A stretch of DNA of 64,000 bases from Microbacterium jejuense (GTDB taxonomy: Bacteria > Actinomycetota > Actinomycetes > Actinomycetales > Microbacteriaceae). The translations under genes were made by a program, and so were the position numbers. Location of the stretch: positions 248,001 to 312,000 of the forward strand of contig NZ_JAEUAW010000002.1 in NCBI RefSeq assembly GCF_019511665.1, in the 5' to 3' direction. The notes below the pieces were generated by a model, which saw only the letters and a list, made by a program, of their open reading frames with translations, ran no database searches and was not told where the DNA came from. Shown piece by piece: positions 1 to 64,000 of the stretch (positions within the stretch are counted from its first letter, which is position 1; the number at the start of each line of letters is the position of its first letter).

Positions 1-62
1 CGCTGCCGGTGCCCGACCCGACCGAGCAGGCCGCGCGCCGGGAGGCATGGCGCGCGAGCTGA
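1..62 (+). CDS. 3' end of an upstream gene (partial, unidentified)
   Basis: One frame is open from the window edge and ends at the TGA at 60-62. It reads as a short charged tail (LPVPDPTEQAARREAWRAS). This looks like a normal C-terminus, and the interspersed repeats begin 22 bases later, as they do after other genes here. The stretch is too short to assign a family, and a chance open frame cannot be excluded. Confidence 0.4.
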   Translation, partial: LPVPDPTEQAARREAWRAS

Positions 63-84
63 CGGCGGGCTGCTCGTGCGGTCT

Positions 85-253
85 GGGCGTTTCGTCTCGC
101 TCGTTCCTCGCTCGCTCAACGGCCGGGACCCGACCCGGTCGTCGGGTGCTCGCTCAACGGCCGGGACCTGACCGGTCGCCGGGTGCTCGCTCAACGGTCG
201 GGATCAGGCCCGGTCGTTGAGCGGAGGGCGCTCTGGCGCCCGCAGACGAAACG
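85..253. repeat. Interspersed inverted repeat, locus 1
   Basis: A reverse short arm at 88-124 starts CGTTTCGTCTCGCTCG and ends in CTCAACGGCC. Two degenerate tandem pieces carrying TGCTCGCTCAACGG follow at about 143-208. A forward long arm at 212-253 (GGTCGTTGAGCG ... GCAGACGAAACG) contains a GGGCGCTCTGGCGCCC hairpin. The locus lies between two genes. Reading through the long arm in one frame adds a spurious 36-residue N-terminus to the next gene. Confidence 0.85.
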
Positions 254-324
254 TGGTCGTGCACGGGCGGCCGCGGCCGCGCCTACACTGGACGCACGCT
301 CCACCGACGTCGATCGGAGCCGCC

Positions 325-1665
325 GTGCCATCGCCCTGGTCAGAACGCCATGAGGTGTCACCCGAGACCTCACGGCTGCTGATCGAGCGCGCCCACGAGG
401 AGCTCGTGGCCGGCAACGCCGGCGACCAGCGGCTCGGCGACGTGCGCACGCTGGTGCGCGATTCGTGGCGGCGCTCGCTCGACAGTCTCGCCGGCGCCGA
501 GGGGCTCCCTCCCCTCGACCTCACCGCCGACGAGCTCGAGGCCTATCGCCGGGCGCATCCCCTCGCCGCGGTCATCGACATGGTGCGCGGCCTGCTGCTG
601 CCCGGCGATCCTGCGGAGTCGGGCGTCGCCGTGGCCGTCGGCGACGCGGCCGGACGACTGCTGTGGGTCGAGGGCGACCACAACGTGCGTCGCCTGACCG
701 GCGACATGGGCTTCGTCGAGGGCGCGAACTGGTCCGAGAGAGCCGTGGGCACCGCCGCGCCAGGGACCGCGCTCGCGCTCGACCGCTCTGTGCAGATCCG
801 CGGCGCCGAGCACTTCAACCGGCTCGTGCAGCCGTGGTCGTGCACCGCGGCTCCCGTCCACGACCCCGAGACGCGCGGCATCCTCGGCGTCATCGACGTC
901 ACCGGAGGCGTCGAGGCGGTCACGCCGCAGGCTCAGCTACTGGTGGATGCCACGGCCCGGGCCATCGAAGGGGAGCTCCTGGTCGCCCGGCTCAAGGCCC
1001 GCGCCCAGCCCGCGAGCCCGGCACGGCGTGCACCGGCACGTCGTGCGGAGCGGACACGCGCGACTCTGCGGGTGCTGGGACGCGACCGGGCGCTGCTCGA
1101 GGTCGCCGGTGACGGGACCGAGACGGTGTCGGAGCTCGGCGGGCGGCACGCCGAGCTGCTGCTGATGCTCGCCGTCCACCGTCAGGGCGTCTCGGCCGAG
1201 CGTCTCGGCGGTCTCGTCTACGGCGAATCGTCCGGAGAGGCGGCATCCGTCACGCTCCGGGCCGAGATGGTGCGCCTGCGCCGAGCGCTCACGGCGGTGG
1301 CGCCGGCGCTCGTCCCGGAGTCGCGGCCGTACCGGCTGGGCGTCGAGCTCGAGACGGACGCGCACCAGGTGCTGTCACTCCTCGACCGAGGAGCCCACCG
1401 GGTCGCGCTCGCGGCGTACCGCGGCGACGTGCTGCCCGACTCGGTCGCGCCCGGCGTCGAGGAGTTCCGCGACACCGTGAGGACCGCGTTGCGCGAGGCG
1501 CTCATGGCCGAGGCATCCCTCGACGTCCTGCTGGCGTTCGCCGACACCGCAGCCGGCGCCGACGACCTCGAGCTGCTGCGCCTATGCCTGTCGATGCTGC
1601 CCGCCCGGTCGCCGCGACGGGCGGGCCTGGTGGCACGCATCGAGAAGCTCGAGGCCGAGGTCTGA
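325..1665 (+). CDS. GAF-domain transcriptional regulator
   Basis: Cytoplasmic DNA-binding regulator of 446 residues, probably controlling the aldehyde dehydrogenase/DUF779 genes downstream. The N-terminal half (about residues 25-215) resembles the sensory and GAF region of AcoR-type activators (DSWRRSL, LLWVEGDHNVR, GANWSERAVGT, HFNRLVQPWSCTAAPV). No sigma-54 AAA domain follows. Instead residues 255-340 look like an OmpR/BTAD-like winged helix (LGGRHAELLLMLAVH), then a helical tail. The GTG at 325 is chosen because GGAG lies at 315-318; the upstream ATG at 217 starts inside a repeat. In actinobacteria such sigma-54-independent GAF regulators commonly adjoin acetaldehyde-type dehydrogenase genes. 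The ligand is inferred, not seen. Confidence 0.8.
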   Translation: MPSPWSERHEVSPETSRLLIERAHEELVAGNAGDQRLGDVRTLVRDSWRRSLDSLAGAEGLPPLDLTADELEAYRRAHPLAAVIDMVRGLLLPGDPAESGVAVAVGDAAGRLLWVEGDHNVRRLTGDMGFVEGANWSERAVGTAAPGTALALDRSVQIRGAEHFNRLVQPWSCTAAPVHDPETRGILGVIDVTGGVEAVTPQAQLLVDATARAIEGELLVARLKARAQPASPARRAPARRAERTRATLRVLGRDRALLEVAGDGTETVSELGGRHAELLLMLAVHRQGVSAERLGGLVYGESSGEAASVTLRAEMVRLRRALTAVAPALVPESRPYRLGVELETDAHQVLSLLDRGAHRVALAAYRGDVLPDSVAPGVEEFRDTVRTALREALMAEASLDVLLAFADTAAGADDLELLRLCLSMLPARSPRRAGLVARIEKLEAEV

Positions 1666-1726
1666 TCGCGGACCGGATGTGTCCGCAATGCGCGTCACGA
1701 TGGGTTCACCACAGAGAGGAACCCTC

Positions 1727-2122
1727 ATGCTCAACGGATTCGCCACCCAGAACGTCTACGCCGCCGACCTCGACGCCGCGGCAGCCTGGTACGCCGACGT
1801 GCTCGGGATCCAGCCCTACTTCCGGCGTCCGGGGTACGTCGAGTTCCGCGTCGGGCCGTACGAGCACGAGTTCGGCATCATCGACGCGGCCTACCGGCCG
1901 GATGCCGTGACCGCGCCGGGCGGGCCCATCCTGTACTGGCAGGTCGACGACGTCGAGGGGGTCAACGCGGCGCTCCTCGAACGGGGCGCGACGGAGTTCC
2001 AGCCGGTCACGGTGCGCGGGGAAGGGTTCGTGACGGCATCCGTCGTCGACCCGTTCGGCAACCTCCTCGGCGTCATGGAGAACACCCACTTCGCAGGCGT
2101 GCGCGAGCGTCTCGGGGCGTGA
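1727..2122 (+). CDS. VOC (glyoxalase/bleomycin-resistance) family protein
   Basis: Small cytoplasmic protein of 131 residues with the single beta-alpha-beta-beta-beta module pair of the VOC superfamily. [19 protein letters not shown] is the typical first half, and [14 protein letters not shown] the typical metal-site end with its Glu. The substrate is unknown; family members include glyoxalases, isomerases and antibiotic-binding proteins. The ATG at 1727 is preferred over an in-frame codon at 1679 because AGAGAGGA (1713-1720) precedes it. It lies 61 bases after the GAF regulator stop and on the same strand, so co-transcription is possible. Confidence 0.8.
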
Positions 2123-2149
2123 GCCGGCACGGCTGCCTCGGCCCGCACG

Positions 2150-2181
2150 GGCCGCGCAACGTCATGCAACGTTGCGCGGCC
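2150..2181. promoter_or_regulatory. Inverted repeat upstream of aldehyde dehydrogenase (operator or terminator)
   Basis: GGCCGCGCAAC (2150-2160) is the exact reverse complement of GTTGCGCGGCC (2171-2181). Inside it, GCAACGTTGC (2166-2175) is itself palindromic. A TGCAAC...GTTGCA-like arrangement is what AcoR-type regulators are known to bind, so an operator for the GAF regulator is plausible. A terminator for the VOC gene is the alternative, although only a weak T-rich tail follows. Confidence 0.5.
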
Positions 2182-2234
2182 TACCTTCTTCGCAGGTGAC
2201 GACGACCGTCGCCGAAGCGTCGAAGGAGACCAGC

Positions 2235-3785
<1,551 letters not shown>

Positions 3786-3794
3786 GCCCTCCCC

Positions 3795-3831
3795 CGGCCG
3801 GTCGCGCCTCCGGGGGGTGCGCGACCGGCCG
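3795..3831 (+). terminator. Stem-loop after aldehyde dehydrogenase
   Basis: CGGCCGGTCGCGC (3795-3807) pairs perfectly with GCGCGACCGGCCG (3819-3831) around an 11-base loop, starting 10 bases after the stop codon. Only a short pyrimidine tail (TCTCC) follows. It could terminate, or merely lower, transcription into the DUF779 gene. Confidence 0.6.
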
Positions 3832-3892
3832 TCTCCCCGGCCCGGGTGGCTGCGGCTCCCGCTCCACCCGGGCCATCCCTCCCCGCGGCCCC

Positions 3893-3992
3893 GGTCGTTG
3901 AGCGGAGGGCGCTCTGGCGCCCGCAGACGAAACGGGGTGGGGCGCGAAGCTGCCCGTGCGGCCACGGCGTTTCGTCTTCGCTCCGCTCAACG
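3893..3992. repeat. Interspersed inverted repeat, locus 2 (between aldehyde dehydrogenase and DUF779)
   Basis: A forward long arm (3893-3934) with the GGGCGCTCTGGCGCCC hairpin is followed by a linker containing CCCGTGCGGCC. A shortened reverse arm (3968-3992, CGTTTCGTCTTCGC ... GCTCAACG) completes the pair. This is one near-complete element, sitting inside what is elsewhere a tight gene pair, only 28 bases before the DUF779 start. Confidence 0.85.
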
Positions 3993-4020
3993 TGGGATCG
4001 GCACACACCAAGGAGTCCCG

Positions 4021-4413
4021 ATGGCACAGACCCGCACCTACTCGCGCGTGGCGGTGACGGATGCCGCGGCATCCCTTCTCCGTCAGCTCACGGCTCAGCA
4101 CGGCAGGCTGATGTTCCACCAGTCCGGCGGCTGCTGCGACGGCAGCGCGCCTATGTGCTTCCCGGTCGGCATGTTCGTCACCGGGCCGTCGGATGTGCGG
4201 CTCGGTGCACTGGAGGTCGGCCTGGACGACCCGATCGAGGTGTTCATCTCGGCCGCGCAGTTCGAGTACTGGAAGTACACGCACCTCACGATCGACGTCG
4301 TGCCGGGCCGCGGCGCCGGCTTCAGCGTCGAGGGCCCGACGGGCAACCGGTTCATCATCCGGTCGCGCATGCTCGACGACGGCGAGATCGGCCACTTCGG
4401 CCTGCACGCCTGA
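4021..4413 (+). CDS. DUF779 family protein
   Basis: Protein of 130 residues matching DUF779, a small cytoplasmic family of unknown biochemical role that is regularly encoded beside acetaldehyde-type dehydrogenases. Residues 30-75 hold the family hallmark MFHQSGGCCDGSAPMCFPVGMF with three close Cys (CC...C) that could bind a metal or act in redox. The YWKYTHLTIDVVPGRG and FIIRSR segments are also typical. AAGGAG at 4009-4014 supports the ATG at 4021. A repeat element separates it from the dehydrogenase, so expression may depend on read-through. Confidence 0.85.
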   Translation: MAQTRTYSRVAVTDAAASLLRQLTAQHGRLMFHQSGGCCDGSAPMCFPVGMFVTGPSDVRLGALEVGLDDPIEVFISAAQFEYWKYTHLTIDVVPGRGAGFSVEGPTGNRFIIRSRMLDDGEIGHFGLHA

Positions 4414-4419
4414 CCCGGG

Positions 4420-5025
4420 CTAGAGCCACCCGTTCTCGTCCGCGATGCGCGCCGCGTCCGCGCGATTGCGTCCGGCGGTCTTGCCGATGGCGCTCGACAG
4501 GTGGTTGCGCACGGTGCCCTCCGACAGGTGCAGCATGCGGGCGATGTCGGCGATCGAACCGCCGGTGCGGGCGGCCGCCAGCACGTCGGTCTCGCGCTCT
4601 GTCAGCGGCGAGACGCCCTGGGCGAGCGAGTCCGCAGCCAGCGCCGGGTCGACCACGCGCAGGCCCTGCGCGACGCGGCGCACCGCGTCGGCGAGCTGCG
4701 CGGCCGGCGTGTCCTTCACGACGAACCCCGAGGCGCCCGAGCGCATCGCCCGGGCGAGGTACCCGGGCCGCCCGAACGTCGTGACGATGAGCACGCGGCA
4801 CGAGGGGAGCGCTGAGCGCAGCGCGGCGGCTGCGGCGATCCCGTCCATGCCCGGCATCTCGATGTCGAGCAGAGCGACGTCCGCCTGGGCATCGATGGCC
4901 GCAGTCACCACCTCGTCGCCCCGGCCGACCTCGGCGACGACCTCGATATCGGGCTCCAGTCCGAGCAGGGCCGAGAGCGCTCCGCGCACGAGAGCCTGGT
5001 CGTCCGCGATGAGCAGCCGGATCAC
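4420..5025 (-). CDS. LuxR/NarL-type response regulator
   Basis: Transcription regulator of 201 residues. The receiver domain (1-120) shows the acidic pair in LLIADDQ, phosphoacceptor Asp54 in ALLDIEMPGMDG, Thr in VLIVTTF and Lys in GFVVKDTP. A LuxR-type helix-turn-helix follows (about 138-195: LTERETDVLAAARTGGSIADIARMLHLSEGTVRNHLSSAIGK). The GTG start at 5025 is fixed by a four-base GTGA overlap with the kinase stop and by GGAGGT just upstream, so the two are translationally coupled. It is the last gene of the ABC/two-component group. Confidence 0.93.
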   Translation of the reverse strand: MIRLLIADDQALVRGALSALLGLEPDIEVVAEVGRGDEVVTAAIDAQADVALLDIEMPGMDGIAAAAALRSALPSCRVLIVTTFGRPGYLARAMRSGASGFVVKDTPAAQLADAVRRVAQGLRVVDPALAADSLAQGVSPLTERETDVLAAARTGGSIADIARMLHLSEGTVRNHLSSAIGKTAGRNRADAARIADENGWL

Positions 5026-6185
5026 AGAGTCACCTCCAGGCGGAAGCCGCCGAGATCGCTCCGGCCGACCGAGAGGCGTCCGCCGGCGGCATCCACTCTC
5101 TCGCGCAGGCCGGCCAATCCCGTGCCGGCCTCGCCCTCGACAGGACCGATCCCGTCGTCCTCGACGGTGACGCGGTCGGCGTCGAGGCGGATACGGCAGC
5201 GGCTGGCGTGCGCATGGCGCACGACGTTGGTCACGCCCTCGCGCACGACCCACCCGGCGAGCTCGCGGTGCTCGGGGCGGACCGCTTCGGTGGTCGCCGG
5301 CGCGTCGAGGTCGATGTCGACGGCGGCGAGGGCGACGCGGGCGGCGGCCAGCTCGCCGCTGACGCTCACGCCGCGGAACCCCGCGACGGTCGCCCGCACG
5401 TCGGCGAGGGCTCCGCGCGAGAGCGCCTCGACCTCGGCGAGCTCGGCCTTCGCGCGTTCGGGATCGGCGTCGACCAGCCGGCGGGCGAGCTCGGTCTTCA
5501 CCGTGATCACCGTGAGCGAGTGCCCGAGGATGTCGTGGATGTCACGTGCCACACGGCCACGCTCGCGTTCGGCGGCGAGGCGCTCGACCTCCCGCTGCGC
5601 CATGCGCATGCGCCCGAGCGAGTCGATCGAGCGCATGAACGCGGCCATCATGAGCGAGACCGACGCGATGATGGCGGGCACCCACAGCACGTCGGCGTTC
5701 CACCCGACGTCGATGACGTCGAACAGCAGCGCGAGGGCCGCGAGGCCGAAGATCGACATCCAGGTCGCCGGCCACGGCAGCAGCGCGGTTGCGATCAGCA
5801 CGCCGACGTAGGTCCACAGGGTGCCGACGCCCCAGCCGAGCCACGGCCACAGCGCGAACGACAGCGCGAAGACCGCCGCAATCGTCACGACGCGCCGCGG
5901 CCGCGCGAGCGTCCAGTCGAGCGGCGTCGCGACGAGGAACGCCAGCGCGTACACGGACAGCACCGCGATGCCGAGCACCGCCGATGCCGTCGACCCGGCG
6001 GCGTGGACGATCTCGGTACCGGCGCTGAACAGCCACAGCAGCGAGACGCCACCGCCGATGTACCAGCGCAGCGCCGCCATCGACCACAGCACGGAGGGCA
6101 CAGTGTAGCCGTCGAGCGGCCGCCCGCCGCCGGGCCGCATGATCCACAGCGGCCCCCACGCCTGCCGTTCGGACTCGTCGCTCAC
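5022..6185 (-). CDS. Sensor histidine kinase (HisKA_3/DesK type)
   Basis: Membrane sensor of 387 residues. Several hydrophobic segments fill residues 35-180. The dimerisation and phosphoacceptor box RVARDIHDILGHSLTV follows (His near 217), then a GHKL ATPase end with WVVREGVTNVVRHAHA (N box), VEDDGIG (G1) and GLAGLRERV (G2). This order is that of the kinases paired with NarL-type regulators. The GTG at 6185 has GAGGAGAG upstream. The stop overlaps the regulator start. The stimulus is unknown; genes upstream encode an ABC-2 transporter, which such systems often control. Confidence 0.93.
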   Translation of the reverse strand: MSDESERQAWGPLWIMRPGGGRPLDGYTVPSVLWSMAALRWYIGGGVSLLWLFSAGTEIVHAAGSTASAVLGIAVLSVYALAFLVATPLDWTLARPRRVVTIAAVFALSFALWPWLGWGVGTLWTYVGVLIATALLPWPATWMSIFGLAALALLFDVIDVGWNADVLWVPAIIASVSLMMAAFMRSIDSLGRMRMAQREVERLAAERERGRVARDIHDILGHSLTVITVKTELARRLVDADPERAKAELAEVEALSRGALADVRATVAGFRGVSVSGELAAARVALAAVDIDLDAPATTEAVRPEHRELAGWVVREGVTNVVRHAHASRCRIRLDADRVTVEDDGIGPVEGEAGTGLAGLRERVDAAGGRLSVGRSDLGGFRLEVTL

Positions 6186-6261
6186 ACTGTCTCTCCTCGT
6201 CTCTCACCCTAGGGCCGTGGACTCCTCGCCCCACTCGCTCCCGTCCGGACCCGCTTCCCCT

Positions 6262-6343
6262 GTCGAGGACGCACGTCCTCGCCGAAGACGCACGCCATGG
6301 ACGCAGATAACGTGCGTGCTCGGCGACGACGTGCGTCCTCGAC
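6262..6343. repeat. 82-base imperfect palindrome
   Basis: Positions 6262-6294 and 6311-6343 are inverted copies, 33 bases each with about three mismatches, around a 16-base centre. The outer arm begins GTCGAGGACGCACGTCCTCG. The arms themselves contain the small palindrome GAGGACGCACGTCCTC. It lies between the ABC permease stop and the kinase start. It could form a long RNA hairpin separating the two halves of the group, or act as a protein-binding site. Confidence 0.7.
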
Positions 6344-6370
6344 GAGAGGGGCCGGAACCGGACGAGAGAC

Positions 6371-6404
6371 GTGGATGCCGGCGGCCGCGGCCGCCGGCAT
6401 CCAC
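6371..6404 (-). terminator. Perfect 34-base palindrome after the ABC permease gene
   Basis: Each half is GTGGATGCCGGCGGCCG, so the 34 bases read the same on both strands. It lies 10 bases past the permease stop. The outer GGATGCCG/CGGCATCC pair is the same word that forms other terminators in this window. A terminator or attenuator between the transporter and the kinase is likely, although no strong T tract follows on the minus strand. Confidence 0.55.
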
Positions 6405-6413
6405 CTGCCTCTC

Positions 6414-7229
6414 TCACACGCGCTTCGTGTCGCGACGGAAGAAGAACACCGTGCCCGCGATGAAGATGCCGAGCCACACGACGGCGTTGAGGAGCGCCAG
6501 TGCGTCGAACGGGGCGCCGGTGAGGGGTTCGCGAGCGATCGCGCTGATGCCGTAGACAGGGGTGAGCCGCGCGATGACCTGCATGAAATCGGGCATCGTC
6601 TCGACGGGGTAGAAGAGCCCGCCGATGAAGGCGAGCACGACGATGGCGAGGCTCGTGATCTGCGCGACGTTCTCGCTGCGGACCATGTAGCCGACCATCA
6701 GGCCGAGCGTCGTGAAGACCGCCCCGGCGAGCAGCCACGCGGCGAGGCCCGTCGAGATCCACTGGATCGGCGAGAGCTCGATGCCGGCGATCGCGCCCGC
6801 GGCGAACGTCGCGACGATGGCGATGACGCCGAACAGCATGCCCGCGATCATCTTGATGAGCACGTTGACCAGCGGGTTGAGGGGCGTGAGGCGCAGCTGG
6901 CGGCTCCAGCCCTGCGCGCGCTCGACGGCGACGGCGGCTCCGGTCTGCGTCGCCGACATCATGGCGCCGTACATCGCCATCGACACCATGATGTAGGCGG
7001 CGACCGAGGGTCCACCGGCGGCGATGGGCGTGGCGGTGAGAGGGGTGTCGCGCAGCGGCAGGCCGATGATGACGAACATCACGATGGGGAAGGCGACGGT
7101 GAAGATCAGCGTGCGCCGGTTGCGCAGCTTGCGCTTGAGCTCGATGCCCAGGTAGGTGAGGTTGAACCCGCCGAACGGGGGCACCCGGCGGTCGAGCTGC
7201 ACGCGGTCGGAGGCGGTGGCGGTGGTCAT
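6414..7229 (-). CDS. ABC-2 type transporter permease
   Basis: Inner-membrane protein of 271 residues with the ABC-2 export permease pattern. A short cytoplasmic N-terminus is followed by six hydrophobic segments (LIFTVAFPIVMFVIIG, AYIMVSMAMYGAMMS, MIAGMLFGVIAIVATF, AAWLLAGAVFTTLGLMVGYM, IVVLAFIGGLFYPVETM, LLNAVVWLGIFIAGTVFFF) and a basic tail. ATG 7229 overlaps the ATPase stop in an ATGA, so the two halves are coupled and form one transporter. Substrate is unknown; drug, lipid or peptide export is usual for this class when a two-component system follows. Confidence 0.92.
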   Translation of the reverse strand: MTTATASDRVQLDRRVPPFGGFNLTYLGIELKRKLRNRRTLIFTVAFPIVMFVIIGLPLRDTPLTATPIAAGGPSVAAYIMVSMAMYGAMMSATQTGAAVAVERAQGWSRQLRLTPLNPLVNVLIKMIAGMLFGVIAIVATFAAGAIAGIELSPIQWISTGLAAWLLAGAVFTTLGLMVGYMVRSENVAQITSLAIVVLAFIGGLFYPVETMPDFMQVIARLTPVYGISAIAREPLTGAPFDALALLNAVVWLGIFIAGTVFFFRRDTKRV

Positions 7230-8167
7230 GACCTGTCCCCTTCGGAGGTGAGGGCGAGGAAGACGCTCTCGAGGTTCTGGGCGGTGATCTCGACGTCGCG
7301 CGCCGGCGTCTGCGTCAGCAGGTGCCGGGCGACGGCGTCGGAGTCCCTGGTGTGGATCGCGAGGCGGTCGCCCTTGGTCTCGACGTCGTCGACGCCGGGG
7401 AGGGCGGCGATCGCGACAGGGTCGGCGCCCGGCAGGGTCGCGTGGACGATGCGTCCCGACACGAGGTTCTTGATCTCGGCCGTCGTGCCGTCGGCGACGA
7501 TGCGTCCGCGGCTCATGAGCACGATGCGGTCGGCGTACTCGTCGGCCTCGTCGAGGTAATGGGTGGCGAACAGCACCGTGCGGCCGCGGGCCGCGTCGGC
7601 GCGGATGGCGTTCCAGAACGAGCGGCGTCCCTCCACGTCCATGCCGGTGGTCGGCTCGTCGAGGATGAGCAGCCCCGGGTCCGACAGCAGCGCCATCGCG
7701 AAGCGCAGCCGCTGCTGCTGACCGCCCGAGCACAGCCCGACGAGGCGGTCGCCGATCTCGCTGATGCCCGCGCGCTGCATGACCTCGGTGACCGGACGCG
7801 TGTCGGCGAACAGGCTCGCGGTGAGGTCGAGCGACTCGCGCACCGTGATGTCTTTGAGCAGGCCGCCGGTCTGCAGCACGGCGCTGACCAGGCCGTGGGC
7901 GATCGCCGCGCGGGGCGACTCGCCGAACACCGTGACGGCGCCCGCGTCGGGGTGCGAGAGCCCGAGCATCATGTCGATGGTCGTGGTCTTGCCGGCGCCG
8001 TTCGGACCGAGGAACGCGACGATCTCGCCGGGCCGCACCTGCAGCGTCACGCCGTCGACGGCAGTGACGGCGCCGAACCTCTTGTGCAGGTCGGTCGCGT
8101 CGACGGCCCACCGCGGGGCGGCCGTCGCGGCGGTGCCGGCGGCCGCCGTGGTCTGTGTGATCTCCAT
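7226..8167 (-). CDS. ABC-2 type transporter ATP-binding protein
   Basis: Cytoplasmic ATPase of 313 residues that would energise the permease encoded next. Walker A is GPNGAGKTT (near 54-62), Q-loop in VLQTGGLL, signature CSGGQQQRLRF, Walker B LLILDEPTTGMD with catalytic Glu replaced in the usual way by EP, and the switch His in FATHYLDEA. A C-terminal domain of about 80 residues (VHATLPGADPVAIAALPGVDDVETKG) is as in DrrA-like exporters. First gene of the minus-strand group; start ATG 8167 with GGAGAC nearby. Confidence 0.95.
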   Translation of the reverse strand: MEITQTTAAAGTAATAAPRWAVDATDLHKRFGAVTAVDGVTLQVRPGEIVAFLGPNGAGKTTTIDMMLGLSHPDAGAVTVFGESPRAAIAHGLVSAVLQTGGLLKDITVRESLDLTASLFADTRPVTEVMQRAGISEIGDRLVGLCSGGQQQRLRFAMALLSDPGLLILDEPTTGMDVEGRRSFWNAIRADAARGRTVLFATHYLDEADEYADRIVLMSRGRIVADGTTAEIKNLVSGRIVHATLPGADPVAIAALPGVDDVETKGDRLAIHTRDSDAVARHLLTQTPARDVEITAQNLESVFLALTSEGDRS

Positions 8168-8279
8168 GTCTCCATGGTTCCGGCAGGGCGCAGCCGCGGC
8201 CTCACACGGGCGTCACGAGGTGCCCGTGACATCCGTCACGGGTCGATGCCGGCACCCCGGCCCGCCGGACGGCCCGGGG

Positions 8280-8423
8280 CGTTTCGTCTTCGCTCGTTCC
8301 TCGCTCCGCTCAACGACCGGAACTGCCCGGGGCGTTTCGTCTTCGCTCGTTCCTCGCTCCGCTCAACGACCGGAACTGCCCGGTCGTTGAGCGGAGGGCG
8401 CTCTAGCGCCCGAAGACGAAACG
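8280..8423. repeat. Interspersed inverted repeat, locus 3
   Basis: Two reverse arms at 8280-8320 and 8333-8373 (CGTTTCGTCTTCGCTCG ... CTCAACGACCGG) form an almost exact 53-base tandem duplication. A forward long arm (8382-8423) follows, carrying GGGCGCTCTAGCGCCC in place of the usual CTGG loop. The 288-base gap between divergently placed minus-strand genes holds little else. Confidence 0.85.
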
Positions 8424-8455
8424 CTTGAGCCTCGCGCAAGCCTCGGATCCCGGCG

Positions 8456-8944
8456 TCAGGCGCTGTCGCGGATGTCGCGGGCGAAGCCCACGGCGTGCTC
8501 GCGCAGGGCGGCGATGCGCCGGTCGCGCGCGGCCTTGACGTCGAAGCCGAGGTACGCGGGCGGCACCGGGCGACGGACGTTGACGGAGCACTCGAAGTTC
8601 TCGCACAGCAGCGTGCCGACGGTGTCGCCGTTGCGGCCGGCCTTGCCGGCGCGCTTGGCGCTGAACAGCACGACCTCGTTGGGCAGCGTGACGTCCTCGC
8701 ACCACGAGCACTGCGCGCGGGTGCGCGTGCGCTGCTCGGTCTGGCGCAGCAGGATGCCCACGGGGGCGTCGTCGACGGGCACCACCATGAAGCCCGCGAG
8801 GGGCTGCTTGGGGTCGCGCCAGCCGAAGTAGTCGAGCTTGTCCCAGTCGACCTCGCGCAGGTCGGGGACGATGAGCGAGTTCCGCTCGCGGAGAGAAGCG
8901 TTGACGAAGGACGCGCGGATGTCCTTCTCGGTGAATGCGTGCAT
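8456..8944 (-). CDS. FBP domain protein (treble-clef zinc finger, FusB-like C-terminal family)
   Basis: Protein of 162 residues resembling the actinobacterial FBP family, whose C-terminal treble-clef zinc finger is related to the elongation factor G-binding protein FusB. The N-terminal MHAFTEKDIRASFVNASLRER and WDKLDYFGWRDPKQP segments are typical. Zinc ligands are CSWC (near residue 80) and the later LLCENFECSVNVRRP. It probably acts on the ribosome-EF-G system, by family analogy only. The ATG at 8944 is preceded by AAGGAA; 18 more codons upstream are open but lack a ribosome site. Confidence 0.8.
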   Translation of the reverse strand: MHAFTEKDIRASFVNASLRERNSLIVPDLREVDWDKLDYFGWRDPKQPLAGFMVVPVDDAPVGILLRQTEQRTRTRAQCSWCEDVTLPNEVVLFSAKRAGKAGRNGDTVGTLLCENFECSVNVRRPVPPAYLGFDVKAARDRRIAALREHAVGFARDIRDSA

Positions 8945-9190
8945 GATTCCTTGATTCACGAGAGATCGCCGGTTACGGCGAACGATGGGATGCCGCAAGC
9001 CGACGGCTTGCGGATGATGCGGGCTGCGTCACCGTGGTTCACACCGGGCGACGCGCACAGCTACATCCCCTCGGCGCGTCGAGCGCCGAGTACCCCCTCA
9101 CGCCCAGCGGGCGTCGTGATCGTCATATGCACGCCCGACAGCATACGCCCGCGCCCTCCGCGCCGGCTGGACGTGCGCGCCCCGACCGGC

Positions 9191-10423
9191 TCAGCCCCCG
9201 AACAGGCCGCCCACCAGTGCACCGAAGACACCCGCCTGCGACAGGATCCAGAACAGTGCGAACACCGCGATCACGATGATCGCCGGCCACGGCACGCGCT
9301 GGCGCAGCCGACGCCCCGGCGGGGCGACGCCCGGCGGCGGGCGCAGCGACTCCAGCGGCGCGACGAAGGGAACGGCCTGCGCGGCCGGCGTGACGCTCGG
9401 GATGCCGGCGGCCGCGGCCTGCGGCGTGCCCGCGGCGACGGCATCCTGAACCGACCCCTGTGTCGCGAGGCGGTCGTCGCGCCACCGCGCCCACTGCGCG
9501 AACTTGTCGAGCAGCGCGCCGACGACCGAGAACAGCCACGCCCACGTGGCGGGGTCCAGGGTCGAGAACTGCCGCCGCGAGTAGAGGAACAGCCAGTCGT
9601 CGACGATCTCGACGTCGAGGGCGGCGGCGTGGTCGATGAAGCGCGCCATGATGTCGGGCGTGAACAGGTACAGCGCGTCGGTCTCGTAGCCGGCGGGGCA
9701 GTACAGGTCGAAGTAGCGATCGAAGTCGCCCTCGAGGCTGAGGCGCTGGTCCTTGTCGAAGGCCGCCGGCAGGTTGGAGCCGAAGAGCGAGTTGTTGCTC
9801 GTGGCGTCGAGCACGATGTTGGGCAGGGGCACGTCGAGCTTGACGGCGACGTAGCCCCAGTTGTGGGTCGTCCGGTTCTTGCCCGAGCCGGTCGTGTAGG
9901 CGTAGTTGCCGAACTCGACGAAGCGCGGACGCTCGCCGCGCACGAGGTCGGTGGCGTTGCGCGAGCTGCCGAGCGAGAAGATCATGCCGGGGAGCCCGGG
10001 GTCGTCGAACCGGGGCACGTACGACATGGCGTTCGCGCGCGCGAACCGGTCGAGACGGTAGAGGCGCTCCTCGCGGCTGCGCCGCATCCGGACGCCCACC
10101 ACCACGAGGACCGTCACGATCGCACCGATGAACAGCAGCGGCAGGAAGGCGGCGAGGATGCCGGCGGCCCCTGCCTCCCCCGTGCCCGAAGCCGCGGCGG
10201 CCATCGCACCGAGAACGGCCGTGATCAGGGTCAGCGAGATCGAGCCGAACACGAGCAGCACGACGATCCCGAACACGATGAACACCACCGCGGCGGCGGA
10301 GCCGCTCGGCAGGCGCCCCGTCCGCTTGAGCTCCTGCACGAACGCGTGCGCGGCTCCGGGCGGCACCGGTTCGACGAGGGGCCGCGCGTCGAACGTCGGC
10401 GGCGCCGGTGTCGGGATCGTCAT
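9191..10423 (-). CDS. Membrane protein of unknown function
   Basis: No family was recognised with certainty. The 410 residues show two close N-terminal membrane spans (about 42-65 AAAVVFIVFGIVVLLVFGSI and 88-111 AAFLPLLFIGAIVTVLVVVG). A 230-residue soluble domain follows (ARANAMSYVPRFDDPGLPG, FVEFGNYAYTTGSG, VLDATSNNSLFGSNLP, DALYLFTPDIMARFIDHA). A Pro/Ala-rich linker and a C-terminal span near 380-402 complete it. The soluble part has the look of DUF3137-like cytosolic modules. It stands alone, with no operon partner on its strand within 200 bases. Confidence 0.65.
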   Translation of the reverse strand: MTIPTPAPPTFDARPLVEPVPPGAAHAFVQELKRTGRLPSGSAAAVVFIVFGIVVLLVFGSISLTLITAVLGAMAAAASGTGEAGAAGILAAFLPLLFIGAIVTVLVVVGVRMRRSREERLYRLDRFARANAMSYVPRFDDPGLPGMIFSLGSSRNATDLVRGERPRFVEFGNYAYTTGSGKNRTTHNWGYVAVKLDVPLPNIVLDATSNNSLFGSNLPAAFDKDQRLSLEGDFDRYFDLYCPAGYETDALYLFTPDIMARFIDHAAALDVEIVDDWLFLYSRRQFSTLDPATWAWLFSVVGALLDKFAQWARWRDDRLATQGSVQDAVAAGTPQAAAAGIPSVTPAAQAVPFVAPLESLRPPPGVAPPGRRLRQRVPWPAIIVIAVFALFWILSQAGVFGALVGGLFGG

Positions 10424-10509
10424 GCGGCCACGCTACCCGTGGTGCGGCATCCACTGGCTTCTGCCGGAACCGCGAGGCCGAGAGCGATGCTGCGGGGCCA
10501 GGCTGTTCA

Positions 10510-10524
10510 TCGGTTATCGATAGC
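10510..10524. promoter_or_regulatory. Operator candidate upstream of the fucosidase gene
   Basis: TCGGTTATCGATAGC matches 10 of 13 positions of the CGATTATCGATTA site found before the ABC operon and before the SGNH-GntR operon. Its core TATCGATA is palindromic. It lies 49 bases before the fucosidase start, a normal operator position. Confidence 0.6.
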
Positions 10525-10572
10525 ATCGATGCCGGCCCGCGCCGATGCGGGGCCCGGCGAGGAGGACCCGGA

Positions 10573-11898
10573 ATGGACCATGACGTCAAGACCCGCCCCG
10601 CGGAGTACGAGCGGTTCGAGAGGCCGGTGCCGGAGTGGTTCCGCGACGCCAAGCTCGGCATCTTCGTTCACTGGGGCGCCTACTCCGTGCCCGCGTGGGC
10701 CGAGCCCATCGGCGCCCTGGGGACGATCGACGACACGCGGTGGTACCGGCACAACCCGTACGCCGAGTGGTACGCCAACACGATCCGCATCGCGGGCAGT
10801 CCGGCCGCCGAGCACCACCGGCTGACGTACGAGGGGCGGCCGTACGACGACTTCCTCGACGACTGGACGGCCGAGGCGTTCGACGCCGACGCGCTCGTGG
10901 CGCTGTTCGCCGAAGCCGGTGCACGCTACGTCGTGCCGACCACCAAGCACCACGACGGCATCGCGCTGTGGGACGCCCCTCACACCGGTGACCGCAACAC
11001 CGTCGCGCGCGGAGCCCGGCGCGACCTCGTCGGGGAGTTCGCCGCGGCCACGCGCGCGGCCGGGCTGCGGTTCGGCGCGTACTACTCCGGCGGTCTCGAC
11101 TGGCACGCGGCTCCTGCGGCGCCGATCGAGTCCGACGCGCAGCTCGTGGTGCCCGCCGGCGCCGACTATGCGGAGTATGCGCACGACCACGTCGTCGACC
11201 TCATCGAGCGCTACCGCCCCGACCTGCTGTGGGGCGACATCGGGTGGCCGACCGCCGGACACGCGCCCGGTCCGTTCAGCCTCGTGGACGTGTTCGACCG
11301 CTTCTACGCGGCGGCCCCCGACGGCGTGGTCAACGACCGCTGGGGCGGCGTGCACGCCGACTTCCTCACCAGCGAGTACGAGGCGCACCGCGCGAGCGAG
11401 TCGGCCGAGGTGTGGGAGAACTGCCGCGGCATCGGGTACTCCTTCGGCTACAACCGCCTCGAGGGACCCGAGCACAACCTCGACGGACCCGCGGCCATCC
11501 GGCTCTTCGTCGACGTCGTGGCGCGCGGCGGCAACCTGCTGCTGAACGTCGGGCCGACGGCATCCGGAACCCTCCCCGAGCCGCAGGCGGCGACCCTCCG
11601 TGCGCTCGGCGCGTGGAACGCCCGCCACGGCGACGCAGTGTTCGGGTCGCGGCCTCTGGGCGGGGCGCCGTCGTCCGATGACCCGTGGGCGCGCTGGACG
11701 CGCACCGGTGCGCACGCGAACGCCGTCATCGACGCGAGCGGCCGGGTCGAGATCGCCGCTCCGGAGGGAGTGGATGCTGCCACCGCGGCGACCCTCGACG
11801 GCCGGGCCGTGGCGGCCGAGCGCCGTGGCGACATCCTCGTGGTCGACGTCCCGGCGGAGCCCACCGGGCCGGCGGTCGTGAGATTCGACGCGCGATGA
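10573..11898 (+). CDS. Alpha-L-fucosidase (GH29)
   Basis: Retaining glycosidase of 441 residues that removes L-fucose from glycans. N-terminal WFRDAKLGIFVHWGAYSVPAW, RYVVPTTKHHDGIALWD and FGAYYSGGLDW are GH29 hallmarks. Asp222 in DLLWGDIGWP is the expected nucleophile. ENCRGIGYSFGYN and GGNLLLNVGPTASG close the barrel, and a short beta domain follows. No signal peptide is visible, so it should act inside the cell on imported oligosaccharides, consistent with the sugar ABC importer downstream. The ATG at 10573 follows CGAGGAGG. A near-palindromic operator lies upstream. Confidence 0.93.
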   Translation: MDHDVKTRPAEYERFERPVPEWFRDAKLGIFVHWGAYSVPAWAEPIGALGTIDDTRWYRHNPYAEWYANTIRIAGSPAAEHHRLTYEGRPYDDFLDDWTAEAFDADALVALFAEAGARYVVPTTKHHDGIALWDAPHTGDRNTVARGARRDLVGEFAAATRAAGLRFGAYYSGGLDWHAAPAAPIESDAQLVVPAGADYAEYAHDHVVDLIERYRPDLLWGDIGWPTAGHAPGPFSLVDVFDRFYAAAPDGVVNDRWGGVHADFLTSEYEAHRASESAEVWENCRGIGYSFGYNRLEGPEHNLDGPAAIRLFVDVVARGGNLLLNVGPTASGTLPEPQAATLRALGAWNARHGDAVFGSRPLGGAPSSDDPWARWTRTGAHANAVIDASGRVEIAAPEGVDAATAATLDGRAVAAERRGDILVVDVPAEPTGPAVVRFDAR

Positions 11899-11910
11899 GA
11901 ACACATTGTT

Positions 11911-11929
11911 GATAACCGATTATCGATTA
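11911..11929. promoter_or_regulatory. Operator candidate upstream of the sugar ABC operon
   Basis: GATAACCGATTATCGATTA combines GATAA-CCGA-TTATC, an inverted repeat, with the 13-base word CGATTATCGATTA (11917-11929). The identical 13-mer occurs on the opposite strand at 39115-39127 before the SGNH-GntR genes. The region is strikingly A+T-rich for this genome and lies 45 bases before the lipoprotein start. Confidence 0.65.
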
Positions 11930-11973
11930 GTGTATGTTCGACCCGTCCCGATGATGTGCCCACGAGAGGATCG

Positions 11974-13245
11974 ATGATGATCAGCAGACGTACCCTTACA
12001 GCGATCGGCGCCGGAGCGGCCGCCGTGACGCTCCTTGCCGGCTGCTCCTCCAGCGCGCCGAGCGGGGGTGACAGCAAGGACGAGAAGGTCGAACTGCGCG
12101 TTCTGGTGAACGTGACACCCAACCTCACCGAGGACTGGTGGAACGAGCTGGTCGCACCGTTCGAGGAGGCCAACCCGAACATCGACGTCGTGATCGACAA
12201 CCCCGGCCAGGAGGGCGTGAGCGCCGCGGTGCCGCGCCTGCTCGCCGCCGGCCAGGCGCCCGACGTCGTGCAGTCGGTCGCTCCGTCGCCCGAGCTGGCC
12301 GAAGAGCTCGTCGACCTGTCGGACTACGACTGGGCCACGAACGGTCCGCTCGCCGACCAGTACTCGATCGACGGCAAGTACTACATGGCCGGCGTCGGCG
12401 TGCAGCTGCAGAGCCTCTGGTTCTACAACAAGGACGCGTTCGCCGCGGCCGGCATCGACGAGGTCCCGACCACGGTCGACGAGCTGACCGAAGACCTCGG
12501 CAAGCTCAAGGACGCCGGCTGGACGCCGATCCAGACCGGTGGCGACTGGATGTCGAGCCACGCGCTGCAGACGCTCGCGCTGCCGTCGGTCGTCGGCGAC
12601 AACCCCGACTGGTACGCCGACATGAACTCGGGCAAGACCACGTTCTCGAAGAGCTACGGCGACTACACCGACCTCTACGCGGACTGGATCGCGGACGGCT
12701 ACACCAACGCCGACGCGCTCGGTGTGAAGTACGTGGACGCCGAGCAGACTTTCCTCAGCGGCGGCGCCGCGCTGTACCCGATGGGCAGCTGGTTCGTCGG
12801 CAGCGAGGCGAAGGCGACCGACCCGGCGCCGATCGGCGTCTTCCGCGGCCCCGCGGTCGACGGCGTCGACGACCCCGCCATGGGTGCCAACATCGCGAGC
12901 CCGTACGTGATCATGAAGGAGTCGAAGCACGCGGACGCGGCGGCCAAGCTGGTCGAGTGGCTCGTCACCGACGAGGACGCCGTCATGAGCCAGCTCGAGG
13001 TCGACGGCAACTACCGCGACGGGTACGAGTACGACATGACCGACCTCGGCAAGGAGCTGCTGCAGATCGTGTCCGACACCCCGGCGTCGTCGTACACGCC
13101 CACGGGCGGCGGCTACGGCGAGAAGAAGCTGCCCGACGGCTACTCGGGCGAGATCAACACGCAGACGCAGGCGCTGCTGGGCGGCACGCCTGCCGCCGAC
13201 GTCAACAGCGCGATGGACGCCTGGTTCGCCGCGAACATCCCGTGA
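11974..13245 (+). CDS. Sugar ABC transporter substrate-binding lipoprotein
   Basis: Extracellular lipoprotein of 423 residues anchored by its Cys. The signal is RRTLTAIGAGAAAVTLLAGC with lipobox LLAGC. The mature part resembles the extracellular solute-binding family 1 (MalE/UgpB type): LRVLVNVTPNLTEDWWNELVAPFEEANPNIDV, LLAAGQAPDVVQ, MGSWFVGSEAK, AAKLVEWLVTDEDA. It should capture an oligosaccharide or glycoside, probably fucosylated from the context. Two adjacent ATGs (11974, 11977) are possible; GAGAGGA at 11964-11970 is better spaced for the second. It is the first gene of the importer operon. Confidence 0.93.
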   Translation: MMISRRTLTAIGAGAAAVTLLAGCSSSAPSGGDSKDEKVELRVLVNVTPNLTEDWWNELVAPFEEANPNIDVVIDNPGQEGVSAAVPRLLAAGQAPDVVQSVAPSPELAEELVDLSDYDWATNGPLADQYSIDGKYYMAGVGVQLQSLWFYNKDAFAAAGIDEVPTTVDELTEDLGKLKDAGWTPIQTGGDWMSSHALQTLALPSVVGDNPDWYADMNSGKTTFSKSYGDYTDLYADWIADGYTNADALGVKYVDAEQTFLSGGAALYPMGSWFVGSEAKATDPAPIGVFRGPAVDGVDDPAMGANIASPYVIMKESKHADAAAKLVEWLVTDEDAVMSQLEVDGNYRDGYEYDMTDLGKELLQIVSDTPASSYTPTGGGYGEKKLPDGYSGEINTQTQALLGGTPAADVNSAMDAWFAANIP

Positions 13246-13249
13246 TGAC

Positions 13250-13300
13250 CTGCCGCCGCGCCGGTGACGCATGAGCGCTGCCGAGCCGGCGCGGCGGCAG
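13250..13300 (+). terminator. Intercistronic stem-loop in the ABC operon
   Basis: CTGCCGCCGCGCCGG (13250-13264) pairs exactly with CCGGCGCGGCGGCAG (13286-13300), leaving a 21-base loop, with no T tract. In sugar importers such hairpins between the binding protein and the first permease commonly stabilise the upstream message and reduce permease expression. That role is inferred here. Confidence 0.6.
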
Positions 13301-13346
13301 ACCCCCGGCATCCCTCGTTTCGATGACGACACGAAAGCAGACTGAA

Positions 13347-14300
13347 ATGGCCGACACCGTGGCCCGCCTCGCGGGCACCACGAGTCCCCGGGCGAAGGCG
13401 ACCACCCGCCGGCGCGGGCTCACCTCGTGGCAGGATCGCCTCGCCGGCGCGATCATGGCCGGCCCCGCCCTCATCGTGTTCATCGCGATGTTCCTCATCC
13501 CGATGCTGCTGGCCGTGGTGCTGAGCTTCACGGACTGGAACGGCTACAGCCTGCACTTCGACTTCATCGGGCTCGACAACTACGCCAAGGCGTTCAAGAA
13601 CCCGCGCACGCTCGACGCCGCGGCCTTCACGGCCGTCATCGCGGTGGCCGGCACCATCCTCTGCAACGGCATCGGGCTCGGCGTCGCCGCCCTCATCGCC
13701 GGCAACACGCGCACCAACACCGTGATGCGCACGATCTTCTTCTACCCGTACATCATCAGTGCGCTGATCATCGGGTTCCTGTGGTCGGCGATTCTCTCGC
13801 CGCAGGGGGCGATCAACTCGCTGCTGACGCAGTTCGGGGTCAGCCCCCTCCCGTTCCTGACGGATGTGACCTTCGCCAAGGTGAGCGTCATCGCCACCAT
13901 CGTGTGGTCGCACTTCGGATTCAACATGATCCTCTATCTCGCCGGCATCAAGTCCGTGCCCGCCGAGTACTACGAGGCGGCCACGGTGGACGGCGCGTCC
14001 CGCTGGCAGCAGTTCAAGAGCATCACGGTGCCCCTCATCGCGCCGGTCGTGACCGTGAACCTCGTGCTCACCCTCGTCGGTCTGCTCAAGGCGTACGACA
14101 TCATCCTGGCGCTGACCGACGGCGGCCCCGCCGCCTCGACGCAGACGATCGTGTACCAGATCCTCCGTGACTCGTTCGCGCACGCGAACCTCGGATTCGG
14201 CGCTGCGCAGTCGATCGTGCTGCTCGTCGTGACCGCGGTCATCGGCCTGGCCGTGACCTTCGCCCGTCGCGGCGCCGACCAGAAGGCGAGCGAATCATGA
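13347..14300 (+). CDS. Sugar ABC transporter permease (MalF/UgpA-like)
   Basis: Inner-membrane subunit of 317 residues. Six hydrophobic segments run from AIMAGPALIVFIAMFLIPMLLAVVLSF to SIVLLVVTAVIGLAVTF. The cytoplasmic EAA loop, which docks the ATPase, reads YYEAATVDGASRWQQFKSITVP. No ATP-binding gene lies in the operon, so a shared MsiK-type ATPase encoded elsewhere would be needed, as is common in actinobacteria. The start is uncertain: ATG 13347 gives MADTVARLAG; ATG 13323 is in frame upstream, and neither has a strong ribosome site. Confidence 0.92.
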   Translation: MADTVARLAGTTSPRAKATTRRRGLTSWQDRLAGAIMAGPALIVFIAMFLIPMLLAVVLSFTDWNGYSLHFDFIGLDNYAKAFKNPRTLDAAAFTAVIAVAGTILCNGIGLGVAALIAGNTRTNTVMRTIFFYPYIISALIIGFLWSAILSPQGAINSLLTQFGVSPLPFLTDVTFAKVSVIATIVWSHFGFNMILYLAGIKSVPAEYYEAATVDGASRWQQFKSITVPLIAPVVTVNLVLTLVGLLKAYDIILALTDGGPAASTQTIVYQILRDSFAHANLGFGAAQSIVLLVVTAVIGLAVTFARRGADQKASES

Positions 14301-15250
14301 CCATCTCGACCGAGACCACCGGCCCCAGCATCGCGGGCGAGGTCTACCTCGCCGACGTCCGCCGCAAGCCGCGTCGCAGCGGCCGCCGCCGCGGCCCGGG
14401 CTCCGCCGCCGAGCGGACGCCGCTCGCGGTGTCGATCGTCAAGTGGGTGCTGCTGGGCGCACTGGCGCTCATCATGCTCGTGCCCATGTACATCCTGCTG
14501 ATCAGCGCCTTCAAGCCGCAGGCCGACATCGTGCTGCACCCGCTGCTGATCACGCCCGACATGTTCACGTTCGACTACCTGTGGAACGCGATCACGAGCG
14601 AGAAGTTCAACGTCGTGGGCGCCTACGGCATCACGCTGCTGTTCGTCGCGCTGGTCAACTTCTTCTGCATCGTGCTGTCGGCGCCGGTGGCGTACGTGAT
14701 CGCCCGCGGCCGCACCCGCTGGCACGTGGCGCTGCTCGTGGTGTTCGTGTCGGGGCTGTTCATCCCCGGCCAGGTGACCCTCATCCCGGTGGTGTTCGTG
14801 CTGCGGGTGCTCGGCCTCATCAACACCATCCCCGGGTTCATCCTGTTCGAGACGGCCGCGACGCTGCCGGTGACGATCTTCCTGTTCGCCGCGTACCTGC
14901 GCACGATCCCGCGTGACATCGACGAGGCCGCCGCGCTCGACGGCGCGAGCCGCATGCGCGCGTTCTGGTCGTGCATCTTCCCGATCATGCGCCCCGTGGT
15001 CGCGACGATCATCGTGCTCAACTCGATCGGCGTGTGGAACGACTTCGTCAGTCCGCAGATCATCCTCGGCCCGGGCTCGGGCATCTACACGGTGACCACC
15101 GGCGTGTACGCGGCGGTCGGCGAGTACTCCACCGACTACACCGTGCTGTTCCCGACGCTGCTGCTGGCGATCGCGCCCGCCGTGATCTTCTTCATCATCA
15201 TGCAGCGGCACATCATCGGGGGCCTTGCCGCCGGTGCGACGAAGGGCTGA
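14297..15250 (+). CDS. Sugar ABC transporter permease (MalG/UgpE-like)
   Basis: Second membrane subunit, 317 residues. It has a basic N-terminal cytoplasmic extension of about 45 residues (RRKPRRSGRRRG), then six spans beginning WVLLGALALIMLVPMYILL. Its EAA loop is DIDEAAALDGASRMRAFWSCIFP. Its ATG overlaps the stop of the first permease (ATGA), so the pair is made together. Two bases after its stop comes the next gene, showing tight operon organisation. Confidence 0.93.
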   Translation: MTISTETTGPSIAGEVYLADVRRKPRRSGRRRGPGSAAERTPLAVSIVKWVLLGALALIMLVPMYILLISAFKPQADIVLHPLLITPDMFTFDYLWNAITSEKFNVVGAYGITLLFVALVNFFCIVLSAPVAYVIARGRTRWHVALLVVFVSGLFIPGQVTLIPVVFVLRVLGLINTIPGFILFETAATLPVTIFLFAAYLRTIPRDIDEAAALDGASRMRAFWSCIFPIMRPVVATIIVLNSIGVWNDFVSPQIILGPGSGIYTVTTGVYAAVGEYSTDYTVLFPTLLLAIAPAVIFFIIMQRHIIGGLAAGATKG

Positions 15251-15253
15251 CGG

Positions 15254-17248
15254 ATGCCGCAGCCCCTTCCCGCCCGTCCGCTCACGGCGATCCCCGCCTG
15301 GGCCGTGCTGCAGCGCCGCCTGTTCGCAGAGATCGAAGACGCCTGGCGGCTGTTCTCCGAGACCTTCACGCGGCCCGACGGCGGTCTGAAGTTCGACGCC
15401 GTCTTCGAGGACCGCGACGGCGTCGACGACCTGTACGAGCCGTTCTTCAACTGGCCGGCGTTCTACCTGCTGGGCGGCAGCGACGACGTGCTCGCCGCGG
15501 CCAAGCACCACTGGGAGGGCGTGACGGCGCAGCTCGCCGCGGCCGGCATGGTGACCGATGAGTACGAGAACGGCTACGACTGGTTCCACCAGGGCGAGTC
15601 GCTCATCTTCTTCTACGCGCTGTGCGCCGCCGACCCGGGCGATCCGGCGTTCGCCGAGCGTGCCCGGCGCTTCGCGGAGCTCTACACCGACCCCGCGCAC
15701 GGCAACTACGACGGCATCCGCAACATCATCACCGCGCCCCACAACGGCGCCCTTGGTCCGCGACCGGGCCTGAGCGACCAGCCCGAGCCGTATTCGGCCG
15801 ACCGTCGCGAGATGCGCCCGTACGGACTGCCGCTGGAGTACGTGCCCGGCGTCGACGAATGGGACGATCTGGCCGATCCCGCACTCGCGACGGCGATGGG
15901 CGAGGCGATGCACCGCGCGGCCGCCGGAGACGTCGCCGTCAACCTCGCCGCGACGAGCCTCGTCGCCAACCGCTGGCTGTACGACGGCGACGAGGCGTCG
16001 GCCGCCTGGCTGCGCACATACGTCGACGGCTGGCGGGCGCGCGCGGCCGAGAACGCCGGGCTGATCCCCGACAACGTGTCGCCCGACGGCGTCGTCGGCG
16101 GCCTGCACGAGGGCCGCTGGCACGGAGGGCACTACGGCTGGACGTGGCCGCACGGCCTGCCGTCCATCGGCATGGCCACGGTCATCGCCGGCATCAACGA
16201 GGCGTTCGTGACGGGCGACGACTCCGCGCTCGACCTGGCGCGCGCCGTGCTCGACACCGTGCTCGACCACGCGATCGTGGCGCCGATCGCCGAGACCCCG
16301 TTCAGTCTGCGGGGCGGCTGGCTCGCCCGGTGGGGTGAGGATGCCGCCACCCCGTCACTCCTCGTCCCCCACCGGTTCGGGCGTCATGGCTGGTTCGACT
16401 ACGGCCCGATGCCGCTCGAGCTGCCGCTGTGGCTGTGGTGGTGGTCGCGCCGCGACGACGACCTCGCCCGCCTGCGCCGCGCGATCGAGGGCCTGCCTCC
16501 CATGGCGGAGCCCGTCAAGCCGTTCCGCGACAAGGCCGAAGCGGGGCACGAGGCCCCGTGGCTCGCGTTCCTCGACGGCGAGCTGCCCGACTACCCCGAG
16601 CGTGCGCTCGAGATGGCGCTCGGCCAGGTGGCCCGCCGCGTCGCGCTGATGCAGGGGGCGCCGACCGACCCGGATGCCGCACACCTGCACTTCTGGCAGC
16701 GCGTGAACCCCGTCGTCACCGAGGTGCTCAGCCAGCTGGTGTCGGGCACCCCGCAGGTGCTCTACAACGGCGGGCTGCCGTTCGCGGCGGTCGCGTACGA
16801 GGATGCGGATGCCGGTCGCCCCGGGCTTCCGCAGGATGTGGCCGCGCTCGTCTCGCGCCTCGACGGCGACGACATCGACCTCGCACTCGTCAACACCTCG
16901 ACCACGCGCGCTCGCCGCGTCGTGGTGCGGGCATCGCGGTTCGGCGAGCGGCGCATCGCGTCGGTCACGGCGCACACGGACGCCGACGGCGTGTACCCCG
17001 GCCGCAGCACCGCATACGCGTCCACCCCCGGGCACCCGGTCTCGGTGACACGCGAGCTCGAGGCCGGCGACGACGCCGTCGTGGTCGAGCTGCCGCCCGC
17101 TCACCGCGCCGACCTGACCCTGCACACGGTGAACTCCGGCGTCACGCCGCGGCACCGGGCGCTTCGTCTCGTCGCTGGCGCTCCTCGCTCAGCAACCGAG
17201 ACGTTGTCTGATTTTCCCCTCTCTCTCGAAGGAGTGCCCCATGTCTGA
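15254..17248 (+). CDS. Unrecognised 664-residue protein, glycoside-hydrolase-like
   Basis: No family was recognised with confidence. The regular helical pattern, the many Trp/Tyr/Asp clusters (FFNWPAFYLLGGSDD, YENGYDWFHQGESLIFFYAL, HEGRWHGGHYGWTWPHGL, RHGWFDYGPMPLELPLWLWWWSRRDDD) and the absence of a signal peptide suggest an intracellular (alpha/alpha)6-barrel glycosidase or lyase. A beta domain follows at about residues 540-630. Its place between a sugar importer and fucose-oxidising enzymes supports a role in cleaving the imported glycan. The last 29 residues are odd: residues 636-650 (RALRLVAGAPRSATE) are encoded by an interspersed repeat, and the frame then runs over the start of the next gene. 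Confidence 0.7.
   Translation: MPQPLPARPLTAIPAWAVLQRRLFAEIEDAWRLFSETFTRPDGGLKFDAVFEDRDGVDDLYEPFFNWPAFYLLGGSDDVLAAAKHHWEGVTAQLAAAGMVTDEYENGYDWFHQGESLIFFYALCAADPGDPAFAERARRFAELYTDPAHGNYDGIRNIITAPHNGALGPRPGLSDQPEPYSADRREMRPYGLPLEYVPGVDEWDDLADPALATAMGEAMHRAAAGDVAVNLAATSLVANRWLYDGDEASAAWLRTYVDGWRARAAENAGLIPDNVSPDGVVGGLHEGRWHGGHYGWTWPHGLPSIGMATVIAGINEAFVTGDDSALDLARAVLDTVLDHAIVAPIAETPFSLRGGWLARWGEDAATPSLLVPHRFGRHGWFDYGPMPLELPLWLWWWSRRDDDLARLRRAIEGLPPMAEPVKPFRDKAEAGHEAPWLAFLDGELPDYPERALEMALGQVARRVALMQGAPTDPDAAHLHFWQRVNPVVTEVLSQLVSGTPQVLYNGGLPFAAVAYEDADAGRPGLPQDVAALVSRLDGDDIDLALVNTSTTRARRVVVRASRFGERRIASVTAHTDADGVYPGRSTAYASTPGHPVSVTRELEAGDDAVVVELPPAHRADLTLHTVNSGVTPRHRALRLVAGAPRSATETLSDFPLSLEGVPHV
17160..17203. 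repeat. Interspersed repeat arm forming the 3' end of a coding region
   Basis: CGCTTCGTCTCGTCGCTGGC then GCTCCTCGCTCAGCAACCGAGACG is a variant reverse arm, close to the copy at 34148-34187. It overlaps the last codons of the 664-residue protein gene. The downstream gene's ribosome site (GAAGGAG, 17229-17235) lies just after it. Confidence 0.8.
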
Positions 17249-18032
17249 TCTCGCCACGCCGTTCCCGCGGCCGGACTTCGAGCTGCCGGTGCGCGGCGAC
17301 GCATACCGCCGTGCCGATCCGCAGACGCTGCGCGACCTGGAGCGCGTGTCGTCGGCCACGGCGTGCGCGAAGCTGCACGGCATGGGCATCACGCGCTCGT
17401 TCGTCGAGGGCCCGCGGCCGCTGGCCGAGGGTCAGCGAGTCGTCGGCTCGGCGATCACGCTGCAGTTCATGCCGCAACGGGAGGACCTCGCATCGGGGCA
17501 CGGCCAGGAGTACGTCGAACGGCACACCGCCCTGTGGCACGTGCTCGAAGAGGTGAAGCCCGGCGATGTGCTGGTGATCCAGGCGTTCGGCAGCAAGTAC
17601 TCGGGCTGCATCGGCGACATCCTGGCGCGCTACTTCGTCAAGAAGGGCGGCGTGGGCATCGTGGTCGACGGTCGCATCCGCGACTCCGACCGCATCAAGG
17701 ACCTCGGCCTGCCGGTGTGGTCGACCGGCACGACGCCGCACTACGCGTCGCAGACCGAGCTGTTCCCGTGGGCGTACGACGTGCCCGTCGCCGTGGGCGG
17801 CGCCCTGTGCATGCCCGGCGACGTCGTGATCGCGGACGGCGACGGGCCCGTCATCGTGCCGCAGGCGATGGCCGGCGCCGTGCTCGAGTCCGCGCAGGAC
17901 CACGAGGACTGGGAGGCATTCAGCCGCCGCCGCCTCGACGAGGGCGCGCGCCTGAGCGACTACTACCCTCTGACGCCGGACTCGCGTGAGGAGTACGAGC
18001 TGTGGCGTTCCGCGCAGGCCTTCGCCCGCTGA
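17241..18032 (+). CDS. RraA family protein (4-hydroxy-4-methyl-2-oxoglutarate aldolase-like)
   Basis: Cytoplasmic protein of 263 residues of the RraA/HMG aldolase fold. The metal and substrate site is seen as GSKYSGCIGDILARYFVKKG followed by GIVVDGRIRDSDRIKDLGLPVW, with the conserved Arg-Asp. Family members are divalent-metal aldolases or decarboxylases acting on oxo-acids, and a few inhibit RNase E. In a fucose operon, cleavage of an oxo-acid late in the pathway is the likely job, but the exact substrate cannot be read. ATG 17241 with GAAGGAG upstream; it overlaps the previous stop and the next start. Confidence 0.85.
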   Translation: MSDLATPFPRPDFELPVRGDAYRRADPQTLRDLERVSSATACAKLHGMGITRSFVEGPRPLAEGQRVVGSAITLQFMPQREDLASGHGQEYVERHTALWHVLEEVKPGDVLVIQAFGSKYSGCIGDILARYFVKKGGVGIVVDGRIRDSDRIKDLGLPVWSTGTTPHYASQTELFPWAYDVPVAVGGALCMPGDVVIADGDGPVIVPQAMAGAVLESAQDHEDWEAFSRRRLDEGARLSDYYPLTPDSREEYELWRSAQAFAR

Positions 18033-18943
18033 CACCCACGCCGGGCGCCTCCGACACCTTCGGGCTGGGCTGCGCGCCCATCGGCAACCTGTTCACCGCG
18101 GTGGCCGATGCGGACGCGGACGCGACCGTCGGTGCTGCCCTGGACGCCGGCATCCGGTTCTTCGACACGGCGCCGCACTACGGCGCGGGGGCGAGCGAGG
18201 CGCGGCTGGGGCGTGCGCTCGCCGGGGTGCCGCGTGACTCCGTCGTGATCGCGACGAAGGTGGGTCGCAGGATCGTGGATGCCGGCGGCGCTGCGGTCCC
18301 GTCGGGCGAGGTCGGCACCGACACGGTGGCGGACCTGTCGCGTGACGGCGTGCTGCGGAGCCTGGAGGGGAGCCTGGCCCGGCTGGGCACGGACCGGATC
18401 GACCTGCTGTACCTGCACGATCCGGTCGATGTCGATGAGGCGCTGCGGTCGGCGATCCCTGAGCTGGTGCGGCTGCGCGCCGAGGGTGTGGTGCGCGCGA
18501 TCGGCGTCGGCATGGTGTGGCCCGAACCGCTGACGAGGTTCGTGCGCGAGGCCGACGTGGACGTGGTGATGATCGCCGGGCGCACGACCCTGCTCGACCA
18601 CCGCGGTGAGTCCGCGCTGCTGCCGGCCGCGGCGGAGCGGGGGGTGGGCGTGGTGGCGGCCGGGGTGTTCAACTCGGGCATCCTCGCCGACCCCGTGAAC
18701 ACGCCGTACTTCGATTACCGCGAGGCTCCGGCCGAGATGCAGGAACGGGCGCGCGAGCTGGCCGCCCTGTGCACGCGGTTCGGGGTCGAACTGCGGCACA
18801 TGGCGTCGCGGTACCCGCTGCGCCTGCCGGCGGTCGAGGCCGTGGTGGTGGGCGCCCGGACGCCGGCCGAGGTCCACGACTTCGCTTTCGCCGAGCACGC
18901 TGAGATCCCTGACGAGCTGTGGGCCGAGATCGAGCGCCTGTGA
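18002..18943 (+). CDS. Aldo/keto reductase (L-fucose/D-threo-aldose 1-dehydrogenase-like)
   Basis: NAD(P)-dependent oxidoreductase of 313 residues. AKR hallmarks are FFDTAPHYGAGASEARLGRAL (catalytic Asp and Tyr), VIATKVGRRI (Lys), DLLYLHDPVDV (His) and VVVGARTPAEV (cofactor). The Asp-Thr-Ala-Pro-His-Tyr form and the pairing with an amidohydrolase-type lactonase fit aldose 1-dehydrogenases that convert L-fucose to L-fuconolactone. The GTG at 18002 has GAGGAG at 17988-17993 and overlaps the RraA gene by 31 bases. The stop overlaps the lactonase start (GTGA). Confidence 0.87.
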   Translation: MAFRAGLRPLTPTPGASDTFGLGCAPIGNLFTAVADADADATVGAALDAGIRFFDTAPHYGAGASEARLGRALAGVPRDSVVIATKVGRRIVDAGGAAVPSGEVGTDTVADLSRDGVLRSLEGSLARLGTDRIDLLYLHDPVDVDEALRSAIPELVRLRAEGVVRAIGVGMVWPEPLTRFVREADVDVVMIAGRTTLLDHRGESALLPAAAERGVGVVAAGVFNSGILADPVNTPYFDYREAPAEMQERARELAALCTRFGVELRHMASRYPLRLPAVEAVVVGARTPAEVHDFAFAEHAEIPDELWAEIERL

Positions 18944-19896
18944 CGATCGTCGACGCGCACATCCACCTGTGGGACCTCTCGCGGTTCTCGCTCTCGTGGT
19001 TCCGGGACGACATGGGCCTGCCGCGCGAGGCGTCGCCCGAGGCGTTCCACTCCTCCACTGCCTCGCCCGTTGAGCGAGCGGGGACGCTTCGTCTCGCCGG
19101 CGCTCGCTCAGCGACCGACTCGCGAGACGAAACGCCGCAAGCCGACCTCGACACGCCCCCCGTCGCCTTCCCGCTCGTTGAGCGAGCGAGGAACGAGCGA
19201 GACGAAACGCCGCAAGCCGACCTCGAGACGCACCACGCAACCACGGCGATCGCCGTGCAGGCCGGCGACACCCTGCCCGAGATGCAGTGGCTGCTGAAGG
19301 TCGCCGCGACCGACCCCCGCGTGCGCGCCGTGGTCCTGCAGTACGTCCCGGGCCCCGAAGGCTGGGCCGGCCTCGCTACGAGCGTGCTCAACGACCGCGT
19401 GCATGGCATCCGCGTGGCAACGCCCGGCGGTGCCGCCGACCTGTCGGACGTCCCGGGCCTCGACGCTCTCTGCTCCGGTGCCGGGGAGTCCGGGCGGGTC
19501 GTCGAGTTCCTGGTCCGCCCCGCACAACTGGACGCCGTCGCGCGAGTCGCAGCACGGCATCCGCACACGAGGTTCGTGCTCTGCCACCTGGGTCTCGGTG
19601 CCGGAGTGCCGACCCCGGAGTGGGAGGGGTCGCTCCGGCGGGTGGCGGCCCAGCCCCACACCGCTGCGAAGTTCTCGGGCCTCGTGACAGGGGTCGAAGA
19701 CCACGCTCGTCTGGCGGCGCTCGCGGCGACGGCATCCACTCTTCTCGGTGCCGACCGGCTCATGTTCGGCAGCGACTGGCCGATGTCGTCGCGAGTGACG
19801 TCGTACGCGCGACTGGTCGACGACGTGGCCATCGCCTGGGGTGACCGGCCGGACGCGTTCTGGGGCGCCACGGCCGCGGAGACCTACGGACTCTAG
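18940..19896 (+). CDS. Amidohydrolase-family lactonase (L-fuconolactonase-like) with inserted repeat peptide
   Basis: Metal-dependent lactonase of 318 residues, COG3618 type, expected to open L-fuconolactone made by the preceding reductase. The metal motif is VDAHIHLWDLSRFSLSWF at the N-terminus. HTRFVLCHLGLG, TAAKFSGLVTGVED and LMFGSDWPMS supply further ligands, including the final Asp. Residues 43-97 are foreign: they are the translation of two interspersed-repeat copies, giving RDETPQADLDT and RDETPQADLET 25 residues apart, and the frame is kept. Relatives normally have a short loop there. GTG 18940 overlaps the reductase stop by four bases. Activity of the modified enzyme is uncertain. 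Confidence 0.85.
   Translation: MTIVDAHIHLWDLSRFSLSWFRDDMGLPREASPEAFHSSTASPVERAGTLRLAGARSATDSRDETPQADLDTPPVAFPLVERARNERDETPQADLETHHATTAIAVQAGDTLPEMQWLLKVAATDPRVRAVVLQYVPGPEGWAGLATSVLNDRVHGIRVATPGGAADLSDVPGLDALCSGAGESGRVVEFLVRPAQLDAVARVAARHPHTRFVLCHLGLGAGVPTPEWEGSLRRVAAQPHTAAKFSGLVTGVEDHARLAALAATASTLLGADRLMFGSDWPMSSRVTSYARLVDDVAIAWGDRPDAFWGATAAETYGL
19068..19231. repeat. Two repeat copies inserted in frame inside the lactonase gene
   Basis: CGTTGAGCGAGCG (19068), a reverse arm (CGCTTCGTCTCG to GCTCAGCGACCG, 19085-19116), GAGACGAAACG (19124), then GCTCGTTGAGCGAGCGAGGA to GAGACGAAACG (19173-19209). The 33-base blocks at 19124-19156 and 19199-19231 differ at one base and are 75 bases apart, exactly 25 codons. 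No stop codon is introduced in the frame used. Confidence 0.9.
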
Positions 19897-19921
19897 GCCC
19901 GCCGCCTCGGCGACGGGCCGA

Positions 19922-20074
19922 TCAGGGCTTTCCGCGATCGACCCAGCGAGTGTGGGCCTTGAGCCCGTGCAGGACGCCCAGACGCACGACGACATACAGC
20001 GCTGCTGCGATGATCGCGAGCAGGCCACCGTAGATGAAGAGCACGAAGAACCAGCCGTCCAAGCCGAAGAACAT
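19922..20074 (-). CDS. Small membrane protein, 50 residues (hypothetical)
   Basis: A short open frame that fits a real gene. It encodes MFFGLDGWFFVLFIYGGLLA, continues through a hydrophobic stretch IIAAALYVVVRLGVL, and ends with a basic soluble tail (HGLKAHTRWVDRGKP). One transmembrane helix at about residues 9-33 with a positively charged end is predicted by eye. It sits alone between convergent or divergent neighbours; the upstream ribosome site is weak. Function unknown. Third-position G/C is high, as in real genes here. Confidence 0.55.
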   Translation of the reverse strand: MFFGLDGWFFVLFIYGGLLAIIAAALYVVVRLGVLHGLKAHTRWVDRGKP

Positions 20075-20155
20075 GAGCCGAACCTAGCGGCTACGCCTCG
20101 ACGCCGATTCTGATTGTCCACAGGCGGCATCGACGAGCAAAGGTAGGGTGGCCAG

Positions 20156-20863
20156 GTGACAGCGCCCGTATCGACCCCCGCCCCCGCACCGCGGCCGGGT
20201 GCCGTCTACTTCGTCGGACGGGTCGTCCTGAGGCCTCTGTTCTGGCTGATGTACCGGCCGCGCATCACGGGTCGAGGCAACGTGCCTGCCCAGGGTCCGG
20301 TGCTGCTGGCGAGCAACCACCTGGCGTCGCTCGACACCGTCATCATCCCGACGTCGGCGACTCGCCCGGTGCAGTTCCTCATCAAGTCGTCGTACTTCAC
20401 GGGCTCGGGAGTGCTCGGTCGCTTCATGCGCTGGTTCTTCACGTCGATCGGCGGCGTCCCCGTGTACCGCGCGACCGGTCGAGACGCCCGTGCCGCGCTC
20501 GACGCCGGCAGCAGCATCCTCCGCGCCGGCAGCGTGTTCGCGGTGTTCCCCGAGGGAACCCGCTCGCGCGACGGCAAGCTGCACGAGGGTCACGGCGGCG
20601 CCGCGTGGATGGCCCGCGAGACGGGCGCCGCGGTCGTGCCCGTCGGCCTGATCGGGACCGGAGCGGTGAAGCCCTTCCGTCACCTGCTGCCCGGCAGGCC
20701 CCGCATCGAGGTGCACTTCGGTGAGCCCCTCGACCTCTCGGACCTGGAGGGCGTGCCCGACGGCAAGGCCCGTCGTGAGATCACCGAGCGCATGATGTCC
20801 GCCATCGCCCGCCTCACCGGCCAGGAGCGATCGGGCAGTGTGAACGCGAGTTCGCGCGACTGA
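20156..20863 (+). CDS. 1-acyl-sn-glycerol-3-phosphate acyltransferase (PlsC family)
   Basis: Membrane-associated acyltransferase of 235 residues making phosphatidic acid from lysophosphatidate. Motif I is NHLASLD (HX4D, catalytic His-Asp), then the substrate loop FTSIGGVPVYRATGRDA, motif III FAVFPEGTRSRDG, and motif IV VVPVGLIG. A hydrophobic region near residues 18-35 could anchor it. GTG 20156 follows AAGGTAGGG. Single gene; the next gene converges on it. Confidence 0.9.
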   Translation: MTAPVSTPAPAPRPGAVYFVGRVVLRPLFWLMYRPRITGRGNVPAQGPVLLASNHLASLDTVIIPTSATRPVQFLIKSSYFTGSGVLGRFMRWFFTSIGGVPVYRATGRDARAALDAGSSILRAGSVFAVFPEGTRSRDGKLHEGHGGAAWMARETGAAVVPVGLIGTGAVKPFRHLLPGRPRIEVHFGEPLDLSDLEGVPDGKARREITERMMSAIARLTGQERSGSVNASSRD

Positions 20864-20932
20864 GCCGCGGGCGCGGCGGGGGCACAGGGATGCGGCATCC
20901 ACGGTAGCCAATCGGGCGGTCGCGCCTCGACG

Positions 20933-21724
20933 TCACAGCATCCCGGTCAGCACTCCGCCGTCGGCGCGCACGGCCGCACCGTTCGTCGCCGAGGCCAGGG
21001 GACTCGCGAGATAGGTCACGAGGTTCGCGATCTCGGAGGGCTCGATGAACCGCTCCAGGAGGGTGGTGCCGTTCTGGCCGATGATGGCCGCCTTGACGGC
21101 GTCGACAGGAGCCGACTGCGATGCGGCGATCGACTCGACCGTCGCCGCGACGCCAGCCGAGTAGGTGGGGCCGCCCAGGACGGTGTTGACGGTCACGCCG
21201 GTGCCGCGGGTGAGCTTGGCGAGCCCGTTGCCGAGGGCGATCATCGCCGCTTTGCTCACGCCGTAGTGGATCATGTCGGCCGGCACGTTCACGCCCGACT
21301 CGCTGCTGACGAACAGCACGCGCCCCCACCCGCGCCGCAGCATCCCGCCGAGCAAGTGACGCGACAGACGCACGCCGCTCATGACGTTGACCTCGAGGTA
21401 GCGCGCCCACTCGGCGTCGGTGACGGACTCGAACTCGGCCAGCCCGAACAGTCCGACGTTGTTGACGAGGATGTCCACGTCGTCGAGCTCTCCCAGCAGC
21501 GCCTCGACCTCAGCAGGCTCGGCGAAGTCCGCGTGCCGACCGCTGTGGTCCGCTCCCGGGTAGTTGGCGCGCAGGTTCGCCACTGCCGCATCCACGCCTT
21601 CCGCCGACCTGCCGTTCACGATGACGCGAGCTCCCTCGGCCGCCAGCGCCGAGGCGATGGCGAAGCCGATCCCCTGCGTCGATCCGCTCACGAAGGCCGT
21701 CTTGCCGTGCAGGTGCAGTTCCAT
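20933..21724 (-). CDS. SDR family oxidoreductase
   Basis: NAD(P)-dependent short-chain dehydrogenase of 263 residues. The cofactor site is VSGSTQGIGFAIASAL, followed by NGRSAEG. LVNNVG, the catalytic Ser in VLFVSSESG and YGVSK (Tyr-Lys) are present, and the end ANLVTYLASPLASATNGAAVRADGGVL is typical of classical SDRs. It is transcribed away from the MarR gene; paired operator-like sites in the shared region suggest it is the regulator's target. Substrate unknown. Confidence 0.9.
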   Translation of the reverse strand: MELHLHGKTAFVSGSTQGIGFAIASALAAEGARVIVNGRSAEGVDAAVANLRANYPGADHSGRHADFAEPAEVEALLGELDDVDILVNNVGLFGLAEFESVTDAEWARYLEVNVMSGVRLSRHLLGGMLRRGWGRVLFVSSESGVNVPADMIHYGVSKAAMIALGNGLAKLTRGTGVTVNTVLGGPTYSAGVAATVESIAASQSAPVDAVKAAIIGQNGTTLLERFIEPSEIANLVTYLASPLASATNGAAVRADGGVLTGML

Positions 21725-21760
21725 GCGTGTCTCCTCCTCGCCCGCCTGCGGCAGGCATTT

Positions 21761-21808
21761 ACTTTCCTGAGCAAGTAAACGTAGTCCTTATCGCTTTCCC
21801 AGGCAAGT
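21761..21808. promoter_or_regulatory. Paired MarR-type operator candidates
   Basis: ACTTTCCTGAGCAAGT (21761-21776) and GCTTTCCCAGGCAAGT (21793-21808) share CTTTCC....GCAAGT and each is an imperfect dyad (ACTT...AAGT). They are 32 bases apart, about three helical turns, in the 106-base gap between the divergent SDR and MarR genes. TTTACTT/AAGTAAA extends the first dyad. Confidence 0.6.
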
Positions 21809-21830
21809 TTCTGCGCGGTAGCCTCGTGGC

Positions 21831-22367
21831 ATGTCGCATTCCCCCGAGCCCACGGGACTGAGCCCGGCCCATCTCGAGGTGTGGGCGTCGGTCGCGACGC
21901 TGCTCGAGCGCCTGCCCGCCGCGCTGGACGCCCAGCTCCAGCGCGACAGCGGCCTGACGCACTTCGAGCACGGAGTGCTCTTCGCGCTCGACAGCGCGCC
22001 CGGGCGCACGCTGCGCATGAGCACGCTTGCCGGCTACGCGAGCAGCACGCTGTCACGACTCTCCCGTGCGATCTCGCGCCTGGAGAAGAAGGGGTGGGTG
22101 CGCCGCCACGTGGACCCGACGGACGGTCGGGTGACGCTCGCGACGCTGACGGATGCCGGCCACGAGACGGTTGCGCGGTCGACGCCGGCACATCACTCGC
22201 TCGTCGAGAGGCTCGTCTTCCAGTCCCTCACCGAGCAGCAGGTGCGTCAGCTCGGCACGATCAGCCGCCGCGTCGCCGAAGCGATCGACCCCTCCGCTCC
22301 AGCGTGGAGTCCCGGCAGCCGTCCGGCCCCCACGCCGGAGTCCGCAGCCGAGGGCCGACGCTCCTGA
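21831..22367 (+). CDS. MarR family transcriptional regulator
   Basis: Dimeric winged-helix regulator of 178 residues. The recognition region is LRMSTLAGYASSTLSRLSRAISRLEKKGWV, followed by the wing RRHVDPTDGRVTLATLTDAGHE, both standard for MarR proteins. The C-terminal 25 residues are Pro/Ser-rich and likely disordered. It lies back to back with an SDR gene and close to two dyad sites, so it probably represses both. No strong ribosome site precedes the ATG at 21831; an early leaderless start is possible. Confidence 0.92.
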   Translation: MSHSPEPTGLSPAHLEVWASVATLLERLPAALDAQLQRDSGLTHFEHGVLFALDSAPGRTLRMSTLAGYASSTLSRLSRAISRLEKKGWVRRHVDPTDGRVTLATLTDAGHETVARSTPAHHSLVERLVFQSLTEQQVRQLGTISRRVAEAIDPSAPAWSPGSRPAPTPESAAEGRRS

Positions 22368-22401
22368 CGAGTACGCGCGCTGGCGGCGGCCGGTGGCCCG
22401 A

Positions 22402-24438
22402 TCAGGCGAAGAGTTCGTCGAAGGCGTCCGTGCGCACGCGCGCGGTCACGGCGGCCGTCGCGACCGCGGGTTCGGGGGTGAGGGCGGCGGTGCTCACCGA
22501 CTCCATGAGGTCGCGCGCGGACGCGGTGAGGAACCGGCTGGGCTTGGCGGCGACGTGCTTGGCGAGGAACGCGGTCGGATGCGTGGGCAGCTGCGAGGGC
22601 GCGTACACGTCGAGTGTGTCGCGTGCGCGGGTGAGCGCGACGTAGAAGAGCCGCTGCTCCTCGGCGAGACCGGCGGACGAGGTGAGCGCCATGTCGGACG
22701 GCATCGCGCCGTCGTTCGCCCGCATCAGGTGCACGGCGTCCCATTCCAGACCCTTGGCGGAGTGGATCGTCGACAGCGTCAGCCAGTCCTCGTCGAGATG
22801 CGGCTGCTTCGCCCAATCGCCGGCCACGTTCACCGGATCGATCGCCTGCTCGCTCACGAACGTGCGCAGGTCGGACTGCGCCGCGGCGGCCTCTGCGATG
22901 CCGTCGACCTCGGTCACCCGACGATGCCAGTCCGGGTAATGGGCGCGCAGCAGCGGGTCCACCGCGCCCCGGCATGCCTCCACGAGCTCCGGCACGGCGG
23001 TCGTGACGTCGACGGCGCCGAGCAGCGAAAGAGTGGACGCGAGCCCGGTGCGTGCCTTCGCCGGTGCGGCGGCGACCGCGTCGGACGCGCGGTTGACGCC
23101 CCCGTCCGCCAGGATCCGGGCGAGGGTGCGCGCACTCGCCTTGCCGATCGCGCGGTGCCGCGTGAGCAGGCGGTACCACGACACCTCGTCCGCCGGATTG
23201 AGGACCACCCGAAAGCTCGCCAGCAGGTCGCGAACATGCGACGTCTCGAGATAGCCGATGCCGCCGAACTTGTGGAACGGGATGCCGCGGACCTTGAGCT
23301 CGATCTCGAGCTGGGCGCTGTGCGACCCGGTCCGCATCAGGACGGCCTGCGAACGCAGCGGCATGCCGTCGACGTGCGCGGCAAGGATGCGGTCGGCGAT
23401 CGTGCGGGCTTCGTCGTCGGCGTTGCGACAGGTGACGAGTGTCGGCCGGACGCCCTGCTGCGGGCGGTCGGCGACCAGCCGCAGCCTCAGCTCGCCGGGG
23501 CGCACCTCGTTGGCGAGGTCGAGGATCGGCTGCGTGGAACGGAAGTTGCGTTGCAGCCGCACCAGCGTGGCGTCGGGGTAGGCGTCGACGAGTTCGAGCA
23601 GGTGCCCGGCGCTCGCGCCCCGGAACGCGTAGATCGCCTGCGCGTCGTCTCCGACGACGGTGAGCCCGCGACCGTCGGGGCTGAGTCCCCGCACGATGTC
23701 GACCTGGAGCTGATTGACATCCTGATACTCGTCGACCAGCACCCAGTCCCACCGTGCCCGCAGGCGCGCCCCGACATCGGGATCAGAGACCAGAGCCCGC
23801 CAGGCGATGAGCAGGTCGTCCAGGTCGAGCAGGCCGCGCTCGCGCTTGCGGTCGCGGTAGTGGCGCAGCAGCCCGGCGATCTGGTCGGCCTGCTCAAGCG
23901 CCCAGGGGAACTGCTCCTCGATGACGGCGCGGATCGGGGTCGCCGTGTTGACCACGCGCGAGGCGATGTCCGCGATGGTGCGGGTGGTGGGCAGCCGCAC
24001 CTCCGTGCCGTCGAGTCCGTGCTCCGCGCGCAGCAGGTCGATCAGGTCGATGACGTCGTCGGGATCGATGACCGTGACGTCCTCCAGCCCCAGGTGCTGC
24101 GCATGCTCGGCGACGATGCGGTGCGCCACGGCATGGAACGTGCCCCCGGCGATGCGCTGCGCCGCCTGCGCGTCGCCGCACAGCGACGCGGCGCGCGAGA
24201 GCATCGCCGACGCCGCGCGCCGGGTGAACGTGAGCAGCAGGATCCGTTCCGGCGCCACCCCCGCCTCCAGCAGCCGAGCGACCCGTGCCGTGAGGACCCG
24301 CGTCTTGCCGGTCCCCGCCCCCGCCGCGACCACGAGCGGTCCGTCGCCGTGCTCGACGGCCTCCAGCTGTGCCGGATCCAGCCCCGCCAGCGCATCACGA
24401 ACTGCCACGGAAGCGACCGTAGCCAGACCCCCCGACAT
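22402..24438 (-). CDS. UvrD/PcrA-type ATP-dependent DNA helicase
   Basis: Superfamily 1A 3'-5' helicase of 678 residues acting in DNA repair or recombination. Motifs in order: Q-motif LDPAQLEAVEHGDGPLVV, Walker A GAGTGKTRV, Ia LLLTFTRRAA, Walker B WVLVDEYQDVN, III GDDAQAIYAFRGA, IV LQRNFRSTQPIL, V TIHSAKGLEWDAVHL and VI RLFYVALTRARD. It is shorter than UvrD/PcrA and has no C-terminal Tudor or nuclease domain, so it is one of the actinobacterial UvrD-like paralogues. It begins 27 bases after an HTH regulator gene on the same strand. Confidence 0.93.
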   Translation of the reverse strand: MSGGLATVASVAVRDALAGLDPAQLEAVEHGDGPLVVAAGAGTGKTRVLTARVARLLEAGVAPERILLLTFTRRAASAMLSRAASLCGDAQAAQRIAGGTFHAVAHRIVAEHAQHLGLEDVTVIDPDDVIDLIDLLRAEHGLDGTEVRLPTTRTIADIASRVVNTATPIRAVIEEQFPWALEQADQIAGLLRHYRDRKRERGLLDLDDLLIAWRALVSDPDVGARLRARWDWVLVDEYQDVNQLQVDIVRGLSPDGRGLTVVGDDAQAIYAFRGASAGHLLELVDAYPDATLVRLQRNFRSTQPILDLANEVRPGELRLRLVADRPQQGVRPTLVTCRNADDEARTIADRILAAHVDGMPLRSQAVLMRTGSHSAQLEIELKVRGIPFHKFGGIGYLETSHVRDLLASFRVVLNPADEVSWYRLLTRHRAIGKASARTLARILADGGVNRASDAVAAAPAKARTGLASTLSLLGAVDVTTAVPELVEACRGAVDPLLRAHYPDWHRRVTEVDGIAEAAAAQSDLRTFVSEQAIDPVNVAGDWAKQPHLDEDWLTLSTIHSAKGLEWDAVHLMRANDGAMPSDMALTSSAGLAEEQRLFYVALTRARDTLDVYAPSQLPTHPTAFLAKHVAAKPSRFLTASARDLMESVSTAALTPEPAVATAAVTARVRTDAFDELFA

Positions 24439-24465
24439 CCAGCGTCGAGGCGGCGTGCGCGGCGG

Positions 24466-25311
24466 CTACTCCACGAGCGACTGCGTCCCGAGCACGATCG
24501 CCAGCTGCAGGCGCTCGGCGTCCTCGGTGCCCGGGGCTGCGGTGTAGACCATGATCCGCAGGTCGTCCTGCGCGACGACGAGGGTGTCGCAGTCGACGGT
24601 GATCGGGCCGACGGCCGGGTGGTCGATGATCTTGTGGCGTGACTGCTCGCGGGGTGCGGCATCCGTCACCGTCTTCCAGAGCATCTCGAAATCGGGACTC
24701 GCGGCCCGGAGGTCGGCGACGAGGCGGCGCAGGCGCGCGTCGTGCGGATAGCGGGCGACCGTCGTGCGCAGGTCGGCGACGAGGCCGGCGACCTGCTCGG
24801 CGTGCTCCTCGGGGGTCTGCCGCGCGCGGGAGCGCGGGCCGACGACGTTGCGCCACACGCCGTTGCGCTCGTTGCCGCGCAGCTCGGCGGTCGGTCCCAT
24901 GAGCGCGTCGTACGGCGCGTTCGCGACGATGAGGTTCCACGCCGCGTCGTACACCACGACGGGGATGCCGTCGAACCGGTCGAGCAGCCGTTGGATGCTG
25001 GCAGGGATGCGCGCCGAGACGACACCTGCTCCCGGTGCGCTGCGCCCGGCGAGCTGGAAGAGGAGGTCGCGCTCGGCGTCCGAGAGCCGCAGTGCGCGCG
25101 CGAGCGCCTCGACGACCTGCTCGGACGGCGCCGTCGCGCGTCCCTGTTCGAGGCGGGTCAGATAGTCCACCGAGATGCCGGCGAGCGTCGCGAGCTCCTC
25201 GCGGCGCAGTCCTGCCGCGCGGCGACGTCCTCCGTGAGGGATGCCGGCGGCCTCGGGCGATACCCGGTCGCGCCAGCGGCGCACGGCGCTGCCGAACTCC
25301 CACGCTTCCAT
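24466..25311 (-). CDS. XRE-type HTH regulator with MmyB-like ligand domain
   Basis: Regulator of 281 residues. The helix-turn-helix is at about 35-65 (GLRREELATLAGISVDYLTRLEQGRA), preceded by FGSAVRRWRDRVSP and followed by QVVEALARALRLSDAERDLLFQLAG. The C-terminal 170 residues (PVVVYDAAWNLIVANAPYDALMG ... DHPAVGPITVDCDTLVV) match the MmyB-like ligand-binding domain found in actinobacterial repressors. It is divergent from an SDR gene starting 102 bases away, which is a common target arrangement for this type. Confidence 0.9.
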   Translation of the reverse strand: MEAWEFGSAVRRWRDRVSPEAAGIPHGGRRRAAGLRREELATLAGISVDYLTRLEQGRATAPSEQVVEALARALRLSDAERDLLFQLAGRSAPGAGVVSARIPASIQRLLDRFDGIPVVVYDAAWNLIVANAPYDALMGPTAELRGNERNGVWRNVVGPRSRARQTPEEHAEQVAGLVADLRTTVARYPHDARLRRLVADLRAASPDFEMLWKTVTDAAPREQSRHKIIDHPAVGPITVDCDTLVVAQDDLRIMVYTAAPGTEDAERLQLAIVLGTQSLVE

Positions 25312-25412
25312 GGCTCCAGTCTGCGCGCTGCGCGCCGTGCTGTCCTGGCCCTGCGAGTCCTAGGAGAAAGCGACGACTGCCTGCGCCTGCGCGAGCGGCG
25401 GACGCTGGATGC

Positions 25413-26123
25413 ATGACAACGACACTGATCACCGGGGCCAACAAGGGCCTCGGCAAGGAGACCGCCCGCGCACTCGTCGACGCGGGGCACACGGTGTGGC
25501 TCGGGGCACGCGACGAGGCTCGCGGGCGTGCCGCGGCCGACGAGGTCGGCGCACGCTTCGTGCAACTCGACGTGACCGACGACGCCTCCGTGAGCGCGGC
25601 GATCGCGACCATCTCCGAAGCGGGCACAGGACTCGACGTGCTCATCAACAACGCCGGCATCGCCAAATGGGGCAGCGACTTCACCGAATCGCTCGACAGC
25701 GCGAGCGTGCTCGAGGTGTTCGACACGAATGTCGTCGGGATCGTGCGGGTGACCGAGGCGGCCCTGCCACTGCTGGAGCAGTCGGCGAACCCCGTCGTCG
25801 TCAACGTGTCGAGCGCCCTCGGCTCGTTCTGGGCGACGCACGAGCCGTCGCGGCCGGCGTCGAGCTTCGTCTCGCTCATCTACGGGTCGAGCAAGGCCGC
25901 GGTCTCGATGCTCACCGTCCAGTACTCGCGGGCGCACACGAACGTGAAGTTCAACGCCGTCGAGCCCGGCATCACCGCGACCGAACTCGGCGGCGGCGAC
26001 CCCGGCAGCCACCCCGGGCGTCCGGCATCCGTCAGCGCCCAGGTCGTCGCGAAGCTGGCCATGATCGGCCCCGACGGCCCGACCGGCACCTTCCAGGAGG
26101 ACCAGGGCGAGCTGGGCTGGTGA
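25413..26123 (+). CDS. SDR family oxidoreductase
   Basis: Short-chain dehydrogenase of 236 residues. TLITGANKGLGKETARALVDAGHTV gives the cofactor fold, LDVTDDASV the adenine pocket, LINNAGIAKWG the core, VVVNVSSALGSF the Ser, and YGSSKAAVSML the Tyr-Lys pair. AVEPGITATELGG is typical of carbonyl-reductase-like SDRs. The first 126 codons of the longer open frame overlap the regulator and are discarded. Likely controlled by the divergent MmyB-type regulator; substrate unknown. Confidence 0.9.
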   Translation: MTTTLITGANKGLGKETARALVDAGHTVWLGARDEARGRAAADEVGARFVQLDVTDDASVSAAIATISEAGTGLDVLINNAGIAKWGSDFTESLDSASVLEVFDTNVVGIVRVTEAALPLLEQSANPVVVNVSSALGSFWATHEPSRPASSFVSLIYGSSKAAVSMLTVQYSRAHTNVKFNAVEPGITATELGGGDPGSHPGRPASVSAQVVAKLAMIGPDGPTGTFQEDQGELGW

Positions 26124-26145
26124 CACGCCGGCCCTGACCGAGGGT

Positions 26146-26182
26146 CATGGCAGGGGCATGCGAGGTGCGTGCCCCTGCCATG
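26146..26182 (+). terminator. Hairpin after the SDR gene
   Basis: CATGGCAGGGGCA (26146-26158) and TGCCCCTGCCATG (26170-26182) form a perfect 13-pair stem with an 11-base loop, followed by TTCCC. It starts 23 bases after the SDR stop. Confidence 0.7.
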
Positions 26183-26286
26183 TTCCCGCGCATCCTCCGC
26201 CAACCTGTGCCGGCTGAGCGGCGATCGTCGTGGCATCCCCCGCGCGTCGGCGAGACTCGTGAAGACACCGAACGCAGAGGAACCCG

Positions 26287-26592
26287 ATGATCACCGTTCA
26301 CCTTCGCTACGAGATCGACCCCGACAAGCTCGACGAGTTCACCGAGTACGGCCGCACGTGGATCCGCCTCGTGAACAGGCTCGGCGGCACGCACCACGGC
26401 TACTTCATGCCCAGCGAAGGCGACAGCGACGAGGCGTTCGCGCTGTTCACCTTCCCCTCTCTGGCGGAGTACGAGGTCTACCGGAACGCATCGAAGACCG
26501 ACCCGGAGTGCCAGGAGGCCTTCGAGTTCGCACGTTCGACCGGCTGCATCCGCCGCTACGAGCGCCGCTTCCTCTCGCCGGTGTTCTCTTAG
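26287..26592 (+). CDS. NIPSNAP family protein
   Basis: Small cytoplasmic protein of 101 residues with the dimeric ferredoxin-like alpha/beta barrel of NIPSNAP proteins. VHLRYEIDPDKLDEFTEYGRTWIRLVNRLGGTHHGYFMPSEG and ALFTFPSLAEYEVYR are characteristic. Biochemical role is not known; such proteins often accompany oxidoreductases or ECF41-type systems. AGAGGAACC precedes the ATG at 26287. It converges with the quinone-oxidoreductase-like gene. Confidence 0.85.
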   Translation: MITVHLRYEIDPDKLDEFTEYGRTWIRLVNRLGGTHHGYFMPSEGDSDEAFALFTFPSLAEYEVYRNASKTDPECQEAFEFARSTGCIRRYERRFLSPVFS

Positions 26593-26613
26593 CCAGAGGG
26601 GAGCCGCTCGCGC

Positions 26614-27528
26614 TCAGGCGATGGTGATGATTGTCTTGCCGACGGCGCGAGTGGTGGGGTTGAACGCGTCCACGGCCTCTGCGAGGGGACGCACCGCACC
26701 GATGTTCGCCCGGAGCCGTCCCGAGCGGGCGCGCTCGGCGATCGCGGTGAGCTGCTCGCGGTTCGGCTCCACGACGAAGAACATCGCACGCCCCTCCTTC
26801 GGCTGCCGGGCGGGCGGAGCGGCGATGGTGACGAGCGTGCCACCCGGCTGGACCAGATCGACGGACTGATCGCCGATCTCGCCGCCGATGACGTCGATGA
26901 CCAGGTTGACGTGACCCACGGCCGTCAGGTCGTCGACGCCGAGGGCCACGAACTCGTGCGCGCCGAAGTCCAGGGCACGGTCTCGGTCGGCGGGGCGACC
27001 GGTCCCGATGATGTGTGCGCCCGCCTCGCGAGCGAGCTGCGCGACCGCGGACCCCACCCCGCCGGCGGCGCCGTGCACGAGGACGCTCTGGCCCGCCTGC
27101 ACGCGTCCGTGGTCGAACAGCGCCTGCCAGGCGGTGAGCCCCGAGATGGGGAGGCTGGCGCCCGTCACGAAGTCGACGTCGGCCGGCAGCGGCGCGAGGT
27201 TGCGTGCTTCCACGGCGACGTACTCCGCCAGCGTGCCGTTGCGGGTCCAGTCCGCCAGCCCGAAAACGCGCTGGCCGACGCTGAGGCCCGTGGTCCCGAA
27301 CCCGAGCTCCGTGACGATGCCCGCGAGCTCGTGCCCCGGGATGCTGGGCGTCCGGTCGCGTCCTGCCCGGTCGGTCCACGTCCCCGACCACGTGAGCTCT
27401 CCGGGCGTGAAGCCGGAGGCATGCACGCGGACGATCACGTCGTTCTCGACCGCGTGCGGTTCTGGCTGGTCGGTGAGTCGCATCCCTGCGGTGCCGGCAT
27501 CGGGGTCGGTCACGGTGATCGCCTGCAT
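26614..27528 (-). CDS. NADP-dependent quinone-oxidoreductase-like MDR protein
   Basis: Medium-chain reductase of 304 residues lacking the structural zinc lobe. The GroES-like half holds VRVHASGFTPGELTWSG, SIPGHELAGIVTELG and VGQRVFGLADWTRNGTLAEYVAV. The Rossmann site is LVHGAAGGVGSAVAQLAREAGAHIIGTGR. AGGAGGACAGCC precedes ATG 27528. It lies 62 bases after the ECF41 sigma gene on the same strand, so the two may be co-transcribed; ECF41 factors often neighbour oxidoreductases. Confidence 0.9.
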   Translation of the reverse strand: MQAITVTDPDAGTAGMRLTDQPEPHAVENDVIVRVHASGFTPGELTWSGTWTDRAGRDRTPSIPGHELAGIVTELGFGTTGLSVGQRVFGLADWTRNGTLAEYVAVEARNLAPLPADVDFVTGASLPISGLTAWQALFDHGRVQAGQSVLVHGAAGGVGSAVAQLAREAGAHIIGTGRPADRDRALDFGAHEFVALGVDDLTAVGHVNLVIDVIGGEIGDQSVDLVQPGGTLVTIAAPPARQPKEGRAMFFVVEPNREQLTAIAERARSGRLRANIGAVRPLAEAVDAFNPTTRAVGKTIITIA

Positions 27529-27590
27529 GGCTGTCCTCCTGCTCGTTGAGTGTTCATCACGTAGACGACACAGCCGCGGCGGGTGTCAGG

Positions 27591-28490
27591 TCAGCCTCGC
27601 CGCCAGGATCCCAGCTTGTCGGGATTCCACTGCACGAGCACCTGCCGGACGGTGCCGGCGCCGTCGACGACGAGCTCGAGCACTCCGCTCGTGTCGCCGT
27701 CGCGGGTGAACGTGAGCACCGGTTCGGTGCCACCCGCGTGGACGGTGAGTGTGGTGGGTGCCTGTCGTGCGAGCACGCCGACGACGAATCGCGCGACCTT
27801 GTCGGCGCCCAGGACCGGGTTCAGGGCTGCGCGGACGCGGCCGCCGCCGTCCGAGCGCAGCATCACCTCCGGGTGCAGCAGCCGGACCAGCGCGGCGACG
27901 TCGCCGGTGGTCGCCGCGTGCTGGAACGCCGCGACCAGACGCGTGCTCGGTGCCGCCCGCGTGGTTCCGGCATCCCGGATCCGCGTCCGCGCGGACGAGG
28001 CCAGCTGTCGGACGGCTCCGGGCGAGCGGTCGAGGACCTCGGCGATGTCTGCGACCGGAAAGTCGAACACGTCGCGCAGCACGAACGCGACACGCTCGGC
28101 GGGCGTCATGGTCTCCATCACCGTCAGCAGCGCCATGCTGACCGACTCCGTCCGCATAGCGCGCTCCGACGGGTCGCCCGCCTCGGCGGTGTGGACGGCG
28201 TACCGGTCATCGGGAACGGGTTCGGGAAGCCACGGCCCGACGTACGAGTCGTGGCGTCGTGATGCGCTCTTGAGCATGTCCAGGCACACTCGGCTGGTGG
28301 TCTTCGCGAACCATCCCACCGGATTCGCCACGTTGCGACGGGCTGCGTCGTCGAGCCGGTACCAGCGGACGAACGCCTCCTGGACGGCATCCTCCGCATC
28401 CGCCACCGTGCCGAGCATCCGGTACGCCAGACCCACGAGCCGATCGCGATCGAGCCCGGGAACCGGCAGTGCGTCCGACATGTCACTCAT
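27591..28490 (-). CDS. ECF41-type RNA polymerase sigma factor (SigJ-like)
   Basis: Sigma factor of 299 residues. Region 2 reads LVGLAYRMLGTVADAEDAVQEAFVRWYRLD, region 4 TPAERVAFVLRDVFDFPVADIAEVLDRSPGAVRQLASSARTRIRD. Between them is the ECF41 signature WLPEP. A SnoaL-like C-terminal domain (about 190-299) with SDGGGRVRAAL and WNPDKLGSW is fused. In ECF41 this domain acts as an internal regulator. ATG 28490 is chosen among several near starts (28511, 28493, 28481); ribosome sites are all weak. Downstream oxidoreductase may be its target. Confidence 0.9.
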   Translation of the reverse strand: MSDMSDALPVPGLDRDRLVGLAYRMLGTVADAEDAVQEAFVRWYRLDDAARRNVANPVGWFAKTTSRVCLDMLKSASRRHDSYVGPWLPEPVPDDRYAVHTAEAGDPSERAMRTESVSMALLTVMETMTPAERVAFVLRDVFDFPVADIAEVLDRSPGAVRQLASSARTRIRDAGTTRAAPSTRLVAAFQHAATTGDVAALVRLLHPEVMLRSDGGGRVRAALNPVLGADKVARFVVGVLARQAPTTLTVHAGGTEPVLTFTRDGDTSGVLELVVDGAGTVRQVLVQWNPDKLGSWRRG

Positions 28491-28529
28491 CATGGCCGAC
28501 GGCCGTGACATCGTCGGCCTGCGCCGGTC

Positions 28530-29081
28530 TCAGGCCGGCTCTTCGACGTCGACGAGCCAGCCGGCGAACGCCCGTGAGCGCCGGTCGCCCGGCGCATCGT
28601 CCCCCGGCTGGGCGGTGCTCTCGAGCGCGGGCCCGCTCGCCACGTCCAGCCGGACACCACGGGCGGGCGCGAGCTCAGCCGAATCCGGGACCGGGACGAT
28701 CTCGACGACGTAGCGCGTCGGACGTGTTCCCACGAACAATCCGTTGCCCATGTCTTGGCCGGTCATCGGCCATTCCTCGCCCTCAGCCGGCATGTCGGCG
28801 GTCAGCGGTGCGCCATGTCCGGGACGGCGCAGTGTGCGACGTTCGATGACCTCCTGTGTGACACCGTGCACGGCAACGACACGACCCCGCACCCGATCGG
28901 GGAACTCCTCCTCGTGATGCGACTCGACCGCGTCGACCGTGGCCGCCAGCGCCGGACCGAGCAGCTCGGCCAGAGCCTCGCCCGGGGTTCGCGCCGCGAT
29001 GCCGAGGTCGACGTCGTCGCCGACGGCGAACGGGTCGCCGCAGCACGCCCATTCCCACTCGGTCAGCCACACGCGAGTCAT
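28530..29081 (-). CDS. Hypothetical protein (DUF6578-like)
   Basis: Soluble protein of 183 residues starting MTRVWLTEWEWACCGDPFAVGDDVDLGI, with HHEEEFPDRVRGRVVAVHGVTQEVIE in the middle and RPTRYVVEIVPVP near the end. The Trp-Glu-Trp-x-Cys-Cys-Gly opening resembles an uncharacterised actinobacterial family (DUF6578, from memory, not verified). No membrane segment or signal. The longer open frame extends to 29426 but overlaps the lipoprotein gene. Function unknown. Confidence 0.65.
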   Translation of the reverse strand: MTRVWLTEWEWACCGDPFAVGDDVDLGIAARTPGEALAELLGPALAATVDAVESHHEEEFPDRVRGRVVAVHGVTQEVIERRTLRRPGHGAPLTADMPAEGEEWPMTGQDMGNGLFVGTRPTRYVVEIVPVPDSAELAPARGVRLDVASGPALESTAQPGDDAPGDRRSRAFAGWLVDVEEPA

Positions 29082-29100
29082 GGTCGCCGCGCTCGCCTCC

Positions 29101-29598
29101 TCACTCCGAGATCGAGATGGTCTCGGGGAGTGTGTCACCGCTGTCCCGCACCACGCGCCGGAACACGTCGCCGTCGCGCGCATACATGCCTGCCTCGGCG
29201 CCGGTGATGTAGTACTGGTCGGCGGCGTCGCCCGAGAGCATCGTCGGCGTGAGGTAGAGCAGGTACTGCGTTCCGGTGGCGAGCTTCTCGTCGATCTGCT
29301 GGCGCACCTCGATGACGTCGCCGACCTCGATGGTCCCCGCGTCAGCGTCGACGTTCGAGCCGAGCGACGGGTTCGTCGGAGTGTTCTCGACCTCGACGGT
29401 CGCCACGGTCGCATCACCGTCGACACCCGAGCCCTGCACGGTCCCGACGACGATGTCGGTGCTGTCGAGCACCAGCGCGTCGGTGCTGTTGTACAGCTTG
29501 TGCCGGCTTCCCGACGACGATGTCGTGCACCCCGCCAGGCTCGCCGCGACCAGCGACGCGAGCATCGCCGCGACCACCCTTCGCCACCGTGTCGTCAT
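29101..29598 (-). CDS. Hypothetical lipoprotein
   Basis: Exported protein of 165 residues. MTTRWRRVVAAMLASLVAASLAGC is a lipoprotein signal with lipobox LAGC. The mature domain (DALVLDSTDIVVGTVQGSG, VGDVIEVRQQI, TQYLLYLTPTML) has the short beta-strand pattern of small OB-like extracytoplasmic domains, comparable to secreted proteins that test promises of the form voltage or cofactor binding in no recognised way, so no function is proposed. Weak ribosome site; a GTG two codons upstream (29604) is an alternative start. Confidence 0.7.
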   Translation of the reverse strand: MTTRWRRVVAAMLASLVAASLAGCTTSSSGSRHKLYNSTDALVLDSTDIVVGTVQGSGVDGDATVATVEVENTPTNPSLGSNVDADAGTIEVGDVIEVRQQIDEKLATGTQYLLYLTPTMLSGDAADQYYITGAEAGMYARDGDVFRRVVRDSGDTLPETISISE

Positions 29599-29727
29599 AG
29601 CCACCGTTCCGTTGCGCCGCGTGTCGGATCCGGCGCCAGCCTAGCGCCGAACACGCTGATCAGACCGCGAAACGGCGCATGAGTGGATGCCGCCGATCCT
29701 GGCGGGAAGTCACCCGGCCCCGCCGGA

Positions 29728-29997
29728 CTACCAGACGATGCCGCCGCCGATCGAGATGCCGCCCCACGTCAGGGCGATGAAGATGGCGGCGAAGACCACG
29801 GGAGCGATGCCCTTGCCGCTGCGGGCGAGGCCCTTGAGCAGAGCGATCACCGCGAGCACCGCTGCGACGATCGAGAGGGCACCGCCCAGGATCAGGCCGA
29901 TGAAGAGCGGGATGGGCATGAGCACGAGGCCGGCCAGCGCGAACCAGAACGCGGCCCACGCGGTCGGGTTCGACTGGCGTTCAGTGGAGGAGGACAT
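29728..29997 (-). CDS. Small membrane protein (DUF4190-like)
   Basis: Protein of 89 residues with a polar N-terminus (MSSSTERQSNPTAW) and two to three hydrophobic helices (FWFALAGLVLMPIPLFIGLILGGALSIVAAVLAVIALLKGL, then VVFAAIFIALTWGGISIGGGIVW). The helix-Gly-rich-helix layout is that of DUF4190-type proteins common in actinobacteria; role unknown. GAGAGGATGG precedes the ATG at 29997, which is preferred over a start 20 codons upstream. Confidence 0.7.
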   Translation of the reverse strand: MSSSTERQSNPTAWAAFWFALAGLVLMPIPLFIGLILGGALSIVAAVLAVIALLKGLARSGKGIAPVVFAAIFIALTWGGISIGGGIVW

Positions 29998-30035
29998 GCG
30001 TCCATCCTCTCGTGCTCCGTCGCGATAGTGGATTC

Positions 30036-30060
30036 GGGATGCCGGGGCCGCCGGCATCCC
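30036..30060 (-). terminator. GGATGCC-type terminator hairpin
   Basis: GGGATGCCGG (30036-30045) and CCGGCATCCC (30051-30060) form a perfect 10-pair stem with a 5-base loop, five bases after the stop of the BMP-type lipoprotein gene on the minus strand. It uses the window-wide GGATGCC word. Confidence 0.7.
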
Positions 30061-30065
30061 TCATC

Positions 30066-30725
30066 TCAATCGATCCAGAGCACGACGCCGGTCATCCCGG
30101 TCAGCACGGCCGTCGCACCGGCGCGGATGGCGGCGTCGCCGCGCTCGGGCGTGAACGAGGACTCGTCGAAGTGGGTGGCCGAGCCCAGGCCCTCGCCGCG
30201 GAAGCCGGCACCGGTCCAGTCGACCGACGTCACGTTGTAGGTGGGTTCGGCGAGCTCGGCGCCGAGCACGAGGAACGACACGTCCAGATGGTTGGGGGTC
30301 ACCAGGGCGAGGGCGTCGATGAGCGCCTCGCCGGTGCTGACGATGAGGTCGGGCTTCATGTCCATCGCGTCGACGATCGCGGGGATCGGATCGGAGTCCT
30401 CGGCGTCGACAGTGCGCAGCGACACCTGCTCGTCGGCGGCCCACGCCTCGACGGCGTCGTTGAGCACGCCCGTCGTGGCGTCCGAACCGCTCGTGAGCAG
30501 CACGACGCGGTAGCCGGGCGAGGGCGAGACGCCGTGCCACGAGCCGTCCGCGGGCGTCACGGTCGCCTCAGGCGAGGGCGACGTCTCGGGCGCGAACCCG
30601 GCGGCCGGCGCGCCGATGTGCGTGGGCTCGGCGCGGGGCGCACTCCAGTCGTCGGTGGCGCAGCCGGCGAGAGACAGCAGGAGCACGGCGGCGACGGCGG
30701 TCGCCATGACGGCGCGAAAGGGCAC
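30066..30725 (-). CDS. BMP/periplasmic-binding-like lipoprotein
   Basis: Exported lipoprotein of 219 residues. VPFRAVMATAVAAVLLLSLAGC is a lipoprotein signal. The mature domain reads YRVVLLTSGSDATTGVLNDAVEAWAADEQVSLRTVDAEDSDPIPAIVDAMDMKPDLIVSTG, the first lobe of a BMP/PnrA-like or type I periplasmic-binding fold, followed by VSFLVLGAELAEPTYNVTSVDW. It is shorter than full binding proteins (about 330), so it may hold only part of the two-lobed fold. GTG 30725 has AGGA upstream. No transporter genes nearby. Confidence 0.6.
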   Translation of the reverse strand: MPFRAVMATAVAAVLLLSLAGCATDDWSAPRAEPTHIGAPAAGFAPETSPSPEATVTPADGSWHGVSPSPGYRVVLLTSGSDATTGVLNDAVEAWAADEQVSLRTVDAEDSDPIPAIVDAMDMKPDLIVSTGEALIDALALVTPNHLDVSFLVLGAELAEPTYNVTSVDWTGAGFRGEGLGSATHFDESSFTPERGDAAIRAGATAVLTGMTGVVLWID

Positions 30726-30944
30726 GGATCGTCCTAGGGGATGGAGAACGGGATGCTTCCAGCATGCGCGACGGCACCGCCGGCATCCGCCCCAGACGCC
30801 TCCGTTCGCCCAGTGTTCGCCTCGCCGGCGCCGTCCGTTCACAATGCCGGGCGTGGCGCGTCACGTGGAGTGGCGAAGCTCGTCCGTCGGAGCCGGCTCG
30901 CCCGACCCCGTTCCCCCATCCCTTCCAGACAGAACGGAAGACCC

Positions 30945-32855
30945 ATGCTCTCAGTAGCAACCTCGCGGCCTCACGGCCGCGCGGCGCTGTGGCTCTCGGC
31001 CGCAGCAATGAGCGCGGCGCTCGCCTTCAGCGGCGTGCTCGTCGCGACGGCGCCCGCCAACGCGGAAGACAGCGCCTCGTACACGGGCATCGTGCTCGGT
31101 GTCGGCGCGAACGAGACCCAGCGCACGGTGACCTGGTACACCTCGGCCGACAGCGCCCAGGTCGTGCAGCTCGCGCCCTCGTCGGCCCTCGTCGGCGGCG
31201 AGTTCGTCGCCTCGGTGACCACCTTCTCGGCCACGGGTGCCGCGAACATCGCGTCGAGCGGCGGCTTCAACCGTCACGCGACCCTCTCGGGCCTGCAGGA
31301 GAACACGCAGTACTCGTACCGCGTCGGCTCGGACGGCAACTGGTCGCCCACGTACTCCTTCAAGACGCAGTCGTTCGAGGGTGACTTCGACTTCCTGTTC
31401 TTCGGCGACCCGCAGATCGGCGCTTCGGGCAACGTGGCGAACGATCAGGCGGGCTGGGTCGACACCATGAACGTCGCGCTGAACGCCAACCCCGACACGG
31501 AGCTGCTCGTCTCGGGCGGCGACCAGGTCGAGACGGCCAACACCGAGGCGCAGTGGGATGCGTTCCTCGCGCCCGAGCAGCTGCGCTCGTACCCGTGGGC
31601 CGCGACCATCGGAAACCACGACGTGGGCGGAAAGGCGTACGAGCAGCACTTCTACACGCCGAACACCGACTACTCGGCCGACTACTACCGCGGTGGCAAC
31701 ACGGCGACGGAGTCCGGCGGCGACTACTGGTACATCTACAAGGACGTGCTGTTCATCGACCTGAACAGCAACAGCTACAACAACGCCACGGGGGGCGGCG
31801 ACGAGGCCCACGTGCAGTACGTGACCGACGTCGTGAAGGCCCACGGCGCCGACGCGAAGTACACCGTGCTCGTGTACCACCACTCGATCTACTCGGCCGC
31901 CTCGCACGCGAAGGATGCCGACAACAAGGTGCGCCGCGTCGACTTCCCGACCACGTTCTCGGAGCTCGGCGTCGACCTGGTGCTGCAAGGCCACGACCAC
32001 GTCTACACGCGCAGCTACGAGATCAAGGACGGCGAGAAGGCCAACCCCGAGGAGCAGCCGGGCGCCAACGAGGTGTTCGTCGGCGAGGGCGGCGTCATCT
32101 ACATGACGGCCAACTCGGCGTCGGGCTCGAAGTACTACGACATCACTGCGCCCGACAACAGCGGCACGAGCGGTGCCGGGAACGGCGCCGACCCGCTGAA
32201 CCCGTCGAGCTACTGGTACAACTCGGTGCAGAGCCAGGAGAAGACCCGCAGCTACGTCAAGGTGCAGGTCAAGTCCGACCAGCTCGTCGTCGAGGGCATC
32301 CGTTCGCAGGCTTCGGCCAACGGCGGCGTGGAGTCGAAGATCGACTCGGTGACCATCCACCCGTTCCACGCCGATGGCGGCCAGGACCTCCAGGTCGTCG
32401 TGCCCACCGCGGCCCCCGGTGAGTTCGGCTGGACCATCGACGGCCACAACGGCCTCGTCGACCTCGGCACCGCCGAGGAGAAGAACGGCTACTTCGAGGC
32501 GACGGGCGCGATCAACCCGATCGCCGTCTCCGACACCCGCTCGTCGCTGTCGCCGTGGTCGATCACGTCGGTGCTGAGCGACTTCGCGGACGGCGACAAG
32601 ACCTTCCCGGGCAGCTACCTCGGCTGGACCCCGAAGGTCGTCACCGCCGGCGCCGGCGCGGTCGCGGGTGCGGCCGTCTCGTCGGGCTTCGACGGCGGCG
32701 CCGGCCTGTCGGTCGACCGCGTGCTCGGCGCGGCGACCCAGGGTCACGACAAGGGCGAGGCGCTGCTCGGCGCCGACCTCGACCTCAAGCTGCCGACGCA
32801 GACCGCGACCGGCAGCTACCGCGCGAAGCTGACGATCACGGCCCTGGCCGGCTGA
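30945..32855 (+). CDS. Secreted metallophosphoesterase with PAP-like N-domain and WxL-like C-domain
   Basis: Exported enzyme of 636 residues. A signal peptide (AALWLSAAAMSAALAFSGVLVATAPANAED) precedes a fibronectin-like purple acid phosphatase N-domain (GIVLGVGANETQRTVTWYT ... LSGLQENTQYSYRVG). The calcineurin-like core has all metal motifs: FFGDPQIG, SGGDQVE, GNHDVGG, YHHSIYS and QGHDHVYTRSY. After residue 470 comes a beta domain ending SYRAKLTITALAG, like the WxL or cell-wall-binding domains that pair with DUF916 proteins; the next gene encodes one. Likely hydrolyses phosphate esters outside the cell. ATG 30945, GGAAGA upstream. Confidence 0.88.
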   Translation: MLSVATSRPHGRAALWLSAAAMSAALAFSGVLVATAPANAEDSASYTGIVLGVGANETQRTVTWYTSADSAQVVQLAPSSALVGGEFVASVTTFSATGAANIASSGGFNRHATLSGLQENTQYSYRVGSDGNWSPTYSFKTQSFEGDFDFLFFGDPQIGASGNVANDQAGWVDTMNVALNANPDTELLVSGGDQVETANTEAQWDAFLAPEQLRSYPWAATIGNHDVGGKAYEQHFYTPNTDYSADYYRGGNTATESGGDYWYIYKDVLFIDLNSNSYNNATGGGDEAHVQYVTDVVKAHGADAKYTVLVYHHSIYSAASHAKDADNKVRRVDFPTTFSELGVDLVLQGHDHVYTRSYEIKDGEKANPEEQPGANEVFVGEGGVIYMTANSASGSKYYDITAPDNSGTSGAGNGADPLNPSSYWYNSVQSQEKTRSYVKVQVKSDQLVVEGIRSQASANGGVESKIDSVTIHPFHADGGQDLQVVVPTAAPGEFGWTIDGHNGLVDLGTAEEKNGYFEATGAINPIAVSDTRSSLSPWSITSVLSDFADGDKTFPGSYLGWTPKVVTAGAGAVAGAAVSSGFDGGAGLSVDRVLGAATQGHDKGEALLGADLDLKLPTQTATGSYRAKLTITALAG

Positions 32856-32875
32856 TCCAGCCCGCGACACCCCGC

Positions 32876-32912
32876 GTCCGTGGGAGAGAGGCGACCCCTC
32901 TCTCCCACGGAC
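32876..32912 (+). terminator. Strong hairpin between metallophosphoesterase and DUF916-like genes
   Basis: GTCCGTGGGAGAGAGG (32876-32891) pairs perfectly with CCTCTCTCCCACGGAC (32897-32912), a 16-pair stem with a 5-base loop, 21 bases after the stop. It probably attenuates transcription into the downstream gene, which starts 33 bases later. Confidence 0.7.
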
Positions 32913-32945
32913 CGTTCCCGTTCCCGCCCCCCTCGAAAGCCCCTC

Positions 32946-34052
32946 GTGAACGCACGCTCCGCCCACTCCCCTCTGCTTCATCGCGCCCGCACCGCGGCTG
33001 CGGCCCTTCTCGCCGCGCTCGTGCTCTTGCCCCTGCTGTCCGCCGCGCCGGCCTCGGCCGCCGACGCGGGCGACACGGCTGACGACGTCAACTGGACCGT
33101 CCGCACCGACTCCAACGACTTCGGGTCGGACCGCACGAATTACAGCTATGCGATCGACCCGGGCAGCACGCTCACCGACGGCATCGTCGTGGCCAACCGC
33201 GGCGAGGAGCCCATCGACCTCGAGGTCTACGCAGCCGACGGCTTCACCACCCAGGACGGCGCCCTCTCGCTCGTGCTCGCCGACGAGAAGTCGACGGGTG
33301 TCGGCGCCTGGATCACGCCGGGTCAAGAGACCGTGACCGTCGCGCCGGGCGCGACCGCCAGCATCCCGTTCACCGTCTCGATCCCCGAAGACGCGACGCC
33401 CGGCGACTACGCCGGTGGCCTGGTCACGTCGCTCACGGTGCCCGACGCCGCCACCGGCGTCAACGTCGATCGCCGCCTCGGCATCCGTGTCGACCTGCGC
33501 GTCGGCGGCGAGCTCGCCCCCGCACTCGCCGTCGAAGACCTGTCGGTCTCGTGGGACGGCGGCCTCAACCCGTTCGCCGGCGGCGACGCCACCGTCACGT
33601 ACACGCTGCACAACACCGGGAACGCGACGATCTCGGCAGATCCGGCCTCGACCGTGGGCGGGGTCTTCGGCCTGCTCGCGACGCAGGCGCCCGCCGCCGA
33701 CCCCATCCCCGAGCTGCTGCCGGGCGAGAGCCGCACGGTGACGGTCGTCGTTCCGAACGTGCCGCCGCTGTTCGCCGTGATCGCGACGACGACGGTCACC
33801 CCGTTGGTGACGGATGCCGCCGGCTCGCGCTCCCCGATCGCCGAGGTCTCCGCCACCGCGGTCGGCCCCGCCGTTCCCTGGATGCTGCTGCTCATCCTGG
33901 CGCTGATCGCCGTCGCCGCGGTGCTGGTGTGGCGTGGTCGCGCTCGCCGCAAGGTCGCCGCGCAGCAGGCCGAGGAGGCCCGCGTCAGCGAGGCCGTCGC
34001 GAAGGCCCTGGAGGAGGAGCGCGCCAAGGCCGCGGTCGGCGCCACGGACTGA
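32946..34052 (+). CDS. DUF916-like (WxL peptidoglycan-binding type) membrane-anchored protein
   Basis: Cell-surface protein of 368 residues: signal peptide (ARTAAAALLAALVLLPLLSAAPASAAD), an Ig-like domain (VNWTVRTDSNDFGSDRTNYSYAIDPGSTLTDGIVVANRGEEPIDLEVYAADG), a second beta domain (GELAPALAVEDLSVSW ... TYTLHNTGNATI), then one membrane span (VPWMLLLILALIAVAAVLVW) and a charged coiled cytoplasmic tail (RRKVAAQQAEEARVSEAVAKALEEERAK). This is the DUF916 layout known from WxL partner proteins. GTG 32946. It probably tethers or organises the secreted phosphoesterase. Confidence 0.82.
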   Translation: MNARSAHSPLLHRARTAAAALLAALVLLPLLSAAPASAADAGDTADDVNWTVRTDSNDFGSDRTNYSYAIDPGSTLTDGIVVANRGEEPIDLEVYAADGFTTQDGALSLVLADEKSTGVGAWITPGQETVTVAPGATASIPFTVSIPEDATPGDYAGGLVTSLTVPDAATGVNVDRRLGIRVDLRVGGELAPALAVEDLSVSWDGGLNPFAGGDATVTYTLHNTGNATISADPASTVGGVFGLLATQAPAADPIPELLPGESRTVTVVVPNVPPLFAVIATTTVTPLVTDAAGSRSPIAEVSATAVGPAVPWMLLLILALIAVAAVLVWRGRARRKVAAQQAEEARVSEAVAKALEEERAKAAVGATD

Positions 34053-34061
34053 CCTCATCCG

Positions 34062-34110
34062 GAACGAGCGCCCCGTCCTTCACAGAGCGTGAGGGGCGGG
34101 GCGCTTGTTC
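34062..34110 (+). terminator. Terminator after the DUF916-like gene
   Basis: GAACGAGCGCCCCG (34062-34075) pairs with CGGGGCGCTTGTTC (34097-34110) with one G-U, loop of 21 bases, ending in TTGTTC. It begins 9 bases after the stop. Confidence 0.7.
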
Positions 34111-34132
34111 GTGCGCCGGCACGTCGTGGTCG

Positions 34133-34640
34133 TCGGACGAGCGAGGACGCTTCGTCTCGTCGCTGGCGCGCCTCGCTCAGCGACCGGTCGTTGAGCGAGC
34201 GAGGCACGAGCGAGACGAAACGCCTCGGCTGCACGGTCGGCCTCGTGCCAGGACCGCGTTTCGTCTGCGCGCGCCAGAGCGCGCTCCGCTCAACGACCGG
34301 CACCACGCCCCCCGGTCGTTGAGCGAGCGAGGTACGAGCGAGACGAAACGCCTGGGCTGCACGGTCGGCCTCGTGCCAGGACCGCGTTTCGTCTGCGCGC
34401 GCGAGAGCGCGCTCCGCTCAACGACCGGCACCACGACCCCCCGGTCGTTGAGCGAGCGAGGTACGAGCGAGACGAAACGCCTCGACCGCACGGTCGGCCT
34501 CGTGCCAGGACCGCGTTTCGTCTGCGCGCGCCAGAGCGCGCTCCGCTCAACGACCGGCACCACGACCCCCCGGTCGTTGAGCGAGCGAGGCACGAGCGAG
34601 ACGAAACGCCTGGGCCGCACGGTCGGCCCCGTGCCGGAGC
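34133..34640. repeat. Tandem array of interspersed inverted repeats
   Basis: The 592-base gap 34053-34644 is nearly all repeat. After a variant reverse arm (34148-34187), units start with GGTCGTTGAGCG at 34186, 34314, 34443 and 34572, giving periods of 128, 129 and 129 bases; the last unit is cut off near 34640. Each unit is a forward arm ending GACGAAACG, a linker holding GCACGGTCGGCC, and a reverse arm CGTTTCGTCTGCGCGCG ... CTCAACGACCGG. Units differ at a few bases in the linker. No gene is supported within it. Confidence 0.92.
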
Positions 34641-34644
34641 GGCT

Positions 34645-36018
34645 CTACGCGGGAGTCCGCTCGGATGCATCGGCCCCGGCCGTGGTCTCCGTGTCGGCGG
34701 ACTCGACGGGTGCGGGATCCGCGGGGCTCTGGCGGGTGAAGTACCAGAGCGCGGCGACCACGGCCACCAGCACGAGGTACCAGACCAGCGGGTACTGCGC
34801 GATGCCGTCGAACACGGGCTGCAGCACGGTGTCGCCGTCGACGCTGATCGCGACGATCCAGGCCGTCGCGGCGACGATCGCGAGCACCGCGATCGTCGTG
34901 CGGAAACCGGGGTACGCGCGGGCGTGCGACAGCCAGATCAGCAGCGGGAGCACGAGCACCGCGGCGATCAGCTGCGCCAGCTCGACGCCGATGTTGAACC
35001 CGAGGATCGCGACGAGCTTCTCGCCGAATCCGAGGTTGAGGTCGAGGATCGTGGTCGCGAATGCCGTGCCGTGCACGAGCCCGAAGACCCCGGCGATGAT
35101 GAGCTCGCCCCTCGGCATGAGCGGCTTGATCGCGTGCACCGCGGCCACGACGATCGAGATCGCCACGAGGATCTCGACCGGCTTGGTCGGGAACGAGATG
35201 ACGCCCAGCGACACGAGCGCCAGCGTGATGAGGTGCCCGACGGTGAACGACGTGATGATGAGCGCCGCACGCAGCACGGCGCGCTTGGTCGGGATCGGCT
35301 GGGTCCAGCGGAAACCGCGCCCCGACCGGACGGCGAGCGACGGCGCGACGATCAGCAGCGTCGTGAGGAACAGCAGGTGGTCGGTGCCCTCGGCGATGTG
35401 CAGCATGCCGAGCCACACGACGGCGAAGAAGCCGTGCAGCGGCGTCTGCTGCGTGCGGTCGAGGGTGATCTCGGTCACGCCGCCGCCGAGCACGCCGACG
35501 ACCTCGGGGTCGCCCTCGGCGACCTGGCCGTTGTTCCAGTCGCTCACGAGTGCGACGTACACCTGGTGCGAGGGCACGACGTCGAGGATGAAGTCGTAGT
35601 CGAGGGTGAGGGCCCCCTCGATCGGCCGCCCGCCGTCGGTGAAGCGCAGCGTCGTGCGGATCGAGTCCTCGCCGTTGACGCGGATGAACTCGGGGTCGAC
35701 CGTCACCGTCGGCGTGAGCTGCGACACGTCGTCCTGCAGCGAGACCCGGTTCAAGAGGAACGACTCGACGTTGTCGGCGACCGCGTCGAGCTCGGCCTGG
35801 TCGGTCTCGAGTTCGTACCCCGTCGCCGCGACGAACCCGGTCTTCTGGATCTGCATCTCGACATCGACGGCGTCGGACTGCACCGTGATGAACACGCCGG
35901 TCGTGCCCGCCGGATGCGCCGCGGCGCTGGACGCGTTCAGCAGCACGAGCAGCGCGGCGAAGACCACGGCGATGGCGAGGAGAACCGGGCGCGAGATGCG
36001 GGGGAGGGCAGAGAGCAC
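34645..36018 (-). CDS. HupE/UreJ family membrane protein
   Basis: Membrane protein of 457 residues. A signal-like N-terminus (PVLLAIAVVFAALLVLLNASSAAAHPAGT) leads an extracytoplasmic beta domain of about 160 residues. The HupE/UreJ-2 core follows: GFFAVVWLGMLHIAEGTDHLLFLTTLL with conserved His/Asp, SFTVGHLITLALVSLG, HAIKPL, GLVHGTAFATTI and FNIGVELAQL. HupE/UreJ proteins are nickel or cobalt permeases or unknown; metal handling is a guess from the His-rich helices. The Thr/Asp-rich C-tail is cytoplasmic. GTG 36018. It stands alone beside the repeat array. Confidence 0.88.
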   Translation of the reverse strand: MLSALPRISRPVLLAIAVVFAALLVLLNASSAAAHPAGTTGVFITVQSDAVDVEMQIQKTGFVAATGYELETDQAELDAVADNVESFLLNRVSLQDDVSQLTPTVTVDPEFIRVNGEDSIRTTLRFTDGGRPIEGALTLDYDFILDVVPSHQVYVALVSDWNNGQVAEGDPEVVGVLGGGVTEITLDRTQQTPLHGFFAVVWLGMLHIAEGTDHLLFLTTLLIVAPSLAVRSGRGFRWTQPIPTKRAVLRAALIITSFTVGHLITLALVSLGVISFPTKPVEILVAISIVVAAVHAIKPLMPRGELIIAGVFGLVHGTAFATTILDLNLGFGEKLVAILGFNIGVELAQLIAAVLVLPLLIWLSHARAYPGFRTTIAVLAIVAATAWIVAISVDGDTVLQPVFDGIAQYPLVWYLVLVAVVAALWYFTRQSPADPAPVESADTETTAGADASERTPA

Positions 36019-36098
36019 CCGGCGACGGTAGTGCCCCGGGGGGAACAGGAGGCGAACCGAAGGTGACGAACCCGGATGCCGCGCTCAGCAGGCCGCGC

Positions 36099-37244
36099 TC
36101 AGCCGGCCGCCGCTGCACCGCGCAGCCGGTCCGCCTGCCGCAGCAGGTGCTGCTGCTCGAGGGCGCTGGTCGCGCGGCCCGCGGCTTCGGCGTAGCCGGT
36201 GGCCGCGGAATCCACGTCTCCGGCCCGTTCCTGCAGGTACGCGAGCGCGGCGTGGTAGCGCGGCACGTCGTCGTCTACGGCGTCGAGCGCCGCAAGCCCG
36301 GCGAGAGGCCCGTCGGCCTCGCCCACCGCGACCGCACGATTCAGCCGGATGACAGGCGAATCTCCGAACGCCAGGAGTTCGTCGTACCACTCCACGATCT
36401 GCACCCAATCGGTCTCTGCGGCGGTCGGCGCGTCGGCGTGCAGGGCGGCGATCGCGGCCTGCACCTGATACTGGCCGAGCCGGTCCCGCGCGAGCGCGGC
36501 CTGCAGGATGCCGACGCCCTCGCCGATCGCCGAGACATCCCACAGCGCGCGGTCCTGTTCGGCGAGGGGCACGAGCACACCGCCGACGACCCGCGCGGGC
36601 CGGCGCGCGTGGTGCAGCAGCATGAGGGCGAGCAAGCCCGCGACCTCGGGCTCGTCCGTGAGCGCGGCGAGCTGACGCGTGACCCGGATCGCCTCGGCGG
36701 CGATGTCGATCCCGCCCGAGTAGCCCTCGTTGAACACGAGGTAGAGCACCCGCATGACGCGTGACAGATCGCCCGGCTGATCGAGAGGGATGCCGGTGAG
36801 CCGCTGTTTCGCGCGACTGATGCGCTGCGCCATCGTGGCCTCGGGCACGAGGAAGGCGTCGGCGATCTGCCGGGTCGTCAGGCCGGCGACCGCGCGCAGC
36901 GTGAGCGCGGTCGCCGACGACGCCGTCAGCACCGGATGGGTGCACAGGAAGTAGAGCCCGAGCGTGTCGTCGCGGTCGGGGACCGACCCCGGTTCGGGCT
37001 CCCGCGCGAGACGCTCCTCGCGCGCCGCGCGCGCCGACTCGCTGCGCACCTGGTCGAGGAACACGCGCCACGAGACGGTGACGAGCCACGCGCGCACGTC
37101 GCGCACCTCCTCGGACGGCGGCCGCTCGACCGCGCGCAGCAGCGCGGTCTGGACGGCATCCTCGGCCGACGCGAAGTCCGCGCCGCGCCGGAAGAGGATG
37201 CCGACGACCTCGGGGATCGCCCGGCGCAGGGCCGCCGCGTCCAC
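36099..37244 (-). CDS. ECF42-type RNA polymerase sigma factor with TPR-like C-domain
   Basis: Sigma factor of 381 residues. Region 2 is FRRGADFASAEDAVQTALLRAVERPP ... VRAWLVTVSWRVFLDQVR, region 4 ATALTLRAVAGLTTRQIADAFLVPEATMAQRISRAKQRL. The long C-domain (about 170-381: RVLYLVFNEGYSGG, LLALMLLHHARRPARV, ALARDRLGQYQVQAAIAALHADAP, WVQIVEWYDELLAFGDSPVIRLNRAVAV) is the hallmark of ECF42. It follows the YCII/DGPF gene by two bases, the known ECF42 partner. GTG 37244 lies just after that stop. Confidence 0.92.
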   Translation of the reverse strand: MDAAALRRAIPEVVGILFRRGADFASAEDAVQTALLRAVERPPSEEVRDVRAWLVTVSWRVFLDQVRSESARAAREERLAREPEPGSVPDRDDTLGLYFLCTHPVLTASSATALTLRAVAGLTTRQIADAFLVPEATMAQRISRAKQRLTGIPLDQPGDLSRVMRVLYLVFNEGYSGGIDIAAEAIRVTRQLAALTDEPEVAGLLALMLLHHARRPARVVGGVLVPLAEQDRALWDVSAIGEGVGILQAALARDRLGQYQVQAAIAALHADAPTAAETDWVQIVEWYDELLAFGDSPVIRLNRAVAVGEADGPLAGLAALDAVDDDVPRYHAALAYLQERAGDVDSAATGYAEAAGRATSALEQQHLLRQADRLRGAAAAG

Positions 37245-37246
37245 CG

Positions 37247-37654
37247 TCAGGCGACGTCGGTGGGTGTCGAGAACATGACCTCGCGCACCTCCAGCCACTC
37301 GCCGAGCGGCTCGCCGCCCGCCCACGGCGCCGCCGACAGCTCGGAGGCGAGCTCGAGCGCGCGCTCGTACGAGTCGACGTCGATCATCATCCAGCCCGCG
37401 ATGAGGTCCTTGGTCTCGGCGAACGGGCCGTCGACGACCGGCGGTCGTCCCTCGCCGTCGAAGCGCACCCAGGCGCCGCCCATCGCGAGCCCTTCGGACG
37501 AGACGAGCTCGCCCGAGTCGAGCAGCCGGCGCTCCATGTCCTGCATGTACTGCACGTGGGCGGCCCACTCGTCCTTGGTGAGCTCGTTCATGGGAACGGC
37601 GTTCAGCGACGGGCGCCCCCCGCGGTAGTGCTTGAGCATCAGATACTTGGCCAT
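37247..37654 (-). CDS. YCII-related (DGPF domain) protein
   Basis: Protein of 135 residues with the DGPF motif region VVDGPFAETKDLIAGWMMIDVDSYERALELA, and the opening MAKYLMLKHYRGG. DGPF proteins are regularly the only operon partners of ECF42 sigma factors and are their expected targets; enzymatic role is unresolved. GGGAGG upstream supports ATG 37654. Stop and sigma start are two bases apart. Confidence 0.92.
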   Translation of the reverse strand: MAKYLMLKHYRGGRPSLNAVPMNELTKDEWAAHVQYMQDMERRLLDSGELVSSEGLAMGGAWVRFDGEGRPPVVDGPFAETKDLIAGWMMIDVDSYERALELASELSAAPWAGGEPLGEWLEVREVMFSTPTDVA

Positions 37655-37755
37655 GACAGCCTCCCGTTCGGTGCGGCCCATTCTGGCCGCTTCACAGGGG
37701 AGACGGAACCGGCCGCGCGTTCTCGACATCGGCGGCGCGAGAAGTCCGGGATTCG

Positions 37756-37780
37756 GGATGCCGCGGCCCCCGGCATCCCG
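37756..37780 (-). terminator. GGATGCC-type hairpin after the GntR gene
   Basis: GGGATGCCG (37756-37764) and CGGCATCCC (37772-37780) form a 9-pair stem with a 7-base loop, six bases beyond the GntR stop on the minus strand. It shares the leading GATTCGGGATGCCG with the hairpin at 30031-30045. Confidence 0.65.
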
Positions 37781-37785
37781 GATCG

Positions 37786-38448
37786 TCACTCCTCGTCGGG
37801 AAGCAGCGTGCCGGCGGCGTGGGCGTAGAACAGCTTGGCGGCGCTGTCGGGGTCGCCGCCGTCGAGCGCCTCGACCAGGCTCTTGTGCCAGTCGGCGGCG
37901 ACATGCCAGTCGCCGGGATAATCGGGGTCGGCGAGCACGTGGAAGGAGCGGAGGCTCGGCTCGATGATGTCCCACATGCGGGGGAGGTACACGTTGCCGC
38001 TCGCCTCGACGACCGAGCGGTGGAACGCGAAGTCGAGTTCGCGGAAGGCGCCCAGGTCCTTCTCGTCTGCGGCCTCGTGCATCTGCGCGATGAGCTCGTC
38101 CAGCCGCGACCGCGTGTCGGCCGACAGCGTGCCGCACGTGAGACGGCCGACGATCGACTCCAGCTCGGCGCGCGCCTGGCGGGCCTGCGCGACCTCTTCG
38201 TCGGTGTAGCTGGTGACGAAACTGCCCTGGTGGCGGACGTGCGTGACCAGACCCTCGTGCACGAGCTGCTTGAGCGCGTCGCGCACCGGCGCCTGGCTGA
38301 CCTGCAGGCGGCGGGCCAGCTGCGACTCGACGAGCTGCTCGCCGGGTTCGAGCGAGCCGTCCTTGATCATCGTCTTGACGAGCTCGTAGATCTGGTCCGA
38401 CAGCAGACCGCGCTTGAGCTCGGTGACGGATTCGAGGGCATCGGTCAT
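37786..38448 (-). CDS. GntR family regulator (FadR/FCD subgroup)
   Basis: DNA-binding regulator of 220 residues. The winged helix is at 15-80 (QIYELVKTMIKDGSLEPGEQLVESQLARRLQVSQAPVRDALKQLVHEGLVTHVRHQGSFV). The helical FCD domain follows, with metal ligands in DFAFHRSVVEASGN, HVAADWHKSLVEAL and the distal His in FYAHAAGT. FCD regulators usually sense sugar acids or carboxylates. Its ATG overlaps the SGNH stop. A site before this operon recurs before the fucose genes, so sensing of a fucose-derived acid is a reasonable inference. Confidence 0.92.
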   Translation of the reverse strand: MTDALESVTELKRGLLSDQIYELVKTMIKDGSLEPGEQLVESQLARRLQVSQAPVRDALKQLVHEGLVTHVRHQGSFVTSYTDEEVAQARQARAELESIVGRLTCGTLSADTRSRLDELIAQMHEAADEKDLGAFRELDFAFHRSVVEASGNVYLPRMWDIIEPSLRSFHVLADPDYPGDWHVAADWHKSLVEALDGGDPDSAAKLFYAHAAGTLLPDEE

Positions 38449-39077
38449 GCGGAGCCCACCTTCTGGGCGTCGGCGGTCGCCGCGTATGCGGCAAGCCAGG
38501 CGTCGGCGATGATCTCGGAACCCCGCGGTGTCGGGTGCACGCCGTCGGGAACGATCGCCGCCGCGCCGTGCTCCGCGGCCGCGGCGGTGACGGCGTCGTG
38601 CAGCTCGACCAGTGTCGCGTCGAAGCGCTCGGCCAGGCGCCGCACGGCGTCGCGCTTGGGGTTCAGGTCGTCGAGCCACGCGACCTGGTCGTCGCGCACC
38701 GGCACGAAGTACGGCTCGATGAGGTAGATGCGCTCGACGCCGGCGGCTCGGGATGCCTCCAGCAGGCCCGCCACGGTCGCCTCGAAGTCCTCGGACGACG
38801 TGGGGTCGTCGCTGTCGAAGCGGCGCCACATGTCGTTGACGCCGATGTACACGGTGAGCACGTCGGGGCCGGCGGCGAGGATGTCATCCCAGCGGGCTTC
38901 GAGATCGACGGCGCGGTTGCCCGAGATGCCCTTGTTGACGACGGTCTCGCCGCCTTCCGCCACCGCACGCGCGATCAGGCTGACGTACCCGTCCCCCAGC
39001 GAGGCGACGTCGTCGCGGTCGCGCCCGGAGTCTGTGATCGAGTCGCCGGCGAAGACGAGAGTGGTCGTGCGAGGCAT
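38445..39077 (-). CDS. SGNH/GDSL hydrolase
   Basis: Esterase of 210 residues without signal peptide. Block I is LVFAGDSITDSGRD (Ser), block II GISGNRAVDLEARW, block III VLTVYIGVNDMW (Asn) and block V GVHPTPRGSEIIADAW (Asp, His). Intracellular SGNH enzymes in sugar loci often remove acetyl groups from imported glycans. ATG 39077 is preceded by GGGACCGAACGG rather than a standard ribosome site, and by an operator candidate 38 bases upstream. It overlaps the GntR gene (ATGA). Confidence 0.9.
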   Translation of the reverse strand: MPRTTTLVFAGDSITDSGRDRDDVASLGDGYVSLIARAVAEGGETVVNKGISGNRAVDLEARWDDILAAGPDVLTVYIGVNDMWRRFDSDDPTSSEDFEATVAGLLEASRAAGVERIYLIEPYFVPVRDDQVAWLDDLNPKRDAVRRLAERFDATLVELHDAVTAAAAEHGAAAIVPDGVHPTPRGSEIIADAWLAAYAATADAQKVGSA

Positions 39078-39114
39078 CCGTTCGGTCCCATCGTTGGAGC
39101 GTGTTCGGCCAGCA

Positions 39115-39127
39115 TAATCGATAATCG
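39115..39127. promoter_or_regulatory. Operator candidate upstream of the SGNH-GntR operon
   Basis: TAATCGATAATCG is the reverse complement of CGATTATCGATTA at 11917-11929 (13 of 13). It lies 38 bases before the SGNH start, at a promoter-like distance, within the only A+T-rich stretch of this gap. Confidence 0.65.
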
Positions 39128-39230
39128 CTTGCACGGCCCCATGATCCCGCAGCACTGCGGCTGCCGCGAACATATCGTCTCGCACGCCGTCGACGCGACA
39201 TTCGGCCGGCGTCGGGCGGCCGAGGAGCGA

Positions 39231-39545
39231 CTACTCGCCGATGATCCGGCGCATGACGTCGAGCGTGATCTCTTCGCGCTCGCCGTCGGCCCATTCATGC
39301 ACGACGAACGGCACGCCCAGACCCTCGAGGTACGCGACGGTCTTCTCCAGACGCGGCACGACATGGATGTGGTCGCTGCCGAACAGCTCCGCCGTGTACA
39401 CCGGCTCGCCGGCCAGGATCGCGGTGCGCAGCTCGACGGTCGATCGGCCCGTGATGCGGTACAGCGCCTTCAGCACCTCGCTGCCGAAGTCCGGCGTCCC
39501 GACGAGGGTCAGCGAGAGGGCGGTCTCGGCGGTCGGGTGCGGCAT
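39231..39545 (-). CDS. Hypothetical protein, 104 residues
   Basis: No family was recognised. The protein is small, soluble and mixed alpha/beta: ALSLTLVGTPDFGSEVLKALYRITGRSTVELRTAILAGEPVYTAELFGSDHIHVVPRLEKTVAYLEGLGVPFVVHEW. The helix after VLKALYRITGRS and the strand around HIHVVPRLEKTVAYLEGLG suggest a small ligand- or ribosome-binding fold, not identified. The 17 bases before and across its start are almost identical to those of the SGNH gene (GGGACCGAACGGATGCC). It is divergent from the acyl-CoA dehydrogenase and lies upstream of the SGNH-GntR operon on the same strand. Confidence 0.65.
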   Translation of the reverse strand: MPHPTAETALSLTLVGTPDFGSEVLKALYRITGRSTVELRTAILAGEPVYTAELFGSDHIHVVPRLEKTVAYLEGLGVPFVVHEWADGEREEITLDVMRRIIGE

Positions 39546-39620
39546 CCGTTCGGTCCCCTCGTCAGCGCGTGCGCGCGCGACCCTCATCGTCGCACACATG
39601 AGAGGAGCAGAATCGATGCC

Positions 39621-40820
39621 ATGACCGACGGCGCGCATGACCCCGACGACCTCGACGCGCTGCGCGCGGCATCCGACGTCCTCGGCATCGACGCGCTGGT
39701 GAGCCCGGCCGAGCGCGAGACCCGCGACACGGTGCGGGCGTTCGTCGACGCCGAGATCCGCCCCCACATCGCGGGCTGGTTCGACCGCGGTGTCTTCCCC
39801 GCCGAGCTGGCCCCCGCGCTGGGACGCCTGGGCGTGCTCGGCATGACGCTCGAGGGCTATGGATGCCGTCGCGCCGGTGCGGTCGAGTACGGTCTGGCCG
39901 CGCTGGAGCTCGAGGCCGGCGACTCGGGCATCCGCACCTTCGTGTCGGTGCAGGGCTCCCTCGCGATGGGCTCCATCCACCGCTGGGGCTCGGAGGAGCA
40001 GAAGCAGGAATGGCTGCCGCGCATGGCCGCCGGCGAGGCCATCGGCAGCTTCGCGCTCACCGAGCCGGGCGCAGGGTCGGACCCGGCGAGCATGACGACC
40101 TTCGCGCGGCGCGACGGGTCGGACTGGATCATCGAGGGCGCCAAGCGCTGGATCGGTCTCGCGTCGATCGCGCACGTCGTGGTGGTGTGGGCGCAGACCG
40201 ACGAGGGCGTGCGCGGCTTCCTCGTGCCGACCGGCACTCCGGGTCTCGACATCGCGGTGCTCGGGCCGAAGGGCTCGATGCGGGCGTCGGTGCAGACCCA
40301 CCTGACCTTCGATCGGGTGCGGGTGGCGGCATCCGCTCTTCTTCCGGGCGCGCGCGGACTGCGCGGGCCCTTCTCGGCGCTGAACGAGGCGCGCTACGGC
40401 ATCGTGTGGGGCGCGCTGGGCGCCGCGCGCGACAGCTACGAGGCGGCCCTGCGGCACGCGCTGCGGCGTGAGCAGTTCGGGCGGCCCATCGCCGGGTTCC
40501 AGCTGACGCAGCGCAAGCTCGTCGACATGGTGGTCGAGCTGCAGAAGGGCGCGCTGCTCGCGCTGCAGATCGGAAGAGCGAAGGATGCCGGAACCCTGAC
40601 CCCGGCGATGGTCTCGCTCGGCAAGCTCAACAATGTGCGCCAGGCCATCGCGATCGCCCGCGAGGCCCGCACGATCCTCGGCGGCGAGGGCGTGCTGCTG
40701 GAGAACTCCCCGATCCGCCACGCCGCCAACCTGGAGTCGGTGCGCACGTACGAGGGCACCGACGAGGTCCACACCCTGATCCTCGGCCAGCACCTGACGG
40801 GCCTGAACGCCTTCCGCTAG
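39621..40820 (+). CDS. Acyl-CoA dehydrogenase, glutaryl-CoA dehydrogenase-like
   Basis: FAD enzyme of 399 residues. FALTEPGAGSDPASMTTFARRDG binds FAD; WIIEGAKRWIGLASIAHVVVVWAQ, GLRGPFSALNEARYGIVWGALGAA, REQFGRPIAGFQLTQRKLVDM and Glu378 in RTYEGTDEVHTLILGQHLTG follow the order of glutaryl-CoA dehydrogenases, whose catalytic Glu lies in the EGT motif near the C-terminus. Role in lysine/tryptophan breakdown is possible but not shown by neighbours. GAGAGGAGCAG precedes the ATG at 39621. Confidence 0.88.
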   Translation: MTDGAHDPDDLDALRAASDVLGIDALVSPAERETRDTVRAFVDAEIRPHIAGWFDRGVFPAELAPALGRLGVLGMTLEGYGCRRAGAVEYGLAALELEAGDSGIRTFVSVQGSLAMGSIHRWGSEEQKQEWLPRMAAGEAIGSFALTEPGAGSDPASMTTFARRDGSDWIIEGAKRWIGLASIAHVVVVWAQTDEGVRGFLVPTGTPGLDIAVLGPKGSMRASVQTHLTFDRVRVAASALLPGARGLRGPFSALNEARYGIVWGALGAARDSYEAALRHALRREQFGRPIAGFQLTQRKLVDMVVELQKGALLALQIGRAKDAGTLTPAMVSLGKLNNVRQAIAIAREARTILGGEGVLLENSPIRHAANLESVRTYEGTDEVHTLILGQHLTGLNAFR

Positions 40821-40843
40821 CCAGCGCCTGCCGTGCGGTCGGC

Positions 40844-41197
40844 GCGTTTCGTCGCGGAGGGCGCTCTGGCGCCCGCAGACGAAACGGGGTGTGGCACGAG
40901 GTCGCCCGTGCGGTCGGGGCGTTTCGTCTCGCTCGTTCCTCGCTCGCTCAACGACCGGTGGTCGGGGCGGGGGCGTCTGGTCTCGCTCGCTCAACGGCCG
41001 GTGGTCCCGGTCGTTGAGCGGAGGGCGCTCTGGCGCCCGCAGACGAAACGCGGTCCTGGCACGACGTCGTCCGTGCGATCGGGGCGTTTCGTCTCGCTCG
41101 TTCCTCGCTCGCTCAACGACCGTTTGGTCTCGCTCGCTCAACGGCCGGTGGTCCCGGTTGTTGAGCGGAGGGCGCTCTGGCGCCCGCAGACGAAACG
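40844..41197. repeat. Interspersed inverted repeat cluster
   Basis: The 472-base gap 40821-41292 is mostly repeats. A truncated long arm at 40855-40886 follows a CGTTTCGTC remnant. A reverse short arm lies at 40919-40956, and a complete element spans 41009-41123 (long arm 41009-41050, linker with CGTGCGATCGGGG, reverse arm 41087-41123). Another long arm is at 41156-41197 with GGTTGTTGAGCG. Partial GTCTCGCTCGCTCAACGGCC pieces lie between. No gene is supported before 41293. Confidence 0.9.
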
Positions 41198-41292
41198 CCC
41201 GCGTGTCCTCCCCAGACCGGGGGGAGCAACGCCCGCTCACAGATGCCGGTCGAACGCACCTCGGCGCCGCCAATGGCAGACAGCATCGAGAA

Positions 41293-41580
41293 ATGGGCTA
41301 CGTCTATATCCTTCGCTGTGCCGACGGCACGTACTACGTCGGCAGCACGATCGACCTCGACCGGCGTCTGGATCAGCACAACGCCGGCGAAGGCGCCGCG
41401 TACACCCGGCGTCGGCGGCCCGTCGAGCTCGTATGGACGAATGAGTTCGCGCGCATCGAGGAGGCGTTCGCGTGGGAGAAACGCATACAGGGCTGGAGCC
41501 ACGCCAAGCGCGAGGCGTTCATCATAGGAGGCATAGACGCAGTGCGCGGATGGCACAAGCGAGGCGGACGCGGGCGATAG
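41293..41580 (+). CDS. GIY-YIG domain protein (UPF0213-like)
   Basis: Protein of 95 residues consisting of one GIY-YIG nuclease-like domain: MGYVYILRCADGTYYVGSTIDLDRRLDQHNAGEGAAYTRRRRPVELVW holds the GIY-like (VYI) and YIG-like (YVG) strands and the catalytic-type Arg; EAFAWEKRIQGWSHAKREAFI holds the conserved Glu. Stand-alone members such as YhbQ bind or nick DNA; the role is unclear. Long open frames upstream are read-through of repeats and are discarded. Weak ribosome site. Confidence 0.85.
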   Translation: MGYVYILRCADGTYYVGSTIDLDRRLDQHNAGEGAAYTRRRRPVELVWTNEFARIEEAFAWEKRIQGWSHAKREAFIIGGIDAVRGWHKRGGRGR

Positions 41581-41599
41581 GCCCTTCGTGCGGTCGGGG

Positions 41600-41650
41600 C
41601 GTTTCGTCTCGCGAGTCGGTCGCTGAGCGAGCGCCAGCGAGACGAAGCGT
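41600..41650. repeat. Interspersed inverted repeat, compact copy
   Basis: CGTTTCGTCTCGCGAGTCGG runs straight into TCGCTGAGCGAGCGCCAGCG and AGACGAAGCG, so two arms face each other with almost no linker. The flanking word CGTGCGGTCGGGG (41588-41600) matches the linker of other copies. Confidence 0.8.
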
Positions 41651-41673
41651 CCTCGCTCGCTCTGCGACCCCGA

Positions 41674-41768
41674 TTGGGCGCGGGTTGCGGCATCCGGTAC
41701 CATAGGAGGGTTGTCCGTGTGAGTGCGCACCCGCGCGCCGATCGGACGACGTGCAAACACACCCTCCT
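41674..41768 (+). promoter_or_regulatory. Promoter candidate and structured leader of the rpsF operon
   Basis: TTGGGC (41674-41679), 18 bases, TACCAT (41698-41703) resembles a primary-sigma promoter. AGGAGGG (41704-41710) can pair with CCCTCCT (41762-41768), enclosing GTCCG (41713-41717) paired with CGGAC (41743-41747). Such a leader before rpsF is where the S6:S18 complex binds its mRNA in many bacteria. The two ideas conflict slightly, since transcription starting near 41710 would lose most of the outer strand, so one of them may be wrong. Confidence 0.4.
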
Positions 41769-41817
41769 GCTGCCGGGAAATGCCCGACAGCCGTTCTAGT
41801 CCGAAGGAGGTGGGTTA

Positions 41818-42186
41818 GTGACGCACCAGTACGAACTCATGGTCATCCTGAACCCTGAGATCGACGAGCGCCAGGTCGGCGCCAACCTCGACAAGTTCCT
41901 GAAGGTCATCACGACCGACGGCGGCACCATCGAGAACATCGACATCTGGGGCAAGCGCCGTCTTGCGTACGAGATCCAGAAGAAGACCGAGGGCATCTAC
42001 GCCGTCGTCAACTTCACGGCCACCGCTGCGACCACGCAGGAGCTGGACCGTCAGCTGAACCTCGACGAGCGCATCATGCGCACCAAGGTGCTCCGCGCCG
42101 AGGAGGCGATCGCCATGATCGCGTCCGAGAAGCAGCGTGCCGACGAGCGTGCCGCCCGCAAGACCGCCAAGGCTGCGAAGGCGTAA
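41818..42186 (+). CDS. rpsF: 30S ribosomal protein S6
   Basis: Ribosomal protein of 122 residues: [64 protein letters not shown] and [10 protein letters not shown] are diagnostic. It binds S18 in the 30S platform. A Lys/Ala-rich C-terminal extension is present, as in other actinobacteria. GTG 41818 has a near-perfect GAAGGAGGTGG upstream. First gene of the rpsF-ssb-rpsR-rplI operon. Confidence 0.98.
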
Positions 42187-42191
42187 GGCAG

Positions 42192-42713
42192 ATGGCCGGC
42201 GAGACGATCATCACCGTCGTGGGCAACCTCACGGCTGATCCCGAACTGCGGTACACGCAGAACGGCCTCCCCGTCGCGAACTTCACGATCGCGTCGACCC
42301 CTCGCAACTTCGACCGTCAGAGCAACGAGTGGAAGGACGGCGAGGCGCTGTTCCTCCGCGCGAGCGTGTGGCGCGAGTTCGCCGAGCACGTGGCCGGCTC
42401 GCTGACCAAGGGCATGCGGGTCATCGCGACCGGCCGCCTCAAGCAGCGCAGCTACCAGGACCGCGAAGGCAACAACCGCACCGCGATCGAGCTCGAGGTC
42501 GACGAGATCGGCCCGTCGCTGCGCTACGCGACCGCTTCGGTCACCCGCGCCGCGGGCGGCTCCGGCGGTGGCGGAGGCAACTTCGGCGGCGGCGGTCAGT
42601 CGCGTCCGGCACAGGTCGCCGACGAGCCGTGGTCGACGCCCGGCTCCTCGAACAGCGGCGGCGGCGACGCGTGGGCGGCTCCGGGCGCCTACGGCGACGA
42701 CACCCCGTTCTGA
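42192..42713 (+). CDS. ssb: Single-stranded DNA-binding protein
   Basis: Protein of 173 residues. The OB fold spans 1-115 ([68 protein letters not shown]). A Gly-rich linker and the acidic tip GDDTPF follow, the contact for replication and repair proteins. It coats single-stranded DNA. Begins five bases after rpsF. Confidence 0.98.
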
Positions 42714-42778
42714 TCTCAGATACAGATTCCGGATGCCTCCTGGCGAGGCATCCGATCGAAGAAAACTAAGGAAGCACC

Positions 42779-43033
42779 ATGGCTGGAAAGGCAACCGGCG
42801 ACCGCCGGAAGCCGCGGAAGGGCGCGAAGAACGCCGCCCCCGCGAAGGCGATCCGTGTCGGCGTCATCGACTACAAGGACGTCGCCACCCTCCGCAAGTT
42901 CATCTCGGAGCGCGGCAAGATCCGCGCCCGTCGTATCACCGGTGTCTCGGTGCAGGAGCAGCGTCTGATCGCCAAGGCGATCAAGAACGCGCGCGAAATG
43001 GCGCTCCTGCCTTACGCCGGCGCTGGCCGCTAA
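42779..43033 (+). CDS. rpsR: 30S ribosomal protein S18
   Basis: Protein of 84 residues: [51 protein letters not shown] is the S18 core. No Cys residues are present, so this is a zinc-independent form. The N-terminus is Lys/Arg-rich. AAGGAAGC precedes the ATG at 42779. It forms a heterodimer with S6 encoded two genes upstream. Confidence 0.98.
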
Positions 43034-43044
43034 GGAGTACCCAC

Positions 43045-43497
43045 ATGGCAAAGCTCATTCTCACGAACGAGGTCGCCGGGCTCGGTAGCGCCGGTGATGT
43101 TGTCGAGGTCAAGAACGGGTACGCCCGCAACTACCTCATCCCCCAGGGCTTCGCGGTCGCGTGGACCCGCGGTGGCGAGAAGCAGGTGGCGTCGATCCGC
43201 GCCGCCCGCGAGGCGCGCGCGATCCACGACCACGAAGAGGCCGTGGCTCTCAAGAACAACCTCGAGACCAACAAGGTCCGCCTGGCCGTCAAGGCCGGCG
43301 CCGAGGGTCGTCTGTTCGGCGCGGTCAAGACCGTCGACGTGGCCGACGCCGTCAAGGCCGCCGGTCTCGGCGACCTCGACAAGCGCAAGATCCACATCAC
43401 CTCCCCGATCAAGTCGGTGGGCGAGCACGAGGCGACCGTTCGCCTCCGCGACGACCTCACCGCCGTGATCACGCTGCAGGTGGTCGCCGCCAAGTAA
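43045..43497 (+). CDS. rplI: 50S ribosomal protein L9
   Basis: Protein of 150 residues. The N-domain with [32 protein letters not shown] is diagnostic, followed by the long helix and the C-domain [60 protein letters not shown] overlaps the rpsR stop. Last gene of the operon; a strong terminator follows. Confidence 0.98.
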
Positions 43498-43512
43498 TCC
43501 TGGCGCACACGT

Positions 43513-43548
43513 ACGGATGCCGCAGACCTTCGGGTCTGCGGCATCCGT
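43513..43548 (+). terminator. Terminator of the ribosomal operon, GGATGCC type
   Basis: ACGGATGCCGCAGACC (43513-43528), loop TTCG, GGTCTGCGGCATCCGT (43533-43548): a perfect 16-pair stem with a UUCG tetraloop, 15 bases after the rplI stop, followed by CGTTCT. Its base is the inverted GGATGCCG/CGGCATCC pair. Confidence 0.9.
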
Positions 43549-43592
43549 CGTTCTCGGGCCGTCCTCGGCCGCTTCCGGGTCGGGCGCCGCCG

Positions 43593-44867
43593 TCAGAAGA
43601 TCCAGTTCGCGCCCGCGGCCACGGGCCACGACCAGGCCGCGGACGCCTGACGCAGCGCCTCGGGGGTGCGTGCGGTGACCAGACCCGCCTGGGCGAGCGA
43701 AGACAGGGTGACCGAGCCGAGGTGCGCGGCGCCGAGCTCCCGGATGTCGAGCACGAGGTCGGGCTCGGCCTCGGTGCGCTCCACCGCGGCGTGGCCCCAT
43801 GCCTCCGCGTGGACGCGCCACCGCCCGGCGTTGGCCGGGAGCATCGCGTCGGTCACCTCGATCACGACATCGACGTCGCCGGCGTACGCGCGCTGCGACA
43901 GCGCCGCGGGCAGGTCGACGATGCGGATCCAGCTGTTGTCCTGGTAGTCGGGCACAGCCGCGCGGATGTCGACCAGCAGCGACACGATCGGGTCGTCGAC
44001 GGGAAGGTTCGCGATCTGCACCTTGCTGGTGAGGTCGAGGTCCAGCAGCACCGACCACATCCGGTGCGCGGCGGGAGCCGTCAGAGCGACCGCCTCGCGC
44101 ACGTGCACGGTGCCCTCGGCGCCCGCGCGCCCCCACGAGCTCGACCGGCGGAAGGTCGCGTACGCCACCGGCGTGCCGTCGCCGGCGCGCACCAGCAGTA
44201 CGCGCAGCGCCTCCTTGCCGCCCCGGTGGATCGGGGCGTCGGTCTCGCGCGCGGTGCGCTGCTCCGGCGTCTCGCGGGTCGCCCAGCCCGGACGGCCGAG
44301 ACCCTCGGGCACGCGCGCGTAGTCCCGGTGGATGCTCGCGACGATCGGGCCGTGGGTGGCGGCATCCCATTCCTCCAGCGCGACCTCCAGCTCGGACGAA
44401 CCCGGCACGGGCCGCAGGGCCGCACCCCGGGGAATCGTGAGGCTCACCTGCGTGGATGCCATGCCGTAGCCGAAGCGCCCGTAGATCGGGGTCTCGGCGG
44501 CCATGAGCCCAGAGATCGGCTCGCCGTGTGCGAGGCAGTCGGCGAAGTGGTGCTCGATCATGCCGCGAAGGATGCCGCGCCGCCGGTGCCCCGGATGCAC
44601 ACCCACCCACGTCAGCCATCCGCACGACACCTCGGCGCCGGGGACCGGATATGCCCGCAGGGGATAGGCGCCGTGGAAGCCCGCGAGCGGCTCTTCGTCG
44701 CTGCCGCGGACGACGCCGTAGGTGCGGTCCCAGCTGAGGGGGCTCGGGAGTTCGCGCAGGGCCTGGACGGTGTCGCTCGTCGGGAACGCCCACACGTCGA
44801 GCAGCAGCACGTCGTCGAGGCGCTCGGAGGGGACCGGGATCAGTCGGTAGGGCTCAGGGAAGGGCAT
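43593..44867 (-). CDS. Eis-type GNAT N-acetyltransferase
   Basis: Cytoplasmic acetyltransferase of 424 residues with the Eis layout: GNAT domain 1 with acetyl-CoA loop VGVHPGHRRRGILRGMIEHHF (about 85-110) and ETPIYGRFGYGMAS, a second degenerate GNAT domain (about 165-300), and the SCP2-like C-terminal domain ending in the free carboxylate of WIF, which in Eis serves catalysis. Eis enzymes acetylate several amines of aminoglycosides or polyamines. ATG 44867 has GGAGGG almost touching it, so the start may be leaderless. Confidence 0.9.
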   Translation of the reverse strand: MPFPEPYRLIPVPSERLDDVLLLDVWAFPTSDTVQALRELPSPLSWDRTYGVVRGSDEEPLAGFHGAYPLRAYPVPGAEVSCGWLTWVGVHPGHRRRGILRGMIEHHFADCLAHGEPISGLMAAETPIYGRFGYGMASTQVSLTIPRGAALRPVPGSSELEVALEEWDAATHGPIVASIHRDYARVPEGLGRPGWATRETPEQRTARETDAPIHRGGKEALRVLLVRAGDGTPVAYATFRRSSSWGRAGAEGTVHVREAVALTAPAAHRMWSVLLDLDLTSKVQIANLPVDDPIVSLLVDIRAAVPDYQDNSWIRIVDLPAALSQRAYAGDVDVVIEVTDAMLPANAGRWRVHAEAWGHAAVERTEAEPDLVLDIRELGAAHLGSVTLSSLAQAGLVTARTPEALRQASAAWSWPVAAGANWIF

Positions 44868-44948
44868 CCCTCCACTCTGGCGAGCGCCTGCCTGCCGCGC
44901 AACGCGACGCGGGGAGACGGCCCGACGCGAGGTGGCCGGGTGCATGAA

Positions 44949-44990
44949 GAAGTGGATGCCGCGAGCCCCCCGGGTCGCGGCATCCACTTC
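44949..44990. terminator. GGATGCC-type hairpin in the gap before Eis
   Basis: GAAGTGGATGCCGCGA (44949-44964) pairs perfectly with TCGCGGCATCCACTTC (44975-44990), loop 10. It is in the 330-base gap 44868-45197, which besides this and the hairpin at 45110-45140 shows no supported gene. Confidence 0.65.
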
Positions 44991-45109
44991 ATTCCCCTCG
45001 AGCCGCGGCGTCCGGTCCAGGCAGAGACGGACGCCGCGGTCGAGGCGTTGAGGCCCCCGACCCCGCCGGTCCAGGCGAGAACGTCGGCGAGGTCGGGGGC
45101 GGTTCGGGG

Positions 45110-45140
45110 GCGGGAGGACCGGCTGGATCGGTCCTCCCGC
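45110..45140 (-). terminator. Terminator of the DPT-repeat surface protein gene
   Basis: GCGGGAGGACCG (45110-45121) and CGGTCCTCCCGC (45129-45140) make a perfect 12-pair stem with a 7-base loop, 57 bases past the surface-protein stop on the minus strand. Confidence 0.7.
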
Positions 45141-45197
45141 CTGCTCACGCGGAGTCGGGGCGAGGGCGTCTGGGGAACGTCGACTTGCCCCGTCGAC

Positions 45198-46811
45198 TCA
45201 CGCGGAGCGGCGCCGCGACGCGCGCGCGAACGCGCCCGCCACCAGGAGCATCAGTCCCAGCAGCAGGAACGGGAGTGCGCCCGCCCCTCCTGTCGCGGCG
45301 AGTGTGGAGGCAGCGCCGGCGTCAGCCGTCGAGCCCGTGATCCCGTCGCCGCCGTTCGAGCCGCCGTTCGAGCCGCCGTCACCGGGGTTGGTGGGGTCGG
45401 TCGGGTCCGTCGGGTCCGTCGGGTCCGTCGGGTCCGTCGGGTCCGTCGGGTCGGTCGGGTCGGTCGGGTCGGTCGGGTCCGTGGGATCCGTGGGATCCGT
45501 CGGGTCCGTCGGGTCCGTGTCGCCGAGCAGGTCGGTGAGCAGGTCATCGACCAGCCCGGTGTTGTCCACCGCGTCCGTCAGGTTGTCGCCCACGTTCTGC
45601 ACCGTGTCGGAGACGGCCCCAAGGACGTCGCCGCCGCTGAGCAGCTCGTCGACGATGGTGCCGGCGTCGCCGACCGCGTCGTTGACGAGACCGTCGAGCA
45701 CCTGGTCGGCGGTGTTGCCGGTCGCGTGGGTCACCGTGGTGCCGAGGTCCGAGCCGAGGTCGGAGACCGTCGTGCCCAGGTCTTCGACCACGCCGTCGAC
45801 GTCGCCGTCCAGCAGGTCGCCGACGGTGTTGTCGAGATTGTCGACCGCGTTGCCCACGAGACCGCCCTCGACCAGGATGCCGTCGCCCACCACGTCGTTC
45901 AGACCGGAGTCCTCACCGAGCAGGCCGTCGAGCAGGTCGCTGCCGGCAGTGGTGTCGGTGAGACCGTCGAGCAGGTCGCCCACGGCGTCCGTGACGGGCT
46001 CGAGCGCGCCGTCCTCGCCCAGGATCGGATCGAGGATGCTGTCGCCGACGAGTCCGTCGACCAGGCCGTTGTCCTCGGTGAGACCGGTGAGCAGGCCGTC
46101 AGCGTCGTCCGTCGGGGTGTTCGGCGTCGCCGTCGGACCGCCCTCGAGCGTCTGCTGCAGCGCGTCCTGCGCGAGGCCGGACGTGTCGGTGGCGTCGGCG
46201 GTGTTGTCGCCGAGGTCCTGCACCAGGTTCTGCAGGCCGGCAGCCGGGTCGTCGCCGTTCAGGATGCCGCCCACATCGGTGAGCGCGTCGGCCACGATCC
46301 CGTCGATCACCTGGTCGTCGGTGTTCTGCGCGGCGGCCGTCACCGTCTGGCCGACGTCGGAGCCGAGGTCTTCGACCGTGGTGCCGAGGTTCGTGACAGC
46401 ACCCTGCACGTCGCCCGCGGCGAGGTCGTTGAGCACGGCGTCGCCGTTCTCGGCGAGGTTGCCGACGGTGCCGCCCTCGACGAGCGCGCCGTCGCCCACG
46501 ACGTCGTTGAGTGCGCTGTCGTCGCCGGTCAGCGCTTCGGTGACGACGGTTCCGGCGGTGGTGCCGGTCACACCGTCGACCACCGCGGCCACCGCGCCGG
46601 TGACGGGCGCGACCGCGCCGTCATCGCCCAGCAGCGGGTCGACGATGCCGTCGCCCACGAGAGCGTCGACCGGGCCGTTGTCCGCGACGACCGACGTCAG
46701 CAGATTCGGATCAGAGGGCGTCTCGGCCGCATTTGCGACCGTCGCGCCGAGCAGCGTGATGCCGCCCGCGATGAGCGTGCCCAAGAGGGCGCGCTTGTAG
46801 AAAGTACGCAT
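45198..46811 (-). CDS. Cell-wall-anchored repeat protein with (DPT)n stalk
   Basis: Surface protein of 537 residues. A signal peptide (FYKRALLGTLIAGGITLLGATVANAAE) precedes two long related repeats (about 35-190 and 240-410) sharing DNGLVDGLVGDSILDPILGEDGALEPVTDAV, DDVVGDG.LVEGG.VGN and DLGTTV.DLGSD. A stalk of about 13 Asp-Pro-Thr repeats and a Gly/Ser segment follow. The C-terminus LAATGGAGALPFLLLGLMLLVAGAFARASRRRSA is a sortase-type signal with LAATG in place of LPxTG. Very acidic. AAAGGGGAA precedes the ATG at 46811. Role unknown; adhesion or S-layer-like function is possible. Confidence 0.82.
   Translation of the reverse strand: MRTFYKRALLGTLIAGGITLLGATVANAAETPSDPNLLTSVVADNGPVDALVGDGIVDPLLGDDGAVAPVTGAVAAVVDGVTGTTAGTVVTEALTGDDSALNDVVGDGALVEGGTVGNLAENGDAVLNDLAAGDVQGAVTNLGTTVEDLGSDVGQTVTAAAQNTDDQVIDGIVADALTDVGGILNGDDPAAGLQNLVQDLGDNTADATDTSGLAQDALQQTLEGGPTATPNTPTDDADGLLTGLTEDNGLVDGLVGDSILDPILGEDGALEPVTDAVGDLLDGLTDTTAGSDLLDGLLGEDSGLNDVVGDGILVEGGLVGNAVDNLDNTVGDLLDGDVDGVVEDLGTTVSDLGSDLGTTVTHATGNTADQVLDGLVNDAVGDAGTIVDELLSGGDVLGAVSDTVQNVGDNLTDAVDNTGLVDDLLTDLLGDTDPTDPTDPTDPTDPTDPTDPTDPTDPTDPTDPTDPTDPTDPTNPGDGGSNGGSNGGDGITGSTADAGAASTLAATGGAGALPFLLLGLMLLVAGAFARASRRRSA
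45391..45518. repeat. 9-base microsatellite encoding Asp-Pro-Thr
   Basis: About 14 units of GGGTCSGTC or GGGATCCGTG-like 9-mers run head to tail inside the surface protein gene, read on the minus strand as Asp-Pro-Thr codons. Unit number could change by slippage without shifting the frame, altering stalk length. Confidence 0.9.
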
Positions 46812-46943
46812 GGTGTTCCCCTTTGTGTGTTGATCGGTTCGCAGCGGCGCGATGTGCGTCAGCGCTGCATGGCGCGTGAGGGCGCGCCGAAGCTCTGCCG
46901 TCATGGCCGGCTCGGATGAGCACAGGCGACGGCTGCGAGCCGA

Positions 46944-47984
46944 TCAGTCGGGGGAGACGTCGGTGGAAGCGAGAGGCGCCGGCGGCGCGAGCTCGTCCTC
47001 GGGCCCTGCTCGACGCACCCAGGCACGGTCTGCATCGAGAGGATCGAGGGCGACGAACGCCCAGGCGCCGGGACCCGCACCGCCGGATCCCGCAGAAGAA
47101 GATGCGGGGAGGCAGAGCCCGCCCCCGCTGCTGGTGGCTCCGCCCCCGCTGGACGCGGGCCCGGAGGAAGAGACGACAGCCTCGGCGGTATCCGTGACAG
47201 CGGCCGCGGCAGCGGCGCTCCAGGTACCGCGGGCGACCGCGGCCGACGGGGACGTCGGGCCGGCGGCATCCGTCGGTCCCGCCAGGGCGGCGTCGACGAC
47301 GCCGGCGTCCGTGGCGGGCACATCGGAGGGAACCGAGGGGTCGAACGACCCGGGAAGACCGGGAAGGCCCGGAAGCGTCGGCACGTCGATGCCGGGCGCG
47401 GGCTGGCCGATGGTCGTGCCGGTCTCGTCGACCGCGTCGACCACGCCGCCCACGACGCCGCCGAGCGTGTCGTCGACCGTTCCGCCGAGGTCGGTGACGG
47501 CGTCGTCCAGGCCGATGCCCGACACGATGCCGCCGACCACGGGAACCTGCGTCACGACGTCCACGACGGGCTGCGTCACGCCGCTGACCACGCCGCCCGA
47601 CACCACCTGGGTGACGGGAGCGGTGACTGTGGTGACGGTGTTCGTGACGACGGAGCCGACCGACTGGACAACCTGGCTGACCGGGCGCTGCACCGGCGCC
47701 GGCGCGACCGAGACGACCGTGTTCACGACGCCGGTGACGGCGGTGGTGGTGGTCGAGACCGTGCCGGTGACGGTGCTCGTGAGCGTCGACGCGGTCGAAT
47801 CGACCGCGGAGGTCACGGCGCCGAGGACACCCCCGAGCAGTCCGTCGTGGTCTCCGTCGTCGGCGTGCGCGTTCCCGAGGCCGAGGCCCAGGACGAGCGA
47901 GACGACGATCCAGGCGAACGCGGCACCCGTCCCGATCAGGGCCAGTCGCACGATCCTCGGCAGCTGCCGGACTGTGGTCTCCAC
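46944..47984 (-). CDS. Exported Val/Thr-rich protein (hypothetical)
   Basis: Protein of 346 residues. One N-terminal hydrophobic helix (VRLALIGTGAAFAWIVVSLVLGLGLGNAHAD) acts as signal or anchor. A long Val/Thr/Gly repeat region follows (TVTGTVSTTTTAVTGVVNTVVSVAPAPVQRPVSQVVQSVGSVVTNTV; GGTVDDTLGGVVGGVVDAV), similar in style to its neighbour. The tail is Ala/Ser/Gly-rich and acidic, without a sortase motif. The GTG at 47984 is chosen because GGGAGG lies six bases before it; the in-frame GTG at 47990 is too close to that site. Function unknown. Confidence 0.7.
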   Translation of the reverse strand: METTVRQLPRIVRLALIGTGAAFAWIVVSLVLGLGLGNAHADDGDHDGLLGGVLGAVTSAVDSTASTLTSTVTGTVSTTTTAVTGVVNTVVSVAPAPVQRPVSQVVQSVGSVVTNTVTTVTAPVTQVVSGGVVSGVTQPVVDVVTQVPVVGGIVSGIGLDDAVTDLGGTVDDTLGGVVGGVVDAVDETGTTIGQPAPGIDVPTLPGLPGLPGSFDPSVPSDVPATDAGVVDAALAGPTDAAGPTSPSAAVARGTWSAAAAAAVTDTAEAVVSSSGPASSGGGATSSGGGLCLPASSSAGSGGAGPGAWAFVALDPLDADRAWVRRAGPEDELAPPAPLASTDVSPD

Positions 47985-48171
47985 GTTCACCTCCCACGAC
48001 GAATAAGCCCGCACATCCGGATTCGGATCGTGGAACGGCCGAACGGATCGTGCGTGAGGGTGCCTGGACCTCCGAGAGTACCGCCTCGTCCGACGTGATG
48101 TCCAGAGCTTCTTCCCGTTCGGACCGACATCGCGCTCGCGCACGCGGGAAGAGCCCTGTGTTCCCGGGAAT

Positions 48172-48368
48172 TGTGCACAGCCCACAGCGGCGCGCCCAAC
48201 CTTCAACCTCTGCTTCAACCACGTATCCCTCCACAGGGTGTGGATTCGTGGATGCCCGGTCAGAGGCTGTTTCGGCGATATATCCCCCAGATATCCCGGT
48301 AGTTCTCCACAGAGGTTCTTCACAGGCGTGTCGGCGTTTCTCTCAGGCTTTCCACACAGTTATCCACA
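48172..48368. promoter_or_regulatory. DnaA-box-like cluster upstream of dnaB
   Basis: The 497-base gap 47985-48481 holds no gene. TTATCCACA at 48360-48368 is a perfect DnaA box. TTGTGCACA (48172-48180) and TTCTCCACA (48303-48311) differ from DnaA boxes by one base; CTCCACAGG (48228-48236), TTCTTCACA (48316-48324) and TTTCCACAC (48350-48358) are weaker. AT-richer GATATATCCCCCAGATATCC (48279-48298) lies between. DnaA could regulate dnaB or be titrated here. Confidence 0.65.
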
Positions 48369-48481
48369 GGTCGTGTTGCGAGTGTCGGAGGCCGTCCTTA
48401 GCGTGGTCAACGGCCAACCGGGGGCGCGGCAATACGCGCGCGATCGGACGATGCAGCGAGCGAGAAGGGGACGCGCAGCCT

Positions 48482-49870
48482 ATGTCGATCGCCGACATCT
48501 CCGAAGAGCGCATGGGGGGCCCTCGCGACGGCGGCCGCAGCGACTACGAGCGCACTCCCCCGCATGACCTCCTCGCCGAGCAGAGCGCGCTCGGCGGCAT
48601 GCTGCTCTCGAAGGATGCGGTGGCCGACGTCATCGAGACGCTCCGGGGCACGGACTTCTACATCCCGAAGCACGAGCTGATCTTCGAGGCGATCCTCACC
48701 CTGTACTCGCACGGCGAGCCGACCGACGTCGTCGCCGTCACCGACGAGCTGATCAAGACCGGCGACCTGCAGCGCGCCGGCGGTGCGGACTATCTGCACA
48801 CGCTCACCTCGATCGTCCCGACCGCCGCCAACGCCGGCTACTACGCGTCGATCGTGTCGGAGCGCGCACTGCTGCGCCGCCTCGTCGAGGCCGGCACGCG
48901 CATCGTGCAGATGGGCTACTCGGGCCAGGGTGAGGCGCTCGACCTCGTCAACAACGCGCAGGCCGAGATCTACTCCGTCACGGGCGCCGAGCAGGCCGAG
49001 GACTACGTGCCGCTGACGATCGCGGTGGATGCCGCGGTCGAAGAGATCGAGGCCGCTCGTGGCCGCGACGGTCAGATGACCGGCATCCCGACCGGCTTCT
49101 CGGGTCTCGACCAGCTCACCAACGGTCTGCACCCCGGCCAGATGATCATCATCGCGGCGCGACCCGCGATGGGTAAGTCGACGCTCGCGCTCGACTTCGC
49201 GCGGTCCGCCGCCGTCAAGCACGGCATGCCCACGATCTTCTTCTCACTCGAGATGGGGCGCAGCGAGATCGCCATGCGCCTGCTCAGCGCCGAAGGTGCG
49301 ATCCCGCTGCAGTCGATGCGCAAGGGCACGCTCGACTCGCGCGACTGGACGACGGTCGCCGCCACCCGCGGACGCATCAACGACGCGCCGCTGTACATCG
49401 ACGACAGCCCCAACATGACGCTCGTCGAGATCCGCGCGAAGTGCCGCCGGCTCAAGCAGCGCGCCGGCCTCAAGCTCGTCGTGATCGACTACCTGCAGCT
49501 CATGACCTCGGGCAAGCGAGTGGAGTCGCGTCAGCAGGAGGTCTCGGAGTTCTCGCGTGCCCTCAAGCTGCTGGCGAAGGAGCTCGGCGTTCCCGTGATC
49601 GCCCTGTCGCAGCTGAACCGAGGTGCCGAGCAGCGCGCCGACAAGAAGCCGGCGCTGAGCGACCTGCGTGAGTCGGGCTCGATCGAGCAGGACGCCGACA
49701 TGGTGGTGCTGCTGCACCGCGAGGCGGCGTACGAGAAGGATTCACCGCGCGCCGGCGAGGCCGACCTCATTGTGGCGAAGCACCGCAACGGCCCGACCGA
49801 CACCATCACGGTCGCGTTCCAGGGTCACTTCTCGCGCTTCACCGATATGGCGCCCGGCGACTTCGGGTGA
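48482..49870 (+). CDS. dnaB: Replicative DNA helicase DnaB
   Basis: Hexameric replication helicase of 462 residues. The N-domain is PPHDLLAEQSALGGMLLSKDAVADVIETLRGTDFYIPKHELIFEAI; the RecA-like domain has Walker A ARPAMGKSTLALDFARSAA (near 225-243), Walker B KLVVIDYLQLM, GVPVIALSQLNRGAEQRADKKPALSDLRESGSIEQDADMV and the Arg finger region VAKHRNGPTDTI. No intein is present, although this gene often carries one in relatives. ATG 48482; the open frame upstream through the DnaA-box region is not coding. Confidence 0.98.
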   Translation: MSIADISEERMGGPRDGGRSDYERTPPHDLLAEQSALGGMLLSKDAVADVIETLRGTDFYIPKHELIFEAILTLYSHGEPTDVVAVTDELIKTGDLQRAGGADYLHTLTSIVPTAANAGYYASIVSERALLRRLVEAGTRIVQMGYSGQGEALDLVNNAQAEIYSVTGAEQAEDYVPLTIAVDAAVEEIEAARGRDGQMTGIPTGFSGLDQLTNGLHPGQMIIIAARPAMGKSTLALDFARSAAVKHGMPTIFFSLEMGRSEIAMRLLSAEGAIPLQSMRKGTLDSRDWTTVAATRGRINDAPLYIDDSPNMTLVEIRAKCRRLKQRAGLKLVVIDYLQLMTSGKRVESRQQEVSEFSRALKLLAKELGVPVIALSQLNRGAEQRADKKPALSDLRESGSIEQDADMVVLLHREAAYEKDSPRAGEADLIVAKHRNGPTDTITVAFQGHFSRFTDMAPGDFG

Positions 49871-49877
49871 CGGGCGA

Positions 49878-49909
49878 CTGTCGCGCGTTCCCCCGCAGGC
49901 GCGGGACAG
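49878..49909. terminator. Hairpin between convergent dnaB and methyltransferase
   Basis: CTGTCGCGCG (49878-49887) and CGCGGGACAG (49900-49909) pair with one mismatch, loop of 12 bases, 8 bases after the dnaB stop. It could serve both strands. Confidence 0.55.
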
Positions 49910-49925
49910 CGATCAGGGCGCACGC

Positions 49926-50816
49926 TCAGTACGCAGGCTGAGCGAAGTTCAGGAGGAGCAGCTGCGGACGGCCGGAGATCGCGCGCGTCGCCTCGGGCAC
50001 GTATGCCATCAGAGACCATGGCCACGCCGACCAGTCGCCGATCTCGGTGCTCGGCTCGGGCATCGGCGAGCCGTCCACGTGGAGGGCCGGCTCCTCGCAG
50101 CCGCGCAACTCGAGTCCCGCGCCGAGCGCGGCCCGAAGATAGTCGCCGAGGGGATGCCGGAATGCCGGGGCGAGGCGGCGCTCGCCGTCAGTTCCTACAC
50201 CCTTGATGCCCGAGCCGATCGTCGTGAGCTCGCGATGCACGTCCGAGATGAGGAGCGCGCCGCCGGGGCGCAGCACGCGGGCGAACTCGGCGAACACCGG
50301 GCCGAGATCGCTCACGTGGACGAGCGCGAGCGCGCACACGACCACATCGACCGATCGGTCGGCGAGAGGCAGCCGATCGACTGAGCCCAGCTGGAACTGG
50401 CCCTGCGGAACGCGCTCTCGGGCGAGCTCGAGCATGTCCGGTGATCCGTCGACGCCGATCACGGTGTGGCCGAGGTCGGCGAGGATCCGCGCGAATCGCC
50501 CTGTGCCGCACGCGGCGTCCAGGGCGACGCCGACCGCGCGGTGCGCCAGCCATTCGGTGATGACCGGCTCGTCGATCGCGAAGAGGCCACCGCCCGCATT
50601 CGCGTCGTAGCCGGGCGCCTCCTGCTGATAGGCGACATCAGCGGTCACGCGCTCCGCGAGCACCCCGCGGTTCTGGAGCTTCTCGTCGGCGAGCAGCCGG
50701 CGGATCTCGGCGATCCGGTCTTCGACGAAGGCTCGATCGTGGTCACCGGCCCATGCGTCGAGCAGTGCGGACCCTTCGATGCCGAGCAGATACGCAAGAG
50801 GATCCTGGTAGATCAC
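49926..50816 (-). CDS. SAM-dependent methyltransferase
   Basis: Class I methyltransferase of 296 residues. The SAM site is VALDAACGTGRFARILADLGHTVIGVDGSPDMLELARERVP (motif I and II), with LPLADRSVDVVVCALALVHVSDLGPVFAEFARVLRPGGALLISDVH (motifs II-III). An N-terminal helical segment of 95 residues (DPLAYLLGIEGSALLDAWAGDHDRAFVEDRIAEIRRLLA) may hold substrate. The substrate is unknown. GTG 50816; the region upstream overlaps the divergent aminotransferase promoter. Confidence 0.88.
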   Translation of the reverse strand: MIYQDPLAYLLGIEGSALLDAWAGDHDRAFVEDRIAEIRRLLADEKLQNRGVLAERVTADVAYQQEAPGYDANAGGGLFAIDEPVITEWLAHRAVGVALDAACGTGRFARILADLGHTVIGVDGSPDMLELARERVPQGQFQLGSVDRLPLADRSVDVVVCALALVHVSDLGPVFAEFARVLRPGGALLISDVHRELTTIGSGIKGVGTDGERRLAPAFRHPLGDYLRAALGAGLELRGCEEPALHVDGSPMPEPSTEIGDWSAWPWSLMAYVPEATRAISGRPQLLLLNFAQPAY

Positions 50817-50931
50817 GATCGAGGAGCCTAGCCAGCGCCACGGGCGCACATCAAGGCACGACTGCCTCCTGCCGGCGGGCCTTCTCTCGCATGCGTCGCT
50901 GACGACCCGCGAACCTCCATAAGATGTGCGG

Positions 50932-52116
50932 ATGGTCCTGGATGTCGACCGGGCGCGTGCTGACACTCCTGGGGTGCGCAACGTCGCTCATTTCAACAAC
51001 GCCGGTTCCGCGTTGCCGCCTCGCCAGGTGACCGAGGCTGTCATCGATCATCTGCGGCTCGAGAGCGAACGCGGTGGGTACGAAGCGGCAGCGGCAGCCG
51101 AGGAGCGGATCGAGGCAACCTACGACAGTGTCGCTGCGCTGATCGGCGCGGACCGGGACGAGATCGCGATCGTCGAGAACGCGACACGCGCGTGGGACAT
51201 GGTGTTCTACGCCTTGGCGGCTTCGTTCCGACCGGGGGATCGGATCCTGACGTCGCGCGCGGAGTACGCGAGCAACATGATCGCGTTCCTGCAGATCGCG
51301 GCGCGTTCCGGGGTGATCGTCGAAGCGGTCGACAACGATGCCTCCGGGCAGATCAGCGTCGACGACCTCCGCGATCGGCTCACTGCGCGAGGTGTCGGAC
51401 CGGTGAGGCTGATCGCGCTCACGCACGTCCCCACCCAAGGCGGTCTTGTGAACCCGGCTGCCGACGTCGGGCGAGCAGCCCGCGAGTTCGGTGTGCCGTA
51501 CCTCCTGGATGCCTGTCAGTCGATCGGGCAGATGCCGATCGATGTCTCCACGATCGGATGCGACTTCCTCACCGCCACCGGACGCAAGTTCCTCCGAGCG
51601 CCGCGAGGGACGGGGTTCGCCTACGTCCGCCGCGACCTGATCCGCTCCTTGGAGCCGCCCTTCCTGGACCTGCACGCCGCGACCTGGACCGCGGCAGATC
51701 GCTTCGAGATCAGGCCCGACGCGCGACGCTTCGAGAACTGGGAGACCAACGTCGCCGGCAAGATCGGGCTCGGCGTCGCTGCCTCCTATGCCCAGAGCTG
51801 GGGGTTGACCGAGATTCAGCAGCGGGTCCAATCACTCGCCGACACGCTCCGCCAGCGGCTCCGAGATCGCGCGGGCGTACGTGTGCACGACCAGGGCGAG
51901 CGCACGTGCGGGATCGTCACCTTCACCGTCGACGGAACTGCCCCGCACGAGGTTCAGCGCCGGCTCGCGGCGAACGGCATCAACACGAGCGTCTCGGTGG
52001 TGGACTACGCCCGACTCGACCTGGAGGCCCGGCACCTGACCGGGCTGGTCCGTGCGTCCGTGCATTACTACAACACCGACGAGGAGATCGACCGCCTCAT
52101 CGCGGCGCTCCCATAG
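50932..52116 (+). CDS. Class V aminotransferase (cysteine desulfurase/EgtE-like)
   Basis: PLP enzyme of 394 residues: HFNNAGSALPPRQV, the cofactor loop IVENATRAWDMVFYALAASF, LIALTHVPTQGGLVNPAADVG, DACQSIGQMPIDV (PLP Asp), and the Schiff-base Lys in LTATGRKFLRAPRGTGFAYVR. It resembles cysteine desulfurase-like lyases such as EgtE or isopenicillin epimerases; no ergothioneine genes are adjacent. TAAGAT (50920-50925) six bases before ATG 50932 looks like a -10 element, so the message is probably leaderless; a GTG at 50926 would lie within it. Confidence 0.85.
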   Translation: MVLDVDRARADTPGVRNVAHFNNAGSALPPRQVTEAVIDHLRLESERGGYEAAAAAEERIEATYDSVAALIGADRDEIAIVENATRAWDMVFYALAASFRPGDRILTSRAEYASNMIAFLQIAARSGVIVEAVDNDASGQISVDDLRDRLTARGVGPVRLIALTHVPTQGGLVNPAADVGRAAREFGVPYLLDACQSIGQMPIDVSTIGCDFLTATGRKFLRAPRGTGFAYVRRDLIRSLEPPFLDLHAATWTAADRFEIRPDARRFENWETNVAGKIGLGVAASYAQSWGLTEIQQRVQSLADTLRQRLRDRAGVRVHDQGERTCGIVTFTVDGTAPHEVQRRLAANGINTSVSVVDYARLDLEARHLTGLVRASVHYYNTDEEIDRLIAALP

Positions 52117-52121
52117 ACCGC

Positions 52122-52155
52122 CTAGCCGAAGCCGGTTTCAGGAGCCGTCGGCTAG
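52122..52155. terminator. Short convergent hairpin
   Basis: CTAGCCGA (52122-52129) and TCGGCTAG (52148-52155) pair perfectly, loop of 18. The right arm includes the stop codon of the cytochrome b gene, as in other tightly convergent pairs. Confidence 0.45.
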
Positions 52156-53750
52156 TCTTCCCGCCGCTCTGACACGTCCCCGCCGGTGCCCGCGCTCACG
52201 AGGACGCCGCGCCGCGCCGCTCCGTCAGCCGCGGCAGGTGCGAGCAGCCGCTCGTTGGCGGGAGACACCGGCAATGCGATTCGCGCGCGGTCGGTCTCGT
52301 CCAGCGGCCGATGCACTTCGACGTACTCCCCACCGGCAAGGCGGAGGATGCGCCCTGTCTCGTACCCGTGCTCCAGCAGCATCCGGTCCTTCTGCTGCAG
52401 GCCGAGAGCGACTCGGCGCGCCACGCTGAAGCCGACGAGCGGTCCGAGGACGAGCGCGGCCTGCAGGGTGAGGATGACGTGCTCGATGCTCACCGAGAAC
52501 GTCGTTGCGATGATGTCGGCGCCGCCGGCAGCCCACAGCACTCCCACGAAGACGAGCCCCGCGACGCCGATGCCGGTCCGTGTCGGCGCGGTGCGCGGGC
52601 GATCGAGCAGGTCGTGGTCGCGCCGGTCGCCGGTGACGCGCTCCTCGATGTACGGGTACAGGACGAGCACCGCGAAGAACGCGCCGACGACGGCGAGCGG
52701 CGCGAGCACCGCGAGCGTCCAGGTGCGACCGAGCCATTCGATCTCCCACCCCGGCGGCACCAGACGCAGAGCGCCGTCGAGGAAGCCGGTGTACCAGTCC
52801 GGCTGGCTTCCAGCACCCGCGTTCCCGGGATCGGCAGGACCGTAGAGCCAGATGGGGCTCACCGTGACCGTCGCCGAGACGAGGAGCAGCACGGCGGTGA
52901 CCACCGCGAACAGCCCGCCGGCGCGTACCGCGGCCGTCGGGACGAGCGGCTCGCCGACGATGTTGTGCGGCGTGCGACCCAGGCCGGGGAACTGTACGGG
53001 GCCGTGGCGCCATGCCGCGATGCCACGGAGCGTGAGGAACGCGATGAGGGCCAGCGGGAACACGACGACGTGGAGCGGGTACAGATTCTCGATGATGCGT
53101 CCGGGGAAGGAGCCTCCGAACAGCGCCGAGGCCAGCCACGTGCCGACGACGGGGATGCCGAGGAGGATGCCCTCGACGATGCGCAGCCCGGTGCTCGACA
53201 GCATGTCGTCGGGAAGCGCGTAGCCGCTCCACCCGGTGGCGACGGCCGCCAGGAACGCGAGCACCAGCAGGACCCACATCGCCCGGCGCGGTCGCCGATG
53301 GGCGCCGGTGAAGAAGGCGACCACGAGCTGCACCACGATCGAGGCCGGCAGCAGCAGCGCCGACCAGTGGTGCGCCTGGCGCAGGAGCCGGCCGCCGGGC
53401 ACCTCGAAGCTGACACGCATCGTCGAGGCGAACGCCTTGGAGACGGCGGCATCGTGAAGGGGCGCATACGAACCCGCGTAGCTGATCGTGTCGCTCGAGG
53501 GCGTGTAGAAGAACATCAGGACGACGCCGGTCACCATGACGACCACGAGTGACGCGACGGTGACGACGCCGAACAGGTTCGTCCAATGCCGCGGCACTGC
53601 CCGCGCCCGCAGGCCCAGCCACACGTCCTCGATGCGCCGCCCGAGCACCCGCGTGTCGGCGAGCCGTACGCTCAGCCGATCGGTGAGCGTACGACCGCGG
53701 CGCTCCTCCTTCGCGCGAGAGTTCCCGGTCCCGTCGGCGATGCTGCGCAC
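52152..53750 (-). CDS. Cytochrome b (QcrB-like), orphan copy
   Basis: Integral membrane protein of 532 residues of the actinobacterial QcrB type. An N-terminal amphipathic part (RAVPRHWTNLFGV) is followed by about eight spans. Heme ligands are expected in RQAHHWSALLLPASIVVQLVVAFFTGAHRRPRR and ENLYPLHVVVFPLALIAFLTLRG; the quinol site region VGEPLVPTAAVRAGG and a C-terminal cytoplasmic tail follow. QcrB normally sits with qcrC, qcrA and ctaE; none is here. GAGGAGG before GTG 53750 supports the start. It is likely a diverged paralogue with its own partner. Confidence 0.88.
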   Translation of the reverse strand: MRSIADGTGNSRAKEERRGRTLTDRLSVRLADTRVLGRRIEDVWLGLRARAVPRHWTNLFGVVTVASLVVVMVTGVVLMFFYTPSSDTISYAGSYAPLHDAAVSKAFASTMRVSFEVPGGRLLRQAHHWSALLLPASIVVQLVVAFFTGAHRRPRRAMWVLLVLAFLAAVATGWSGYALPDDMLSSTGLRIVEGILLGIPVVGTWLASALFGGSFPGRIIENLYPLHVVVFPLALIAFLTLRGIAAWRHGPVQFPGLGRTPHNIVGEPLVPTAAVRAGGLFAVVTAVLLLVSATVTVSPIWLYGPADPGNAGAGSQPDWYTGFLDGALRLVPPGWEIEWLGRTWTLAVLAPLAVVGAFFAVLVLYPYIEERVTGDRRDHDLLDRPRTAPTRTGIGVAGLVFVGVLWAAGGADIIATTFSVSIEHVILTLQAALVLGPLVGFSVARRVALGLQQKDRMLLEHGYETGRILRLAGGEYVEVHRPLDETDRARIALPVSPANERLLAPAAADGAARRGVLVSAGTGGDVSERRED

Positions 53751-53876
53751 GTCCGCCCTCCTCGTTTGGCTTCACACATGAGACACCGCAGCGCTCCAGC
53801 GTGTGACAGGCCAGGACGCCTGAGCGTCAGGCCGGTCGTCGTCGGCGTCGGCGTCGTGCGCGGGAGAATGCACCCG

Positions 53877-54809
53877 TCATCGGGCCCACCGCGCCACATC
53901 GAGGATCGCCCAGGCGAAGGCGTCCGGCGCCTCCTGGGGGAGGTTGTGTCCGATGCCCCCGGCGACCACGCGGTGCTCGTAGCGACCGGCGAACTTCGGC
54001 GCGTAGGCCGCGGCATCCGGATGCGGTGCCCCGTTCGCGTCCCCCTCGAGCGTGATGGTCGGCACGTCGATCGACGGCGCGTGCGCGAGCAGCGCCTCGG
54101 TCTCATCGAGTCGCGGATCTCCCTCGGCGAGACCGAGGCGCCACCGATAGTTGTGGATCACGATGTCAACGTGGTCGGGGTTGTCCAGAGCGACGGCGCT
54201 CGCGCCGAACACGTCGTCGTCGAAGGCCCACTGCGGAGACGCGAGGCGCCAGATCAGCTTCGCGAAGTCGTGGCGGTACCGGTCGTAGCCCTCCCGCCCT
54301 CGCTCGGTCGCGAAGTAGTACTGGTACCACCACTGCAGCTCGGCCGCGGGCGGAAGCGGCGCCGCCCCGGCAGCCTGGCTGCCGATGAGGTAGCCGCTCA
54401 CCGAGACCAGCCCGAGGGTGCGATCGGGGTGCAGGGTTGCCACGATGTCGGCGGTGCGGGCGCCCCAGTCGAAGCCCGCGACGATCGCACGATCGACGCC
54501 CAGCGCGTCCAACAGCGTGAGCGCATCGCCGGCCAGCGCCGACTGCTGCGCGTTGCGCAGCGTCTCGGCCGAGCGGAAGACGGTCTCGCCGTGGCCGCGC
54601 AGATACGGCACCAGCACCCGATAGCCGGCATCGACCAGTCGGGGAACGACCTCGCCGAAGCTGCGGATGTCGTAGGGCCAGCCGTGCAGCAGCAGGACGA
54701 CCGTGCCGTCGCGTGGTCCTTCGTCCACGTACGCGACGTTCAGCTCGCCAGCGTCGATGTGGTTCAGCCTCGCGAACGGATCGGAGATCATGACGTCTTG
54801 GATGGGCAT
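53877..54809 (-). CDS. Alpha/beta hydrolase, epoxide-hydrolase-like
   Basis: Enzyme of 310 residues. HGWPYDIRSFGEVVPRL gives the oxyanion His-Gly; the nucleophile elbow GFDWGART has Asp114 rather than Ser, as in epoxide hydrolases and haloalkane dehalogenases; a cap with WWYQYYFATERGREGYDRYR follows; catalytic His is in GGIGHNLPQEAP. Substrate unknown. AAGGAGC precedes the ATG at 54809. Confidence 0.87.
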   Translation of the reverse strand: MPIQDVMISDPFARLNHIDAGELNVAYVDEGPRDGTVVLLLHGWPYDIRSFGEVVPRLVDAGYRVLVPYLRGHGETVFRSAETLRNAQQSALAGDALTLLDALGVDRAIVAGFDWGARTADIVATLHPDRTLGLVSVSGYLIGSQAAGAAPLPPAAELQWWYQYYFATERGREGYDRYRHDFAKLIWRLASPQWAFDDDVFGASAVALDNPDHVDIVIHNYRWRLGLAEGDPRLDETEALLAHAPSIDVPTITLEGDANGAPHPDAAAYAPKFAGRYEHRVVAGGIGHNLPQEAPDAFAWAILDVARWAR

Positions 54810-54996
54810 GGATGCTCCTTGTCTGTCATGAGCGAATGACCGCCGGGCCACCCGTTCTGTGACATCGAGCGTGATCGCCGCGACATGATTCGACGATCCC
54901 GCCGGAGGGATTCGCGTCACCGCGGCCGCCGGCATCCACTCGGTCTGATGTCGGGGGCGATTCTCATCGCGAGCGACGGTTTCGTACCCTTGTGCG

Positions 54997-55749
54997 ATGC
55001 GCGAGTTCTTTCGAGGGGCGGGGATGCTGCTCCGAGGCTTCGCGTACTGGCGACGTCGCCCGGGACTGATGCTGCTCGGGCTGGTGCCGGCGGTCATCGT
55101 CGGACTGCTGCTGTTCGGCGGCCTGATCACGCTGGCGGCGTTCCTTCCCGGCCTCACCGAGGCGCTCACGCCGTTCGCCGACGGGTGGCCGTCGGTGTGG
55201 GCGGCTGTCATCCGCATCACGATCGGCACGGCGCTCGTCGGGGCGGCGCTCGTGCTGGTGGCGATCTCGTTCACCGCCCTGACGCTGCTGATCGGCGAGC
55301 CGTTCTACGAGCGCATCTGGCGGGCGGTCGAGGCCGATCACGGCGACGAGCGGTTCGATGCGTCTTACGGCTTCTGGCGGTCGGTCGGCGACGCGCTCTC
55401 ACTCGTCGGTCGAGGAATCCTGATCGCCGTGCTCGCCCTCGCACTCGGGTTCATCCCGGTGGTCGGCGGTGTCGTGAGCGCGGTCGTCGGCGTGATCCTC
55501 ACCGGGTGGGTCGTCGCCGACGAGCTCAGCTCGCGCGCCCTCAGCGCCCGTGGCCTCACCGCGGCGGAGCGCAAGCGGCTGCGCCGCGGCCACCGAGCCC
55601 GCGTGCTCGGCTTCGGCGTGGCGACGCAGCTGTGCTTCCTCGTCCCGCTCGGTGCCGTCGCGTCGATGCCCGCGGCGGTCGCCGGATCCACGCTGCTCGC
55701 GCGTTCCTTGCTCGACGAGCAGAACGGGCCCGGCCGCGCGTCAGCCTAA
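54997..55749 (+). CDS. EI24 domain membrane protein
   Basis: Membrane protein of 250 residues resembling EI24/CysZ-type proteins: FRGAGMLLRGFAYWRRRPGLMLLGLVPAVIVGLLLFGGL, WPSVWAAVIRITIGTALVGAALVLVAISFTALTLLIGEPFYERIW, and a Gly/Val-rich GFIPVVGGVVSAVVGVILTGW. CysZ imports sulfate; other members are uncharacterised. TACCCT (54985-54990) ends six bases before the ATG, giving a leaderless start. Its end overlaps the convergent hydrolase gene by nine bases. Confidence 0.85.
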   Translation: MREFFRGAGMLLRGFAYWRRRPGLMLLGLVPAVIVGLLLFGGLITLAAFLPGLTEALTPFADGWPSVWAAVIRITIGTALVGAALVLVAISFTALTLLIGEPFYERIWRAVEADHGDERFDASYGFWRSVGDALSLVGRGILIAVLALALGFIPVVGGVVSAVVGVILTGWVVADELSSRALSARGLTAAERKRLRRGHRARVLGFGVATQLCFLVPLGAVASMPAAVAGSTLLARSLLDEQNGPGRASA

Positions 55750-56652
55750 CTGCGCTCGCAGCCACGTCCTCGCGCGCGCCTGCAGCGCGCGGGCCGGCTC
55801 GGTGTCGGGCGCCCAGGCCTCGAAGCCGTGGGCGGCGCCCGACACGACGTCGAGGGTCACCGGCACGCCGGCGGCCTCGAGCGCGCGGGCGTACGCGACG
55901 TCCTCGTCGAAGAACAGCTCCGCGTCCGATGTGTAGATCCACGTCGGGGGCAGACCGCTGAGGTCTTCGCGCCGCGTGGCGGCGGCATAGGCCGGAAGGG
56001 ATTCGCCCCCGACCCGGTCGCCGAGGTACGAGCGCCAGCCCACGAGGTTCGCGCGGTTGTTCCACACGAAGTGGTCGACGTCGTCGCGCGATCGGTCGGC
56101 GGCTGTGCGGTCGTCCAGCATCGGGCAGAACAGCCACTGCGCGACCGGCGGGGTCTGCGCGTCGACGAGGCGCTGGACGAGCGCGGCGGCCAGGCCGCCT
56201 CCGGCGCTCTGGCCGCCGACGGCGATGCGGCCGGGGTCGACGCCGAGCTCGGCCGCGTGCGTGACGAACCACGCGAAGGCGGCGGCACTGTCGTCGATCG
56301 CGGCGGGAAAGGGATGCCGCGGTGCGAGGCGGTAGTCGACCGAGACCACGATGACCCCGGTGTCGCGGGCGACCTCGCTGCATGTGCGATCGTCCATCGC
56401 GGCGGCGCCGAGCACGAGTCCGCCGCCGTGGATCCACAGCAGCCCTGCCCCGCTCGTCTGAGCAGGCACGTAGACCCGCACGCGCACGGCGCCGTCGCGG
56501 ACGACGCGCCGCTCGACGCCGTCGACCTTGGTGCCGGGCATGAAGCGCGACAGCGACGTGATCGTCCACAGCGTCACCGGATTCTCCAGGTTGATCCGCG
56601 GGGCCTTTCGGGTGACCTCGCGCAGCGCAGGGTCGATCTGTGTGATGTCCAC
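55741..56652 (-). CDS. Alpha/beta hydrolase, HSL family
   Basis: Hormone-sensitive-lipase-type esterase of 303 residues: oxyanion motif HGGG (75-78), nucleophile Ser149 in VGGQSAGGG, Asp in WIYTSDAELFFDED and His in SGAAHGFEAW. SYDYRLAPRHPFPAAIDD-like segment is VVSVDYRLAPRHPFP. GAAGGAC before GTG 56652 decides the start over an ATG eleven codons upstream. Confidence 0.88.
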   Translation of the reverse strand: MDITQIDPALREVTRKAPRINLENPVTLWTITSLSRFMPGTKVDGVERRVVRDGAVRVRVYVPAQTSGAGLLWIHGGGLVLGAAAMDDRTCSEVARDTGVIVVSVDYRLAPRHPFPAAIDDSAAAFAWFVTHAAELGVDPGRIAVGGQSAGGGLAAALVQRLVDAQTPPVAQWLFCPMLDDRTAADRSRDDVDHFVWNNRANLVGWRSYLGDRVGGESLPAYAAATRREDLSGLPPTWIYTSDAELFFDEDVAYARALEAAGVPVTLDVVSGAAHGFEAWAPDTEPARALQARARTWLRAQLG

Positions 56653-56790
56653 GCGTGTGTCCTTCGTCCGGGGGGTGACTGACAACAGGATGTCGTGCTC
56701 ACGCTACTGCCGGCACGCGGAGTCGGGCGCTCCCGGACGCGCACCGACGGGGACTGCCGGGCCGCCGGCATCCACGCATACTCTGTGGTC

Positions 56791-57741
56791 ATGGCCCTCG
56801 CGCATCTGCCGATCCTGACGGTCACGCCCAATCCCGCACTCGACGTGTCGACGTCGACGCCGCGGGTGATGCCCGAGAGCAAGATGCGCTGCGGGCCGAC
56901 GCGACTGGATCCGGGCGGCGGGGGTGTCAACGTGTCGCGGGTGGTCCGCAACCTCGGCGGGCATTCGCTGGCCGTGTACGCGGCCGGCGGGCCGACCGGG
57001 CAGGCCTACCGGCAGCTGCTCGACCGCGAGGGCATCGCCAGTCGCATGGTGGGGATCGCGGATGCCACACGCGAGAGCTTCACCGTCGACGAGACGTCGA
57101 CGGGCGAGCAGTTCCGGTTCGTGCTCCAGGGCCCCGAGCTGTCGGAGCCGGAGTGGCGGGCGCTGCTGTCGGCGGTCGCGGACGACTTTCCCGTCGGCGG
57201 GTTCGTCGTGACCAGCGGCAGTCTGCCGCCGGGAGCGCCGGACGACCTGTACGCGCAGATCGCGCGCATCGCCCGCGAGCATGGCTCGCGCTGCGTCGTC
57301 GACACTTCCGGCGACGCGCTGGCCGCCGCGCTGGAGGAGGGCGTGTTCCTCATCAAACCCAGCAAGCGCGAGCTGCGCGAGCTGGTGGGAGCAGCCGAGA
57401 CCGACGAGATCGGCCTGATCGAGGCGGCCCGGGAGCTCGTGGGGCGGGGCTCGTGCGAGGTCGTCGCACTCACGCTCGGCGGGTCGGGTGCGGTGCTCGT
57501 CACCGCCGACGAAGCCTTGCGCCTGCCCACGCCGCACGTCGAGGTGCAGAGCGCGGTGGGCGCGGGCGACAGCTTTCTCGGCGCCCTCGTGCTGCGCCTG
57601 GCGCAGGGTCGCTCGCTCGGCGAGGCGTTCCGCTCCGGTGTCGCGGCCGGGTCGGCCACGGCGGCGCTCCCCGCGACGGACCTGTGCCGCGCCGAGGACG
57701 TCGAGCGTCTGGAGCAGGGGCTCGAGCCGGTCACCGTCTGA
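56791..57741 (+). CDS. PfkB-family sugar kinase (1-phosphofructokinase-like)
   Basis: Kinase of 316 residues. ILTVTPNPALDVSTSTPRVMPESKMRC and DPGGGGVNVSRVVRNLGG are the N-terminal substrate elements of the LacC/FruK branch; GFVVTSGSLPPGAP lies mid-way and VGAGDSFLGALVLRLAQG carries the catalytic Asp. It likely phosphorylates a sugar phosphate. No PTS genes adjoin. TACTCT (56779-56784) six bases before ATG 56791 indicates a leaderless message; the frame upstream is discarded. Confidence 0.88.
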   Translation: MALAHLPILTVTPNPALDVSTSTPRVMPESKMRCGPTRLDPGGGGVNVSRVVRNLGGHSLAVYAAGGPTGQAYRQLLDREGIASRMVGIADATRESFTVDETSTGEQFRFVLQGPELSEPEWRALLSAVADDFPVGGFVVTSGSLPPGAPDDLYAQIARIAREHGSRCVVDTSGDALAAALEEGVFLIKPSKRELRELVGAAETDEIGLIEAARELVGRGSCEVVALTLGGSGAVLVTADEALRLPTPHVEVQSAVGAGDSFLGALVLRLAQGRSLGEAFRSGVAAGSATAALPATDLCRAEDVERLEQGLEPVTV

Positions 57742-57757
57742 TGCCGGGAGGCCGACG

Positions 57758-57792
57758 GCGACGCCCCGGCCGGATCGCGGCCGGGGCGTCGC
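57758..57792. terminator. Bidirectional terminator between convergent genes
   Basis: GCGACGCCCCGGCC (57758-57771) pairs perfectly with GGCCGGGGCGTCGC (57779-57792), loop 7. It lies 16 bases after the kinase stop and 6 bases from the end of the opposing hydrolase gene. Confidence 0.8.
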
Positions 57793-57798
57793 GGCGTC

Positions 57799-58554
57799 TC
57801 ACTGAGCGGTCGCGCCCACGGTCTCGGAGCGGCTCTCGACGTACGCGCGACCCGCGGCGGCGATCGTCGCCACCACGGCGTCGGGCTGCGACACGCTGAT
57901 CGCGTGCGAGGCGCCTGCCACCTCGGTGGTGCCGCGGGCTCCGGCGCGCTCGGCCCCGGCGCGGAACACCGCGACGGGGATGTTGTGGTCCTGGTCGCCG
58001 AACACGTGCCAGGACGGGATGTCCTTCCACGCGGGCTGATCGGTCGTCAGGCCGTCGGTCAGCGCCTTCTCGGTCACGGGGCGCTGCGTGGCGGCCATCA
58101 GTGCGGCCTGCGCGTCGGGCACATCCGCGGCGAACTGCTCGTGGAACGCGTCGACGCGGATGGCGAACTCGTTGCCGCCAGTGGCGACCGGGTACGCCGC
58201 GAGCGCTTCGCCGAGCGTGCTGCCGGGGGCCGTGGCCGACAGCGAGAACGCGCTCTCGCCGGTCTCGGGCGCGAACGCCGACGCGTACACGAGTCCGACG
58301 ACCTGCTCGTTGCGCGAGGCCGCCTCGGTGATGACGAGGCCGCCGTACGAGTGCCCGACGAGCACGACCGGCCCGTCGATCGACGCGATGACGTTGCGCA
58401 CGTACTGGGCGTCGCCGGCGAGGCTGCGCAGCGGGTTGGCGACGGCGACGGCGTTGACGCCCTTCGCCTGCAGGCGTTCGATGACGCCGTTCCACGAGGC
58501 GGACTCGGCGAAGGCGCCGTGGACGAGCACGATGGTGGGCTTGCGGATTTCCAT
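57799..58554 (-). CDS. Alpha/beta hydrolase
   Basis: Small hydrolase of 251 residues: IVLVHGAFAESASWNGVIERL (oxyanion), Ser69 in LVGHSYGGLVITEA, Asp in VFGDQDHNIP and His in VAGASHAISVSQP. The layout is that of EstC/salicylate-esterase-like hydrolases widespread in actinobacteria. Substrate unknown. GAGAAGCAG precedes the ATG at 58554. Another hydrolase gene lies 46 bases upstream on the same strand, so they may form an operon. Confidence 0.88.
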   Translation of the reverse strand: MEIRKPTIVLVHGAFAESASWNGVIERLQAKGVNAVAVANPLRSLAGDAQYVRNVIASIDGPVVLVGHSYGGLVITEAASRNEQVVGLVYASAFAPETGESAFSLSATAPGSTLGEALAAYPVATGGNEFAIRVDAFHEQFAADVPDAQAALMAATQRPVTEKALTDGLTTDQPAWKDIPSWHVFGDQDHNIPVAVFRAGAERAGARGTTEVAGASHAISVSQPDAVVATIAAAGRAYVESRSETVGATAQ

Positions 58555-58600
58555 TGTCTGCTTCTCTTTCTCTCTTGACTCGTTCGGGGTCGGTGGTGGA

Positions 58601-59551
58601 TCAGCCCTGCGCGAAGGCCTTGCGCAGGACGTGGATGGCCTGCTCGACCGCGGCGGTGGTCGCCGCCGACGGACGGAGCGGGTTGAGCATCATGAAGTCG
58701 TGGATCGTGGCGTCGTAGCGCACCAGGGTGGTGCGCACGCCCGCCTGGATGAGGTGGCGCCCGTACTGCTCGCCCTCGTCGCGCAGCACGTCGTTCTCGT
58801 CGACGATCAGCAGCGTCTCGGGAAGACCTCGCAGTTCGTCGATCGGCGCGCGCAGCGGCGAGGCCGTCTGGTCGTGGCGCGCGGCGACATCGGGCAGGTA
58901 GTTGTCCCAGAACCAGGCCATGGCGTCGGCGCGCAGGTGGAACCCCTCCGCGAACTCGCGGTAGCTCTCGGTGTCCATCGCGGCATCGGTGACCGGGTAG
59001 TACAGCGACTGGTGGATGAACGACACGTCCCCGCGCTTGGTGGCCAGCAGCGCCACGACGGCCGCCATGTTGCCGCCGACCGAGTCGCCGGCGATCGCGA
59101 GGCGCGAGGCATCCAGCCCTCGCTTGTCACCCTCGTCCATGATCCAGCGGGCGGTCGCGTACGCCTGCTCGATGGCGACGGGATGCCGCGCCTCGGGCGA
59201 TCGCGTGTACTCGACGAACACCACCGCGGCGTCCGCGCCGACGGCCAGCTCGCGTACCAGCCGGTCGTGGGTGCCGGCGTTGCCGAGCACCCAGCCCCCG
59301 CCGTGGATGTACAGAACGACGGGCAGCGTGCCGGACGCGCCGACGGGCCTGACGATGCGGACGGGCACGTCGCCGACGGCGGCGGAGACGGTGATCCACT
59401 CCTCGTCGACGTCGGGCTTGTCGACGGGCGCGGCCTGCACCTCGTCGAGGAGGGCGCGGGCGCCGTCGACCCCGCGCTCGACGAGCGTGGGCGGCTGAGC
59501 GGCGGCGTCGGCGAAGGCCTGCGCCTCGGGCTGGAGAGTGTGGTCGGTCAT
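58601..59551 (-). CDS. Alpha/beta hydrolase, HSL family
   Basis: Esterase of 316 residues with N-terminal cap (ALLDEVQAAPVDKPDVDEEW), HGGG (83-86), Ser157 in IAGDSVGGNMA, Asp in LIVDENDVLRDEG and His in DATIHDFMM. These features mark acetyl-esterase-like HSL enzymes. AGGAACGCC before ATG 59551. It is divergent from an ECF41 sigma gene, and the shared 232-base region carries the sigma promoter candidate on the other strand. Confidence 0.9.
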   Translation of the reverse strand: MTDHTLQPEAQAFADAAAQPPTLVERGVDGARALLDEVQAAPVDKPDVDEEWITVSAAVGDVPVRIVRPVGASGTLPVVLYIHGGGWVLGNAGTHDRLVRELAVGADAAVVFVEYTRSPEARHPVAIEQAYATARWIMDEGDKRGLDASRLAIAGDSVGGNMAAVVALLATKRGDVSFIHQSLYYPVTDAAMDTESYREFAEGFHLRADAMAWFWDNYLPDVAARHDQTASPLRAPIDELRGLPETLLIVDENDVLRDEGEQYGRHLIQAGVRTTLVRYDATIHDFMMLNPLRPSAATTAAVEQAIHVLRKAFAQG

Positions 59552-59656
59552 GGCGTTCCTTCCGTGAGCGGGCTGACGACCCGGTGTGCCAGCGAAGACC
59601 GGAGTGGTCGTCCGGCTGTGACCGATTCGGCGATCTCGGTCGTGATTCCGCGTCGG

Positions 59657-59684
59657 TGTCACATACCGAGTGGCTGTCTTGTCG
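59657..59684 (+). promoter_or_regulatory. ECF41-type promoter candidate before the sigma gene
   Basis: TGTCACA (59657-59663), 16 bases, TGTCG (59680-59684). The same motif pair with the same spacing precedes the NmrA-like gene at 61088-61115. TGTCACA is the reported upstream element of ECF41 promoters, so self-regulation by the sigma factor encoded 99 bases downstream is likely. Confidence 0.6.
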
Positions 59685-59783
59685 AAGCTCGTGTAGACCG
59701 TCGAGGGTGGGTGCGTCGCGCGCGCGACGCGGACGGCAGCGAGCCGCGGCATCCCTTCGTCGCCCGGTGAAGAAAGGCGTGAC

Positions 59784-60668
59784 ATGACCGACCAGCGCAT
59801 GGACTCGGCGACGGAGCAGTTCGAGCAATCCCGGCGGCGCCTGTTCGGCATCGCGTACCGGATGCTCGGCACGGTCTCGGACGCGGAGGACATCGTGCAG
59901 GACGTCTGGATCCGGTGGCAGCAGACCGACCGCGCCGACGTGCGCGAGCCGGCGGCGTTCCTCGCGACGATCACGACGCGGCTGTCGATCAACGCCATGC
60001 AGTCTGCACACGCGCGGCGTGAGACGTACATCGGGCCGTGGCTTCCCGAGCCGGTGAACACCGAGGACGACCCCTCGCTGGGCGCCGAGCGCGGCGAGGC
60101 GCTGGAGTACGCGGTGCTGCTCCTGCTCGAGAAGCTCACGCCCACCGAGCGCGCCGCGTACGTGCTGCGCGAGGCGCTGGACTACCCCTATGACCGCATC
60201 GCCGAGATCGTGCAGAGCTCCGAGGCGTCTGCGCGGCAGCTGGTGAGCCGTGCGCGCAAGCACCTCGCGTCCGAGAAGCGCGCGCAGGTCGCCGCGACCG
60301 AGCAGCGCCGGCTGCTGGAGGCGTTCCTCACGGCGGCGCAGCGGGGTGAGACCGAGCAGCTCGAGCGGCTGTTCACCGCCGACGTCGTCAGCTACACGGA
60401 CGGCAACGGCGCCAAGCTGGCCGCGCGCATCCCGGTGCGCGGCCAGGCGCGCGTCGCGAAGTTCGTCGCGGCGTTCTCGAGCCACTTCTGGACCGGCAAG
60501 CAGGTCGACTGGGTCGAGATCAACGGGCGCCCGGGCATCGCGCTGTCGGAGGACGGCGTCGTCACGACCGCCCTCACCATCACCGCGACCGACGACGGGA
60601 TCGACCACCTGCTGTGGATCATGAGCCCCGACAAGCTGGCCCACGTCACGATGGCGCCTGCCGCATGA
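59784..60668 (+). CDS. ECF41-type RNA polymerase sigma factor (SigJ-like)
   Basis: Sigma factor of 294 residues. Region 2: LFGIAYRMLGTVSDAEDIVQDVWIRWQQTD; WLPEP signature; region 4: TPTERAAYVLREALDYPYDRIAEIVQSSEASARQLVSRARKHL. The C-terminal SnoaL-like domain (about 185-294) contains YTDGNGAKLAARIPVRGQARVAKFV and MSPDKLAHV. ATG 59784 follows GAAAGGCGTGAC. Its stop overlaps the start of a stand-alone SnoaL gene. It differs clearly from the first ECF41 in this window. Confidence 0.92.
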   Translation: MTDQRMDSATEQFEQSRRRLFGIAYRMLGTVSDAEDIVQDVWIRWQQTDRADVREPAAFLATITTRLSINAMQSAHARRETYIGPWLPEPVNTEDDPSLGAERGEALEYAVLLLLEKLTPTERAAYVLREALDYPYDRIAEIVQSSEASARQLVSRARKHLASEKRAQVAATEQRRLLEAFLTAAQRGETEQLERLFTADVVSYTDGNGAKLAARIPVRGQARVAKFVAAFSSHFWTGKQVDWVEINGRPGIALSEDGVVTTALTITATDDGIDHLLWIMSPDKLAHVTMAPAA

Positions 60669-61084
60669 GCGCATGGCGGTTCTCAGGAAAGCGCGCGGAT
60701 GCCGCAGCCCTGCGCCTGGCGGTGCACCGCCGTCAGGCCGACGTCGTGCACGACGTCCGCACGGCCTGGCAGGCGCAGGACGCCGCAGCGCTCGCCGCGC
60801 TGCTCACACCGGACGTGCAGCTGCTGGTCGACAGCGGCGGCCGGACGCGCCTGTCGGTGCGTGACCTGGCGGGCGACGTACCGGTGGCGACCACGATGGC
60901 GTCGGTGCTGTCGACCTACCCCGATGTGGTGATCACCGACGCGGAGGTGAACGGGATGCCGGGCCTCAAGGTGTGCACCGAGGGCACCGTGCTGGGCGTC
61001 GTGAGCTTCCGCCTGCGCGGCCGCGCCGTCTCGGACGTCTGGGTGGTCGTCAACCCCGACAAGCTCCGCAGCTGGAGCGCGTGA
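60665..61084 (+). CDS. Stand-alone SnoaL-like protein related to the ECF41 C-domain
   Basis: Protein of 139 residues consisting of one SnoaL/NTF2-like domain: VHDVRTAWQAQDAAALAALLTPDVQLLVDSGGRTRLSVRDLAGDVPVATTMASVLSTYPD and VVNPDKLRSW at the end. The closing NPDKLxSW and the DSGGRxR motif match the C-terminal domain of ECF41 factors (WNPDKLGSW, SDGGGRVR in the other copy here) rather than SnoaL enzymes. It overlaps the sigma stop by ATGA, so it is made with the sigma factor. A partner or modulator role is inferred. Confidence 0.8.
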   Translation: MSAWRFSGKRADAAALRLAVHRRQADVVHDVRTAWQAQDAAALAALLTPDVQLLVDSGGRTRLSVRDLAGDVPVATTMASVLSTYPDVVITDAEVNGMPGLKVCTEGTVLGVVSFRLRGRAVSDVWVVVNPDKLRSWSA

Positions 61085-61087
61085 CCC

Positions 61088-61115
61088 TGTCACAACCGCC
61101 GGGCCGTCGCTGTCG
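61088..61115 (+). promoter_or_regulatory. ECF41-type promoter candidate before the NmrA-like gene
   Basis: TGTCACA (61088-61094), 16 bases, TGTCG (61111-61115), then TAG. It repeats the motif and spacing found before the sigma gene. The NmrA-like gene starts 48 bases downstream. Confidence 0.65.
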
Positions 61116-61162
61116 TAGCTGGTGAGTGCGCCCCGCGCTCGCGAACCCAGAAAGGCACGAAC

Positions 61163-61927
61163 ATGGCAAAGATCGTCGTCATCGGCGGAACCGGGCTGAT
61201 CGGCTCGAAGGTCGTCTCGAAGCTGCAGGCGCACGGGCACGAGGCGATCGCCGCGTCGCCCAACACGGGTGTGAACAGCGTCACCGGCGAGGGCGTCGCC
61301 GAGGCTCTCGCCGGCGCCGACGTCGTGGTCGACGTGTCGAACTCGCCGTCGTTCGCCGAGCAGGACGTGCTGGACTTCTTCACGGCCTCGACCACGAACC
61401 TCCTGGCCGCCGAGAAGGCCGCCGGCGTGGGTCACCACGTCGCGCTCACGATCGTCGGCACGAACCGCCCGCACGACATCCCCTACTTCCGCGCCAAGAC
61501 CGCGCAGGAGAAGCTGATCCGCGAGTCGGGCGTGCCGTTCTCGCTCGTGCACGCGACGCAGTTCTTCGAGTTCGTGGGCAGCATCGCCGACATCTCGACC
61601 GACGGCGACACCGTCCGCCTGCCGGGTGCGCTCGTGCAGCCGATCGCCGCCGAGGACGTCTCGACCGCCGTCGCCCGCACGGCCGCCGGCACCCCGGTCA
61701 ACGGCGACCTCGAGATCGCCGGCCCGGAGCAGTTCGGCCTGGACGAGTGGGTGCGCCGCGCGCTGGAGTTCCGCGGCGACGCGCGGACGGTCGTCCGCGA
61801 CGACACCGCTCCGTACTACGGCGCCGTCGTCGAGGAGCGCACGCTCGTCCCCGTCGAGGGCGCGCTGCTGTTCGAGACCACCCTCGACGAGTGGCTTCCG
61901 GCGAACCCGCCGCGCGTGAACGCCTGA
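61163..61927 (+). CDS. NAD(P)H-binding NmrA-like SDR protein
   Basis: Atypical SDR of 254 residues with KIVVIGGTGLIGSKVVSKLQAHGHEAIAASP as the cofactor site and no Tyr-Lys pair; LVHATQFFEFVGSIADIS and VQPIAAEDVSTAVARTAAGTPVNGDLEIAGPEQFGLDEWVRRAL are typical of NmrA/YwnB-like proteins. These are regular neighbours and targets of ECF41 sigma factors. GAAAGGCACG precedes ATG 61163. Expected to be driven by the promoter at 61088-61115. Confidence 0.9.
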   Translation: MAKIVVIGGTGLIGSKVVSKLQAHGHEAIAASPNTGVNSVTGEGVAEALAGADVVVDVSNSPSFAEQDVLDFFTASTTNLLAAEKAAGVGHHVALTIVGTNRPHDIPYFRAKTAQEKLIRESGVPFSLVHATQFFEFVGSIADISTDGDTVRLPGALVQPIAAEDVSTAVARTAAGTPVNGDLEIAGPEQFGLDEWVRRALEFRGDARTVVRDDTAPYYGAVVEERTLVPVEGALLFETTLDEWLPANPPRVNA

Positions 61928-61938
61928 CGCAGGGCGAT

Positions 61939-61985
61939 GGATGCCGCCACCCCGGGCCTCACGAAGGCTCGGGGTGGCGGCATCC
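61939..61985 (+). terminator. GGATGCC-type terminator
   Basis: GGATGCCGCCACCCCG (61939-61954) pairs perfectly with CGGGGTGGCGGCATCC (61970-61985), loop of 15, 11 bases past the NmrA-like stop. Weak T tail. Confidence 0.8.
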
Positions 61986-62063
61986 GCCACTCGAGCGGGT
62001 GCCGCCACCGGGGTTCCGCCCGTCCGGTCACCGGCCTAGGCTCGGGCACGAGGCGCTCATGCG

Positions 62064-62088
62064 GAGCGAGCGCCGGCGAGACGAAGCG
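62064..62088. repeat. Remnant of the interspersed repeat
   Basis: GAGCGAGCGCCGGCGAGACG then AAGCG matches the inner part of the short-arm variant seen at 41624-41650. Both outer ends are missing. It lies 57 bases before the reductase start. Confidence 0.65.
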
Positions 62089-62145
62089 CCGCTCGGCCGG
62101 TGTTCCTGCGCGAGAAGCCGGGAACCGCACGCGAAGGAGGCTCGG

Positions 62146-62712
62146 ATGCAGACGCTGACGATCGACTTCATCATGTCGCTCGATGGCTACGGCGCGGCAG
62201 AGGGATGGCCGGGGTGGTGGGGGCTGGAAGGCCCCGAGTACCTGAAATGGCTCGAAGACCTGTCGGAGCAGGACCACCCGATCCTGATGGGCGCGGCCAC
62301 GTACCGCGTCATGTCGGAGCTGACCGCGAGCGGCGAAGAGGGCACCGACGTGCTCAACGGTGTGCAGAAGTACGTCTTCTCATCGACACTCGACGAGCCC
62401 CTCACGTGGCAGAACTCCACGCTCGTGCGCGAGGACGCCGTCGAGTTCGTGCGGCGGCTCAAGGAGGAGTCCGACCGGCCGCTGCGCACCCTCGGCAGTG
62501 TGTCGCTGTGCCGCTCGCTGCTCATGGCCGGGCTCGTGGACCGCTATCGCGTCGTCGTGTTCCCCGTGATCACGGGGGCGACCGGGCAGGAGCGCATCTT
62601 CGACGGCTACCCCGACGTGCGGCTCGACCTGGTCGAGGCTCGTACGTTCGACCAGCGCAGCCAGCTGCTCGAGTACGTGCCGACGGTGCTCGACCGCCCG
62701 CCGCTCGGCTGA
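62146..62712 (+). CDS. Dihydrofolate reductase family protein (RibD C-domain type)
   Basis: Protein of 188 residues with the RibD_C/DHFR fold: LTIDFIMSLDGYGAAEGWPGWWG, HPILMGAATYRVMSELT, KYVFSSTLDEPLTWQNSTLV, RPLRTLGSVSLCRSLLMAGLVDRYRVVVFPVITG. These YwjB-like reductases are common in actinobacteria and of unknown substrate. GAAGGAGG before ATG 62146. The repeat remnant lies in its leader. Confidence 0.9.
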   Translation: MQTLTIDFIMSLDGYGAAEGWPGWWGLEGPEYLKWLEDLSEQDHPILMGAATYRVMSELTASGEEGTDVLNGVQKYVFSSTLDEPLTWQNSTLVREDAVEFVRRLKEESDRPLRTLGSVSLCRSLLMAGLVDRYRVVVFPVITGATGQERIFDGYPDVRLDLVEARTFDQRSQLLEYVPTVLDRPPLG

Positions 62713-62742
62713 TCCCTCAGGCACGGAGCGTAGGCTCGCCGC

Positions 62743-63720
62743 GTGCGTGCGATCGTCCATCACGAGTTCGGCGACCCGGCCCAGGTGCTCGGCGTCGAAG
62801 ACCTGCCCCTGCCCGAGCCCGGCCCCCGCGAGGTGCGCCTGCGCGTCCTGCTCGCCCCCATCCACAACCACGACCTGTGGACGATCCGCGGCACCTACGG
62901 CTTCAAACCCGACCTGCCCGCGCGCGCCGGGACCGAGGCGGTCGGCATCGTCGACGCGATCGGCGACGAGGTCGAGGGCATCGCGGTGGGCCAGCGGGTC
63001 GCGACCGGCGGGACCTTCGGCGTGTGGTCGGAGTTCGCGCTCGCCAAGGCCGGCGCGGTCGTGCCGGTGCCGGACGCCATTCCCGACGAGGTCGCCGCGC
63101 AGCTGATCTCGATGCCGTTCAGCGCGATCTCACTCGTCGACTTCCTCGAGGTCGGCGAGGGCGACACGATCGTCCAGAACACCGCCAACGGCACGGTCGG
63201 CCGGCTGGTGGCGCAGATCGGCGCGAGTCGCGGCATCCACGTCATCGGCATCGTGCGAAGAGAAGCGGATGCCGCAGAGCTGGCCGCCGCCGGGATCCCC
63301 GATGTCGTCGCCACCGCCGACCCCGCGTGGCGGGAGCGGGTGCGCGAGCTCGCCGGCGGCCGGCCCATCCGCGCCGCGGTGGACTCGGTGGGCGGCTCGG
63401 CCTCCGGCGATCTGCTGCACCTGCTCGCCGACGGCGGCACGCTCGTGTCGTTCGGCGCGATGGCCTCGGATCGCATGGAGCTGTCGTCGGGCGACCTCAT
63501 CTTCAAGCAGGTGGTCGTGAAGGGGTTCTGGGGCAGCAAGGTGTCGGCCGCGATGCCGTCCGAGACCCGGCGCGCGCTGTTCGGCGAGCTGTTCGGGCTG
63601 GTCGGCAGCGGGCGCCTCACGCTCCCGGTCGACAGCATCCACTCCTTCGACGACGTGCGCGCAGCCGTCGAGGCGAGCGGACGCCCCGGCCGCGTGGGCA
63701 AGGTGCTGCTGCGCCCCTGA
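62743..63720 (+). CDS. Zinc-independent MDR oxidoreductase (quinone-reductase-like)
   Basis: NADP-dependent reductase of 325 residues: VRLRVLLAPIHNHDLWTIRGTYGFKPDLPARAGTEAVGIV, VGQRVATGGTFGVWSEFALAK, then the Rossmann site NTANGTVGRLVAQIGASRGIHVIGIVRREADA, and a mitochondrial-enoyl-reductase-like ending with VVKGFWGSKVS. TAGGCT (62731-62736) six bases before GTG 62743 suggests a leaderless message. Confidence 0.88.
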   Translation: MRAIVHHEFGDPAQVLGVEDLPLPEPGPREVRLRVLLAPIHNHDLWTIRGTYGFKPDLPARAGTEAVGIVDAIGDEVEGIAVGQRVATGGTFGVWSEFALAKAGAVVPVPDAIPDEVAAQLISMPFSAISLVDFLEVGEGDTIVQNTANGTVGRLVAQIGASRGIHVIGIVRREADAAELAAAGIPDVVATADPAWRERVRELAGGRPIRAAVDSVGGSASGDLLHLLADGGTLVSFGAMASDRMELSSGDLIFKQVVVKGFWGSKVSAAMPSETRRALFGELFGLVGSGRLTLPVDSIHSFDDVRAAVEASGRPGRVGKVLLRP

Positions 63721-63765
63721 CGCGACCGGCGTCGGGCCGGCGGCATCCCCCATGCGTGTGACGGC

Positions 63766-64000
63766 TCACCCGTCGCCGTGACCGCCGCCGCCGCCCCCGC
63801 CGTTGCCGGGGCCTCCGCCGCCGCCGGGGCCTCCGTCGCCGCCGGGAACGGGGCCGGGGTCAGGGGTGGTGTCGTCGGGCGGGGGTGCCGGCGTGCTCGG
63901 CGGTGGCGTCGTCGGCGGAGGTGCGGACGGTCGGCCCACGAGCTCGCCCGGAGGGGCGGGGAACGGGCCGCCCGGGTAGAGCTGGTCGGCGGTGAGCTGG
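63766..64000 (-). CDS. C-terminal Pro/Gly-rich tail of an unidentified protein (partial)
   Basis: A minus-strand frame is open from the window edge to the TGA at 63766-63768. It begins QLTADQLYPGGPFPAPPGELVG, then a Pro/Thr linker (PPPTTPPPSTPAPPP), acidic DDTTPDPGPVPGG and a Gly run ending GGGGGGHGDG. Such tails are seen on actinobacterial surface or penicillin-binding proteins, but the domain lies outside the window. The sequence biases argue for real coding. It converges on the oxidoreductase gene. Confidence 0.6.
   Translation of the reverse strand, partial: QLTADQLYPGGPFPAPPGELVGRPSAPPPTTPPPSTPAPPPDDTTPDPGPVPGGDGGPGGGGGPGNGGGGGGGHGDG

Follow-up and report, generated by a model that had tools for sequence, protein, structure and literature searches.

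RESULTS

The amidohydrolase gene and its insert

The window, which is the whole stretch of 64,000 nucleotides of DNA analyzed here, belongs to a 4.2-Mb host genome, and the nearest named relatives of its proteins are from Microbacterium. The gene of main interest, at positions 18940..19896 on the plus strand, encodes an amidohydrolase of 318 aa (PF04909, COG3618-like), and its GTG start overlaps the stop codon of the upstream ORF (18002-18943). The Amidohydro_2 profile (Pfam PF04909) matched residues 4-317 with an E value of 9.9e-23, and the best Foldseek hits for the predicted structure were the COG3618 amidohydrolases 4do7 (E 4.2e-17) and 4dlf (E 5.3e-17). By profile and predicted fold, the protein is assigned as COG3618 or L-fuconolactonase-like, while the name L-fuconolactonase itself comes only from several homologues. 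The initial annotation had placed the motifs DAHIHLWD and GSDWP in one frame around an insert, and this was confirmed by the open frame together with the nearly full-length Pfam match. The HxH and GSDWP columns were invariant in all 30 rows of the alignment. The dN/dS for the core against G064 (259 codons outside the insert) was 0.24, and that for the core of hemL against four relatives was 0.05-0.10; both cores are under purifying selection.

The repeat-derived in-frame insert occupies 19068..19236 on the plus strand and adds 53-55 residues relative to the insert-free close relatives, as deduced from the alignment with P0011, P0013, and P0015. The proposal of two in-frame repeat copies, predicted to be translated as an insert of about 55 residues, was upheld, with the repeat-derived residues beginning (VERAGTL) at residue 44. 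The two copies were found to be unlike in form. Copy 1 (19067..19135, plus strand) is a longer, nested palindrome consisting of a sense head, an antisense copy, and a sense tail (DNA fold z -2.1, with 6/200 shuffles as stable). Copy 2 (19177..19209, plus strand) encodes VERARNERDET and shows the exact pattern of the family with the commonest letter at its free base, making it identical to the commonest 33-mer genome-wide. The two 33-base blocks described in the initial annotation encode RDETPQADLDT (residues 62-72; 19123..19155, plus strand) and RDETPQADLET (residues 87-97; 19198..19230, plus strand). They differ at one base, and their starts are 75 nt apart, in agreement with the claimed distance of 25 codons. 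A repeat search of the window likewise returned a 53-nt pair at a spacing of 75 in this gene.

The modeling suggested in the initial annotation was carried out with AlphaFold on the 30-row alignment and gave a mean pLDDT of 83.9. Residues 60-95 were below 50, residues 41-59 were also low (block means of 55-61), and a strand was predicted from residue 100. The insert is thus predicted to be disordered, at residues 60-95 in particular, within a COG3618 fold that is otherwise modeled with confidence.

Homologues of the amidohydrolase

In the 30-row alignment, repeat-derived or decayed sequence at residues 43-100 was present in P0001 to P0010, P0012, and P0014 and was absent from P0011, P0013, P0015, and 15 more distant rows. 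For the amidohydrolase and its 14 closest homologues, this amounted to repeat-derived sequence in 12/15, with varying unit number and linker, P0008 and P0014 being included in this count as decayed repeats scored by eye. The insert-free close homologues P0011, P0013, and P0015 are 263, 265, and 263 aa long, respectively, compared to 318 aa, so that the alignment with COG3618 relatives proposed at the outset did reveal proteins without the insert. The converse case, in which homologues carry the same residues without repeats, was not encountered among the homologues examined; any residues present at the site were recognizable or decayed units with differing linkers. The linker variants observed at the site were VERARNERDET, VERAKRDET, VERAQRDET, and VERAERDET. 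In P0005, a 19-residue unit was tandemly duplicated in near-perfect form. The amidohydrolase of G064 reads as P0010, which is named M. kyungheense. The notion that the in-gene unit is always the commonest variant of its host genome was rejected, as the GAG linker within the G064 gene was unique among the 23 copies listed. A close named relative at 69% identity was M. helvum (L094); the 80 loci kept from the contig scan were mostly distant amidohydrolases. In a tree of 25 amidohydrolases, the presence and absence of the insert required at least four changes, with many forks unresolved. Since this tree is poorly resolved, this gene may have received a single old insertion that later underwent turnover.

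Copy number, form, and reading frames of the repeat

The core CGTTGAGCGAGCG, allowing up to one mismatch, occurred 15 times in the window against an expectation of 0.54. Genome-wide, the exact 13-base core CGTTGAGCGAGCG was found 201 times compared to once for the reversed control, and the 33-base pattern (one base free, up to three mismatches) was found 131 times compared to none for the control. Among the places listed, at least 85 matched the 33-base pattern without mismatch. Copies outside genes took the form of single units and of dimers (approximately 113 nt) bounded by 12-nt terminal inverted repeats. An array of such dimeric palindromic elements, with the terminal inverted repeats GGTCGTTGAGCG/CGCTCAACGACC, lies at 34186..34640 on the plus strand. 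A second array, with repeat units in both orientations, lies at 40845..41199, upstream of a GIY-YIG gene. Just downstream of that gene, at 41599..41669 on the minus strand, a copy of the nested form has a core with one mismatch and, by eye, resembles copy 1 of the amidohydrolase in reverse. Further copies lie close to the start of the window (88..253).

As DNA, one dimer had a predicted folding energy of -43.8 kcal/mol (z -4.3), and 0/200 shuffles were as stable. In contrast, no advantage over shuffles was seen for a 41-nt unit on its own (z -1.0) or for the copy 2 stretch (z -0.35). From the z values by form, it was concluded that strong palindromy is confined to the longer forms. High-copy short palindromic units that often occur as inverted dimers, as in REP and REPIN sequences, were thus found here (131 copies; z -4.3 for the dimer and -1.0 for the single unit). 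Terminal inverted repeats, as expected for a MITE, were found in one full dimer, where the 12-nt pair was GGTCGTTGAGCG/CGCTCAACGACC. The tetranucleotide CGTC occurs inside the repeat. The 39-nt repeat core is free of stop codons in five of its six reading frames, and the sixth contains TGA. The sense frames found in genes were those reading VERARNERDET and LSERGTSETKR, while the sense frame that holds the stop was absent.

Other genes with the repeat in frame

Besides the amidohydrolase gene, the repeat was internal and in frame in four genes, namely hemL, a heparinase II/III-like gene, a gene fusing fumarylacetoacetate hydrolase and RraA-like domains (FAH-RraA), and a sulfite-dehydrogenase-like gene. 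These came from a screen for open frames spanning a repeat in which the third codon positions looked coding-like on either side of it. The screen was applied to 103 distinct flanked copies of the 131 33-mers, taken from stretches of 2.5-5 kb, and 11 distinct frames were printed. Five frames were dropped: L018 and L029, which had matched by chance, and those on the opposite strand in L031, L240, and L243. The counts of intragenic repeats from this set of copies are lower bounds. In two further genes the repeat lies, by eye, at a predicted end: in the C-terminal tail of an ABC ATPase and in an N-terminal extension of a 3-hydroxyacyl-CoA dehydrogenase. The tail repeat of the former (L031) was found by reading the frame, the screen having flagged a chance match there. 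For the latter, the profile match begins at residue 102, and it is considered the weakest case because the true start could be later.

Where it aligns with its NCBIfam model, the FAH-RraA fusion is 29 residues longer. The linker of this fusion (L243 562-2160) holds one sense and one antisense repeat, and a C-terminal LRQAQGPG resembles the GAGCCTGTCGAA family described below. In the sulfite-dehydrogenase-like protein, a repeat array lies in the linker stretch ahead of the catalytic domain. Alignment with relatives covered the amidohydrolase, hemL, and the heparinase-like gene. For the last of these, many of the 63 matching genomes aligned in two parts, corresponding to residues 1 to approximately 392 and approximately 420 to 511. 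Among the ten loci aligned, VERAR-type sequence was present at this site in the host genome, G129, G100, G048, G160, and G101 and absent from G061, G073, and G189, with other extra residues in G064.

The hemL insertion site

The hemL gene is essential. Some match to hemL was obtained in 197/198 genomes of the genus, and the host genome had nine matches, one of them full strength, among the matches listed. The best solved HemL structure (3bs8) aligned to residues 7-103 and 129-441 of 455, and the 25 unmatched residues between hold the repeat. For the best 120 of 7,997 homologues, 118 of which were parsed, the loop contained the repeat family in 9, an unrelated family (GAGCCTGTCGAA) in 17, both in 1, other extra residues in 3, and no insert in 88. 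P0235, P0236, P0237, and P0240 had at first appeared to carry the GAGCCTGTCGAA family, but it was their conserved core ELVE that had matched, and they were counted as insert-free. P0236 is a Microbacterium-like hemL filed under a plasmid of Coraliomargarita sp. W4R53, probably a mislabeled or contaminated record.

This second, GAGCCTGTCGAA family, which includes the 14-mer TGAGCCTGTCGAAG, lay in the hemL loop in one orientation in L249 (G048) and in the other in L252 (G175), and the 14-mer has nine exact copies in the host genome. In L267 (the hemL locus of G160), the coding insert appeared by eye to hold the first family in antisense, with the second family nested in that copy. One insert-bearing hemL, P0125, is from Microbacterium hibisci.

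At the DNA level, 9/9 insert-bearing hemL genes kept the frame with no stop inside the insert, although these genes were found via protein matches, which favors intact frames. All nine also lacked the DG(A) that follows TR in many insert-free alleles. This loss (L245-L268) looks as if the insertion had replaced a few codons. When empty and filled hemL sites were compared at the DNA level, no clear target-site duplication was seen, and DG(A) had apparently been replaced. In a DNA tree of 24 hemL rows, built with gappy columns removed and without G160, the six rows with the repeat family required six changes, a count that cannot separate gain from loss. The sister of the host genome in this tree, G064 (support 100/100), had no insert. 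An AlphaFold model of hemL from an alignment of 24 close rows was set aside, as its mean pLDDT was 53.7.

The GIY-YIG nuclease gene between the repeat arrays

The gene flanked by the repeat arrays (41293..41580, plus strand) encodes a small GIY-YIG nuclease of 95 aa (PF01541, E 6.5e-21), which is a candidate mobilizer of the repeat. Small GIY-YIG loci of the genus were compared using 70 loci, of which 66 were parsed (G137, G014, G164, and G157 were left out, and six matches of like strength lay outside the set). A motif rule for subfamilies proved unreliable, and a tree was used instead. In this tree 37 loci, termed clade A, grouped with the gene of the window and 29 fell in other clades, the boundary of clade A being soft because its support was 86/67.

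The 8-mer GTTGAGCG was found within 700 nt of 35/37 clade A loci compared to 2/29 loci of other clades, and on both flanks of 31/37 compared to 0/29. The number of core copies per genome had a median of 37 with a clade A gene compared to 2 in 157 other genomes (4 left out). Of the 14 genomes with at least 80 copies, 13 had a clade A gene; the exception was G136, in which 129 copies were counted and a clade A gene was not found. Conversely, five clade A genomes had fewer than five core copies. A clade A gene was present in 6/7 genomes with the repeat family in hemL compared to 4/17 other near hemL genomes (Fisher p 0.009), although this and the rank test overstate significance because related genomes are not independent. 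G086 has the repeat family in hemL, yet its GIY-YIG genes, among the loci examined, were solely of other clades. In L305, from G014 (47 repeat copies in this genome), the GIY-YIG match has two in-frame TAG stops and is perhaps a decaying copy.

Matches to the nuclease were obtained in 34/85 genera of the bacterial family. In other genera, 21/26 GIY-YIG loci shared at least ten 12-mers between their near flanks compared to 0/25 for far flanks, and GTTGAGCG itself was present in 1/26. Within the genus, near flanks sharing at least one 12-mer were observed for 25/26 GIY-YIG loci of any clade compared to 8/28 hemL loci. Repeats beside GIY-YIG genes are hence not peculiar to one family, since clades without GTTGAGCG share other flank 12-mers. 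Most clade A loci of the genus have the same repeat-flanked arrangement, and it also recurs in other genera, where the repeat sequences are different. A search for the Y1 transposase (PF01797) gave a match in 1/198 genomes and none in the host genome.

DISCUSSION

Proposed origin of the insert

It is considered probable that a dispersed REP-like palindromic repeat lies in frame in the amidohydrolase gene and in four other genes, that its predicted translation product is a tolerated disordered surface loop, and that it was likely copied with the help of the small GIY-YIG nuclease whose gene is flanked by repeat arrays. The preserved frame and its conservation suggest that the insert is translated, and it is presumed to be functionally neutral; for the nuclease, it is the physical linkage that points to a role in copying. 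An insertion that keeps the frame would give a full-length protein, since five of the six core frames are free of stops. Selection would remove any insertion that breaks the frame or the fold, leaving inserts at a few permissive loops. With few such loops available, the same ones would be filled repeatedly in different species by the repeat family, with the hemL loop also receiving an unrelated family in either orientation.

A wider proposal, whose chances we put as even, is that a separate REP-like system exists in Actinobacteria, with a small GIY-YIG nuclease taking the place of the Y1 transposase in propagating palindromic repeats that are specific to each lineage. These repeats would keep adding new peptide loops to essential enzymes, always at fixed permissive positions. 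If this were true, the hemL loop of Microbacterium would be a natural record of repeated in-frame insertion.

Alternative explanations

A pseudogene without a product had been named in the initial annotation as a case against its own reading, and long frames are indeed common in GC-rich DNA, with 169 ORFs of at least 150 aa listed in the window. That the amidohydrolase frame arose by chance or belongs to a pseudogene is nevertheless scarcely credible, given the open frame with its near full-length Pfam match, the HxH and GSDWP motifs invariant in 30 rows, the core dN/dS of 0.24, and the confident fold; the parallel case of hemL, with its one full-strength match among the genome matches listed, argues in the same direction. 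A genuine gene might still yield a protein from which the insert is missing, either because translation bypasses it or because it is excised from the RNA. Bypassing elements exist in some yeast mitochondria, and the dimeric repeat, being palindromic, could form hairpins. This was deemed very improbable, however, as the insert-bearing hemL genes were in frame without stops in 9/9 cases, which has a chance of approximately 5e-5 if the frame is free, assuming independence and setting the discovery by protein match aside.

Two further alternatives concern how the repeat reached its sites. It is unlikely that each gene received one ancient insertion that has since undergone only tandem duplication, slippage, and decay, with no continuing mobility, so that the amidohydrolase repeats are an inherited tandem repeat. 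The duplicated 19-residue unit of P0005, the presence of some repeat-derived sequence in 12/15 of the closest rows, and the poorly resolved amidohydrolase tree are all compatible with this history. It does not agree with the hemL site, which holds two unrelated repeat families, one of them in either orientation, and where insert-bearing rows are scattered among insert-free sisters. Nor does it fit copy 2 of the amidohydrolase, whose identity to the commonest genome-wide 33-mer requires recent arrival or homogenization. It is also possible, if less probable than the preferred explanation, that the nuclease is a passenger: recombination or replication slippage would account for the spread of the repeats, and the gene would lie in the arrays only because these are safe intergenic sites. 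The many copies in G136 without a clade A gene and the few copies in some clade A genomes are consistent with a passenger. Against it, the flanking repeats are lineage-specific, with GTTGAGCG found by clade A genes and rarely by those of other clades, and GIY-YIG relatives in other genera have other sequences common to their close flanks (21/26 compared to 0/25 for distant flanks).

Implications

The Microbacterium group is free-living. The in-frame repeats described here are in this group, including one full-strength hemL match among the matches listed, and occupy sites that are refilled across species. By comparison, in-frame selfish repeats are, in the excerpts available from reviews, best known from obligate intracellular bacteria. 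The long-standing question of mobile DNA as a source of new protein segments becomes directly testable, and the linkage to a GIY-YIG gene provides a concrete candidate enzyme for repeats that lack a RAYT transposase.

Comparison with known systems

The phenomenon of in-frame repeats is already known, since Rickettsia palindromic elements and other intragenic repeats have been published (PMC3733652, PMC10969869, PMC2229807, and PMC2759123, in the portions available). Among the literature matches listed, no description of in-frame repeats in Actinobacteria was found, preprints and most subscription papers being outside the scope of the search. The same matches contained no GIY-YIG nuclease tied to REP-like repeats, the GIY-YIG matches being mostly to fungal or plant organelle genomes and enzymes. 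GIY-YIG homing endonucleases have the same PF01541 domain, whereas the 95-residue protein of Microbacterium consists of little beyond this domain and lies between arrays of short repeats.

Small non-autonomous repeats with open frames fused in frame to genes are described for the enterobacterial RU-1, RU-2, RU-3, and ERIC and for the Neisseria Correia/NEMIS elements, and target-site duplications are listed for several of these MITE families (PMC2759123 and PMC2229807, as far as their accessible text extends). Compared by description, the Microbacterium repeat differs from these intragenic MITEs in its host and in that no clear target-site duplication was seen at hemL. With REP and REPIN sequences and their RAYT (TnpA-REP), it shares short palindromic units present singly or as inverted dimers, in tens to hundreds of copies, around a single gene whose product processes DNA. 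Intragenic REPs have been reported in O. terrae, Thioalkalivibrio, and R. conorii, and CGTC-tagged repeats without a dedicated transposase have been described (both from the accessible part of PMC3733652). In Microbacterium, however, the linked gene encodes a GIY-YIG nuclease, and a Y1 match is missing in 197/198 genomes. Because this transposase is missing, the repeat was placed outside the REP/RAYT systems, and in its manner of working it is like the Rickettsia palindromic elements.

That analogy had been drawn in the initial annotation, and it holds for behavior, as several conserved genes that are unrelated to each other contain the repeat in frame. Rickettsia palindromic elements and the protein-coding palindromes of Wolbachia are found both between genes and as in-frame parts of conserved protein genes that are not related to one another (PMC2229807, PMC10969869, and PMC3733652, in the sections available). 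Judged from the same sections, they resemble the Microbacterium repeat in being short, palindromic, and both intergenic and in frame in conserved genes, a likeness of behavior. In size, the Rickettsia elements are approximately 105-150 bp, compared to a core unit of 27-33 nt and dimers of approximately 113 nt in Microbacterium. The Microbacterium case differs further in that it is GC-rich and actinobacterial, is linked to a nuclease gene, and involves two repeat families at one hemL site.
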